A DNA stretch of 45,852 bases from Saprospiraceae bacterium (GTDB lineage Bacteria; Bacteroidota; Bacteroidia; Chitinophagales; Saprospiraceae), in assembly GCA_020631455.1 (NCBI GenBank), contig JAHDHF010000006.1, forward strand, positions 1 to 45,852. Direction: 5' to 3'. The notes under the pieces were generated by a model that made no database searches, was not told where the DNA came from, and saw only the letters and a program-made list of their open reading frames with translations. A program made the position numbers and the translations under genes. Below, piece after piece: positions 1-45,852 of this stretch. Within the stretch, counting starts at the first letter, position 1; each line of letters begins with the position of its first letter.

Positions 1-32
1 ATCAGCGCGGTGCTGCGAAGCAGCATGGCCCA
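1..32 (+). repeat. Dispersed structured repeat, copy A (3' end only)
   Basis: This is the 3' end of the intergenic repeat family, cut off by the window edge. It reads ATCAGCGCGG, then a hairpin TGCTGC-GAA-GCAGCA, then TGGCCCA. Copy C near 10540-10570 has the same flanks but a different stem (TGCACC-GAA-GGTGCA), so pairing is kept while sequence changes. Its function is unknown. Confidence 0.75.
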
Positions 33-51
33 TAATTCAATTCGATTCAAT

Positions 52-86
52 AAAAAAGCCCGACATCGCAGCTGCAATGTCGGGCT
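52..86 (-). terminator. Intrinsic terminator of the first T9SS gene
   Basis: A 10-bp perfect stem (AGCCCGACAT with ATGTCGGGCT) is followed, in the minus direction, by a run of T (plus-strand A at 52-57). It lies 30 bases past the stop codon of the minus-strand T9SS protein gene, where a Rho-independent terminator is expected. Confidence 0.9.
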
Positions 87-115
87 GATTGACTCAAATT
101 GAGTCAAAAATCATC

Positions 116-2068
116 TTAGCGAAGTACAGTAAACTTCTTGCTAATTTGACCTTTATCAGAAGTGATATTGACGAAATACATACCATTTGAGTAGCCTGAT
201 ACGTCAAGAGTTACTTGCTGATTGTTTGTATTAATACGCTCGATGAGGCGACCATTCATATCAATGATCGCGACATTGATGTTTTGATCAAATGCTTCAC
301 CGAGATCAACAGTCATCGTCGTCGTCGCTGGAGTAGGGAAGAGACGTACTGACTGAGCAAATTGGTCAAGCTCATTTGTAGCTACAAATGAACGATCATA
401 GAACTCATTCAAATTGAAACCGACACCTTTGAGGTAATAATAATCGATTTGAGCAAGTGCATTTGCTACATCTGATGGAGTTGCGAAAACAATCGGCATC
501 TCATAGTCGTAGTCATCACCACCAGTGATTGATACAGGTGACATTGCTGGCCAATATGCGACCTGCTCACCATCAGTACCAGCTGTCAAATTTTTAGGAC
601 CTGCAACAAAACCATCAAGATCACGGTAGGCAAAACCCCAAACATCAGGAGCATCATTTGTAGTGATACCAGCAGTTAATGTATCTGTTTCTGACCAAGA
701 CATCAAGATAATAGAGCCATCTTCTGTACGGCTGATTTGTGTTTGATCTTCAACAGCAGCATCAGTTGATCCGTCACCAACATTTCCATCGTCGATATTC
801 CACCATCTAACATGATTTTCTTCCCAGTTTACACCATCAGTTTGGAAGTGGAACATTTCTCTGTTGCCACGACCAGCATAAATGAATCCAGTTGAATCTG
901 GATCAGAAGAGAAACCACTTAACATCGAAGCAAAAATGTGAAGCTCACCATCAGCATCAACAGTAATATCATAGTTGTTACAGAAGTATGGTAAAGCTGG
1001 ACCAGCTTGCCCATCTGATGGAATCGTAAGAGAAATAAGCGTGTCTAAAGTTGAGTAGTCAACAAAAGGCTGCTTTGTCCAAGTTGCACCGGCATCAGTT
1101 GATTTGTAGATAATAGGTTTATCAACAAGGCGAGGATTACCGGCATCAGAACCACGATACACAATGTATCCTGTCTGACCATCAGGGCTAAACTCGATCA
1201 TAGGAGAAACCACAAAAACATCTGCACTTGCTACACCTGTAAAGTCAGGAGTAATATCGACACCAACAGAGCGTACAAATGACGATGTACCTGCATCCCA
1301 CTCCAATTTATAAGCGGTTACTGGATCCCAACCTTGTGCTGCTTCAGTTAAATCAGCATTACGTTTGAGGTCAGTATACCACAATGAATTGTCAGCAGTA
1401 TTGTTTGTCAATGAAAACGGAATGTAAACTGTTGAGTCAGCATTTGTATAGTATTTCTCTGAGATTCCAGTGCCGTCAAATACGAGAGGCGAAGATGCTA
1501 CAAAGTGCCAACCCCAACCATTCCCGTTGAGTGGGTCATTGTGGAGTGCAGCTCCGATAGATACGAAGTACGCGTTTGCTGGATTTGTATTTCCTGCTGG
1601 ATTCCAGATTGTTGAGCTCGGGTAGCGATTACCATTGCTTACAAATGTTCCTTCGCCGAGTGCAGGAGTAATTTGTTTGTTGCTTGCATCCCAAGTAGAT
1701 CCACCATCGATAGAGTAATCGTAGCTGATGACACCTGATCCACCAGCAGGAGCATCTGCATTTTGACGGTGACCGAATGCAACAGAGTTGAGTGCAGGCA
1801 TGTAGCGCAATTCATTCTGTGTCGGCAAGAGAGTCGAGAATGGATTAAATGAAGATCCCAAAGGAATGACTGTCGTTGCACGAGCCAGGGCAGGCGAAAT
1901 TGCTTGATTTGGGGCAGCATGTTGTGCATACTGATGATTGTCAGCGTGGTGTGCGCCAGCGATCAAGTCCTTGATGTGGACAGGGTAGAGATTGTTTGTT
2001 GGGACATTTTTCGCAAATGCGAGTGTCGTAAACGCCATCCCTACCAAAAGAAGAGTAAACCTTTTCAT
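116..2068 (-). CDS. T9SS-secreted Asp-box protein (paralog 1)
   Basis: This is a secreted protein of 650 residues. The ATG at 2068 is preferred over an upstream GTG at 2134 because it begins a good signal peptide (MKRFTLLLVGMAFTTLAFA). Asp-box motifs (SIDGGSTW near residue 119, STDAGATW further on) suggest a BNR/sialidase-like beta-propeller. About 75 C-terminal residues, from LFPTPATTT to KKFTVLR, match the type A sorting domain of type IX secretion, which is cleaved when cargo reaches the surface. The substrate is unknown; no catalytic set of a sialidase is evident, so it may be an adhesin or surface structural protein. The next gene upstream on the same strand is a close paralog, but each gene has its own terminator. 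Confidence 0.85.
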   Translation of the reverse strand: MKRFTLLLVGMAFTTLAFAKNVPTNNLYPVHIKDLIAGAHHADNHQYAQHAAPNQAISPALARATTVIPLGSSFNPFSTLLPTQNELRYMPALNSVAFGHRQNADAPAGGSGVISYDYSIDGGSTWDASNKQITPALGEGTFVSNGNRYPSSTIWNPAGNTNPANAYFVSIGAALHNDPLNGNGWGWHFVASSPLVFDGTGISEKYYTNADSTVYIPFSLTNNTADNSLWYTDLKRNADLTEAAQGWDPVTAYKLEWDAGTSSFVRSVGVDITPDFTGVASADVFVVSPMIEFSPDGQTGYIVYRGSDAGNPRLVDKPIIYKSTDAGATWTKQPFVDYSTLDTLISLTIPSDGQAGPALPYFCNNYDITVDADGELHIFASMLSGFSSDPDSTGFIYAGRGNREMFHFQTDGVNWEENHVRWWNIDDGNVGDGSTDAAVEDQTQISRTEDGSIILMSWSETDTLTAGITTNDAPDVWGFAYRDLDGFVAGPKNLTAGTDGEQVAYWPAMSPVSITGGDDYDYEMPIVFATPSDVANALAQIDYYYLKGVGFNLNEFYDRSFVATNELDQFAQSVRLFPTPATTTMTVDLGEAFDQNINVAIIDMNGRLIERINTNNQQVTLDVSGYSNGMYFVNITSDKGQISKKFTVLR

Positions 2069-2204
2069 AAGTAGATGAATATGTGAATGATTAGTTAAGG
2101 TAAATATACAGTATAACACGTCAAAAAAAATCACAAAGCTGTCAAGTGTATCAAGATTGACACATTTTGAGGAGACTTGTACTCAATCCTATTCCAAATA
2201 AAAA

Positions 2205-2231
2205 CGCCCACAAGCAATTTGCTTGTGGGCG
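2205..2231 (-). terminator. Terminator of the second T9SS gene
   Basis: A perfect 11-bp inverted repeat, CGCCCACAAGC / GCTTGTGGGCG, lies just past the stop codon of the second minus-strand T9SS gene. In the minus direction it is followed by TTTT (plus-strand AAAA at 2201-2204). It separates the two paralogs into independent transcription units. Confidence 0.85.
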
Positions 2232-2260
2232 AATGACTCAGAAAAGAGTCGAATTAAATC

Positions 2261-4270
2261 CTAGCGAAGAACAGTAAATTTCTTGCTGATCTGACCATTG
2301 TCAGAAAGGACACGTACGAAGTACATTCCTTGAGTATATGATGATACATCAAGAGTTGTGTTTTCTTGTCTAGCTTGAATACGCTCGATCAAACGACCAT
2401 TCATATCAACAACAGTAAGATTGACACCTTGGTCAAAAGCTTCTCCGAGGTTGATATTCAATGTTGTAGTCGCTGGAGTAGGGAATAAACGCACTTCAGC
2501 AGCAAATGGCTCAAGCTCATTTGTAGATACAAACGAACGATCATAGAAATCTGTATTATTAAAACCAGTTCCTTTCAAGTAGAAGTAGTCAAGCTGCGCT
2601 AAATCGTCAGCAACATCAGAAGGTGTTGCAAATGCAATACAGAACTCAAAGTCTTTGTCATCTCCATTTGTAATACAGACTGGAGCAGTTTTAGGCCAAT
2701 AAGCAACTTGCTCGCCGTCAGTACCAGCAGTTAAGTTGTCTGGACCAGCAACAAAACCATCAGTTAAGCGGTAAGCATAACCATACACATCAGGAGCGTC
2801 ATTTGTAGTGATACCTGATGTTAATGTATCTGTGTTTGACCAAGTCATCATAACGACATCACCAGCAGCTGTGCGAGTGATATTCGGGTGACTGTATAGA
2901 TTCTCTACAGTACCAACAGTACCACCATCTACATCAATGTTTGCGACGTAGTCAGCATTCCATCCACTTGCATTTTCGTATACGTGGTAGACATCATTTG
3001 TAAAGCGACCGATCCAACGTGAGCCAAGATCAGCATTCGAAACATCACCAGCAGCATATGTAGCACTACCAGATACTTCTGCTACAAAGTGGATATAACC
3101 ATCAGCATCTACGACTGCATCAACTGCAGAGAAGAATGGAATCTGAGGAGCAGTACCAATCGGGTCAGAAGTACCATCGCCATCAAGATCGACAGCAGGA
3201 ACGATTGCACTCATACCAGGTGTATTGTTGTAATCAAAAGAACCAACTTTAGTCCATGAAGCACCAGCATCAGTTGTCTTAAACATTACAGGCAAGAAAG
3301 CGAGTGTGTCTTGTGTATTGTCAGGACCTACGAAAAATGCATATCCTGTATTGCCATCAGGACCAAAAGCAAGACCCCAGTCAGAAGCATTACCTCCAAC
3401 TGTAGCAGCGCCTGTAAGACCAGTGTAATCAGCAGCGATAGTGCCTGCTACTGTACGTGTGAAAGAAGAAGTTCCTGCATCCCAAGTCAACTTCGTTGCA
3501 TAAAAGGCACTGTAATCAGCAACAGAAGCATTGTCTGTATCGAGAGTAACAGAGAGATACCATAGCGAACCATCAGCAGCATTTTGCTGAAGAGCGTATG
3601 GATGGAAGATCGTTGTATCAGCATTCGTATAATATGCCTCATTGACTGTAGCAGCATCAAAAACGAGACTCGAGCTTGCGACAAACTCCCATCCCCAACC
3701 ATTACCGTTGAGTGGATCAGTGTGTAGAGCTGGGCCGACACCTACGAAATAAGCATTCGCTGGGTTCGTATTTCCTATTGGATTGTAGATAGCACCATTT
3801 GGATAACGGTTTCCATTACCAGTGTTACCTGGAGCTAGTTCGAGTGTTGGTGTGATTTGCTTGTTGTTTGCATCCCAAGTTGCACCGCCATCGATTGAAT
3901 AATCATAGCTGATAATGCCTGATCCACCTGGCTCACCAAAATTTTGTCTGTGGATGAATGAAACAGAGTTGATATTTGGATCATACGACACTTGATTTGG
4001 AGTGTTGAGGATCGCACTGTAGATGTTATATGAAGACCCCAAAGGAATTACTGTTGTCGCAGCTTGACGCTGGTGATTTTCCAGGATCGTGCGCACTTGC
4101 TCAGCATTGCGAGCCATATAGAAATCATCAGCATTGTCGTAGTTGTAGCAAATCTCGTGGATGTTAGCTTTAAACGCATGAGATTGCTTTTTGCTTACTG
4201 AAGGCGGAGCTGCCATCAGAGCTGGCAAAGTCGCAACAAAAGCAAGAAGTAAAGTAAACGTGTACTTCAT
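2261..4270 (-). CDS. T9SS-secreted Asp-box protein (paralog 2)
   Basis: This 669-residue secreted protein starts with a signal peptide (MKYTFTLLLAFVATLPALMA). Its architecture matches its neighbour: Asp-boxes (SIDGGATW, TTDAGASW), shared blocks such as PLNGNGWGWEFVASS and LTAGTDGEQVAYWP, and a C-terminal T9SS type A sorting domain (LFPTPATTT ... KKFTVLR). The middle differs most between the two, with an aspartate-rich insert (DLDGDGTSDP) here that could bind calcium. Identity across the rest shows a tandem duplication. A Bacteroidota-type promoter precedes it. The biochemical function is not recognisable from sequence. Confidence 0.85.
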   Translation of the reverse strand: MKYTFTLLLAFVATLPALMAAPPSVSKKQSHAFKANIHEICYNYDNADDFYMARNAEQVRTILENHQRQAATTVIPLGSSYNIYSAILNTPNQVSYDPNINSVSFIHRQNFGEPGGSGIISYDYSIDGGATWDANNKQITPTLELAPGNTGNGNRYPNGAIYNPIGNTNPANAYFVGVGPALHTDPLNGNGWGWEFVASSSLVFDAATVNEAYYTNADTTIFHPYALQQNAADGSLWYLSVTLDTDNASVADYSAFYATKLTWDAGTSSFTRTVAGTIAADYTGLTGAATVGGNASDWGLAFGPDGNTGYAFFVGPDNTQDTLAFLPVMFKTTDAGASWTKVGSFDYNNTPGMSAIVPAVDLDGDGTSDPIGTAPQIPFFSAVDAVVDADGYIHFVAEVSGSATYAAGDVSNADLGSRWIGRFTNDVYHVYENASGWNADYVANIDVDGGTVGTVENLYSHPNITRTAAGDVVMMTWSNTDTLTSGITTNDAPDVYGYAYRLTDGFVAGPDNLTAGTDGEQVAYWPKTAPVCITNGDDKDFEFCIAFATPSDVADDLAQLDYFYLKGTGFNNTDFYDRSFVSTNELEPFAAEVRLFPTPATTTLNINLGEAFDQGVNLTVVDMNGRLIERIQARQENTTLDVSSYTQGMYFVRVLSDNGQISKKFTVLR

Positions 4271-4307
4271 TGTAATTGGTTATGATTGTTTAAAATAGTT
4301 AGACTTA

Positions 4308-4338
4308 CAAATGTAATATACCGCAGAAGCCCTACCAA
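4308..4338 (-). promoter_or_regulatory. Promoter of T9SS paralog 2
   Basis: On the minus strand, TTG (4338-4336), 20 bases, then TACATTTG (4315-4308) match the Bacteroidota primary sigma consensus TTG ... TAnnTTTG. The -7 element is about 40 bases from the start codon. Confidence 0.7.
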
Positions 4339-4363
4339 ATAGAATTCTATATCCCAAAATGTC

Positions 4364-4400
4364 GCGAGGGCTACATTTCATCTTGGAATGTAGCCCTCGC
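4364..4400 (-). terminator. Terminator of the NYN-CSD gene
   Basis: A perfect 14-bp stem (GCGAGGGCTACATT / AATGTAGCCCTCGC) with a 9-base loop lies 23 bases past the stop of the minus-strand NYN gene. The T-run on the minus side is short (TTTT, five bases after the stem). The plus side also has a nearby TTTTT, so it could work in both directions. Confidence 0.8.
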
Positions 4401-4422
4401 AGCAAAACAATTTTTGATCTGA

Positions 4423-5184
4423 TTAAGTGATATATGTCATATCCTTAGCAAGGAGGCCTTTATCACCCTCATCAATACGAAACTCGTAAATGCCATTCAT
4501 CTTTGGTGGACGACCATCTGGCAGCTCACTGAAGTGGAAGAAAATCTGATGACTCTGAAAGTCAAGATCATAGTAGCGTAAAAACCCGTAGCCTTCGCTA
4601 ATGTTATAACACTCGCCTCTGATGTACGTAGATGTTTTGCCCCAATCTTCAGCGGGCTGATTCCGCTCGCCATCTTGACCTTTGATCTCGACAAGATTTG
4701 GGATCACAAAACCTGATGTAAACATATCAGCTGTACGCACGAGCTGGCTGCTCACGTTCTTAAATGCAATGACCTCGACACGTGTGCCGTAGTCTTGCAC
4801 AGCGCTGACGACGCGACCAAAATCACCATCGCCTGTCAAAATGTAAATTTTGTCCAGATGGCGTGATTGAAGCAAAATATCGACAGCGAGATCGAGATCA
4901 GCATTGCCCTTGACATTGAATGTGCCGTCTTCAGTCTCGTAGCGGCGCACATTTTTTCGCACCACTTTAAAACCAAAACTCCTCAAAACGCTCGAATACG
5001 CGTCTTGATTGCGGCGATATTCAAAATCTTCTTGCGCACGCTTATCGTCATAGGCAAGATACGTGTTGAGCCTAATTGGATTTTCGCCAGCCTTCAAGCA
5101 AAACTCCTTGAGGATGTCATAGCGCATCGCATAGCCGCCGTTGAGTGTGATATTTGAAGCATCTATATATACTCCGACTTTCAT
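4423..5184 (-). CDS. NYN-domain RNase fused to a cold-shock-like domain
   Basis: The protein has 253 residues. Residues 1-165 form a NYN (PIN-like, LabA/DUF88) domain: an N-terminal strand with Asp8 (VGVYIDASN), the acidic helix KGNADLDLAVD (Asp96, Asp98, Asp102) and TGDGDF (Asp119, Asp121). These are the usual metal-binding acids of Mg-dependent RNases in this fold. Residues 186-250 look like a cold-shock/S1-type OB fold, with GYGFLRYY and IFFHFSEL resembling the RNP motifs of CspA. RNA cleavage or RNA-guided quality control is inferred from these domains; targets are unknown. A monocistronic unit is likely, since it has its own terminator and a repeat element lies upstream. Confidence 0.85.
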   Translation of the reverse strand: MKVGVYIDASNITLNGGYAMRYDILKEFCLKAGENPIRLNTYLAYDDKRAQEDFEYRRNQDAYSSVLRSFGFKVVRKNVRRYETEDGTFNVKGNADLDLAVDILLQSRHLDKIYILTGDGDFGRVVSAVQDYGTRVEVIAFKNVSSQLVRTADMFTSGFVIPNLVEIKGQDGERNQPAEDWGKTSTYIRGECYNISEGYGFLRYYDLDFQSHQIFFHFSELPDGRPPKMNGIYEFRIDEGDKGLLAKDMTYIT

Positions 5185-5267
5185 AAGATTAATTTTAGTG
5201 AACTTTTCGTAAAAAACTTCTGCAAGAATACTACATCTACGCTATTTATTTGAATTTGTAAAGATTC

Positions 5268-5542
5268 GGGGCTGCCCGCGCAAAGCGCGGTCGGGCTGTA
5301 CGGCACTCTCTCCGAGTTCCTTACAGTCACTCGGAGTTCAGACAACACCTTCCATCCCTCAGCCTTTTGACCACAGAGTGTGTAGAATCGCTCATCGGGG
5401 GCGCGATGACATGAGTAGTGGACAAGCGCTGCGTAGTGGTAGCCGCAAGGCTAGACGCGAGTGCGCAGCATGAGCGGCCGAGCGAAGAGCGAGCCACGAA
5501 GCATAGCGACCGCCACGAGTAAGACGAGTGGCGGATGGCCCA
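5268..5542 (+). repeat. Dispersed structured repeat, copy B (full length)
   Basis: This is the most complete copy and fills most of the 380-base gap between the NYN gene and the dehydrogenase. The 5' module has GGGGCTGCCC, hairpin CCGCGC-AAA-GCGCGG, TCGGGCT, stem CTCCGAGT/ACTCGGAG and CATCCCTCAGCC. The 3' module has GTGGACAAGCGCTGCG, hairpin TAGCC-GCAA-GGCTA, GACGCGAGTG, GGCCGAGCGAAGAGCGAG, GCATAGCGACC, hairpin CCGCCAC/GTGGCGG and GGATGGCCCA. An open frame through it reflects GC-rich repeat sequence and resembles no protein. Apart from this element, no gene is seen in the gap. Confidence 0.85.
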
Positions 5543-5564
5543 CAATTACATCAATTAGGTTCTA

Positions 5565-6776
5565 CTACGAAAAACCATTGACGTAATCACGGAGATACTC
5601 AAAATTGAGCGTCAAATCGCCATTTGCAGCTACAGTGCCGCGCTTGATGATCGGAGCGTCGATTCCTTGGCGTAAATCTGGCAATACGTAGTTGATAAAC
5701 TGATCGCCAAAAGATGCTGAAGCATCGCGAGGCATCTCGCTCGGAAGATTGTCGATCGTCATCATGTCGATGAAGTGATCTTGATGCGGCTCGGCGATTT
5801 GCTGCGTCTTGGGATCGTACCCAAAGATCGGGTCAGAAATCGTGCTGGCATGCAGCGTCGATGGTATCGAGCTTTCAGGCGCAATATCACAGGTTACATC
5901 AGCGATGACTTTGATGTTAAAGTCATCAGCTGCCATATCTTCTGCGGAAAAGAATTGTGGTGCTCGACTATCCCAAAAAATGCCGTTAATCATCAAATCT
6001 GCGACTTTTGAGTACGGCTCAAATGCAGACTCAAAGTCAAGCGGATTGTCATAAAATTCTTGATTGCTGTATGCAGCGCCATCCTTGCGCTTGACATACT
6101 CTTGGCAGCCGAGCTGTGTAAAGACTGCCTCATCAAAGTCTTGATTGAGGAAATCGCTCGGGCTGACTTGCTTGATGCCCATGTCGAGCAGTGTTTCGAC
6201 AGCGCCATTGCCGACGCGGCCATTTCCAGTTGTGACGATCTTCATTTTCGGCCAAGCAATTGTCTTATATATTGCCTTCGCTTCGGCATAGTCGAAGCAT
6301 TGATTCATCGGTTTGAGATCAAATGTTCCTGTACGCTTTCCGAATGTCAGCAATCCATTGTGTGCACCAACCATTCCTGCAAATCGTCCAAATGCAATGA
6401 CACGCTTTCCTTGTTCGTCAGTCAATACTTCGTAATCAACTAAGCGGATATTCTTTTCAAGTATGGCAAGCAATAATGGTCGATTGTATGCTTGCTCCTT
6501 GATCGTGTGCGAAAAGAAGAAGTAGGTTTTGTCTGCTATCAGCTGCTCAATAGGCACTTCTTTGACACCGAGTAAAATATCTGCACTCGAAATATCATCC
6601 AGGACTTGAAGGCCAGCTGCTGCATATTCGTCGTCATTAAATGTGCGCACAGATGACGACTGTACAATGACGTTGACATCAGGAAGTGCGTTGATCTGAG
6701 CACATTGATCTGGCGTGAGCGGAACTCTTGAATCTGGTGGCACTTTTCCTTCTCGTATTACAGCTATAGTCATCAT
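5565..6776 (-). CDS. LYS1-like saccharopine dehydrogenase family enzyme (AlaDH/PNT fold)
   Basis: The enzyme has 403 residues. The N-terminal AlaDH/PNT domain contains KEVP (Lys72) and FSHTIKEQ (His90), which correspond to the catalytic Lys/His pair of yeast-type saccharopine dehydrogenase (Lys1). A Rossmann loop, GNGRVGNG, lies at residues 184-191. The later segments ADLMINGIFW and VIADVTCDI also resemble the Lys1 layout more than alanine dehydrogenase. The likely reaction is NAD-dependent oxidative deamination of an opine-type amino acid such as saccharopine. The exact substrate is not certain, and related Bacteroidota proteins are often labelled only as NAD(P)-dependent oxidoreductases. 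Tandem ATG codons occur at the start. Confidence 0.75.
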   Translation of the reverse strand: MMTIAVIREGKVPPDSRVPLTPDQCAQINALPDVNVIVQSSSVRTFNDDEYAAAGLQVLDDISSADILLGVKEVPIEQLIADKTYFFFSHTIKEQAYNRPLLLAILEKNIRLVDYEVLTDEQGKRVIAFGRFAGMVGAHNGLLTFGKRTGTFDLKPMNQCFDYAEAKAIYKTIAWPKMKIVTTGNGRVGNGAVETLLDMGIKQVSPSDFLNQDFDEAVFTQLGCQEYVKRKDGAAYSNQEFYDNPLDFESAFEPYSKVADLMINGIFWDSRAPQFFSAEDMAADDFNIKVIADVTCDIAPESSIPSTLHASTISDPIFGYDPKTQQIAEPHQDHFIDMMTIDNLPSEMPRDASASFGDQFINYVLPDLRQGIDAPIIKRGTVAANGDLTLNFEYLRDYVNGFS

Positions 6777-6930
6777 ATTGATCGCAGTTTTTGAAATCGT
6801 CTGCGAATGTATGTCTTTCTAAAAAGTTTTTAAGTAGCGGAACTCTCAAGGGAGACTTCTAGTTATTGGTGGGCATGTGCAAATGATTGAGATGATGATT
6901 TCATCATTTTTGCGATGTTCTTTAACATAT

Positions 6931-7297
6931 GGGGCTGACAGGAATCGACGGGAGAGTCCGTTTTGTAGTGAGCATGTCGGGAGATGTTCGACACACCCGT
7001 AAAAACGTTCGTTCAACAATTCAAATGGCGAGTCTAACTACGCCCTCGCTGCCTAATTAAGTTTACGCAAGCGATGTGCCGCTGATGTGATGTCTGATAT
7101 AGTCATCAGTCGCATATAACCAACTTTCAGGCTGCTAGTAGGAGTGTCTTTGTACTATTAGTGTATTAAGAGATACGGTCATGACTTGGCTTTGTTTGAC
7201 AAGCTACCCATGACTCGACAATCCAAACGTTAAACTAAGCATGTAGCGCGCTGCATTACCCTTTGTCCGGACGAGGGTTCAACTCCCTCCAGCTCCA
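6931..7297 (+). ncRNA. ssrA: tmRNA (ssrA)
   Basis: This is the transfer-messenger RNA that rescues stalled ribosomes with SmpB. The tRNA-like ends are clear: the 5' GGGGCTG pairs with the 3' CAGCTCC, and the T-arm-like block AGGGTTCAACTCCCT is intact. The discriminator A is followed by CTT, so the CCA tail is not encoded. The internal reading frame encodes the degradation tag. The molecule is single-piece, not permuted. It stands alone on the plus strand between a minus-strand gene and the lipoprotein operon. Confidence 0.95.
7027..7056 (+). other. tmRNA proteolysis tag reading frame
   Basis: The frame reads GESNYALAA then TAA, close to the GENNYALAA-type tags of other Bacteroidota. With the alanine charged on tmRNA the appended peptide would be AGESNYALAA. 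The hydrophobic ALAA end is the usual ClpXP degron. The resume codon GGC is assigned by comparison with known tags. Confidence 0.85.
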
Positions 7298-7306
7298 CTT
7301 TATTGA

Positions 7307-7340
7307 AAGCTCATCACTCATGCAGTGATGGGCTTTTTTT
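7307..7340 (+). terminator. tmRNA terminator
   Basis: AAGCTCATCACT pairs with AGTGATGGGCTT (one U-G pair) around a five-base loop, and a run of T follows. It lies directly downstream of the tmRNA 3' end. Confidence 0.92.
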
Positions 7341-7378
7341 GTTATTTTACGAGAAGTCGGAATACGCAGATATCAGAG

Positions 7379-7386
7379 TACCTTTG
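7379..7386 (+). promoter_or_regulatory. -7 element of the lipoprotein/HEAT-PPIase operon
   Basis: TACCTTTG fits the Bacteroidota -7 consensus TAnnTTTG and lies 14 bases before the ATG, so the leader would be very short. No good -33 TTG is visible. Confidence 0.5.
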
Positions 7387-7400
7387 CGCAAATTGCCACT

Positions 7401-7889
7401 ATGAAGACTGTATCTAAACTTTTTGTCATTTTCTCATTTGTATTCTTGACCGCAAGCTGCGGAGATGAAGCACCCCAATATCCAGACCTTGCATTGTCAC
7501 CATATGGCGTGCCAATTACATTGCCAGCGCCCGAAGGCAGCCAAGTCGAAAAAAGTGATCTCGGCGGGATGTTTACAGAGATTTTGATCAAGGGATCTGA
7601 TGACTATCAACTTCAAGTCATTTCAAACGATGCTGTGACGACTAATCTTGATTCGCTCCTTGGGTTACAAAAAGAGAACGTGCGGTCAGAGCGATACTTT
7701 AAAGAGATGATCACAGAGGATTCAGACGGATTTGTTTATCTCAGACAAGTAGATTCTCTCAACTTTTACGACTTTAGACACATTAAAGTTATTGGCGAAA
7801 AGGAATACATCTTTCAAGCAAGCTTTTTAGGTCAATTTGATCAATCAGCTGCTGAGGATATGTATAAGGCTGCTCAGGCAGGGAAATAA
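7401..7889 (+). CDS. Hypothetical lipoprotein
   Basis: The protein has 162 residues. A hydrophobic signal peptide ends in a lipobox, LTASC (Cys at residue 20), so it should be lipidated and held in the inner or outer membrane. The mature part is soluble and mixed alpha/beta, with no family I recognise. It is first in a three-gene operon with a small membrane protein and a HEAT/cyclophilin lipoprotein, which suggests an envelope role, but no function can be assigned. Confidence 0.75.
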   Translation: MKTVSKLFVIFSFVFLTASCGDEAPQYPDLALSPYGVPITLPAPEGSQVEKSDLGGMFTEILIKGSDDYQLQVISNDAVTTNLDSLLGLQKENVRSERYFKEMITEDSDGFVYLRQVDSLNFYDFRHIKVIGEKEYIFQASFLGQFDQSAAEDMYKAAQAGK

Positions 7890-7909
7890 CAAATCAAACG
7901 AATTATTTT

Positions 7910-8263
7910 ATGAAAGCTCATATTGCGAATTTAATTAATGGACTTGCACTAGCAGGTTTGGGTACTTGGGGAGCTCTTGGTGCAGCATCCCCGACTGCTT
8001 GGATTCCAGTTGCTTTTGGTGTCATTTTATTATTATGTACACCAGGTGTAAAGTCAGAAAACAAAATCATTGCGCATGTCGCAGTGTTATTGACATTACT
8101 CGTTTTATTATCCCTCGGTATGCCGCTCAAAGGCTCAATCAGCCGAGGAGATACAATGGCTATTGTAAGAGTCGGTATTATGATCGTTACAGGTATTTTA
8201 GCAATGGTTGCTTTTATAGGTAGTTTTAGAGCAGCTCGAAAAGCACGAGAACAAAATAGCTAA
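7910..8263 (+). CDS. Small integral membrane protein (four TM segments)
   Basis: The protein has 117 residues with about four hydrophobic helices (near residues 7-25, 29-46, 53-72 and 85-107), glycines in the first helix (LAGLGTWGALGA) and a basic C-terminal tail. Layout and size recall TMEM14-like small membrane proteins, but similarity is too weak to name it. It sits 20 bases after the lipoprotein gene and 2 bases before the next, which indicates co-transcription. Confidence 0.7.
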   Translation: MKAHIANLINGLALAGLGTWGALGAASPTAWIPVAFGVILLLCTPGVKSENKIIAHVAVLLTLLVLLSLGMPLKGSISRGDTMAIVRVGIMIVTGILAMVAFIGSFRAARKAREQNS

Positions 8264-8265
8264 TC

Positions 8266-10257
8266 ATGCGTCGCTTTTATTTCTTTTTTCTATTAATAAC
8301 TGGCTTTGTTTTGACTGGCTGCTTGCCAGCAGAAGAACATCACAGTTTACAAACAGAATTGGATTTCTCAAATTCGGAAATTCAAGCAGTGCAAACTGCT
8401 ATAGAAAAAAGAAATTTTAATAAGCAACTTGATTTACTACGTTCTTCAAATCCCAATATTCGTTTACTAACGCTAAGGAGTATTGCTTCCAATACGAATG
8501 GTGTAATTATCGATAGTATTGCTTCTTATGTAAATGATGAAGTAGATGCGGTGCGACATATGGCTGTTTTTGCTCTTGGGCAAACACGCGATCAACAAGC
8601 TGTGCCATATTTAATACAAGCATTTCAAAAAGATTCGCTTGATTTTATTACAAAAAAACATGCGCTTGAAGCCGTAGGCAAAACTGGCGATATTGAATTA
8701 CTAAAATATGTAGCTGGAGTTACTACATATCAAATATCTGATACAGCTTTACTAATTGGGCAGACTCGATCTATTTATCAATTTATGCTTCGTAATTTGA
8801 CTGATACATTAGGTCATGCGCGAATGAATTCAATTTTAGAAGATCAAGAATATCCGAGTGCAGCCCGATTTATGGCCGCAACTTATTTCGGACGCTTACG
8901 AAATGTAAACTTGGATAAATATTCAACTACATTTTCGCAAGCACTAAAAGATGAAGATCCGAATATCAGAATGTTTGCAGCCCTTGCATTTAAAAATGTC
9001 AATCGAAGCGAATATTCAAATACTATTTTATCAGCATTAAGAGCAGATCTCGACGACCGAGTAAAAATTAATTTAATTCGTGCGCTGGATAAATCAGATT
9101 ATAAAGTCGTGAAACCAACCCTGCTTGATATTATGCCGAGCAGCACTCAATCGCTTCAAGTAAGTATTGCTCAGTATTTAAAACAATTTGGTACTGGAGC
9201 TGATATGAATACGTATAATAAATTAGCTCGTGGTGATTATCCTGCCGAAGTACGTGCAATTTGTTATGCCGCTTCACTCAAAAATATTGGACGCCGATAT
9301 ACCGATTATAAAGATCGCGTTGTTGATTCCTTGCGCTTAGAATTGCGTAAGACAGACGACCGTTTTGAAAAAGCATTTTTCATTTCAGCACTTGGCGAAT
9401 ATCCAAGTCAGTATCCGCGACTCGCGCGATATATGAGCACAGACGAAGAACCGATTATTCGTTCTACTGCTATGGCCGCGCTTGCATCTATTCGCTCAAT
9501 GCCTAATTTAAAGCGGCTTGAAGGTGACAAATACGAACGAACGATTCGAAAATTTGATGGAATTATTCGATCAGCTTTTACAGGAGGAGATCCAGCAGTT
9601 ATTGCTATTGCGGCAGGATTAATTCGTAATCCAAAACTTGATTTTAAAGAACGTATTCGGTCTACAAATTTCATAGAAGAAGCACGGGCAAACTTAAAAT
9701 CTCCAGAACATCTTGAAACAATCATCGAAATAGAAAAAACACTCGCCTACTTAAATGGTAGCGAAGAAAAATCCATTCAGCATGAATTTGTGAATGGCGC
9801 TAATTATGGAATTTTAACTCGATTTAATTCCAACCCAAAAGCATTAATTACTGTTGATAATAAAAAAATTGAATTAGAACTATATTCACTGGTTGCTCCT
9901 GTATCCGTTTCTAATTTCATTCAATTAGCCGAAGATGATTTTTTTGATGGAAAAGTGTTTCATCGTGTTGTACCAAATTTTGTCATACAAGGAGGCTGCC
10001 CACGAGGTGATGGATATGGGAGTTTGAATTATACAATACCGACTGAAGTTGGTCTTATAAATTATGATCGTGCAGGTCGACTCGGTATGGCAAGCGCAGG
10101 CACAGATACTGAGTGCAGCCAATTTTTCATTACGCATTCGCCGACGCCACATTTAGATGGTCGATATACGATCTTTGGTCAAGTGACTAAAGGACTTGAA
10201 TTTGTACAAGAGATTTCTACTGCTGCTGTCATTCAAGATGTCGTTATTTTTGAATAA
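8266..10257 (+). CDS. Lipoprotein with HEAT repeats and C-terminal cyclophilin PPIase
   Basis: The protein has 663 residues. The signal peptide ends in lipobox LTGC (Cys19). Residues about 40-480 are alpha-helical HEAT-like repeats (for example VRHMAVFALGQTRDQQAVPYL and later helix pairs). Residues about 514-663 are a cyclophilin-type peptidyl-prolyl isomerase with FHRVVPNFVIQGG (catalytic Arg567), GMASAG and SQFFIT (618-623). The inferred role is a membrane-anchored periplasmic foldase whose HEAT scaffold binds client or partner proteins. Similar HEAT-PPIase fusions are, to my knowledge, found in Bacteroidota. It is last in its operon, and a terminator embedded in a repeat element follows. 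Confidence 0.88.
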   Translation: MRRFYFFFLLITGFVLTGCLPAEEHHSLQTELDFSNSEIQAVQTAIEKRNFNKQLDLLRSSNPNIRLLTLRSIASNTNGVIIDSIASYVNDEVDAVRHMAVFALGQTRDQQAVPYLIQAFQKDSLDFITKKHALEAVGKTGDIELLKYVAGVTTYQISDTALLIGQTRSIYQFMLRNLTDTLGHARMNSILEDQEYPSAARFMAATYFGRLRNVNLDKYSTTFSQALKDEDPNIRMFAALAFKNVNRSEYSNTILSALRADLDDRVKINLIRALDKSDYKVVKPTLLDIMPSSTQSLQVSIAQYLKQFGTGADMNTYNKLARGDYPAEVRAICYAASLKNIGRRYTDYKDRVVDSLRLELRKTDDRFEKAFFISALGEYPSQYPRLARYMSTDEEPIIRSTAMAALASIRSMPNLKRLEGDKYERTIRKFDGIIRSAFTGGDPAVIAIAAGLIRNPKLDFKERIRSTNFIEEARANLKSPEHLETIIEIEKTLAYLNGSEEKSIQHEFVNGANYGILTRFNSNPKALITVDNKKIELELYSLVAPVSVSNFIQLAEDDFFDGKVFHRVVPNFVIQGGCPRGDGYGSLNYTIPTEVGLINYDRAGRLGMASAGTDTECSQFFITHSPTPHLDGRYTIFGQVTKGLEFVQEISTAAVIQDVVIFE

Positions 10258-10268
10258 AAAGATGAATA

Positions 10269-10570
10269 GGGGCTGCCCCTTCAATAGAAAACCTCCTAGA
10301 TTTTTTTCTAGGAGGTTTTTTATTTCGGGTCGGGCTATGCGGCACTCTCTCCGAGTTCATTTTATTCACTCGGAGTTCAAACAACGCCTCCTATCCCTCA
10401 GCCAAATAAAAGCTACATTTAATTTATTAAGAAATCAAGTTTGGAAAAAGTACTTGGACAAGCGATGGGAAGGGGCGCGAATGAAATGAAGCGCTCATCT
10501 CGATTTATCGAGATGATGAGCGAATAGCGAAACCCTGGATCAGCGCGGTGCACCGAAGGTGCATGGCCCA
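10269..10570 (+). repeat. Dispersed structured repeat, copy C (full length, terminator inside)
   Basis: This element fills the 364-base gap before murF. It shares with copy B GGGGCTGCCC, GGTCGGGCT, CTCCGAGT/ACTCGGAG and CTATCCCTCAGCC. Its first hairpin is replaced by a strong terminator, and the spacer in the middle is AT-rich. The 3' module is diverged: TTGGACAAGCG is present, the next hairpin is lost, CGCTCAT/ATGAGCG replaces another, AGCGAATAGCGA is kept, and the end is TGCACC-GAA-GGTGCA plus TGGCCCA as in copy A. Confidence 0.82.
10288..10322 (+). terminator. Terminator of the HEAT-PPIase operon
   Basis: AAACCTCCTAGA pairs with TCTAGGAGGTTT around a six-T loop and runs into TTTTT. It lies 30 bases past the HEAT-PPIase stop codon and inside the first hairpin position of repeat copy C. 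Confidence 0.9.
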
Positions 10571-10621
10571 TTATTTTCATTTTAATTGAAGATTAAAAGA
10601 TTCTTGTGCTTAATTTGAGGC

Positions 10622-11923
10622 ATGCAAACACGAGAATTGTATGATTTAATTGGTGATGTTTCCAGAATTTTTACAGATACACGAAAGCCAATAAGAGGCG
10701 GCACATTTGTCGCACTGAGCGGTCCAAGTTTTGATGGAAATGTATTTGCGAAAGCTGCACTCGATGCTGGCGCTCTTTATGCTGTCGTGAGTCAAAAAGA
10801 CGAAGATGATGATCGCATTTTTCTAGTAAACGATACGCTTGTGTTTTTGCAAAATATTGCTCGATTTCATCGCCGACAATTTGATATTCCAGTATTAGCG
10901 ATCACTGGCAGCAATGGTAAAACAACCACAAAAGAATTATTGGCTGCTGTACTTAGTCAGAAATACAATGTGCATTTTACAAAGGGTAATTTTAATAATC
11001 ACATCGGTGTTCCATTGACATTATTAGCGATGCCAAGTCATACTGAGATTGCAATTATTGAAATGGGTGCAAATCATCAAGGCGAAATTGCCGATCTCTG
11101 TGAGATAGCTGAGCCGACGCATGGTTTGATCACAAATATTGGTAAAGCTCATCTTGAAGGTTTCGGCGGAATTGAAGGCGTTAAAAAAGGCAAGGGAGAA
11201 TTGTTTGCTTATTTGGCTGACACTGGTGGTCATGCTTTTTTGCGAGCAGACGATCAATATTTGCTTGAGCTGCATGATCATTATTCGCTTGAGGATCATT
11301 CTACATTTTATGGTAGCCTAGGTACGACATTGTACAGTGAGTATAAGTCTGTCGTCCCGACTATTGATTCTGCTACATATATATATGGTGCGGATGAACC
11401 GCTGGAGATACAAAGTGCATTGATGGGCGAGTATAATCTGCGCAACATTGAAGCTGCAATTGCAGTAGGGCTTCATTTTGAAGTTGCACTTGATGATTTA
11501 ACTCAAGCGATTTCTTCATATCGTCCTGATATGAATCGAAGTGAGATTCGCCGCTTTGGTGAGATTCAAGTTTTATTAGACGCCTACAATGCAAATCCGA
11601 CTTCAATGAAAGAAGCAATTGCATTTTTAAAAGAACATCCTGCAAAACAGAAGTTGTTTGTACTCGGTGATATGCTGGAGCTCGGTACAGAGTCTACTCT
11701 AGAGCATCAGGCCATTTACGAACTTGTCAAAAATGAACAAGCCGTATTTGTGGGATCTGAGTTTAAGCGTATATGCCAGCCGTCAGATTCTGCATTTGTT
11801 GAACTTAATGATGCTATTGAGTTTCTGTCGAATTACCAATTTGAAGAAAATACCATCGTGCTCCTTAAAGGCAGCCGAGGGATTGGTCTCGAGCAATGTC
11901 TCAGGGCATTTGAGTCGATGTAG
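10622..11923 (+). CDS. murF: UDP-N-acetylmuramoyl-tripeptide--D-alanyl-D-alanine ligase
   Basis: MurF is the last cytoplasmic ATP-dependent ligase of peptidoglycan precursor synthesis; it adds D-Ala-D-Ala to UDP-MurNAc-tripeptide. At 433 residues it has the normal length. Three Mur domains are visible: the N-terminal UDP-binding part, the central P-loop ITGSNGKTTTKE (94-105) with downstream EMGANHQGEI, and a C-terminal domain with DAYNANPTSM and VLGDMLELG, both typical of MurF. The first two residue blocks fit the family start, so the ATG is well placed. The gene stands alone here, away from the usual dcw cluster; murB is elsewhere in the window. Confidence 0.95.
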   Translation: MQTRELYDLIGDVSRIFTDTRKPIRGGTFVALSGPSFDGNVFAKAALDAGALYAVVSQKDEDDDRIFLVNDTLVFLQNIARFHRRQFDIPVLAITGSNGKTTTKELLAAVLSQKYNVHFTKGNFNNHIGVPLTLLAMPSHTEIAIIEMGANHQGEIADLCEIAEPTHGLITNIGKAHLEGFGGIEGVKKGKGELFAYLADTGGHAFLRADDQYLLELHDHYSLEDHSTFYGSLGTTLYSEYKSVVPTIDSATYIYGADEPLEIQSALMGEYNLRNIEAAIAVGLHFEVALDDLTQAISSYRPDMNRSEIRRFGEIQVLLDAYNANPTSMKEAIAFLKEHPAKQKLFVLGDMLELGTESTLEHQAIYELVKNEQAVFVGSEFKRICQPSDSAFVELNDAIEFLSNYQFEENTIVLLKGSRGIGLEQCLRAFESM

Positions 11924-11945
11924 AAAACTGTCGCTTGAGTGGTTG

Positions 11946-11953
11946 TACTTTTG
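11946..11953 (+). promoter_or_regulatory. -7 element upstream of the amino-acid dehydrogenase
   Basis: TACTTTTG matches TAnnTTTG and is identical to the -7 element of the OmpA gene downstream. It lies 30 bases before the ATG. No -33 TTG at normal spacing is seen. Confidence 0.5.
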
Positions 11954-11983
11954 CGCCGCTTCACAGCATAAACCTCACACGCT

Positions 11984-13210
11984 ATGATCGAACTTCTCAA
12001 ACAGTATAAAGACAAAGCTCCAGAAATAGTATTTGAATGGAATGATTCAGAAACAGATGCACAAGGTTGGATTGTAATCAATTCATTACGTGGTGGAGCT
12101 GCTGGCGGAGGTACTCGAATGCGAAAAGGCGTGACCAAAGAGGAAGTTCTCTCTTTGGCAAAAGTCATGGAGATCAAGTTTTCTGTTTGTGGTCCAGCTA
12201 TAGGCGGTGCTAAGTCAGGAATCAATTTTGATCCTCGAGATCCACGAAAAGAAGAAGTGCTCTCAAGATGGTACAAAGCTGTAATGCCACTTTTGAAGAC
12301 ATATTATGGAACTGGTGGCGACATGAATGTCGACGAAGTACATGATGTAATTCCAATTACAGAATCTTATGGTCTTTGGCATCCGCAAGAAGGAATTGTT
12401 GTTGGGCATTTTCAAACGACTCAAGGAGAGCGGCTAGCAGCTCTTGCACGATTGCGCCAAGGTGTAAGTGGAGTCATAAATGACTCAACGTATGTTCCAC
12501 AAGCTGGAAAATATGTCATTGCTGATATGATCACAGGTTTTGGTGTTTCTCAGTCTGTTGGTCATTATTACGATCTCTTTGAGAAAGGAAGCTTAGAAGG
12601 GAAGCGAGCCATTATACAAGGTTGGGGGAATGTGGCGAGTGCTGCTGCGTACTACCTTGCTCGTTGGGGCGTCAAAATTGTCGGTATAATCGATAAGGAC
12701 AATGGGATCTTAGCACCTGAAGGTCTTTCATTTGAAGAAGTTCAATCTTTATTTGAAAACAAAGCAGGAAACAAGTTGTCCTCTGAGCGTGCTACTTCTT
12801 TTGATCAAGTGAATGAACAAATTTGGGATCTAGGTGCAGAAATCTTTATTCCAGCTGCCGCTTCTAAGATTGTTTCGAAGGCTCAGATGGATAGAATGAT
12901 TGCAAAAGGGCTCGAAGTCGTTAGTTGTGGTGCAAATGTGCCGTTTACTGATGATGCCGTATTTTTTGGACCAACTGCACAAGAGAAAGATGCTGAAGTG
13001 GCGATCATTCCTGACTTTATCGCCAACAGCGGTATGGCTCGAGTGTTCGCATATCTAATGCAACCAGGATCTTCAACTGAAGATTCTACTATTTTTGAAG
13101 ATGTATCCACTGTGATTAAAGATGCTCTCATTGAGTTAAAGGAAAAGCAGCCAAACGGGACTTTATTGTGCCATTCTGCTCTAGAAATAGCTCTTAAAAA
13201 GCTAATTTGA
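11984..13210 (+). CDS. Glu/Leu/Phe/Val dehydrogenase family protein
   Basis: The enzyme has 408 residues and catalyses NAD(P)-dependent reversible oxidative deamination of an amino acid. The N-terminal dimerisation/substrate domain has GGGTRMRKG, GPAIGGAKSGI (Lys77, catalytic lysine) and GTGGDMNVDE (Asp113, catalytic aspartate). The Rossmann domain carries QGWGNVASAA (212-221) and later IPAAASKIV and SCGANVPFT. The glutamate-binding residues cannot be judged with confidence, so glutamate, leucine or valine are all possible substrates. It has its own promoter element, starts 60 bases after murF and is functionally unrelated to it. Confidence 0.88.
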   Translation: MIELLKQYKDKAPEIVFEWNDSETDAQGWIVINSLRGGAAGGGTRMRKGVTKEEVLSLAKVMEIKFSVCGPAIGGAKSGINFDPRDPRKEEVLSRWYKAVMPLLKTYYGTGGDMNVDEVHDVIPITESYGLWHPQEGIVVGHFQTTQGERLAALARLRQGVSGVINDSTYVPQAGKYVIADMITGFGVSQSVGHYYDLFEKGSLEGKRAIIQGWGNVASAAAYYLARWGVKIVGIIDKDNGILAPEGLSFEEVQSLFENKAGNKLSSERATSFDQVNEQIWDLGAEIFIPAAASKIVSKAQMDRMIAKGLEVVSCGANVPFTDDAVFFGPTAQEKDAEVAIIPDFIANSGMARVFAYLMQPGSSTEDSTIFEDVSTVIKDALIELKEKQPNGTLLCHSALEIALKKLI

Positions 13211-13307
13211 TTGTTTCGGCATATTTATTGATTTAACGAAATCTTAATTGATTTCATTGACATTTCCTTGTTATTCGAAAAAGATTAAAAATTTGTTGAG
13301 AACATAC

Positions 13308-13339
13308 TTGTATGACTGTACATAAAAACTGTACTTTTG
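13308..13339 (+). promoter_or_regulatory. Promoter of the OmpA/TSP3 gene
   Basis: TTG (13308-13310), 21 bases, then TACTTTTG (13332-13339) form a good Bacteroidota promoter. The spacer and -7 region contain ACTGTAC twice, as direct repeats. The leader to the ATG is about 65 bases. The rest of the 13211-13409 gap is AT-rich with nothing else recognisable. Confidence 0.65.
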
Positions 13340-13409
13340 CGTCGATTGAGTATGTACTCTTTCAAAAGCTAAGCAAACCTCTATCACTAAAACCGTAATT
13401 TCTATTACT

Positions 13410-15257
13410 ATGATTCAAAAACTTACCCTTTCGATACTCGCGGTAGTTTTTATGTTCGTAGGTGTCACGCAAATCCAAGCCCAAAAAGATGATAAGGGTT
13501 TGAAAATGCCAGATAACTACTTGAGCGATGAAACTGCTAAGAACGAAGATCAAACTCGTGCATGGGAAAAAGGAGATGAAAAATATCCTTCGAAACCAAA
13601 AGACATGTGGGAGCTTGGAATTCACGGTGGTCATTTCATGATCGCTGGCGATGTAAACCCACAGCCAGGTTGGGCTGTTGGTGCTCACTTACGAAAATCA
13701 CTTGGCTATGTTTTCGCACTCCGTTTCAATGCGATGTACGGAAACGCAAAAGGACTCAACTACTTAGGTGGTGAGGGTCAGTTTGTCCGCAAAAACACAG
13801 TACTTGGTACCAATGGTCTCGGCTATGGTGCAGGCGCTCCTTGGTATCAAAACTTTAAAGTAGAGTACGCTGAGGTTTCTACACAAGGTATCATTACACT
13901 TAACAACCTACGTTTTCACAGAGAGCGTACAAAGTGGGATTTGTTCCTCATCGTAGGTCTCGGACTTAACTGGAACAGAACTTCACACGATGCCCTCAAC
14001 GCAAACAATGAACTTTACAACTTCTCTTCTGTAGATGCTGGTCTAAATGCTGGTGATCGCTCAGATCGTAAGCAAATTCGTGACAATATCAAGTCTCTTC
14101 TTGATGGTAGCTATGAAACTTACGGTGAGCAATGGGGATCATTATTCGATATCCAAGAGGTATTTGGTGTTGATAATGATGAACGTAAAGCTGGTCGTGT
14201 TAATGCTATTGCTAATGCTGGTATCGGTTTTGGTTATCACCTATCTAAAAGAGTAACTCTTACTCTTGAGCACCAAGCAACTTTCAATGATGATGATCTT
14301 CTTGATGGTTATCGTTGGTCTGCTCAAGGTGATTTCACTCGAGATGTTGATGTACCACAATACACTCACTTACGTCTCAACTTCCACCTTGGAAGTAAGA
14401 AGAAGCGTGTTGAGCCACTATGGTGGTTGAACCCACTCGATGCTCCATATCGTCAGATTGCTGACAATACGAAGAAGCCACCTTTGAGCGAAGCAATGAA
14501 AGATGCTGACAAAGACGGTGTTCCAGATCTTTTAGATCAAGAGCCTGATACTCCAGAAGGCTGCCCAGTTGATACTCGCGGTGTAACTCTTGACAGTGAC
14601 GGTGACGGTGTATCTGACTGTGAGGACAAAGAGCGTTACTCACCACCAGGTTGCCCTGTTGATGCTGAAGGTGTCGCTCAATGCCCAGATCCAGGTTATT
14701 TGACTGAGCCGCAAATCGTTGAGCTAATCAAAGAAAACGCACCAGCTCCTGTAGTTCAAGCAGCTCCAGCTCAAGCTATGTCTGACTGGTTCTTACCTAT
14801 GATCCACTTCGATCTTGATAAGTACCGCATCAAGCCTGAGTTCTACAATGAGCTACACTATGTTGCTACTGTTATGAAGAAATATCCTTCACTTCGCGTT
14901 GTAGCAAAAGGACACACAGATGTACGTAAGCCAAACGCTTACAACCAAGTACTTTCTTACAATCGTGCAAACGAAGCGATCAACTACCTTGTGACTCGTT
15001 ACGGAATCAGCCGCGACCGTCTTGTACTTCAGTATGGTGGTGAGGAAACTCCACTTGTACAAGGTCTTCCTGATACACACGGTCTTTCACGTGAGAAAGA
15101 GCAACTTCAATACATGAACCGTCGTGTTGAGTTCTTCGTAGCCGAAGGCGGTGAAATGAGCATGGGTCGTCCAGAAGGACCTGAAGCTGGTTCAAACACT
15201 CCACGTTCTTCACGTGGTGGTTCGAAGTACAGCGGTAATCCAGGTGCTGGATACTAA
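13410..15257 (+). CDS. OmpA-family outer-membrane protein with TSP3 repeats
   Basis: The protein has 615 residues. A Sec signal peptide ends in IQAQ near residue 25. Residues about 60-345 are rich in alternating aromatic strands (GIHGGHFMIAGD, GFGYHLSKRVTLTLEH), as in an outer-membrane barrel. Residues about 365-430 are thrombospondin type 3-like calcium repeats (DADKDGVPDLLD, DSDGDGVSDCED) with paired cysteines. Residues about 464-580 are an OmpA C-terminal peptidoglycan-binding domain (IHFDLDKYRIK, GHTDVRK, NRRVEFF). A Gly/Ser-rich tail follows. It probably links the outer membrane to the wall. A dedicated promoter and a strong terminator suggest high expression from a single-gene unit. Confidence 0.92.
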   Translation: MIQKLTLSILAVVFMFVGVTQIQAQKDDKGLKMPDNYLSDETAKNEDQTRAWEKGDEKYPSKPKDMWELGIHGGHFMIAGDVNPQPGWAVGAHLRKSLGYVFALRFNAMYGNAKGLNYLGGEGQFVRKNTVLGTNGLGYGAGAPWYQNFKVEYAEVSTQGIITLNNLRFHRERTKWDLFLIVGLGLNWNRTSHDALNANNELYNFSSVDAGLNAGDRSDRKQIRDNIKSLLDGSYETYGEQWGSLFDIQEVFGVDNDERKAGRVNAIANAGIGFGYHLSKRVTLTLEHQATFNDDDLLDGYRWSAQGDFTRDVDVPQYTHLRLNFHLGSKKKRVEPLWWLNPLDAPYRQIADNTKKPPLSEAMKDADKDGVPDLLDQEPDTPEGCPVDTRGVTLDSDGDGVSDCEDKERYSPPGCPVDAEGVAQCPDPGYLTEPQIVELIKENAPAPVVQAAPAQAMSDWFLPMIHFDLDKYRIKPEFYNELHYVATVMKKYPSLRVVAKGHTDVRKPNAYNQVLSYNRANEAINYLVTRYGISRDRLVLQYGGEETPLVQGLPDTHGLSREKEQLQYMNRRVEFFVAEGGEMSMGRPEGPEAGSNTPRSSRGGSKYSGNPGAGY

Positions 15258-15290
15258 TCAAATAGGAGGCTGATTATTCAGCTTATCTAA

Positions 15291-15330
15291 AGAGGGCTTC
15301 AACATTCGTTGAAGCCCTCTTCTTTTTTTC
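15291..15330 (+). terminator. Terminator of the OmpA gene
   Basis: A perfect 13-bp stem (AGAGGGCTTCAAC / GTTGAAGCCCTCT) with the four-base loop ATTC is followed by TCTTTTTTTC. It lies between the converging OmpA and SDR genes. Confidence 0.93.
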
Positions 15331-15380
15331 TTCACTTGCATAGAAGCCTTTTGCATGTATAGAAATAAATGGATGGGCGT

Positions 15381-16385
15381 CTAGAATCCTAGTATCCCAA
15401 ATTTTACTTTGGGATAAGTTGCCTGAAAACTTTGAGCAACTTCAGAGATTGTTACGTCTTTCGGTCGATAAGCTCCTGATAATTGAGCAATCTTCTCTCC
15501 TGAATACGATCGATTGATAGAAGATTGTACAAGTGTCTCCTTTGTTATGATCGGATCTGAATTTGTGAAAAAGGCTTTGACCATAGCCAATCGCCAAGCA
15601 ACTCCCTTCTGGAATGATGTAGGTGATATGCTCGGCGGCTGAACGTTGAGTTCTTGAGCGATTATATTGAATAAATCTTTGAATGTCAGGTTAGCAGCAT
15701 TCGAGATAAATCGTTGATCTTGGATATTTGATTCAAGGAGGAAAACGATTTGCTTTGCGACATCTCGTACATCAACAAAGCCTGCTGAACCACTCGGATA
15801 ATATTGTAATCCTTGCTGGATGAGCTTAAAAAACTTGGCGGTTCCAGTATTCCAAAATCCTGCTCCTAATATGACAGATGGATTAATGATTACAGCATTT
15901 AAGCCTTCTGCAATTCCGCGATGCACTTCAAGTTCAGCTCTATATTTTGATCGAGCATATTGAGTAGTGGTTTCATCTTCGTTCCACTTGACGTTTTCAT
16001 CGATGGTGATCGAAGAAGGATGTCTTCCGAGAGCCGCTATCGAGCTAACATGCACGAGTCTTTTCCGGTGCTCGAGACTAAGATTAACAATATTAGCTGT
16101 GCCTTGCACATTTACTAGCATCATTTGCTTCACCTGTTTAGGTGAATACGAAACGATAGCAGCAGCATGAATAACTGCATCACATTGCTCAATAATTTGG
16201 TCCAGCCCTTCGATATCAAGAATATCAGATGTGTGCCATTCAATCAGATTTTTGACTGAACTAAGGAGCTCAAGTCTCGACTTGGATCTCCGTATTGCTA
16301 CAACCTGATAACCTTTCTGTATCAATAGGCGAGCAACATAAGATCCTAAGAATCCTGTTGCACCAGTGAGAAAAATGCGTTTCAC
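15381..16385 (-). CDS. NAD-dependent epimerase/dehydratase-like SDR protein
   Basis: This extended short-chain dehydrogenase/reductase has 334 residues. It has the NAD-binding loop TGATGFLG near residues 7-14, VIHAAAIVSYSP, the catalytic serine in VHVSSIAALG, and YARSK (Tyr143, Lys147). It resembles the dihydroflavonol-4-reductase-like branch; the substrate is unknown. I place the start at GTG 16385 and not at the upstream TTG (16394). The protein then begins MKRIFLTGATG as relatives do, and the GTG overlaps the anmK stop as GTGA. It is third in the cytochrome c-anmK-SDR operon. Confidence 0.85.
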   Translation of the reverse strand: MKRIFLTGATGFLGSYVARLLIQKGYQVVAIRRSKSRLELLSSVKNLIEWHTSDILDIEGLDQIIEQCDAVIHAAAIVSYSPKQVKQMMLVNVQGTANIVNLSLEHRKRLVHVSSIAALGRHPSSITIDENVKWNEDETTTQYARSKYRAELEVHRGIAEGLNAVIINPSVILGAGFWNTGTAKFFKLIQQGLQYYPSGSAGFVDVRDVAKQIVFLLESNIQDQRFISNAANLTFKDLFNIIAQELNVQPPSISPTSFQKGVAWRLAMVKAFFTNSDPIITKETLVQSSINRSYSGEKIAQLSGAYRPKDVTISEVAQSFQATYPKVKFGILGF

Positions 16386-17458
16386 GAAGGCCAAGATAAA
16401 CCTGAATACAATGCTCCACCAACTACATCACGCTGCGATTGTGTTACCGAACCGAAGCTGACTGGCTGCTTTTGAATTCTACAATACGCACAAACCGCCA
16501 TTAATAATGCTTCCTTATATTCAATAATCGTTGAGTCAGGAATAACGATTTTCCAATAAGAGTTTTGATATCGAATCCGATCTACTAAATGACGATGATA
16601 TGCTCCGCCACCTGTGATAAGGATCGAACCATTTTTCAACTCACTTAGATTTTCCAAGGCAGCTTTCACTTCTAGAGCGATAAACTCACAGACAGTCGCC
16701 ATTTTATCTCGTTCGCTCGCTTGATAATCCAAAACCGATTGGGTAAATAAAGAATTCACTTGATGATTGTCAAGTCCAATAGGATAAGGCTTGAGCGAAT
16801 TCATTATATCTAGGAGTGACTGAAGTAAAGCAGAATCAATATTTCCTTGAGAAGCCAGTTGGCCATCAAGATCATATTCTAGATCGAGCTGCTGAGCGAT
16901 TGCATTGAGTGTTTGATTTGCAGGCGAAATATCTGTAGCAATCATGATTCCGTCAGAATTACGAACTGAGATATTTGCAATGCCGCCGATATTAAGCCAA
17001 GCATCATATTCAGAGAAGGCAAGCGAATCGACTAGCGGTGCGAGTGGTGTACCGATGCCGCCAAAAATCATATCATTTGCTCGAAAATCACAAGCAACAT
17101 CAATCGAAAGATGACTCGCCAACGCTGCTCCATGTCCAAGCTGAAATGTCCAGCCTTGATCAGGTGTATGATAAATCGTATGGCCATGCCAACCCACAAG
17201 TTCAGCTTTTGGCCAATCATCACAATTTTGCAATACGAGTCGAGCTACCTCTTTTCCGTAGTCGCAATGCAGTCTTAATAAATCTTGAGCATTAAGTTTT
17301 CTAGCAGATTTGAGCCGCTCAATCCATTCAGAAGAGTAAGTAACACAACAAGATTTCTCAATAGACCAATGAAGCTTTTCATCAGAGAAGTTGAGATCAC
17401 ACAAGGCGATATCCAAACCATCGAGCGAGCTGCCGCTCATCAATCCAAGCACACGCAT
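16382..17458 (-). CDS. anmK: Anhydro-N-acetylmuramic acid kinase
   Basis: AnmK converts 1,6-anhydro-MurNAc, released during wall turnover, to MurNAc-6-phosphate using ATP and water. At 358 residues it has the normal length. The hallmark GLMSGSSLDGLD is at residues 5-16, GWHGHTIYH follows, and NIGGIANIS and LITGGGAYH are the ASKHA-type phosphate and adenosine loops. The start overlaps the cytochrome c stop (TGATG) and the end overlaps the SDR start (GTGA), so the three are translationally coupled. Typical partners such as murQ are not nearby. Confidence 0.95.
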   Translation of the reverse strand: MRVLGLMSGSSLDGLDIALCDLNFSDEKLHWSIEKSCCVTYSSEWIERLKSARKLNAQDLLRLHCDYGKEVARLVLQNCDDWPKAELVGWHGHTIYHTPDQGWTFQLGHGAALASHLSIDVACDFRANDMIFGGIGTPLAPLVDSLAFSEYDAWLNIGGIANISVRNSDGIMIATDISPANQTLNAIAQQLDLEYDLDGQLASQGNIDSALLQSLLDIMNSLKPYPIGLDNHQVNSLFTQSVLDYQASERDKMATVCEFIALEVKAALENLSELKNGSILITGGGAYHRHLVDRIRYQNSYWKIVIPDSTIIEYKEALLMAVCAYCRIQKQPVSFGSVTQSQRDVVGGALYSGLSWPS

Positions 17459-17784
17459 CAGAGCTCAGGATTAAATGTCATCGAATAGCGAGCAACAGCT
17501 TCGATTTGATCAGCATCAAGCACACCTTCATACGCTTGCATTTTGTTTCTTCCTTTTGTGATGACAAGGATGCGCTGCTCAAGATCAAGCGTTGACGTAG
17601 TCAAATTAAATGCACCCTGAAATTGCAGCGCACCATCTGCGCCGTGGCATGAGACACAATTGAGCCGCCACAATCGCCCACCATCGAGCCGCTTAGGTAC
17701 ACCATTGCTCGGCGCATCACTACACGACCAAATGATCCCGATAATGCAAAATAGACTGAGCAAGAACAATGATTGACGAATCAT
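17458..17784 (-). CDS. Monohaem c-type cytochrome lipoprotein
   Basis: The protein has 108 residues. The signal peptide ends in a lipobox-like IWSC (Cys21). A single haem site, CVSCH, lies at 43-47, and Met82 in GRNKMQAYEG is the likely distal ligand, so this is a class I cytochrome c anchored at the periplasmic face. It probably shuttles electrons to a terminal oxidase or an unknown dehydrogenase. It is the first gene of the operon with anmK and the SDR gene, with no evident metabolic link to them. Confidence 0.88.
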   Translation of the reverse strand: MIRQSLFLLSLFCIIGIIWSCSDAPSNGVPKRLDGGRLWRLNCVSCHGADGALQFQGAFNLTTSTLDLEQRILVITKGRNKMQAYEGVLDADQIEAVARYSMTFNPEL

Positions 17785-17804
17785 AAGAGTGAGTATAATG
17801 AGTT

Positions 17805-18092
17805 GGGGCTTACCGCTCCATCATGGTATTCAGTCGCGGTCAGGCTGCTTCGAGGCTCGCTGTTCGCTCGGCCACAGCGCTACGCTTGTGTCTGTAGCTC
17901 GCTTTGCTCGCACACCTCTGCGCATCCTTAAGCCGCTGGGTGCAAGATACTCTCAACAGCTGCATGCGCGAAGGATGGGAGCAGCGCGAGCGTCATTTTT
18001 TTGACGCGAAGCGGACGCCCAAACGAAGTGCGGGCGGCTAGGTTACCGTACTGCGGACAGCCTGGTCGCGATTATTCGCGACGCGCCTAAAT
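17805..18092 (-). repeat. Diverged GC-rich repeat block, copy D
   Basis: This block fills the 383-base gap between the divergent cytochrome c and TetR genes. In reverse orientation it shares the core GGCCGAGCGAACAGCGAG with copies E-G, but its flanks differ. It contains several hairpins: GCGTCA-TTTTTT-TGACGC (17990-18007) and GTCGCGA-TTAT-TCGCGAC (18065-18082). CATCCTT/AAGGATG segments could also pair at long range. GC content is far above the adjacent genes. A small open frame inside (17789-18004) is rejected as repeat sequence. The boundaries are uncertain. Confidence 0.6.
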
Positions 18093-18126
18093 TTTCATGA
18101 AAAACTACGGAAACTATTAAACCATT

Positions 18127-18170
18127 TTGAGTTTCCTGCGTGTTTATAGTATACATTTGCACTTCAAATG
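18127..18170 (+). promoter_or_regulatory. Promoter and possible autoregulatory operator of the TetR-RND operon
   Basis: TTG (18127-18129), 22 bases, then TACATTTG (18152-18159) resemble a Bacteroidota promoter, giving a leader of only a few bases. The inverted repeat CATTTG-N5-CAAATG (18154-18170) overlaps the -7 element and the start codon, and TTTGCA ... TGCAAA overlaps it. This is where a TetR repressor would block its own operon; binding is inferred. Confidence 0.55.
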
Positions 18171-18794
18171 CAAACCGAAGAACTCACAACGCTGCTGAAA
18201 ATTAAAGAGCTGCTCCAACGCTATGGCATCAGGAGCATGACGATGGATGATATCGCACGTCATCTTTCGATCAGCAAAAAAACGCTCTATGAAATCGTCG
18301 ATAATAAAGAAGATTTGATCAAGCAAGTCCTTGTGATGGATCTTGAGGAGCGAGGCCGTTTTGTAGAAGAAGTACATCAAACAAGTGAAGATGCAATAGA
18401 TGCTTTACTCCGCATTTCTGATCGTGTCTATGCTGATCTTAAAAAACTGAATCCTGCATTTATGTATGATTTAGAGAAGTATTATCGGCAGCTTTTTGCG
18501 ATGATGAAAGAGATGGAATGGGCTTCAATCTCCACTTGGACAGAGCGGAATCTCAGGAGTGGAATTGAAGCAGGTTTGTATCGGCCAGACTTAAATGTTG
18601 ATGCGGTTTCGCGTATTTATTTGACGATAATCGAGGGAATCGTTTTAAATCACGAACGCTTTGATCTCGATCATTATCCATTGGCAGAATTGTATCTCGA
18701 AGTTATCAGATATCACGTGCGCGGTATTGCATCACCAAAAGGAATTGAGCTGCTTAGCTCATACATTAACCAACGTAAAACATTGATTCGATGA
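18168..18794 (+). CDS. TetR/AcrR-family transcriptional regulator
   Basis: The regulator has 208 residues. The N-terminal helix-turn-helix (residues about 10-55) is typical: RYGIRSMTMDDIARHLSISKKTLYEIV, written here as RYGIRSMTMDDIA then HLSISKKTLYEIV, followed by KEDLI. The alpha-helical C-terminal domain would bind an unknown ligand. Its stop overlaps the TolC-like start (ATGA), so it is the first gene of the RND operon and probably represses it and itself until an efflux substrate appears. Confidence 0.92.
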   Translation: MQTEELTTLLKIKELLQRYGIRSMTMDDIARHLSISKKTLYEIVDNKEDLIKQVLVMDLEERGRFVEEVHQTSEDAIDALLRISDRVYADLKKLNPAFMYDLEKYYRQLFAMMKEMEWASISTWTERNLRSGIEAGLYRPDLNVDAVSRIYLTIIEGIVLNHERFDLDHYPLAELYLEVIRYHVRGIASPKGIELLSSYINQRKTLIR

Positions 18795-20110
18795 AATATA
18801 TATCGATCGTTATTTTCATTTTTTGCTTAGCTAACGCTGGTTTTTCTCAAGCAACGATTGAGTTTACTTTAGACAAAGCCTTGTCTTACGCTCAAGCAAA
18901 TAGCTACGAAGTATTAGCAGCTGAAATAAGTGCTCAAGATGCAAATCAAGAGCGCCGCGAATTTGTCTCAATTGGTTTGCCCAAAATTTCCGGAAAAATT
19001 GGATATAGCCATTTTTTGCAATTACCAGTTTCGGTTATTCCTGCAGGTACATTTGGCCCTGGCACACCAGAGCAGCGTGTTGCATTTGGTACACCAAATT
19101 CACTAGAAGCCGGTTTAGAATTAACGACACTTTTATTTGATGGTTCGTATCTCGTTGGATTACAAGCTCAAAACCGCATCCTCGATCTCGCTGATTTGCG
19201 GACAGAAGAAACGCGTTATCGCGTTCAAAAACAAGTGACAAAAACATATTTGTCAGCTGTATTGATTGATGCAAACCGAAAATACTTAGAGCAAAATATT
19301 GGGAATATTCAAAAATTGAAAAATGAGACTCAAGCGCTCTATGATAATGGATTTGTAGAGAAGCTCGATGTCGATCGCTTGATTTTATCAATAAGCAATC
19401 TTGAAGTTGAGCTCGAAAATTTAAATCGACAAGAAGAAGTCATTTTAAATGCATTAAAAATGCTGACTGGCGTACCGATGAATAATGATATAGCAGTCAC
19501 AAGTTCGATAGAAGAATTGTCAAGTAGAGCGCCACAAGAATGGCTTGATGCGACTGCTGCCTTTAGTCAGCGTCTTGATTGGCAAGTAATCAATCAAGTC
19601 ATTGATCTCAATGGCGAAAACACGAAGCAGTTTAAATACGGTTACTTACCAAATCTTGTTGGTTTTGCGAGCTATAACCAAACGCTACAAGGCAATAATA
19701 TTTTTAATGATAATACTGGTTTTATACCGAGTTCAATTATTGGCCTGCAATTAAATATTCCAATTTTTGATGGTTTTGCTCGTGATGCTCAAATACAGCG
19801 TAGCGAATTAACAGTCAAAAAACTTGAGCTCGATCGTAGGCAGCTTGAGCGGAGCATTTCTATGGAAGTGCAAAATGCTCAAATTAATTATGCATCTGCG
19901 ATAAGCCGATTAAATGACCGCCAAAAAAATCTTGATTTAGCGCAAGATATTTATCGCACATCACAAATTAAATACAAAGAAGGCGTAGGTAGCAGCTTGG
20001 AAGTTACACAAGCTGAGCAAAGCCTATTTACGGCACAAGCAAATTATGTTTCCGCATTGTATGATCTTTCTGTAGCTAAGTACGACCTTAAATACGCACT
20101 TGGTTATTAA
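18791..20110 (+). CDS. TolC-family outer-membrane efflux channel
   Basis: The protein has 439 residues with a signal peptide (MKYISIVIFIFCLANAGFSQ) and two outer-membrane efflux protein repeats. Each has long helical heptads (ALSYAQANSYEVLAAEIS; YKEGVGSSLEVTQAEQSL) and a strand region near IPIFDGFARDAQIQ. It trims to a trimeric channel that completes the tripartite pump with the following adaptor and RND proteins. The start overlaps the TetR stop codon by four bases. Confidence 0.92.
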   Translation: MKYISIVIFIFCLANAGFSQATIEFTLDKALSYAQANSYEVLAAEISAQDANQERREFVSIGLPKISGKIGYSHFLQLPVSVIPAGTFGPGTPEQRVAFGTPNSLEAGLELTTLLFDGSYLVGLQAQNRILDLADLRTEETRYRVQKQVTKTYLSAVLIDANRKYLEQNIGNIQKLKNETQALYDNGFVEKLDVDRLILSISNLEVELENLNRQEEVILNALKMLTGVPMNNDIAVTSSIEELSSRAPQEWLDATAAFSQRLDWQVINQVIDLNGENTKQFKYGYLPNLVGFASYNQTLQGNNIFNDNTGFIPSSIIGLQLNIPIFDGFARDAQIQRSELTVKKLELDRRQLERSISMEVQNAQINYASAISRLNDRQKNLDLAQDIYRTSQIKYKEGVGSSLEVTQAEQSLFTAQANYVSALYDLSVAKYDLKYALGY

Positions 20111-20141
20111 TCTCTTTTTTCAATTCTAGATTGAATTTCTC

Positions 20142-21398
20142 ATGAATAGTTCACGATTTATTTTATTCATTTTTAGTGCAAGTATTTTACTTGGACTAGC
20201 AGCTTGTTCGGGTGAGCAAATCGAAGAAGCGACTTGGCCCGAAAATCTGAAGGACAAGAAAAAACTCCTTGCTGAAAAGAAAGGCGAAGTCAAAAAACTT
20301 CAAGAAGACATCGCACGTCTCAATAAAGAAATCGGTAATCTTGACACACTCAATAAAGTCGTCGATCGTAGAATCGTAACTGTCGATACAATTCAAAAAA
20401 CTGACTTTGTACGGTATGTAGATGTACAAGGAAGCATTGCAAGCGACAAAGCGGTCAATGCAAGTAGTGAAACTGGCGGACGTGTTCTTGAGCTCACAGT
20501 TCAAGAAGGCGATGTCGTCAGACAAGGGCAACTTATCGCGCGTCTTGATCTTGAGCAAATCAAAAAGCAACGTGCAGAGCTAGAAGTAGCTTATAATTTA
20601 GCAACGACAACTTACGAGCGTCAGAAGCGACTTTGGGATCAGAAAATTGGAACTGAAATTCAATTTCTTCAAGCGAAGTCACAAAAAGAGCAACTTGAAA
20701 AATCACTCGCGTCGCTTGATTTTCAATTATCAAAAGCTATTGTCAATGCGCCGATTTCTGGTGTTATCGATCGAGTAGGAGTCGAGGCAGGCGAAATTGC
20801 TTCTCCTGGTATTCCGATTGTTTCGATTATTTCATTAAGTCAAGTCAAAGTGCTTGCTGATGTACCAGAAAATTATTTGCGTTCTGTCAAACGCGGCAAT
20901 CGAATCGAAATAGAACTACCAGCACTTGAGTCTGTTCGTCAAGCTCGTATTACTCGCATTGGTCAAAATATCAATAGCGCAAATCGAACATTCCAGATTG
21001 AAGCATCAATTAGCAATCGTGATGGTTTATTAAAGCCAAATTTATTAGCTGTTGTCAAATTAAAAGAATTCGAAAAAAAGAATGCGATCATTATTCCGAC
21101 TCGAATCATTCAGCAAGAAGTTGATGGTAATTCTTTTGTGTACGTGATGAAGCCATCTCCAGAAGGATTTAAAGCAGAAAAAGTCAATATCCAAACTGGT
21201 GAAACATCAGAAGAAGATACTGAAGTACTTGAAGGATTAAGCGATGGCGATATTGTCATTGATCAAGGTGCTCGCAGTGTTGCAAATGGAGATCTACTAA
21301 AACTCCCAAATGGTGAAACAGGTGAGCAAAAAGCAAAGCCGCAAACTGCACCTCAACCACAAACTGATTCTGTAGTTGCTCCAGCAACTACTAAGTAA
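20142..21398 (+). CDS. RND efflux periplasmic adaptor (membrane fusion protein), lipoprotein
   Basis: The adaptor has 418 residues. The lipobox LAAC gives Cys22, so it is lipid-anchored. Residues about 35-75 form an extra N-terminal coiled coil (KKKLLAEKKGEVKKLQEDIA) not found in AcrA-type adaptors. The lipoyl-like half-motif GGRVLELTVQEGD, the helical hairpin (residues about 135-190) and the return strand with NAPISGVIDRVGVEAGE follow; beta-barrel and membrane-proximal domains come next. The tail is Gln/Pro/Thr-rich. It bridges the TolC-like channel and the RND pump encoded on either side. Confidence 0.92.
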   Translation: MNSSRFILFIFSASILLGLAACSGEQIEEATWPENLKDKKKLLAEKKGEVKKLQEDIARLNKEIGNLDTLNKVVDRRIVTVDTIQKTDFVRYVDVQGSIASDKAVNASSETGGRVLELTVQEGDVVRQGQLIARLDLEQIKKQRAELEVAYNLATTTYERQKRLWDQKIGTEIQFLQAKSQKEQLEKSLASLDFQLSKAIVNAPISGVIDRVGVEAGEIASPGIPIVSIISLSQVKVLADVPENYLRSVKRGNRIEIELPALESVRQARITRIGQNINSANRTFQIEASISNRDGLLKPNLLAVVKLKEFEKKNAIIIPTRIIQQEVDGNSFVYVMKPSPEGFKAEKVNIQTGETSEEDTEVLEGLSDGDIVIDQGARSVANGDLLKLPNGETGEQKAKPQTAPQPQTDSVVAPATTK

Positions 21399-21427
21399 TT
21401 CGTTTTTTAATCTCTAGATCAACGATC

Positions 21428-24400
21428 ATGAGTAATCAACCAAAAGAACAAAAACCAGTAACAACGAAGTTGAGAGAATTTTTCTTGACAACATTGTCTG
21501 TCAATAATTCGACAAGCGTAGTTGTACTGACACTCATTATTCTAGCAGCAGGTTTGTATGCATATACAGCAATGCCCAAGGAGCAGTTTCCAGAAATTGT
21601 TCAGCCGCAAGTTTATATCAATACGCCATATCCAGGCAACTCTGCTGTCGATATGGAAAATCTCGTTACTCGCCCAATTGAGAAAGAAATAAAATCAATA
21701 ACTGGTGTAAAAGAAATTACATCAACCTCGTTACAAGGATTCTCTGTTATTATAGCTGAGTTTAATACAGACGTTGATATTGCAGAGGCGATGATCGATG
21801 TCAAAGATGCCGTTGACAAAGCGATGAGTGATCCTGATTTTCCAAAGGATTTACCGACTGATCCCACAATTTTAGATGTCAATTTCTCGGAGCTGCCAAT
21901 TGTATCAGTTAATCTCTCAGGCGAATTTGGGATGGATGACCTTCGCGCTTATGCCGAATATCTCCAAGATAAAATTGAAGCACTCAATGAAGTATCTGAA
22001 GCAAAAATAAAAGGTGCACTTGATCGCGAAGTTCGTATTGATGTGCGGCTACCTGATTTACAATCTCGACAAGTATCATTTTATGATATTGAGCAAGCAA
22101 TCGCACAAGAGAATTTCACCCTCAGTGGTGGTGAATTATTAAGTGATGGATTACGCCGTGCAGTACGTGTCGAAGGGCAATTTGAAAATGTAACTGAAAT
22201 TCAGAACCTCATCGTTAAGAGTGAGCAGCAAAACCCAATTACATTAAAAGATGTAGCTGATGTTACTTATGGTTACGAAGAGCGAAGCTCGTATGCGAGA
22301 AGCGACGGAAATCCAGTTATCTCTTTAGATGTTGTCAAGCGGAGTGGCGAAAATCTTTTATCTACGACTGATAAGATTAATCAGATAGTAGATGAAGCCA
22401 AAGAAGACTTTTTTCCAGAAAGTTTAAAAGTCAGTTTATTTAATGATCAAAGTGTCGAGACACGCCGATCAGTGAGCAATCTAGAGAATAGTATTATTTC
22501 AGGAGTTATTCTCGTCATTTTGGTCTTGCTCTTTTTCCTTGGTCCACGCTCAGCGATGTTTGTAGGTGTTGCTATTCCGTTGTCGATGGTACTTGGTATT
22601 TTATTTCTGTATTTAATGGGTGTTACATTAAATATGGTAGTCTTATTCTCCTTGATTTTGGCACTTGGTATGTTGGTTGACAATGCAATCGTAGTTGTCG
22701 AAAATATATATCGATATATGCAAGAAGGATATGATAATTTCACTGCGGCCAAGCTCGGAGCAGGAGAGGTAGCTGTGCCGATCATAGCATCTACAGCGAC
22801 TACGCTTGCAGCATTTATTCCATTAGCATTTTGGCCAGGCCTGATGGGAGAGTTTATGAAGTATTTACCAATTACGCTTATTCTCGTGTTGGTTTCTTCT
22901 TTATTTATTGCTCTTGTTATTAATCCTGTATTGACAGCTTTGTTTTTGCGCGTGTCAGATGAGAAAACGTCACTAGCAGCATTTTTTACAGGAAAAGGAA
23001 TACGCAATTTTGCTATTGGAGCAGTTGTCTTGCTTGCTTTAATTGCTGGTGGTCATGCGCTCATCCCTTCTATAAAGACAGCTGCAATCCGAAATGTCTT
23101 TATGATCATATTCGGAATTTATGTTGTCAACTTTCTCATTTTCCGCCCAGGTACATTCTTATTCCAAAATTATTTACTGCCATTTATTGAGCGCATTTAT
23201 GATAAATTTATTCGGATTGTCCTCAAAGGGCCAATGCCGTATTTAGTATTTGGAGGTACAGTATTATTATTGGTTGCTTCTTTGGTGTTATTAGGAGCAC
23301 GTTCTCCAAAAGTTGAATTCTTCCCGACAGCTGATCCCATTTATGTTAATGTATTTGTCGAAATGCCAATCGGGACAGATATCGAAGCGACAAATGACAT
23401 TATGAAAAAGATCGAAACGAAAGTTTCGACCGAAATGGAAAAATACGGAAATGTCGTTGAGTCTATTTTAGCACAAGTCGGAGAAGGAACATCTGACCCA
23501 AATGCTCCGCCAGAACCTGGAAATACGCCACATAAAGGCCGCTTAACAGTTTCGTTTGTTCCTTCAGAAGAACGAGGTGAAGTATCGACAGCTGATATTA
23601 TGACCGAAATTCGTAACCTCGTACAAGGCTATGCAGGTGTACGCGTGATTGTCGATCAAAATGCAAGTGGGCCACCATCAGGAAAACCAATTAATCTAGA
23701 AATTTCTGGCGACGATTTGGACGAGCTTATTGCTACTACTCTAGATCTAAAAAATAAATTCGAGTCTTCGAGTATTCGCGGTTATGAAGAATTAAAAGCA
23801 GATATCGAAGTCGGTAAACCAGAACTCATTGTTGATATTGATCGAGCTCAAGCACGCCGCTTCGGTTTATCAACTCAGCAAATTGCAGGAGCTATTCGGA
23901 CAAGTATTTATGGACGTGAAGTGTCACGTTTTAAAATCGGCGAAGACGAATATCCAATTGTTATTCGTCTCCAAGATAAATACCGCTATGATTTAAATGC
24001 ACTTTTGAATCAACGAATTACTTTCCGTAATAATCGCGGACGCATTGCACAGATACCAATTTCATCTGTCGCAGATGCTTCTTATACATCTACATATTCG
24101 AGTGTCAAGCGAAAAGATCTCAAACGCGTTGTGACAATTAGTTCAAATGTATTTGATGGATATAATGCCAATGAGATCATTTCTGAAATGGAATCAATAC
24201 TTGGCGAATATGAATTCCCTAGAGGAATCACCTATGAGTTTACAGGAGAGCAGCAAGAGCAAGCTGAAGCAATGTCATTTTTGACGACAGCATTTTTAAT
24301 TGCATTTAGCGCTATTTTCTTTATTCTGATTACTCAGTTTAATTCGATTAATGGCCCATTCATCATTATGATGTCAGTTATTTTTTCTACGATTGGAGTA

Positions 24401-25006
24401 TTTCTTGGCTACGTTGCTTCTGATATGAATATCGTGATTATTATGACTGGTATTGGTATTGTATCGCTCGCGGGAGTTGTTGTCAATAATGCAATTGTAT
24501 TAATTGACTATATTAATTTAACCCGCGATCGACTGCGCGACAAATTAGGTATAGCAGAAAATGAGCGGCTTCCTCTTTCTACAGTTCGCGAAGCAATCAT
24601 TACTGGTGGTAAAACTCGCCTCCGTCCAGTATTATTAACAGCGATTACAACAGTACTTGGTTTAATCCCTTTAGCTCTTGGTATTAATATCAATTTCACT
24701 ACGATTATTACTGATTTTGATCCAGAGTTTTTCATGGGAGGAGACAGTGTTGCCTTTTGGGGAGTTCTCGCTTGGACTGTTATTTATGGTTTAAGTTTCG
24801 CAACATTCTTGACGCTTATTGTTATTCCAGTCATGTATTATTTATTGTATCGTATGACTCAATTCTTTAAACGCATTTTAGGATTAGAGCGCGAGGCAGC
24901 AGTCGTTGATAATACAGACAAGCCTGACAATGATTCGTTTTCAGGTTCGGTAGGTGATGATGTCGGTTTAGATAATCCAGTTCCGACTCGCACAATTAAG
25001 CCCTAG
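21428..25006 (+). CDS. RND-family efflux permease
   Basis: This proton-driven inner-membrane pump has 1192 residues, longer than AcrB (about 1050). TM1 is followed by a large periplasmic loop (TPYPGNSAVDMENLVTRPIE), TM4 carries GMLVDNAIVVVEN (Asp418 then Asn419, where AcrB has two Asp), and TM10 carries SLAGVVVNNAIVLIDY. The length excess comes largely from an insertion near residues 520-615 between TM6 and TM7. It holds two extra hydrophobic helices (IGAVVLLALIAGG and VFMIIFGIYVVNFLIF). The exported substrate is unknown. It is the last gene of the TetR-TolC-adaptor-RND operon. Confidence 0.93.
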   Translation: MSNQPKEQKPVTTKLREFFLTTLSVNNSTSVVVLTLIILAAGLYAYTAMPKEQFPEIVQPQVYINTPYPGNSAVDMENLVTRPIEKEIKSITGVKEITSTSLQGFSVIIAEFNTDVDIAEAMIDVKDAVDKAMSDPDFPKDLPTDPTILDVNFSELPIVSVNLSGEFGMDDLRAYAEYLQDKIEALNEVSEAKIKGALDREVRIDVRLPDLQSRQVSFYDIEQAIAQENFTLSGGELLSDGLRRAVRVEGQFENVTEIQNLIVKSEQQNPITLKDVADVTYGYEERSSYARSDGNPVISLDVVKRSGENLLSTTDKINQIVDEAKEDFFPESLKVSLFNDQSVETRRSVSNLENSIISGVILVILVLLFFLGPRSAMFVGVAIPLSMVLGILFLYLMGVTLNMVVLFSLILALGMLVDNAIVVVENIYRYMQEGYDNFTAAKLGAGEVAVPIIASTATTLAAFIPLAFWPGLMGEFMKYLPITLILVLVSSLFIALVINPVLTALFLRVSDEKTSLAAFFTGKGIRNFAIGAVVLLALIAGGHALIPSIKTAAIRNVFMIIFGIYVVNFLIFRPGTFLFQNYLLPFIERIYDKFIRIVLKGPMPYLVFGGTVLLLVASLVLLGARSPKVEFFPTADPIYVNVFVEMPIGTDIEATNDIMKKIETKVSTEMEKYGNVVESILAQVGEGTSDPNAPPEPGNTPHKGRLTVSFVPSEERGEVSTADIMTEIRNLVQGYAGVRVIVDQNASGPPSGKPINLEISGDDLDELIATTLDLKNKFESSSIRGYEELKADIEVGKPELIVDIDRAQARRFGLSTQQIAGAIRTSIYGREVSRFKIGEDEYPIVIRLQDKYRYDLNALLNQRITFRNNRGRIAQIPISSVADASYTSTYSSVKRKDLKRVVTISSNVFDGYNANEIISEMESILGEYEFPRGITYEFTGEQQEQAEAMSFLTTAFLIAFSAIFFILITQFNSINGPFIIMMSVIFSTIGVFLGYVASDMNIVIIMTGIGIVSLAGVVVNNAIVLIDYINLTRDRLRDKLGIAENERLPLSTVREAIITGGKTRLRPVLLTAITTVLGLIPLALGININFTTIITDFDPEFFMGGDSVAFWGVLAWTVIYGLSFATFLTLIVIPVMYYLLYRMTQFFKRILGLEREAAVVDNTDKPDNDSFSGSVGDDVGLDNPVPTRTIKP

Positions 25007-25026
25007 TATTTTTTAATTATAAATAA

Positions 25027-25148
25027 TGGCCATCCGCCCCATTTTACATTTGTAAAATGGGGCGGCGCTATGTTACGCAGCTCGCTGTTCGCTCGGCCGC
25101 ATCGTTTCACTCGCGTCTGGCAAAGCCACTGCTCCACAGCGCTATGGC
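25027..25148 (-). repeat. Dispersed structured repeat, copy E (short form)
   Basis: Read on the minus strand it has GCGCTGTGGAGCAGTGG, a hairpin TGGC-TT-GCCA, GACGCGAGTGAAACGATGCG, GGCCGAGCGAACAGCGAG, CATAGCGCC, a 13-15-bp hairpin (CCGCCCCATTTTACA with its complement) and GGATGGCC. This corresponds to the 3' module of copy B only. It lies between the RND pump and the glycosyltransferase gene, ending 33 bases before the latter's start. Confidence 0.85.
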
Positions 25149-25181
25149 AACTATATTGCAAATGGCTCGTACATTACAAAC

Positions 25182-26573
25182 GTGAATACAGTTTTCAATC
25201 CATACTTTTTAGTTCTATCTCTTTTGACGGGATTGTTACTTGTATTTGGATTAGATCTTCCAGCTTTTGAATGGGACGAAAGCCGCAATGGAATTAATGC
25301 ACTGGAGATGCTTGCATCAGGAGATTATCTCAATCTCCGCTACGCAGGCGACTACGATACTTGGAATGCAAAGCCGCCGCTTTTTATTTGGTTTCAAGCA
25401 GCAAGTATTTCTTTGCTTGGTAAGTCTGTACTTGCGCTTCGATTACCGACTTATTGTTTTGTTTGTGTTTTCGTATTGTATTTGTTTGCGGAGTTGCGGC
25501 GATTGACTTCAGATCGACAAGCATTTTTTGCAATACTTGTCTTATTAAGCATAAGTGGTTTTATTGGGCCGCACGTTGCCTTGACAGGCGATTTTGATGT
25601 ACTCTTTACTTTAATGAGTACGGCAGCTTTCATTTCAGTCTTTCGATATGCTCAAGCACTTACTTTTCGAAATGCAATAATCATGGCTGCTTTCTTTGGT
25701 CTTGCTTTTTTGACTAAAGGGTTTGCGGTTTTATTGCCGCTTGGCTGCGCATTTATTTTTCTCTTGCTATTTTATCGTAAAGCTTTGTTCAGTCGATACA
25801 GCGTTTTAGCAGCTTGTATGTTTTCAGTCTTTCCGATTGCTTGGTATTCAATCGTCCATTTTTTTGGAGCAAAAGCGATCAATGATGCAGGCGAGACAAG
25901 CTCATCAGTGAGTTTTTGGCATGACATCATAGAGCGATTTACCAATACTGGAGCAGCCAATACAGGAGATAAACTTGCAGCACACTACGTTTATATTTTT
26001 GAGTACCTCGATACGCGTGTCGATTATTATTACATTCTTGTTTATCTCGGCATTTTATTATTCGGTTACTTCGTTTTCAGAAAACGTATCTCAAAAAAAT
26101 GGCTGCATGATCGCCCAATTCTATTGTTGAGTTTAAGTGTTGTTTTGCCAGTGAGTGTCTTTGCCTGCTTGGGACATAATATCAATTATTGGTATCTCAC
26201 ACCAATGCTTCCATTTCTAGCGATCTTGGTTTCGTATGTCATGGAGTTTATTTGGCAGCAAAACAGAATCTTTAAAATTGGGCTTGTTTTATTTATTGTA
26301 TTTAATCTAGTCAATCGACTTTATGAAATGCGGAAACTTAATCATGAGCTGCCACAATTGATACAAGAGATAGATGATCGATACATTTTTATGTCGTCGC
26401 TCAATGTACAAGCGCATCTTCCTCAAGATGAACTCTTGTATTTGTATTTACGAGCAGATACAATTTCTTTTGATCCGACTCTGAATACTCAATATAAAGT
26501 CTTACCAAAATTAGAGCAGCAAGATGGGCAAGCTGTTTATGCGGAAGGATCTTCTACTTTTTTGACAGATTAA
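25182..26573 (+). CDS. ArnT/GT39-like membrane glycosyltransferase
   Basis: The protein has 463 residues and about ten membrane helices. The N-terminal periplasmic-loop motif EWDESRNG (Asp32, Glu33) and KPPLFIWFQA match the GT39/ArnT group, which moves a sugar from a polyprenyl-phosphate donor to lipid A or protein at the outer face of the inner membrane. The start is GTG; no in-frame ATG gives a better start. The acceptor is unknown. It is flanked by two oppositely oriented repeat copies (E and F), and a stem (TTTTGAC/GTCAAAA) surrounds the stop codon. Confidence 0.85.
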   Translation: MNTVFNPYFLVLSLLTGLLLVFGLDLPAFEWDESRNGINALEMLASGDYLNLRYAGDYDTWNAKPPLFIWFQAASISLLGKSVLALRLPTYCFVCVFVLYLFAELRRLTSDRQAFFAILVLLSISGFIGPHVALTGDFDVLFTLMSTAAFISVFRYAQALTFRNAIIMAAFFGLAFLTKGFAVLLPLGCAFIFLLLFYRKALFSRYSVLAACMFSVFPIAWYSIVHFFGAKAINDAGETSSSVSFWHDIIERFTNTGAANTGDKLAAHYVYIFEYLDTRVDYYYILVYLGILLFGYFVFRKRISKKWLHDRPILLLSLSVVLPVSVFACLGHNINYWYLTPMLPFLAILVSYVMEFIWQQNRIFKIGLVLFIVFNLVNRLYEMRKLNHELPQLIQEIDDRYIFMSSLNVQAHLPQDELLYLYLRADTISFDPTLNTQYKVLPKLEQQDGQAVYAEGSSTFLTD

Positions 26574-26582
26574 GTCAAAAGA

Positions 26583-26711
26583 GTGGACAAGCGCTGCGCA
26601 GTGGTGCAGTTTGCTGCAGACGCGAGTGAAACGAAGCGGCCGAGCGAACAGCGAGCCACGAAGCATAGCGACCATTTTATTTTTTTATTAAAAGATAAAA
26701 TGGATGGCCCA
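26583..26711 (+). repeat. Dispersed structured repeat, copy F (short form)
   Basis: GTGGACAAGCGCTGCG, hairpin TGCAG-TTTG-CTGCA, GACGCGAGTGAAACGAAGCG, GGCCGAGCGAACAGCGAG, CCACGAAGCATAGCGACC, an AT-rich hairpin CCATTTTAT/ATAAAATGG (26672-26703) and GGATGGCCCA. The last hairpin is AT-rich here and GC-rich in copies B and E, so only pairing is conserved. It lies between the converging glycosyltransferase and murB genes. Confidence 0.88.
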
Positions 26712-26716
26712 AAATT

Positions 26717-27745
26717 TTAATCATCAATGAGTTCGACACCATTCTTGTAAATGGTGACTTCTCGCTCAAGAGAAATGTCGTAGCGCGATTGGATGTCAAG
26801 TTGGATGGATTGGTATAATTGTATTAGATCAGAAATGTCTGCATTGTTTTTATTAATTAAAACCAAGGCTTGCTTGTCATGAACTGCAGCGCCGCCGATT
26901 GCTTTTCCTTTCCATCCTGCTTGATCGATCAGCCAGCCAGCAGGTACTTTAACTTGAGAGTCAGAGATTGGGTAGGAGGGCATGTTTGGATATTTTTCGA
27001 GTAGTGCTGTGTATTTATTTTTTGAGATAATTGGGTTTTTAAAAAAGCTGCCAGCATTGCCGATAATACTTGGATCTGGCAATTTGCTCATGCGTATTTG
27101 AGCTACAGCATTGCTGATATCTTGGATGGTCGGGTTTGTGATGCTGTTTTGTTCGAGCGTTTTTTTAATTGCGCCATAGTCGGCCTTGATTTGATGATCT
27201 CTTTTCGTTAGGCGAAGGGTGACATCTGTGATTACGTATTTGTTTTTTGCTTCTTGTTTGAAAATGCTTTCGCGATAATCAAAGCGACATTCTTTTTTTG
27301 AAAATTCTTTGGTCACACCTGTACGACGATCTACTGCCGCTAAGGAATGAAAGACATCACGAAGCTCGATACCATAAGCTCCTATGTTTTGGATTGGAGC
27401 TGCTCCCATTGTACCAGGAATTAGTGTAAGGTTTTCGATGCCACCATAATTATGTTGGAGGGCATGCTGGATGACATCAGCCCAGATAACTCCAGCTCCT
27501 ACACGTATATATATGTGGTGTGCATCTTGATCAAGGATCTGAATGTCTTTGATTTCATTTTTAATAATAGTGAGATCTGCATGCCCGCCAAAGATGATGT
27601 TGCTTCCACCACCGAGTATCAGCTGCTTGGATTTTGTTGATTTGTCTAGACTTTGGAGCAGCTCAACATTATTTTTACAGTGTAGGACTTGTGCTGCTGA
27701 GGCTTGAAATCCAAAGGTGTGGAGCTTTTGAAGCGAATGCGACAT
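26717..27745 (-). CDS. murB: UDP-N-acetylmuramate dehydrogenase
   Basis: MurB is an FAD enzyme that reduces UDP-GlcNAc-enolpyruvate to UDP-MurNAc with NADPH. At 342 residues it is the long, E. coli-like type I form. FAD-binding motifs are GGGSNIIFGG (45-54) and LIPGTMGAAPIQNIGAYG. Catalytic motifs are YRES (157-160, Arg158), GNAGSFFKNP (Ser233) and a C-terminal EVTIYKNG (Glu near 329). The extra YRES-containing loop supports type I. It is transcribed away from the ribosomal cluster from a shared 167-base intergenic region. Confidence 0.95.
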   Translation of the reverse strand: MSHSLQKLHTFGFQASAAQVLHCKNNVELLQSLDKSTKSKQLILGGGSNIIFGGHADLTIIKNEIKDIQILDQDAHHIYIRVGAGVIWADVIQHALQHNYGGIENLTLIPGTMGAAPIQNIGAYGIELRDVFHSLAAVDRRTGVTKEFSKKECRFDYRESIFKQEAKNKYVITDVTLRLTKRDHQIKADYGAIKKTLEQNSITNPTIQDISNAVAQIRMSKLPDPSIIGNAGSFFKNPIISKNKYTALLEKYPNMPSYPISDSQVKVPAGWLIDQAGWKGKAIGGAAVHDKQALVLINKNNADISDLIQLYQSIQLDIQSRYDISLEREVTIYKNGVELIDD

Positions 27746-27796
27746 GGCTGCAAGGTCGGTTGTTTGGTTTAAATGTCAGACAATTTTCAGGAAACA

Positions 27797-27827
27797 TTGT
27801 ACGAACCAAGCATTAGGAGTATCTTTG
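27797..27827 (+). promoter_or_regulatory. Promoter of the ribosomal protein supercluster
   Basis: TTG (27797-27799), 20 bases, then TATCTTTG (27820-27827) is a near-ideal Bacteroidota promoter. The leader to rpsL is about 80 bases. The string AGTATCTTTGCA recurs before rplP. Confidence 0.8.
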
Positions 27828-27912
27828 CATCCCATTACAGGGCAGGGCGTGAGTCAAGCTGTGTAATAATCAATACAAAATCAATTAGTTAGAAGCAAAA
27901 AGCTCGAACCTA

Positions 27913-28284
27913 ATGCCTACAATTAATCAGTTAGTCCGCAAAGGCCGCAAGGTTATCATCGAGAAGAGTAAGTCTCGAGCTCTCGATGCATGTCCACAGA
28001 AGCGTGGTGTTTGTACACGTGTATATACAACTACGCCAAAGAAACCGAATTCAGCTCTTCGTAAAGTAGCGAAGGTGAAGCTGACAAATGGGATTGAGGT
28101 CATTGCATATATCCCAGGAGTTGGTCACAATCTTCAAGAGCACTCAGTTGTTTTAATTCGAGGCGGTCGTGTAAAAGACTTGCCAGGTGTACGATATACA
28201 ATTGTACGTGGTGCGATGGATACTGACGGTGTAAAAGGTCGTTTACAATCACGTTCAAAATACGGAGCGAAGCGCCCATCATAA
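27913..28284 (+). CDS. rpsL: 30S ribosomal protein S12
   Basis: S12 has 123 residues and sits in the decoding centre of the small subunit. The loops [15 protein letters not shown] and KDLPGVRY contain the lysines (equivalents of E. coli Lys42 and Lys87) whose mutation gives streptomycin resistance; both are wild type here. Asp in KDLPG is the methylthiolation site in many bacteria. It is the first gene of the 18-kb cluster. Confidence 0.98.
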
Positions 28285-28298
28285 TAACGAAATATCAG

Positions 28299-28330
28299 TC
28301 AACAGATTTGTTGAGCGTTGAGTAACTCAA
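28299..28330 (+). promoter_or_regulatory. Paired hairpins in the rpsL-rpsG spacer
   Basis: The 93-base spacer has a hairpin TCAACA-GATT-TGTTGA (28299-28314) and directly after it the dyad TTGAGT-A-ACTCAA (28318-28330). In E. coli the S12-S7 intercistronic RNA is the S7 autoregulation site, so a similar role is possible here. That role is inference only. Confidence 0.35.
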
Positions 28331-28377
28331 AAGAGTGAAGCAATTGCCAAAATCGCAAACAGCAACCAACCAAAGAC

Positions 28378-28863
28378 ATGCGTAAGCAAAAACCAAAAAT
28401 TCGAGTCATACAGCCAGATCCTAAGTTTGGTGATCAACTCGTAACTCAGTTTGTAAATAATATGATGTTCAGTGGCAAAAAGTCATTGGCATTTGAAGTT
28501 TTTTATAAGTCGCTCGAGATTGTAGCAGAGCGCACAGGAGATGATCCGCATGAAGTGTGGAAGAAAGCATTGAATAATGTAACTCCTCAAGTAGAAGTTC
28601 GTAGCCGCCGTGTTGGTGGATCGACTTACCAAATTCCTACAGAAATCCCACCAAAGCGCCGTGTTAGTGTTGGTATGAAATGGTTAATCCGTTTTGCTCG
28701 TGCTCGCAGCGGAAAAGGCATGCCTCAAAAGCTTGCAGCTGAGATCATAGCAGCAAGTAACAATGAGGGTAATGCTTTCAAGCGGAAGGAGGATACTCAT
28801 AAAATGGCTGAATCGAATCGTGCATTTGCTCACTTCGGTCGTCGCAGAACTAAGAAGAAGTAA
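28378..28863 (+). CDS. rpsG: 30S ribosomal protein S7
   Basis: S7 has 161 residues; it organises the 16S rRNA 3' major domain and touches the E site. Conserved parts include [32 protein letters not shown] and [14 protein letters not shown]. The C-terminal helix ends in [12 protein letters not shown]. It is 93 bases after rpsL, the largest gap in the str part of the cluster, and 28 bases before fusA. Confidence 0.98.
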
Positions 28864-28891
28864 TTCAATTCAATTCCCAGAGACTATTGTC

Positions 28892-31024
28892 ATGGCTAAG
28901 GATTTAACATACACTCGAAATATTGGTATTGCCGCGCACATTGATGCTGGTAAGACTACTACAACTGAGCGCGTTCTGTATTATACAGGTATGTCGCACA
29001 AAATTGGTGAAGTACACGACGGTGCCGCTACTATGGATCACATGGAGCAAGAGCAGGAGCGTGGTATCACGATTACTTCAGCTGCAACAAAGACGCACTG
29101 GAATTGGAAAGATAACGAATATAGTATCAACATTATTGATACTCCAGGTCACGTTGACTTTACTGTAGAGGTAGAGCGTTCACTTCGTGTTCTTGATGGT
29201 ACGGTCGCTTTATTCTGTGCAGTTAGTGGTGTAGAGCCGCAATCTGAAACTGTTTGGCGCCAAGCGAACCGCTACCGTGTACCACGTATTGGTTTCGTCA
29301 ATAAAATGGACCGCCAAGGTGCTGATTTCTTTGATGTTCTCACTCAGGTTCGCGAAAAACTTAAGGCAAATCCAGTTCCACTTCAGGTGCCAATCGGTGC
29401 TGAAGATGATTTTAAAGGAGTTGTCGATCTTATTACAAACGAAGCAATCGTTTGGAATGAGGCAGACAAGGGTATGACATATGAAGTCATTGAAACTCCT
29501 GCTGACCTCGTTGATACAGTCGCTGAGTATCGTGAAAAACTACTAGAAGCAGTAGCTGAGTACGATGAGTCTTTGATGGAGAAATACTTCGAGGATCCTG
29601 ATAGCATTAGTGCTGATGAAATCCGAGCCGCTATCCGTGCAGCAGTCATCGATATGTCTATCGTTCCTATGATGTGTGGTTCAGCATTTAAGAATAAAGG
29701 TGTTCAGGCATTGCTCGATGCTGTTTGTTCGTACATGCCATCACCTTTGGATATTGGTGCTGTAGAAGGCACTAACCCTAAATCTGGCGAAGAAGATACT
29801 CGTAAGCCAAGTGTAGATTCACCTTTTTCTGCTCTTGCGTTTAAAATAGCAACAGATCCATATGTAGGACGCTTAGCATTTATGCGTATTTACAGTGGAA
29901 CATTAGATGCAGGTTCTTATGCCCTAAATACCAGAAGCGGTAAGAAGGAGCGTATCGGTCGTTTGTATCAAATGCACGCTAATAAGCAAAATCCAATTGA
30001 TAAAGTAGAAGCAGGAGATATCGCAGCTGCTGTTGGGTTTAAGGATATCAAAACAGGAGATACACTCTGTGATTTGGATAACCCAATCGTTCTTGAAAGT
30101 ATGACTTTCCCAGAGCCGGTAATTGGTGTTGCCATTGAGCCTAAGTCCCAAAAAGATATCGATAAGCTTGGAATGGCTCTCAGCAAGTTAGCTGAAGAAG
30201 ATCCAACTTTCCGTGTCAATACTGACAAAGACTCTGGACAAACTATTATCAGTGGCATGGGTGAGCTTCACCTTGAAATCATTGTTGATCGTCTGAAGCG
30301 TGAATTTGGTGTTGAGTGTAACCAAGGTGCACCACAAGTGAACTACAAGGAGGCTTTGACAACGATGGTAACTCACCGTGAGAAGCTCAAGAAACAAACT
30401 GGTGGTAGTGGTCTTTTTGCTGATATCCAATTTGATCTTGGACCTGCTGATCAAGAATTCTTGGATAGCGAAGATTTCAAAGACGGTAAAGTTCGTCTTC
30501 AGTTTGTCAATAATATTGTCGGAGGTTCTATCTCTCGCGAACTTATTCCACCCGTTCAGAAAGGCTTTGAAGCAATGATGGACAACGGTGTACTTGCTGG
30601 TTACGGAATCGATAGTATGAAAGTTCGTTTGTTTGATGGCTCGATGCACGCAGTCGATTCAAAGCCAATCGCATTTGAACTTGCTGCGAAAGAGGGATTC
30701 AAGGCTGCGGCTGGAAAAGCTAAGCCGGTTATCCTTGAGCCAATTATGAAGCTCGAAGTCAATACTCCTGAGGAATATACAGGTTCTATCATTGGAGACT
30801 TGAATCGTCGTCGTGCGATGATCAAGAATCAAGAAATGAAGTTTGGTGCGAGTGTTATTAGTGCTGATGTTCCGTTATCTGAAATGTTCGGATATGTAAC
30901 ATCATTAAGAACCCTTTCATCAGGTCGAGCATCAAGTACAATGGAATTTTCCCACTTCGCACCTGCTCCAAAAGGAATTGCAGATGATGTAATTGAGAAA
31001 GCAAAAGGAAACGTAAGCGTTTAA
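28892..31024 (+). CDS. fusA: Elongation factor G
   Basis: EF-G has 710 residues. This translational GTPase drives tRNA-mRNA translocation. G1 [15 protein letters not shown]2 RGITI, G3 DTPGHVDF and G4 NKMDRQGAD are all intact. Domains II-V follow, with the domain IV loop near GGSISRELI. The start is set at ATG 28892 ([16 protein letters not shown]) because an upstream extension into rpsG lacks family similarity. tuf does not follow; the S10 operon does, as is usual in Bacteroidota. Confidence 0.98.
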
Positions 31025-31051
31025 AACAAACAACGCTAAATTCAAATAGGC

Positions 31052-31360
31052 ATGAGTCAACGAATCAAAATAAAACTCAGATCATACGATCATAATTTAG
31101 TAGATAAGTCTACTGCTAAGATTGTAAAGACTGTCCGCAATAGCGGGGCTGTTGTAAATGGTCCGATTCCGCTGCCAACCGAGAAGAAGATTTACACAGT
31201 GTTGCGTTCGCCACACGTAAATAAGAAGTCTCGCGAGCAGTTCGAATATCGTGTACATAAACGATTAATCGAAATTTTATCACCAACTCCAAGAACAGTT
31301 GATGCTTTATCTAAGCTCGAGCTTTCTTCAGGTGTTGATATTCAAGTTAAATTGACATAA
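31052..31360 (+). CDS. rpsJ: 30S ribosomal protein S10
   Basis: S10 has 102 residues; it is a small-subunit head protein and, in many bacteria, the NusE partner of NusB in antitermination. [17 protein letters not shown] and [19 protein letters not shown] are diagnostic. It follows fusA by 27 bases, so no separate S10-operon leader of the E. coli kind is present. Confidence 0.98.
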
Positions 31361-31403
31361 ATAGATTTTCAATCAATTTGTGTTAGGAATAAACTGAACT
31401 GCT

Positions 31404-32024
31404 ATGCAAGGTTTAATAGGTAAAAAAATAGGGATGACGAGCCTCTTTACTGAAGATGGGCGTAATCTCGCATGTACTGTTGTGCAAACAGGTCCTTGTG
31501 TTGTTACACAAGTAAAGACTATAGAAACAGATGGTTACTCAGCTTTACAGCTCGGTTTTGGTGAACGAAAAGCCAAAAATGTCAGTAATCAATTAAAAGG
31601 TCATTTGTCCAAGTCAGGAGATGTAATTAGCCAAAAGCTCGTTGAATTTAGAGACTTTGAAATCGAGAAATCTCTAGGAGATACTATTACAGTTGATGAT
31701 GTTTTTCAAGCTGAAGACATTGTAAAAGTATCTGGATTTTCTAAAGGAAAGGGGTTTCAAGGTGTTGTTAAGCGCCACAATTTCGCTGGTGTAAATGATG
31801 CCACGCATGGTCAGCACAATCGCCAAAGATCACCTGGATCTATAGGTGCTGCATCTTATCCAGCAAAGGTATTTAAGGGAATGCGAATGGCAGGACAGGA
31901 TGGTAACCGTAAGGTCACCACGAAAAACTTGAAGGTCCTTCGAGTGATGCCAGAAAATAATCTGCTTTTGATCAAGGGTACAGTGCCAGGTCACAAAGGA
32001 TCAATCGTTATAATCGAGAAATAG
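31404..32024 (+). CDS. rplC: 50S ribosomal protein L3
   Basis: L3 has 206 residues and an extended loop reaching the peptidyl-transferase centre. [15 protein letters not shown] at the start and [17 protein letters not shown] plus [10 protein letters not shown] in the loop are diagnostic. The gene precedes rplD by 20 bases in the S10 order. Confidence 0.98.
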
Positions 32025-32044
32025 TCACTCTGAACTAAAGTATT

Positions 32045-32680
32045 ATGAAAGTCGATATTTATACTTCAACGGGTGAAAAGACTGGACGTCAAATTGATTT
32101 ACCTGACAATGTTTTCGGTGTTGAACCAAATGAGCATATCGTATATTTAAGCGTACGTCAGTACCTAGCGAATCAACGGCAAGGTACTCACAAAGCAAAA
32201 GAGCGAAATGAAATAGCTGGCTCTACTCGAAAAATCAAAAAACAAAAGGGTACAGGTACAGCGCGTGCAGGAAGCTTGAAGAATCCATTATTCAGAAGTG
32301 GTGGTCGAGTTTTTGGTCCAAAGCCGCGTAATTATGGCTTTAAGCTCAATAAAAAAGTTAAGCGCTTAGCTCGTTTCGTTGCGTTATCAGATAAACTGAG
32401 ACAAAGTGAAATCCGAGTTGTTGAGGACTTCACATTTGATGCTCCGAAAACAAAGCAATATGATTCTTTCCTTAACTCAATGATGGAAGACCGCGGTAAA
32501 GCTGTTCACGTCATCAATGAGCAGGATAATAATCTGTATTTATCATGCCGAAATATTCAATCAGTTAAATTGGTAGAAGCTAGAAATCTATCTACTTACG
32601 ATGTATTGAATAATAAGTTATTACTTGTATCTGAATCTGCTGTTCAAAGCATTATCGATTCAGCTAAAACTGATTCTTAA
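32045..32680 (+). CDS. rplD: 50S ribosomal protein L4
   Basis: L4 has 211 residues; its long loop lines the peptide exit tunnel (QKGTGTARAGSLKNPLF and GGRVFGPKPRNYGFKLNK). In E. coli L4 represses its own operon through the S10 leader; that leader is absent here, so any autoregulation must act elsewhere. Only two bases separate it from rplW. Confidence 0.97.
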   Translation: MKVDIYTSTGEKTGRQIDLPDNVFGVEPNEHIVYLSVRQYLANQRQGTHKAKERNEIAGSTRKIKKQKGTGTARAGSLKNPLFRSGGRVFGPKPRNYGFKLNKKVKRLARFVALSDKLRQSEIRVVEDFTFDAPKTKQYDSFLNSMMEDRGKAVHVINEQDNNLYLSCRNIQSVKLVEARNLSTYDVLNNKLLLVSESAVQSIIDSAKTDS

Positions 32681-32682
32681 TC

Positions 32683-32979
32683 ATGAGTAAGCAAATTCTT
32701 ATACGACCACTCATTAGTGAGAAAGCTGAGATGCTTTCTGATAATAAAGGGCAGTACACATTTATTGTAAACAAGTCTTGCAATAAAGTTGAAATTCGTC
32801 AGGCGATTGAAAGTACTTATAGTGTATCAGTGAAATCCGTAAATACGACAATACTACCTGGTAAAAAGAAGAGCCGCTTTACACGTGGTGGATTAATAAA
32901 TGGACAAACATCTTCATACAAGAAAGCTTATGTTACTCTTGTAGAAGGTGAAGAAATTGACTTTTTTGGTGATATCTAG
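32683..32979 (+). CDS. rplW: 50S ribosomal protein L23
   Basis: L23 has 98 residues and sits at the tunnel exit as a docking site for SRP and trigger factor. LIRPLISEKAEML, the central YTFIVNKSCNKVEIRQAIE and the C-terminal TTILPGKKKSRFTRGG loop are typical. The stop codon is directly followed by a hairpin before rplB. Confidence 0.97.
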   Translation: MSKQILIRPLISEKAEMLSDNKGQYTFIVNKSCNKVEIRQAIESTYSVSVKSVNTTILPGKKKSRFTRGGLINGQTSSYKKAYVTLVEGEEIDFFGDI

Positions 32980-32998
32980 TATCATATAACATATGATA
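32980..32998 (+). promoter_or_regulatory. Hairpin between rplW and rplB
   Basis: TATCATAT-AAC-ATATGATA is a perfect 8-bp AT-rich stem starting immediately after the rplW stop in a 63-base spacer. No T-run follows, so it is not a terminator. It may be an RNA-processing or stability element; its role is unknown. Confidence 0.4.
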
Positions 32999-33042
32999 TT
33001 CACCATGTTAGGAATGGTTTATAGAAAATAAATCGCAAAAAC

Positions 33043-33879
33043 ATGCCAACAAAGAAATTTAAACCAGTCTCTGCTGGAACACGATTTAGAGTAGGTCTCG
33101 ATTATTCTGAGATCACAACAAATAAACCTGAGCGTAGCCTTCTGGCTCCAAAGAAACGCTCTGGTGGTCGAAATGCTCAAGGGCGTATGACAATGCGTCA
33201 TCTTGGTGGTGGACATAAAAAACGCTATCGAATAATCGATTTCAAGCGACTGAAAGATGGTATCCCTGCTACGGTCAAGACTATTGAATACGACCCTAAC
33301 CGATCTGCATTCATTGCATTACTTTCATACGCGGACGGTGAAAAGCGTTATATTCTTGCTCCAAACAAGCTAAAAGTCGGAATGACAGTAGTTTCGGGAA
33401 AAGGAGCAGCTCCAGAAGTTGGCAATACGCTTTTGCTTTCAGAAATTCCATTAGGCTCAACAATTCATGCTATTGAAATGTCACCTGGTAACGGAGCTGT
33501 TTTAGCTCGTAGTGCAGGTACTAATGCACAATTGCTAGGACGTGAAGGGAAATATGCTATTGTTAAGTTGCCAAGTGGTGAAACCAGAAGAATATTGCTT
33601 ACGTGCCGTGCTACGATAGGTGTAACTTCAAACCCTGATCACAATCAACAAGTTCTTGGCAAAGCTGGTCGTAAACGTTGGTTAGGTAAACGACCTCGTA
33701 CTCGTGGTGTAGCGATGAACCCTGTTGATCACCCAATGGGTGGAGGCGAAGGGCGTGCATCAGGAGGTCACCCACGCAGTCGCAATGGAATAATGGCTAA
33801 AGGTCAAAAAACTAGAAATACTAAAAAGTATTCAAGTAAGCTTATAATCTCAAGACGTAAAACAACAAAACGCTCGTAA
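33043..33879 (+). CDS. rplB: 50S ribosomal protein L2
   Basis: L2 has 278 residues and is needed for subunit association and peptidyl transfer. The central [20 protein letters not shown] and the C-terminal [19 protein letters not shown] are conserved, the latter with the histidine implicated near the active centre. It is two bases upstream of rpsS. Confidence 0.98.
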
Positions 33880-33881
33880 TC

Positions 33882-34151
33882 ATGGCTAGATCGCTAAAAA
33901 AAGGGCCTTACGTTTATCACAAGCTTTTACAAAAAATTGTAAAAGCTGATGAATCAACAGGTCGCTCAGGAGTTATTAAAACTTGGTCAAGAGCATCAAT
34001 GATTATTCCAACTATGGTTGGAAAAACAATCGCAGTGCACAACGGAAAAACATTTGTTCCGGTTTTCGTTACTGAGAACATGGTAGGACATAAGTTAGGG
34101 GAGTTTTCGCCAACTAGAAGTTTCCGTGGTCATGGAGGTAAAAAGCGTTAA
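33882..34151 (+). CDS. rpsS: 30S ribosomal protein S19
   Basis: S19 has 89 residues, in the head near the A-site finger bridge. [37 protein letters not shown] and [17 protein letters not shown] span the family from start to end. Its length is normal. Confidence 0.98.
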
Positions 34152-34168
34152 AAAGGTAATGTTGAAAA

Positions 34169-34558
34169 ATGGAAGCTAAAGCACGTATAACGAATTGCCC
34201 AATGTCTGCTCGCAAAATGCGACTTGTAATTGATACTGTTCGAGGTAAGCAGATAAACAATGCATTGGATATTCTCCAATACACCAAAAAGGAAACTGCT
34301 ATTTGGGTAGAGAAGACATTACTATCTGCTATTTCTAATTGGGAAAATTCAGCTGGTGACAATGTCAATATTGAAGATCACGGAGTTTATATCAAAGAGA
34401 TTTTCGCTGATGATGGTCCTATGATTAAGCGATTTCGTCCTGTTCCTTTCGGAAGAGCACATAGAATTAGAAAGCGTCGCACTCATCTTACAATCATTCT
34501 CGGGAGTGATCTTGAATTTCAATCAGATTCAGAAGACGAATTAACAAACAACGATTAA
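34169..34558 (+). CDS. rplV: 50S ribosomal protein L22
   Basis: L22 has 129 residues; its beta-hairpin reaches the tunnel constriction. NCPMSARKMRLVIDTVRGK and the loop MIKRFRPVPFGRAHRIRKRRTH (given here as RPVPFGRAHRIRKR) are diagnostic. The C-terminus has an acidic tail (QSDSEDELTNND) of about 15 residues beyond the E. coli-type end. It precedes rpsC by 22 bases. Confidence 0.97.
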   Translation: MEAKARITNCPMSARKMRLVIDTVRGKQINNALDILQYTKKETAIWVEKTLLSAISNWENSAGDNVNIEDHGVYIKEIFADDGPMIKRFRPVPFGRAHRIRKRRTHLTIILGSDLEFQSDSEDELTNND

Positions 34559-34580
34559 CTCACTATTTTAATTTCGATTA

Positions 34581-35309
34581 ATGGGACAAAAGACAAATCC
34601 TATAGGAAACCGTTTGGGTATAATTAGAGGTTGGGATAGTAACTGGTTTGCTACTCGTGATTTTGCCGATAATGTTGTGGAAGATGAAAAGATCCGCCGT
34701 TATCTACGAGCTCGTCCATTCGGAAAGAATAGAGGAATAATTGGTGATAGAGCTGGAATCGGTTCAATTATTATCGAGCGCACTATCAAAAGCATAACGA
34801 TAACTATACAGACTGCTCGACCAGGAATTATCATTGGTAAAGGTGGGGAGGAAGTAGAGTTAATTCGTCAAGAACTCAAACGACTTACCGATAAAGAAGT
34901 ACAGATCAATATAGTAGAAATACGTAAACCTGATTTAAGTGCACGTATTGTTGGTGAGTCAATTGCGAAGCAAATTGAGGGAAGGGTCAATTTCCGCCGA
35001 GTAATAAAATCTGCTCTTCAAGCTACAATGAGAGCTGGGGCGGAAGGTATTAAAGTTCGTATTTCAGGCCGGTTAAATGGTGCTGAGATGGCACGTTCTT
35101 CTGAGTTTAAGCTAGGTCGAACACCGTTACACACTTTTCGTGCAGATATTGATTATAGTCTCGTAGAAGCTCAAACTGTTTACGGTAAGATTGGTGTAAA
35201 GGTATGGATCTGTAAAGGTGAAGTCCTCGGCAAGAGAGACCTCTCTCCCTTAGTAGGCACTGGAGGAAAAGAAAGAAAGTCAGGTCGAAGAGGAAATCGA
35301 AGACGATAA
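34581..35309 (+). CDS. rpsC: 30S ribosomal protein S3
   Basis: S3 has 242 residues, with a KH domain ([13 protein letters not shown] carrying the GxxG loop) and the C-terminal part [17 protein letters not shown], at the mRNA entry channel. The start [14 protein letters not shown] fits the family. A 76-base spacer with a candidate promoter follows. Confidence 0.98.
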
Positions 35310-35325
35310 AACCAATTCTTATAAG

Positions 35326-35333
35326 TATCTTTG
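35326..35333 (+). promoter_or_regulatory. Candidate internal promoter before rplP
   Basis: TATCTTTG matches the -7 consensus, and AGTATCTTTGCA with a following CCC matches the rpsL promoter exactly over 12 bases. It lies in the longest spacer of the S10 group. No -33 TTG at 19-22 bases is seen, so strength is uncertain. Confidence 0.55.
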
Positions 35334-35385
35334 CACCCCGTTTGAAAGAAGAAGTCGTAATTAATATTACAAAGTCAAGAACATT

Positions 35386-35805
35386 ATGTTACAACCAAAA
35401 CGTACAAAATATCGTAAACAACAGAAGGGACGAATGAAAGGGCTTGCTCAAAAAGGGAGCACTGTTGACTTCGGTTCTTTTGGGTTGAAATCATTAGATT
35501 CTGCTTGGATTACTAATAGACAGATTGAGGCAGCCCGTATTGCAATGACTCGTTATATGAAACGGGAAGGTAAAGTATGGATTCGTATTTTCCCTGACAA
35601 ACCAGTTACGAGTAAGCCACTAGAAGTCCGTATGGGTAAAGGTAAAGGTGCTTTGTCACATTACGTTGCTGTAGTAAAACCTGGACGCGTTATGTTCGAG
35701 ATAGATGGAATCCCATTTGAGACTGCTCAAGAAGCGCTTAGGTTAGCTGCACAAAAACTTCCAGTGAGAACAAAGTTGGTCACAAGAAGAGATTACGAAC
35801 AATAA
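35386..35805 (+). CDS. rplP: 50S ribosomal protein L16
   Basis: L16 has 139 residues; it helps position A-site t[22 protein letters not shown] at the start and [18 protein letters not shown] are diagnostic, as is the loop [12 protein letters not shown]. It may be the first gene of a secondary transcript from the promoter in the preceding spacer. Confidence 0.98.
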
Positions 35806-35821
35806 TACACAATAAATTATC

Positions 35822-36022
35822 ATGTCAGCAAGAGTGCAAAGGAACGAAGAGCTTTCTTCAATGAATCATCAAGATTTAGTTGAAGAACTCGAAACTGTGC
35901 AAGCTCAATACTCTAAGCTTTTATTTGATCATGCATCTACAGGTGTTGAAGATTCAAGTCAAATAAAAAAACTGAGAAGAGATATTGCTCGAATTAATAC
36001 GTTTATTTCATCGAAGGCCTAG
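35822..36022 (+). CDS. rpmC: 50S ribosomal protein L29
   Basis: L29 has 66 residues, a two-helix protein near the tunnel exit. The helix [20 protein letters not shown] and the second-helix signature [16 protein letters not shown] match the family. Its position between rplP and rpsQ confirms the call. Confidence 0.93.
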
Positions 36023-36044
36023 TTTTCTTCTACGAATTAATATC

Positions 36045-36323
36045 ATGGAAAAGAATAAAGAAAGTTTACTAGAGCGTAACATACGCAAACAACGTGTTGG
36101 TGTTGTTACTAGCAATAGTATGGATAAGTCGATAACGGTCAAAGTTGAACGAAGACTAAAGCACCCTATATATGGAAAGTTTGTAAAGAAGTCAAACAAA
36201 TTCCTAGCTCATGATGAGAAAGAAGAGTGTAATGTTGGTGATACTGTTCGTATAATGGAAACTCGACCTTTAAGTAAACGTAAGTGCTGGCGTTTAGTCG
36301 AAATTTTAGAACGAGCTAAATAA
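36045..36323 (+). CDS. rpsQ: 30S ribosomal protein S17
   Basis: S17 has 92 residues and an OB fold that helps early 16S folding. [40 protein letters not shown] and [20 protein letters not shown] are diagnostic. The start is ATG 36045; an upstream in-frame extension overlaps rpmC and is not used. Confidence 0.97.
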
Positions 36324-36332
36324 CAAATCAGG

Positions 36333-36698
36333 ATGATACAACAAGAATCTAGATTAAAGGTAGCGGATAACAGTGGTGCAAAGGAAGTTCTTTGTATCCG
36401 AGTACTAGGTGGCTCGAAAAGACGCTATGCTTCAATAGGAGATACAATAGTCGTATCCATAAAAGATGCCTCTCCAGGTGGTATAAAAAAAGGTACAGTG
36501 GCTAATGCTGTTATCGTTCGTACTAAGAAGGAAATCCGCCGAAAGGATGGCTCTTACATTCGTTTTGATAACAATGCGGTTGTCATTTTGAATGCCCAAG
36601 ATGAACCAAGAGGTACCCGTATTTTTGGACCTGTCGCTCGTGAAATAGGTGACAAGGGTTTCAAGAAAATAACATCGTTAGCACCAGAAGTTTTGTAA
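36333..36698 (+). CDS. rplN: 50S ribosomal protein L14
   Basis: L14 has 121 residues and forms intersubunit bridge B8. [20 protein letters not shown] and [20 protein letters not shown] span it. It shares one base with the rplX start (TAATG), so the two are translationally coupled. It opens the spc group without any visible separate promoter. Confidence 0.98.
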
Positions 36699-37030
36699 TG
36701 AAAAGTAAAAAAACAAACAGTAAACTCAAAATCCGTAAAGGAGATAAGGTTCTTGTTATATCTGGTGCCAGCAAAGGCATGGAAGGTGAGGTTAAGGATG
36801 TAATTCGTTCATCATCCAAGCTTATTGTTGATGGAGTGAACATGGTTAAGAAACACTTGAAACCTTCAGAAACTAATCCTTCAGGAGGAATTATTGATGT
36901 TGAATCGCCTATTCACATTTCTAATGTTATGCTAATTGATCAGAAGACTGGTGAACCAACACGTGTTGGTCGGAAACTTTTGGACGGTAAGTTAGTGCGT
37001 TATTCAATTAAAACTGGGGAAACTCTTTAA
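36698..37030 (+). CDS. rplX: 50S ribosomal protein L24
   Basis: L24 has 110 residues; it is an assembly initiator of the large subunit. The KOW motif is at the N-terminus ([20 protein letters not shown]), followed by [18 protein letters not shown]. The start overlaps the rplN stop, and only one base separates its stop from rplE. Confidence 0.97.
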
Positions 37031-37031
37031 T

Positions 37032-37586
37032 ATGTCAACTACTCCTCGATTGAAAGAACATTACAAATCTAATGTTCTACCAAGTTTGCAGTCTGAATTT
37101 GATTACAAATCTGTAATGCAGGTTCCTAAGCTGTTGAAAATATGTATTAATCAAGGTGTCGGAAACGCCACAGGTGACAAGAAACTCATTGAGCATGCAG
37201 TAACTGATATGACAATGATAGCTGGTCAAAAGGCAGTTGCAACTTATGCACGAAAATCTGTCTCGAACTTTAAGTTGAGAGAAGGAATGCCAATTGGTGC
37301 TCGAGTAACTCTTCGTGGGAATCAAATGTATGAGTTTTTAGATAGACTCATCAATGTGTCCCTTCCACGTGTTCGAGATTTTAGAGGCATCAATGATAAA
37401 AGCTTTGATGGCAGAGGGAATTATACTATGGGTATCACTGAGCATATTATATTCCCGGAAATAAATCTTGACAAAATAGCTCGTATTCAGGGCATGGATA
37501 TAACTTTTGTTACATCTGCAAATACTGATGTAGAGGCTAAATCTCTCTTAAAAGGTTTAGGCTTACCATTCAAATCAACGAAGTAA
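37032..37586 (+). CDS. rplE: 50S ribosomal protein L5
   Basis: L5 has 184 residues; it binds 5S rRNA and the P-site tRNA elbow. [40 protein letters not shown] and [20 protein letters not shown] are diagnostic. Its length is normal. Confidence 0.98.
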
Positions 37587-37606
37587 TTATTAATAACATC
37601 TAACTA

Positions 37607-37879
37607 ATGGCTCGAAAATCCATAATCGCTAGGGAAGAGAAACGGCAAAAATTAGTTGCCAAATACGCTGAGTTGCGAAAGCAATTAAAGAAGGAAGGTC
37701 GTTACGATGAGTTGAGTGCCATGCTTCCTAAAAATGCGTCTCCCGTACGTCTGCATAATCGGTGCAAGATTACTGGTAGACCTAAGGGTTATATGCGCCA
37801 GTTTGGAATTTGTCGTGTTGTCTTTAGAGAAATGGCACTTCAAGGTAAGATTCCTGGAATTACAAAATCAAGTTGGTAA
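37607..37879 (+). CDS. rpsN: 30S ribosomal protein S14 (zinc-free long form)
   Basis: S14 has 90 residues, with the C-terminal [20 protein letters not shown] and [15 protein letters not shown]. It is the long form without the CxxC zinc ribbon; the two remaining cysteines are far apart. It lies between rplE and rpsH. Confidence 0.97.
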
Positions 37880-37900
37880 ATTTTATAAACTTATTAAGCT

Positions 37901-38299
37901 ATGTACTCTGATCCAATTGCTGATTTTTTGACACGCATTCGTAATGCACAAATAGCACGTCACAAAATTGTTGAAATACCTAGTTCGAACTTGAAAAAGC
38001 GCATTACTGAGATTTTATTTGAGCAAGGCTTTATTCATCGTTATACGTTCGAAGAAGTTAAACCTCAAGACGTAATCAAAATTGCGCTTAAATACAATAA
38101 ATCAACTAATAAACCTACAATAACTAAGATTAAGAGAGTTAGTAAACCAGGCCTTCGTCAGTTCAGTAATGTCGATAGTTTACCGCGAGTAATCGATGGT
38201 TTGGGTATAGCTATAGTTTCCACTTCTAAAGGTGTAATGACGGCTAAAGAAGCTCGTTCCCAAAATGTTGGTGGAGAGATCTTATGTGAGGTTTACTAA
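37901..38299 (+). CDS. rpsH: 30S ribosomal protein S8
   Basis: S8 has 132 residues; it is a primary 16S binder and, in E. coli, the spc-operon autoregulator. DPIADFLTRIRNAQIARH and the C-terminal signature STSKGVMTAKEARSQNVGGE are intact. Confidence 0.98.
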   Translation: MYSDPIADFLTRIRNAQIARHKIVEIPSSNLKKRITEILFEQGFIHRYTFEEVKPQDVIKIALKYNKSTNKPTITKIKRVSKPGLRQFSNVDSLPRVIDGLGIAIVSTSKGVMTAKEARSQNVGGEILCEVY

Positions 38300-38323
38300 T
38301 TTTTTTGAGTTATACTTTTTACT

Positions 38324-38878
38324 ATGTCACGTATAGGAAATGCTCCAATCGATATCCCTTCAGGCGTAACTGTATCTATTTCGGATACAAACCTAGTTAC
38401 CGTCAAAGGGCCAAAAGGTGAATTAAAACAAGCTGTGGATGCTTCTATCCAGCTTGGTGTTGAGGATGGTGTTTTATCTTTAAAACGTTCTTCTGAACAG
38501 AAGAGAGTCAAGTCTCTACACGGATTATATCGATCTTTACTCGCTAACATGGTAACTGGTACATCAACAGGTTTCAAAAAGGAGTTGGAGCTTGTTGGCG
38601 TCGGTTATCGAGCATCAAATTCTGGGCAACTCCTCGAATTGTCTCTCGGTTATTCCCACCCAATCATGTTTTACGTACCTGATGAAATTAAGGTGGAGAC
38701 TAAAATGGAAAGAGGTTCTAATCCAAGTATTATTTTAGAATCAGTTGATAACCAACTTCTTGGTGCTATAGCTGCAAAAATTCGATCTTTTAGAAAGCCA
38801 GAACCATACAAAGGTAAAGGCGTACGATACAAAGGCGAAAATATTAGACGCAAAGCTGGTAAAACTGCTGCTAAATAA
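38324..38878 (+). CDS. rplF: 50S ribosomal protein L6
   Basis: L6 has 184 residues and two related alpha/beta domains near the GTPase centre. SRIGNAPIDIPSGV at the start and the C-terminal signature RKPEPYKGKGVRYKGENIRR are diagnostic. Confidence 0.98.
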   Translation: MSRIGNAPIDIPSGVTVSISDTNLVTVKGPKGELKQAVDASIQLGVEDGVLSLKRSSEQKRVKSLHGLYRSLLANMVTGTSTGFKKELELVGVGYRASNSGQLLELSLGYSHPIMFYVPDEIKVETKMERGSNPSIILESVDNQLLGAIAAKIRSFRKPEPYKGKGVRYKGENIRRKAGKTAAK

Positions 38879-38912
38879 TCACATCTCAATATTTTTCTTA
38901 AGCTATACTATT

Positions 38913-39263
38913 ATGTCTGTTAAGACCAAAAAGGAGCGACGTTTAAAAATTCGAAAGCGAATTCGAGCAAAAGTCTCAGGGACTGCATTAAGACCTCGTC
39001 TATCGATTTTTAGAAGTAACAAGAGTATATATGCTCAATTAATTGATGATAACTTAGGTCATACATTAGTATCTGTTAATAGTAGTCATGTATCTGCTTC
39101 TGGCTCAAAGCAAGAGGTATCATTTGAAGTAGGGAAGCTGCTCGCTCAAAAAGCGAAAGATTCTGGCGTTGATAAGGCAGTACTTGATCGTGGTGGTTTT
39201 TTATATCATGGAAGAGTAAAGTCACTTGCTGATGGTGCTCGCGATGGAGGCTTAGACTTTTAA
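38913..39263 (+). CDS. rplR: 50S ribosomal protein L18
   Basis: L18 has 116 residues and binds 5S rRNA with L5 and L25. RKRIRAKVSGTALRPRLSIF and the end AVLDRGGFLYHGRVKSLADG are typical. It starts 34 bases after rplF. Confidence 0.97.
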   Translation: MSVKTKKERRLKIRKRIRAKVSGTALRPRLSIFRSNKSIYAQLIDDNLGHTLVSVNSSHVSASGSKQEVSFEVGKLLAQKAKDSGVDKAVLDRGGFLYHGRVKSLADGARDGGLDF

Positions 39264-39275
39264 TAATTTAAAGAA

Positions 39276-39806
39276 ATGGCAAAGAATACAAAAAGAGAAT
39301 CACGAAACAAGTTAAAGCCAGTCGAAAACGAGTTGGTTGAGAAACTTGTGAAGCTCAACAGAGTTGCTAAGGTGACAAAAGGTGGACGTACATTTAGTTT
39401 TTCCGCAGTTGTTGTAGTAGGTGATGGTAACGGCTCTGTAGGGCATGGGCTTGGAAAAGCGCGTGATGTATCTGAAGCAATTAATAAAGCTGTGGGTGAC
39501 GCGAAAAAGAGCATGATAAAGGTGCCTTTGCATAATGGAACTATACCACATACTGTAAAAGGTAAATACGGAGCTGGAAAAGTTCTCATTAAACCAGCAT
39601 CTGATGGTACAGGAGTCATTGCGGGAGGAGCGATGAGAGCGGTACTGGAAATTGCAGGTATTCAAAACTGCCTTTCAAAATCAATGGGTTCTTCAAATCC
39701 ACACAATGTTGTAAAAGCAACAATTGATGCGCTTTCTCAGTTAAGAGACCCATTCCAAGTCGCTCGCGAAAGAGGAATTTCTGTTGAAAAAGTCTTTAAC
39801 GGATAA
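39276..39806 (+). CDS. rpsE: 30S ribosomal protein S5
   Basis: S5 has 176 residues; it acts in decoding fidelity and mRNA entry. [39 protein letters not shown] and [19 protein letters not shown] are diagnostic. It starts 12 bases after rplR. Confidence 0.98.
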
Positions 39807-39823
39807 TTTATAATTCTATAACT

Positions 39824-40003
39824 ATGGCAACTATAAAAATCAAACAGGTCAGAAGCGTTATAGGAAGACCTAAACGCCAAAAGTTAACTGTAGAAGCTCT
39901 TGGATTACGTAAAGTAAATCAAGTTGTTGAACACAAAGACACTCCCGAATTAAGAGGTATGATCAATAAGGTCAAACACCTCGTCGAAGTGACGAATGCT
40001 TAA
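39824..40003 (+). CDS. rpmD: 50S ribosomal protein L30
   Basis: L30 has 59 residues and was found by reading the gap between rpsE and rplO. It begins [20 protein letters not shown] and continues with [20 protein letters not shown], the typical short bacterial L30. It starts 17 bases after rpsE and ends 30 bases before rplO, the canonical spc position. Confidence 0.97.
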
Positions 40004-40033
40004 TACTCGTAATAAGCTTAAGAATAAATAAAG

Positions 40034-40489
40034 ATGAAACTTCATACTCTAAGACCTGCCAAAGGTGCAGTTAAAAGCAAAACTCGTATCGGTCGAGGAC
40101 AAGGATCAGGAAAAGGTGGTACTTCTGCCCGTGGTCATAAAGGGCAAAAGTCGCGTTCTGGATATTCTCGTAAGAAAGGTTTTGAAGGTGGACAAATGCC
40201 ACTCCAAAGACGTATTCCGAAAAGAGGATTCAAGAATATCAATCGACTTGAGTATGTTGCTTTGAATATTGGGAAAATCCAAGAAATTGCAGACAAGCAC
40301 AACTTGACTTCAATTGATATTGATGCCTTGTACAAACTCGGTTATATCAAAAAGAATGACTTGGTCAAAGTCTTAGCATACGGAGAGCTTACCCAAGGCG
40401 TATCGATCTCTGCTCATAAATGCTCTGCTAAAGCAAAGGAACTTGTCGAAAAAGCAGGTGGTTCTATTTCTTTACTGAACGCTGAATAA
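40034..40489 (+). CDS. rplO: 50S ribosomal protein L15
   Basis: L15 has 151 residues. The glycine-rich basic N-terminus (RIGRGQGSGKGGTSARGHKG) penetrates 23S rRNA, followed by GFEGGQMPLQRRIPKRGF. The C-terminal L15e/L18e-like domain ends in AKELVEKAGGSISLL. It starts 12 bases before secY. Confidence 0.98.
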   Translation: MKLHTLRPAKGAVKSKTRIGRGQGSGKGGTSARGHKGQKSRSGYSRKKGFEGGQMPLQRRIPKRGFKNINRLEYVALNIGKIQEIADKHNLTSIDIDALYKLGYIKKNDLVKVLAYGELTQGVSISAHKCSAKAKELVEKAGGSISLLNAE

Positions 40490-40501
40490 AGAACTCGGTA
40501 G

Positions 40502-41872
40502 ATGAACAAATTCATTACGACACTCAAGAATATTTGGAGCATTGAAGATCTCCGAGGCAGAATCTTATTCACCCTCGGACTTTTGCTCGTCTATCGTTTC
40601 GGTTCATTCGTTGCTTTACCTGGAATTTTACCTAAAGTTCTTAAAGAAGCAACTCCTGACGCTTCTGGAGGTATTCTGGATTTGATAAATGTGTTCACAG
40701 GTGGAGCATTTAATCAAGCCTCCGTTTTTGCTCTTGGTATTATGCCTTACATCACGGCATCTATCATTGTTCAGTTACTAGGTTTCGCTGTTCCGTACTT
40801 TCAAAGACTTCAACAGCGAGAAGGTGAAAGTGGTCGAAATAAGCTAAATCAAATCACTCGATGGGGTACTGTCCTCATTACTTTAGTTCAAGCTGGGGGC
40901 TACTTGACTTACATCAGTCAGTCTTTTCCAGACGCAATTTCAACAGAAATACCGCAGCCAGTATTTTGGTTAAGCAACGTCATTATCCTTACAGCTGGTA
41001 CAATATTCTCAATGTGGTTAGGTGAAAAAATTACTGATAAAGGTATCGGTAACGGTGTTTCACTTTTGATCATGGTCGGTATCATTGCAACTCTTCCAAT
41101 GGCATTATGGAACGAATTCAATACTTCGATTACTACTGGAGCCATTCCAAAGTTCGTGATTGAGATCGCTGCTTTGATAGCAATTGTAATGGTTACAGTT
41201 CTTCTTGTTCAAGGTGTGCGTAAAATTCCGATTCGCTTTGCCAAGCGGATGGTTGGAAGAGCTTCGACTAACGTACCAAGTTCAGGAAAGCGTGATTACA
41301 TTCCGATTAAAGTAAACGCTGCAGGAGTAATGCCTATCATTTTTGCACAAGCCATCATGTTTGTGCCACCAGTGATAGCTCCACTCTTTTCAGGTAATGC
41401 AACGCCGTCACCCGATTCATGGTTAGGTATGTTGTCGGATTTCACATCAACACCCTACAATATTATATATTTCTTCTTAGTTGTAGTCTTCACATACGTC
41501 TACACTGCACTTTTGGTTAATCCAAAACAGCATGCAGAATATCTAAAACGACAAAACGCTTTTGTACCAGGAATAAAGCCTGGAAAAAGTACAGAAGATT
41601 TTATCGATACTGTAGTTACACGAATCACACTCCCAGGCTCAATTTTCCTTGGTCTAATTTCAATTCTCCCTGCATTTGCAGCAGCGTTTGGAGTTAATAT
41701 AGCTTTTGCTATGTTTTTTGGTGGCACTTCACTTTTGATTATGGTTGGAGTTGTTCTTGACACACTTCAGCAAATTGAAAGTCATCTTGTTAGAAGACGC
41801 TATGACGGATTAGTTCGATCTGGCAGACTGAAAGAGAAAGGTGGTATCAACAGTATTGGAGCGAGCGTCTAA
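40502..41872 (+). CDS. secY: Protein translocase subunit SecY
   Basis: SecY, 456 residues with ten membrane helices, is the central pore of the Sec translocon with SecE and SecG. YRFGSFVALPGI, the plug region, FALGIMPYITASIIVQLL, GIGNGVSLLIMVGI and HLVRRRYDGLVRSGRLKEKG are diagnostic. Genes in this window that need Sec (T9SS cargo, lipoproteins, OmpA) depend on it. The operon is interrupted after it by repeat copy G. Confidence 0.98.
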   Translation: MNKFITTLKNIWSIEDLRGRILFTLGLLLVYRFGSFVALPGILPKVLKEATPDASGGILDLINVFTGGAFNQASVFALGIMPYITASIIVQLLGFAVPYFQRLQQREGESGRNKLNQITRWGTVLITLVQAGGYLTYISQSFPDAISTEIPQPVFWLSNVIILTAGTIFSMWLGEKITDKGIGNGVSLLIMVGIIATLPMALWNEFNTSITTGAIPKFVIEIAALIAIVMVTVLLVQGVRKIPIRFAKRMVGRASTNVPSSGKRDYIPIKVNAAGVMPIIFAQAIMFVPPVIAPLFSGNATPSPDSWLGMLSDFTSTPYNIIYFFLVVVFTYVYTALLVNPKQHAEYLKRQNAFVPGIKPGKSTEDFIDTVVTRITLPGSIFLGLISILPAFAAAFGVNIAFAMFFGGTSLLIMVGVVLDTLQQIESHLVRRRYDGLVRSGRLKEKGGINSIGASV

Positions 41873-41905
41873 AGTGTTGTGATCTTCAAGATCCAATACA
41901 TATTG

Positions 41906-42018
41906 TGGGCCATCCGTTCCTCGTATTCACTCGTCACGGTCGCTATGCTTCGTGGCTCGCTATTCGCTCGGCCGCTACGCGTCTTCGGCTTCGCCTCACC
42001 ACTTCGCAGCGCTTGTCC
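41906..42018 (-). repeat. Dispersed structured repeat, copy G, inside the ribosomal cluster
   Basis: Read on the minus strand it has TTGGACAAGCGCTGCGAAGTGG, given here as GGACAAGCGCTGCG, hairpin GGC-GAA-GCC, GACGCGTAGCG, GGCCGAGCGAATAGCGAG, CCACGAAGCATAGCGACC, a weaker hairpin CCGT/ACGG and GGATGGCCCA. The loop ACGAGTGAATACGAG resembles ACGAGTAAGACGAG of copy B. It occupies most of the 184-base secY-map spacer. Confidence 0.88.
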
Positions 42019-42056
42019 AATAAGGTCAATACAGTTCAACTAAAACTGAAAGCAAC

Positions 42057-42866
42057 ATGATCTTTTATAAGACAGACGAAGAAATTGAAAAAATCAGAAC
42101 AAGTTGTCTCCTAGTTTCTAAGACACTAGGACATGTTGCTTCACTTATTGCTCCTGGTGTTACAGGAAAACACTTAGATCAAGAGGCAGAACAGTTTATT
42201 CGTGATCATTCAGCGGTTCCAGGCTTCAAAGGCTATAATGATTTTCCTGCTACTCTTTGTATTTCAATTAATGACGGTGTAGTTCATGGAATTCCAACAG
42301 ATATTCCATTCGAAAATGGCGATATTGTCAGTATCGATTGTGGGGCAATCCTTGATGAATTTTATGGCGATTCAGCTTATACATTTCCACTAGGAGATAT
42401 AGAGCCTGATGTCTTTGATCTACTAAGTACAACCAACCAATCCTTGTACAAAGGCATTGCAATGGCCAAACCCGGAAACAGACTTGAAGATATTGGGTAC
42501 ACCATTCAGCAATATGCTGAAAAAGAAAAAAAATACGGTATAGTAAGAGAGCTCGTTGGACATGGTATCGGTAAGAACCTGCACGAAGCACCCGAAGTAC
42601 CAAACTATGGAAAAAGGGGTAGAGGTGTACTTCTGAAAAATGGACTTGTGATTGCGATTGAGCCAATGATTAACCTCGGAACGCGAAAAGTCAAGCAAAG
42701 TCCAGACAATTGGACAATCATTACACAAGACGGAAAACCGTCTGCACATTACGAACATACCGTTGCAGTCCGTAAAAATGGACCAGATATTCTCTCTGAT
42801 CATAGCTTCATAGAAGAATCATTGAAAAAGAATGATGCAATTGTGCAAATCCCACTAAAAAGTTAG
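42057..42866 (+). CDS. map: Type I methionine aminopeptidase
   Basis: MAP has 269 residues; it removes the initiator methionine from nascent proteins. Metal ligands of the pita-bread fold are visible: Asp in DIVSIDCGAI, Asp in FYGDSAYTF, His in VGHGIGKNLHE, Glu in IAIEPMI and Glu in HYEHTVAV. It follows secY across a repeat element and precedes infA, as in many Bacteroidota. Confidence 0.97.
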   Translation: MIFYKTDEEIEKIRTSCLLVSKTLGHVASLIAPGVTGKHLDQEAEQFIRDHSAVPGFKGYNDFPATLCISINDGVVHGIPTDIPFENGDIVSIDCGAILDEFYGDSAYTFPLGDIEPDVFDLLSTTNQSLYKGIAMAKPGNRLEDIGYTIQQYAEKEKKYGIVRELVGHGIGKNLHEAPEVPNYGKRGRGVLLKNGLVIAIEPMINLGTRKVKQSPDNWTIITQDGKPSAHYEHTVAVRKNGPDILSDHSFIEESLKKNDAIVQIPLKS

Positions 42867-42890
42867 ATATTCGCACTCCGAAATTCAGAA

Positions 42891-43109
42891 ATGTCGAAAG
42901 AAGAACTCATAAAACTGGATGGAACAATCGTTGAAGCCCTTTCTAATGCGATGTTCAGAGTCCAATTAGAAAACGGTCATGAGATCGTCGCTACAATCTC
43001 AGGGAAAATGAGAATGCACTATATCCGAATTCTCCCAAGTGATAAAGTAGCAGTTGAAATGTCACCGTATGATCTCAATCGAGGTCGAATCGTATACAGA
43101 TACAAGTAA
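42891..43109 (+). CDS. infA: Translation initiation factor IF-1
   Basis: IF-1 has 72 residues, a single S1-type OB domain that occupies the A site during initiation. [20 protein letters not shown] and [20 protein letters not shown] are diagnostic. It starts 24 bases after map. Confidence 0.98.
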
Positions 43110-43121
43110 ACCTTAATTCTG

Positions 43122-43238
43122 ATGAAGGTAAGAGCATCTATCAAGAAGCGGTCTGCAGACTGCAAAATAGTTCGCCGAAAAGGCAAACTTTATGTAATTA
43201 ACAAGAAGAACCCAAAGTTCAAGCAGCGACAAGGTTAA
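43122..43238 (+). CDS. rpmJ: 50S ribosomal protein L36
   Basis: L36 has 38 residues and was read in the infA-rpmS gap before rpsM. It begins [20 protein letters not shown] and ends NPKFKQRQG. Only one cysteine is present, so it is the zinc-free form. Its position between infA and rpsM is canonical. Confidence 0.97.
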
Positions 43239-43263
43239 TCCGCGTTGTAAAGGATAGTTTAAT

Positions 43264-43641
43264 ATGGCACGAATAGTAGGTGTAGATCTCCCAAAAAACA
43301 AAAGAGGCGTCATTGGTTTGACGTACATTTTCGGTATTGGCCCAAGCCGAGCTTCCGAAATTTTAACAAAACTCGACATCGACCACAACGTCAAAGTCAA
43401 AGACTGGTCTGACGATAACGTCACTGATCTAAGTCGCGTTATTACAGAAGAGTATGTGGTAGAAGGTGCTTTGCGCTCTGAGGTTCAGTTAAACATTAAG
43501 CGTTTGATGGATATCGGTTGCTATCGTGGCCTCCGACACAGAAAAGGTCTTCCTTTACGTGGGCAGCGCACGCAAACCAACGCACGTACTCGCAAAGGAA
43601 AGCGTAAGACTGTTGCGAATAAAAAGAAAGCAACTAAATAA
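43264..43641 (+). CDS. rpsM: 30S ribosomal protein S13
   Basis: S13 has 125 residues; it forms head-to-50S bridges and touches P-site t[23 protein letters not shown] and the signature [20 protein letters not shown] are intact, with a lysine-rich tail. Confidence 0.98.
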
Positions 43642-43669
43642 TCGTTGACGATAGTTTGAAAGTATAATC

Positions 43670-44056
43670 ATGGCAAAGTCTAGAAAAGTCAAAAAGCTGA
43701 ACGTCAAAGTCGATCCAAATGGCATCGTCTTTATCAAAGCATCGTTCAACAATATTATTATCTCTATCACAAACCAGCAAGGTCAAGTCATCTCTTGGTC
43801 TACTGCTGGGAAATCTGGTTTTAGAGGTTCAAAAAAGAATACACCATATGCTGCACAAGTAGCAGCGACTGATGCAGCTACAGTTGCTAAAGAAGCAGGT
43901 GTCAAATCAGCTGAGGTCTTTGTAAAAGGACCTGGTGCAGGACGCGAATCTGCAATACGCGCAGTCCATAACACTGGCATCGTCGTAACAAAAATCACTG
44001 ATGTTACACCGATTCCTCACAACGGTTGTCGCCCACCGAAAAAGCGTCGCGTTTAA
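43670..44056 (+). CDS. rpsK: 30S ribosomal protein S11
   Basis: S11 has 128 residues, on the platform near the E-site m[43 protein letters not shown] and the C-terminal [20 protein letters not shown] are diagnostic. Confidence 0.98.
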
Positions 44057-44104
44057 TCCCAATTATAAAATCTTTCTGTTTTTAACAGACATTGAAATTT
44101 CATT

Positions 44105-44716
44105 ATGGCTCGATATACAGGACCAAAAACTAAAAAAGCACGTGCACTAGGTGAGGCTATTTATGGCCCAGATCGCAGCTTTGAGCGCAAAAAGTATCCT
44201 CCAGGTCACCACGGTAACTCACGTCGCCGTCGTAATAAATCTGACTATGCTCTCCAATTAATGGAAAAGCAAAAGGCAAAGTATACGTATGGAGTTCTTG
44301 AGCGCCAGTTCCGCAACCTTTTCGAAGAAGCAAACCGTCGCACAGGTGTAACAGGTGAAAATCTACTCCAGTTGCTTGAAGCACGCCTTGACAATGTTGT
44401 CTACAGACTAGGCTTTGCGCCTACACGTCGTGCAGCTCGTCAACTTGTATCGCACAAACACATCTTGCTGAATGGTCGCATTAACAATATCCCTTCTGCT
44501 CAGATCAAACCAGGAGACAAAATCTCTGTCCGTGGTAAGTCTCAAGGAATGGAAGTTGTTCGCCACGCTGTTGATACAAAAGGTGCAGTTCGCAACTTCG
44601 CATGGTTAGAATTTAACCGTGATATCATGGAAGGCAAATTCCTCGAGTATCCGCTTCGTACTGCAATCCCTGAAAACATTAACGAACAGTTGATTGTCGA
44701 ACTCTATTCAAAATAA
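44105..44716 (+). CDS. rpsD: 30S ribosomal protein S4 (zinc-free form)
   Basis: S4 has 203 residues; it nucleates 16S assembly. [20 protein letters not shown] and the S4 RNA-binding domain [20 protein letters not shown] plus [17 protein letters not shown] are clear. The N-terminal zinc cysteines are absent. In E. coli S4 represses the alpha operon; here a hairpin-bearing spacer follows it. Confidence 0.98.
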
Positions 44717-44737
44717 TTCTTTGGGTTAAACCCCATG

Positions 44738-44790
44738 GACGACTTTTTTGGTTCGCGAGACAATACGTACTCAGTTCCATAAAAGTCGTC
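44738..44790 (+). promoter_or_regulatory. Long hairpin in the rpsD-rpoA spacer
   Basis: GACGACTTTT and AAAAGTCGTC form a perfect 10-bp stem around a 33-base loop in a 120-base spacer. A small GGGTTAAACCC element precedes it. No T-run follows directly, so readthrough into rpoA is expected, perhaps with control. No TAnnTTTG promoter is seen in the spacer. Confidence 0.45.
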
Positions 44791-44836
44791 TCGTAATTAC
44801 AGACATTTACTTCTTACGTCCCCTACGCATTGACTT

Positions 44837-45832
44837 ATGAGCTTACTCAATTTCTTAAAGCCAGATAAAATTGCCCTCCAAAAAGCAAATGATTTTGAAG
44901 GGACTTTTGAGTTTAAACCATTAGAGCCTGGCTTCGGTCAGACGATTGGTAATTCACTACGTCGTGTCTTGCTTTCATCACTCGAAGGCTACGCAGTATC
45001 TGCAATTCGTATTGCTGGTGTTCTTCACGAGTTTAGCTCTATAGAAGGCGTCATGGAAGATGTCGTAGACATTATCCTCAACCTCAAGCAAGTTCGCTTG
45101 AAGATGGAACTCGCAGGTGACGAAAATCTTGAGCACAAGATTTATCTCACGATCCAAAACAAGACGGAATTTACAGCTGCCGAAATCGAAAGCTCTACAA
45201 ACGTCTTTAGTGTCATGAATCCAGATCTCGTGATTTGCCGTATGGATGATTCTGTCACACTCGAAATTGAATTAACAATTTCGCGAGGTCGTGGTTATGT
45301 GCCTGCATCTGAGTCAGTACCAGCTGACACACCAAAAGGATACATTCCGATTGATGCGATCTACACACCGATCAAAAATGTAGCATACCGCGTAGCCAAT
45401 ACGCGTGTCGGTCAGCAAACTGATTACGAGATGCTCACGATTGATATCAAAACTGACGGAACAATCCATCCAGAAGAAGCAGTCAAAGAAGCTGCTCGCA
45501 TCTTGATCCAGCACTTGATGTTGATCTCTGATGAGAATATCTCATTTGATACAGGTATCAATCGCCAAGATGCAATCGTCGATGAGCAGACATTGCACAT
45601 GCGCAAACTTCTCAAGACTTCACTCGAAGATCTCGATCTCTCAGTGCGTGCATACAACTGCCTCAAAGCTGCCAAAATCAATCAACTCGCGGATCTCGTC
45701 AAATACGATACACACGAGCTCTTGAAATTCCGCAACTTCGGTCGCAAGTCACTCGTCGAGATCGAAGAACTGCTTACTGAAAAAGGCTTGACATTCGGTA
45801 TGGATGTAGGCAAATACATTTCAGAAGACTAA
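44837..45832 (+). CDS. rpoA: RNA polymerase alpha subunit
   Basis: Alpha has 331 residues. The N-terminal domain for assembly has EPGFGQTIGNSLRRVLLSSL and the FSSIEGVMEDVVDIILNLKQ segment. A linker leads to the C-terminal DNA/activator-binding domain with LEDLDLSVRAYNCLKAAKIN and LKFRNFGRKSLVEIEELL. It ends 20 bases before the window edge; rplQ usually follows. Confidence 0.98.
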   Translation: MSLLNFLKPDKIALQKANDFEGTFEFKPLEPGFGQTIGNSLRRVLLSSLEGYAVSAIRIAGVLHEFSSIEGVMEDVVDIILNLKQVRLKMELAGDENLEHKIYLTIQNKTEFTAAEIESSTNVFSVMNPDLVICRMDDSVTLEIELTISRGRGYVPASESVPADTPKGYIPIDAIYTPIKNVAYRVANTRVGQQTDYEMLTIDIKTDGTIHPEEAVKEAARILIQHLMLISDENISFDTGINRQDAIVDEQTLHMRKLLKTSLEDLDLSVRAYNCLKAAKINQLADLVKYDTHELLKFRNFGRKSLVEIEELLTEKGLTFGMDVGKYISED

Positions 45833-45852
45833 TCAAAGAATCACTGCAATAA

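Follow-up and report, generated by a model that had tools for sequence, protein, structure and literature searches.

The 113-nt repeat in the secY–map gap, here called copy G, is a member of a dispersed family of non-coding multi-helix elements. The family is probably, at somewhat better than an even chance, maintained as DNA, with copy G read through without a dedicated role. About 460–690 copies of the family are present in its own genome of 2.9 Mb, and among the genomes searched the family is restricted to Saprospiraceae. It is apparently undescribed so far and is best called a kind of dispersed structured intergenic repeat, with REP/BIME as the closest known kind. The interest of copy G lies less in its position between secY and map than in the family to which it belongs.

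The window, i.e., the whole stretch of 45,852 nt that was analyzed, is contig C113 of a draft assembly of 2.9 Mb in 323 contigs (G000). The closest named relatives of the window SecY were mostly Saprospiraceae assemblies (65–69% identity), and the genes around secY and map include those for L15, S13 and RpoA. A tmRNA gene was recognized at 6931–7300 (RF00023, 115.3 bits). The earlier note had placed a repeat copy in reverse orientation between secY and map, and this location was exact to the base (Table 1). The spacer comprises 184 nt (41873–42056) between the secY stop at 41872 and the map start at 42057; copy G lies in it antisense to its neighbours, 33 nt past the secY stop. On the minus strand, the complete copy reads GGACAAGCG...GGATGGCCCA (also given as GGACAAGCGCTGCGAAGTGG...GGATGGCCCA). 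A GC-rich hairpin followed by a T run, as in an intrinsic terminator or attenuator, was not found on either strand of 41800–42120, nor was a sigma-70-like promoter found in this interval by a scan whose reach does not extend to Bacteroidota promoters.

Table 1. Copy G, its helices and neighbouring genes, and further copies of the family (window coordinates unless a locus is named).
Feature	Position	Strand	Remarks
secY	40502–41872	+	456 aa, upstream neighbour; PF00344, E 2.6e-103
map, methionine aminopeptidase	42057–42866	+	269 aa, downstream neighbour; PF00557, E 1.4e-42
Copy G, whole element	41906–42018	-	5' end at 42018, 3' end at 41906; covariance model 103.9 bits, E 1e-22
P0 5' arm GGAC, element nt 1–4	42015–42018	-	pairs with 41908–41911, central A.G mismatch
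P1 5' arm CGC TGC, element nt 8–13	42006–42011	-	RNAalifold and covariation; pairs with 41941–41948, TA bulge
GNA/GNA internal loop, 5' side GAA	42003–42005	-	G and A conserved, middle base free
P2 5' arm GTGG	41999–42002	-	pairs with 41952–41955; variants GTGG/CCAC, GTAG/CTAC, GCAG/CTGC
hp1, T GA GGC(GAA)GCC GA A	41984–41998	-	GAA triloop, tandem GA; arm-exchange test; hypervariable yet self-complementary
hp2, CGC(GTA)GCG	41973–41981	-	arm-exchange test and covariation
Core hairpin, C GA GC(GAATA)GC GA G	41956–41970	-	conserved across genera
P2 3' arm CCAC	41952–41955	-	covariation
GNA/GNA internal loop, 3' side GAA	41949–41951	-	G and A conserved, middle base free
P1 3' arm GCA TA GCG, element nt 71–78	41941–41948	-	RNAalifold and covariation
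hp3, close to 3' end	41914–41939	-	arm-exchange test; length varies most among copies
P0 3' arm GGCC, element nt 108–111	41908–41911	-	covariation, own copies and other genera
Other full copy	5420–5542	+	covariance model
Other full copy	10456–10570	+	covariance model
Other full copy	17805–17934	-	covariance model
Other full copy	25027–25148	-	covariance model
Other full copy	26585–26711	+	covariance model
rplO–secY copy, Saprospira	L348 (reverse complement) 1102–1216	antisense	equivalents in L347, L349, L350

The abundance of the family was estimated in two ways. A search of the genome with a 20-nt core, allowing up to 3 mismatches, returned 458 matches (219 + 239), compared to 4 + 0 for the reversed control. 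The covariance model detected 175 copies in 743,729 bases (0.74 Mb) of stretches from the same genome; the extrapolated value of about 690 copies per genome is an upper figure, since the stretches had partly been selected for carrying copies. Both strands were used about equally. Several contigs of the assembly start or end in copies, and thus the repeats probably break the assembly; window positions 1–32 are the 3' end of a further copy. At 5289–5364 and 10328–10403, a diverged subfamily (reverse complement GGCATAGGGATAG...GGATGCCCCA) adjoins main-family copies in opposite orientation, so that closely spaced inverted pairs are formed. Elsewhere, an 18–20-nt palindrome (CCCGAMTWCTCAGGG and its complement) is nested in element loops (L189:3836–3979, L192:10936–11123, L184:493–621).

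Beyond the own genome, the element was present in 13 of 120 genomes searched (own included; E ≤ 0.001), and all 13 belong to Saprospiraceae. The Saprospira genomes G080, G120, G121 and G123 carried at least 145–149 matches each, and G122 and G124 of the same genus carried none; in the genus of G085, element counts per genome were 9, 39, 5 and 0. In 400 kb each of G080 and G120, the covariance model detected a total of 214 copies (E ≤ 0.05); scaled up, this corresponds to about 1,100 copies in each genome. G080 corresponds to Saprospira grandis str. Lewin, since the element coordinates on its second contig equal those on plasmid NC_016936.1. In three Saprospira plasmid records, the element is not annotated, and the gene table, itself incomplete, lists nothing under the copies. 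No Rfam family matched at gathering score, and copy G gave only one sub-threshold chance hit at E up to 10. The element had no match in the phage collection, and no description of it was found in the part of the literature that the search covered.

Rather than a simple palindrome, the element is an assembly of seven helices: the paired ends, two stacked long-range helices and four hairpins. In copy G, the order on the minus strand from 5' to 3' is P0 (GGAC), P1 (CGC-TGC), GAA, P2 (GTGG), hp1, GA, hp2, GC and the core hairpin, followed by P2' (CCAC), GAA, P1' (GCA-TA-GCG), A, hp3, AT, P0' (GGCC) and CA. Among 150 copies of the own genome, 96.8% of the cells were paired and both sides had changed in 443 cells, compared to a shuffled mean of 100, with slid controls pairing at 18–57%. 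In other genera (79 copies, eleven genomes), the paired share was 97.2%, with 369 doubly changed cells versus 102 after shuffling and 32–50% pairing in slid controls. These alignments lean towards the model because they were fitted to it. In a model-independent arm exchange, in which 3' arms were swapped among copies, hp3 showed 6.69 bp observed versus 1.90 (sd 0.17), hp1 3.70 versus 2.45 and hp2 3.34 versus 2.14. Given 16 copies, RNAalifold recovered P1, P2, hp1, hp2, the core hairpin and hp3 unaided and missed P0. The latter had been set by hand from the sequences and was tested afterwards; compensatory changes were seen in A2 and A3, e.g., CCAC...GTGG in L192 and L260. Folded alone, copy G gave no signal compared to dinucleotide shuffles (z about -0.7 on both strands), i.e., its fold is visible only by comparison. 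The unpaired core (AGCG, the GNA/GNA loop and CCGAGCGAAYAGCGAG) was conserved across genera. In some Saprospira copies (L356:30608–30770, L356:20348–20469), a further repeat module, GACAACAAG-hairpin-CAGTTCGACGACC..., stands in place of hp3 or comes after it. A hammerhead ribozyme had been considered from TGATGA...GAAA seen by eye in subfamily B; its layout did not fit, Rfam made no such call, and the candidate was dropped.

The loops of the element are C-GNA-G and GNYA, and they are strand-specific. Among triloops of hairpins with at least 4 pairs, 80 of 140 were GNA and 3 TNC in the own copies, and 52 and 1, respectively, of 110 in other genera. The G..A loops of four bases comprised 20 GNYA versus 6 GNRA in the own copies and 7 versus 1 in other genera. 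RNA hairpins prefer GNRA loops. DNA mini-hairpins have loops of the form GNA or GNNA, in which N can be any base (PMC4686876), and this is the loop grammar of the element; the mini-hairpins of the d(GCGAAGC) class are short oligonucleotides, whereas the element combines many of them in one natural genomic unit. The folding energy did not separate the two forms, with a mean z of -1.87 using RNA parameters and -1.54 using DNA parameters for the GNA strand, and the complement strand folded less well (z -0.97). The share of G.T among standard pairs was 1.3% and 3.8% (2.0% when one column is left out), which is low for an RNA. From the loop types and this low share, we infer with moderate confidence that folded single-stranded DNA, more than RNA, would be the selected form.

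The history of single sites was followed in Saprospira strains with 95–98% identical flanks, i.e., outside the genus of G000, which is the only member of its genus among the genomes compared; the results thus describe sites other than that of copy G. Over their first 400 kb, G080 and G120 align collinearly for the most part, at about 95–97% identity. Of the 150 best copies, taken in either direction, 87 sites held an element of comparable length, 7 initially counted as empty, 32 fell into other classes and 24 were without collinear flanks. Alignment showed each of the seven candidates to be an occupied site, a shortened one or one with a different filling; none was cleanly empty. Across 50 orthologous chromosomal pairs, flank identity averaged 96.7%, and 10 elements were less than 80% identical. 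On three collinear Saprospira plasmids, the site was occupied in the same orientation in 31 of 38 comparisons and never empty (4 other, 3 without collinear flanks). Hairpins at orthologous sites were mostly either identical or replaced as blocks, with fewer point changes: hp2 had been replaced in 29 of 37 plasmid pairs, and hp3 showed 3 exact inversions. In the long-range helices, 75 base pairs had changed on both sides and were still paired, 10 changed on one side were still paired and 12 were unpaired in one copy. At these sites, the copies stay where they are, and helices are exchanged as matched units. In yeast, template switching between the arms of inverted repeats homogenizes the arms and inverts spacers (PMC8604942); template switching or recombination between copies would produce the pattern of block replacement by analogy. 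Since arm homogenization alone could make perfect hairpins, the inference of selection for hp1–hp3 is weakened.

By heuristic gene calls, on which all context counts rest, 141 of 150 own copies lay outside genes. Between tandem genes of the own genome, 57 of 75 copies were antisense to those genes (p 7e-6), and Saprospira showed no such bias (21 to 19 and 20 to 24). The element lies with its 3' end closer to the adjacent gene (median 20 nt, versus 89 nt for the 5' end), and the 3' end faced a gene end in 86 of 131 cases, with a median distance of 14 nt in those classes compared to 20 nt overall. Copy G, antisense to tandem genes with its 3' end shortly past a stop codon, is in the commonest arrangement of its own genome. 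Copies also occupy convergent and divergent gaps, and on the Saprospira plasmids they are found inside operons, e.g., purD–purN, paaA–paaB and paaC–paaD.

Comparing the secY–map spacers of related species, which the earlier note had proposed as a check, gave lengths of mostly 10–25 nt in the other Bacteroidota retrieved and of about 0 to 300 nt within Saprospiraceae. Copy G had no counterpart at this junction in the other family members examined, twelve of which carry the element at other sites (G007, G009, G013, G029, G030, G035, G036, G066, G072, G085, G089, G125), and the insertion is thus lineage-specific. The junction of copy G is a spacer of variable length that tolerates extra sequence. 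In Saprospira, infA directly follows secY and map is not there; an antisense copy lies instead between rplO and secY, past a terminator-like hairpin. Four genomes share this position, and the G123 copy differs from the others in its core hairpin and hp2. L115, L116, L131, L032 and L138 from other Saprospiraceae carry different GC-rich inverted repeats in the secY–map gap; the junction seems to gather insertions. Two options had been put forward for copy G: tolerance by read-through, or action as a processing site or attenuator by which map-infA-rpoA levels would differ from those of the spc genes. Tolerance is the best reading, with copies in many operons, the typical arrangement of copy G and no terminator found nearby; the alternative gained no positive support, and the element is missing from the junction in other family members. 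Nothing found shows copy G regulating neighbouring genes; a local effect on map-infA-rpoA may still exist.

Several known repeat systems share properties with the element. A REP is defined as a 20–50-nt palindrome preceded by GTAG (PMC8266576). Like REP, BIME and REPIN sequences, the element is present in hundreds of dispersed, intergenic, hairpin-forming copies, sometimes as inverted pairs and within operons, and probably has single-stranded DNA as its relevant form. It differs in its length (about 113 nt in copy G, about 97–190 nt overall), its seven helices and its paired ends (GGAC...GGCC), with no GTAG-headed palindrome, and in that some carriers are without any Y1/RAYT (TnpA-REP) gene. 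ERIC/IRU, RUP, BOX, Correia and other MITE-like repeats are non-coding intergenic sequences of 100–150 nt that occur in both orientations and within operons. The element resembles them in these respects but appears to lack long terminal inverted repeats: the pairing of its ends (P0) spans just 4 positions, too few for an ordinary TIR. Flanks showed no excess of direct repeats of 2–8 nt, and thus no target-site duplication as in a DDE-type MITE, and clean empty sites between close strains, which mark a recently active transposable element, were not seen in G080/G120 or on the three plasmids. Further differences are the multi-branch fold and the replacement of helices at fixed sites. No larger ORF-bearing autonomous element bounded by two ends was recognized; element ends that stood alone were explained by contig ends, diverged subfamilies, chance matches or Ns. 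Integron attC sites are folded DNA past stop codons, variable in sequence and conserved in structure, as is the element; that it lies outside cassette arrays, between convergent or divergent genes and within the ribosomal cluster, speaks against attC identity. With the structured RNA families of Rfam, the element shares a covarying multi-branch architecture, but no family model matches it.

A function at the RNA level, as a processing, stabilizing or protein-binding structure of transcripts through which copy G would modulate map-infA-rpoA expression, is a possibility that we regard as rather unlikely. The stability of the fold with RNA parameters, the position of most copies shortly past gene ends and the conserved Saprospira copy beside secY are consistent with it. 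However, the loops are of the GNA and GNYA types, not GNRA or UNCG, no terminator was found and the secY–map site is not conserved. Moreover, the folded strand is mostly antisense in the own genome, so that the mRNA carries the less well folding complement, albeit with no such bias in Saprospira. Quite unlikely is the absence of function at any level, with hairpins as mutational by-products, template switching mimicking covariation and copies as remnants of an old burst. Block replacements and some local hairpin inversions do outnumber point changes at orthologous sites, and template switching is known to have such effects. On the other hand, P0, P1 and P2, whose arms lie far apart, stay paired when changed (75 compensated versus 12 unpaired), and the unpaired core is conserved across genera, which together need selection or recurrent copying from intact elements.

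Mobilization by a RAYT (TnpA-REP) or an IS200/IS605-type Y1 transposase, as for a REP/REPIN or BIME family, would agree with the high copy number, the intergenic sites, the ssDNA-like hairpins, the closely spaced inverted pairs and the one Y1_Tnp gene of the own genome. It is nevertheless highly improbable: that gene encodes a short IS200-like protein of 144 aa, the REP palindrome is absent, and the presence of Y1 genes does not track the element, with G013, G072 and G066 carrying the element without any Y1 (PF01797) match and G122, G124 and G126 having Y1 genes and no element. RAYT/Y1 was rejected as the mobilizer on this pattern of presence and absence. Just as little credence is given to the idea that copy G was recruited as an insulator or attenuator of the operon boundary between spc and alpha. 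Both G000 and Saprospira have an antisense copy at a break of the ribosomal cluster, but the two genera use two different junctions and other carriers are without a copy there; at one copy per 4–6 kb, any gene cluster should contain copies in some of its long gaps.

Maintenance of the family at the DNA level is the most likely course. As single-stranded DNA, the strand GGACAAG...GGATGGCCCA would fold into a closed seven-helix structure held by mini-hairpins with GNA/GNNA loops, tandem G.A pairs and the paired ends. Copies would stay put in intergenic gaps over long times, and whole helices may be swapped between copies, occasionally inverted, via recombination or polymerase template switching, so that the sequence turns over while the fold stays. 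Copy G would have entered an already loose secY–map spacer at the spc/alpha boundary and would be read through in antisense orientation, presumably neutral for map-infA-rpoA. A bolder idea, entertained tentatively and with low probability, is that the copies are genome-wide folded-ssDNA sites where entire helices are swapped or inverted without leaving the site, by an enzyme or by a recombination pathway dedicated to the task. If true, about a thousand Saprospira sites would keep one architecture while their sequences turn over, and copy G would be such a helix-exchange site inside the ribosomal supercluster.

The element is a warning that covariation alone is no proof of a functional RNA. Dispersed bacterial repeats are usually small palindromes, some of them tied to a known transposase, whereas here genomes of a single bacterial family can each carry a closed seven-helix structure hundreds to about a thousand times. 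Compensatory changes are visible between strains at the same site, and the cultured strains of Saprospira grandis make it testable what folds, what binds or exchanges it and whether operons respond to it.
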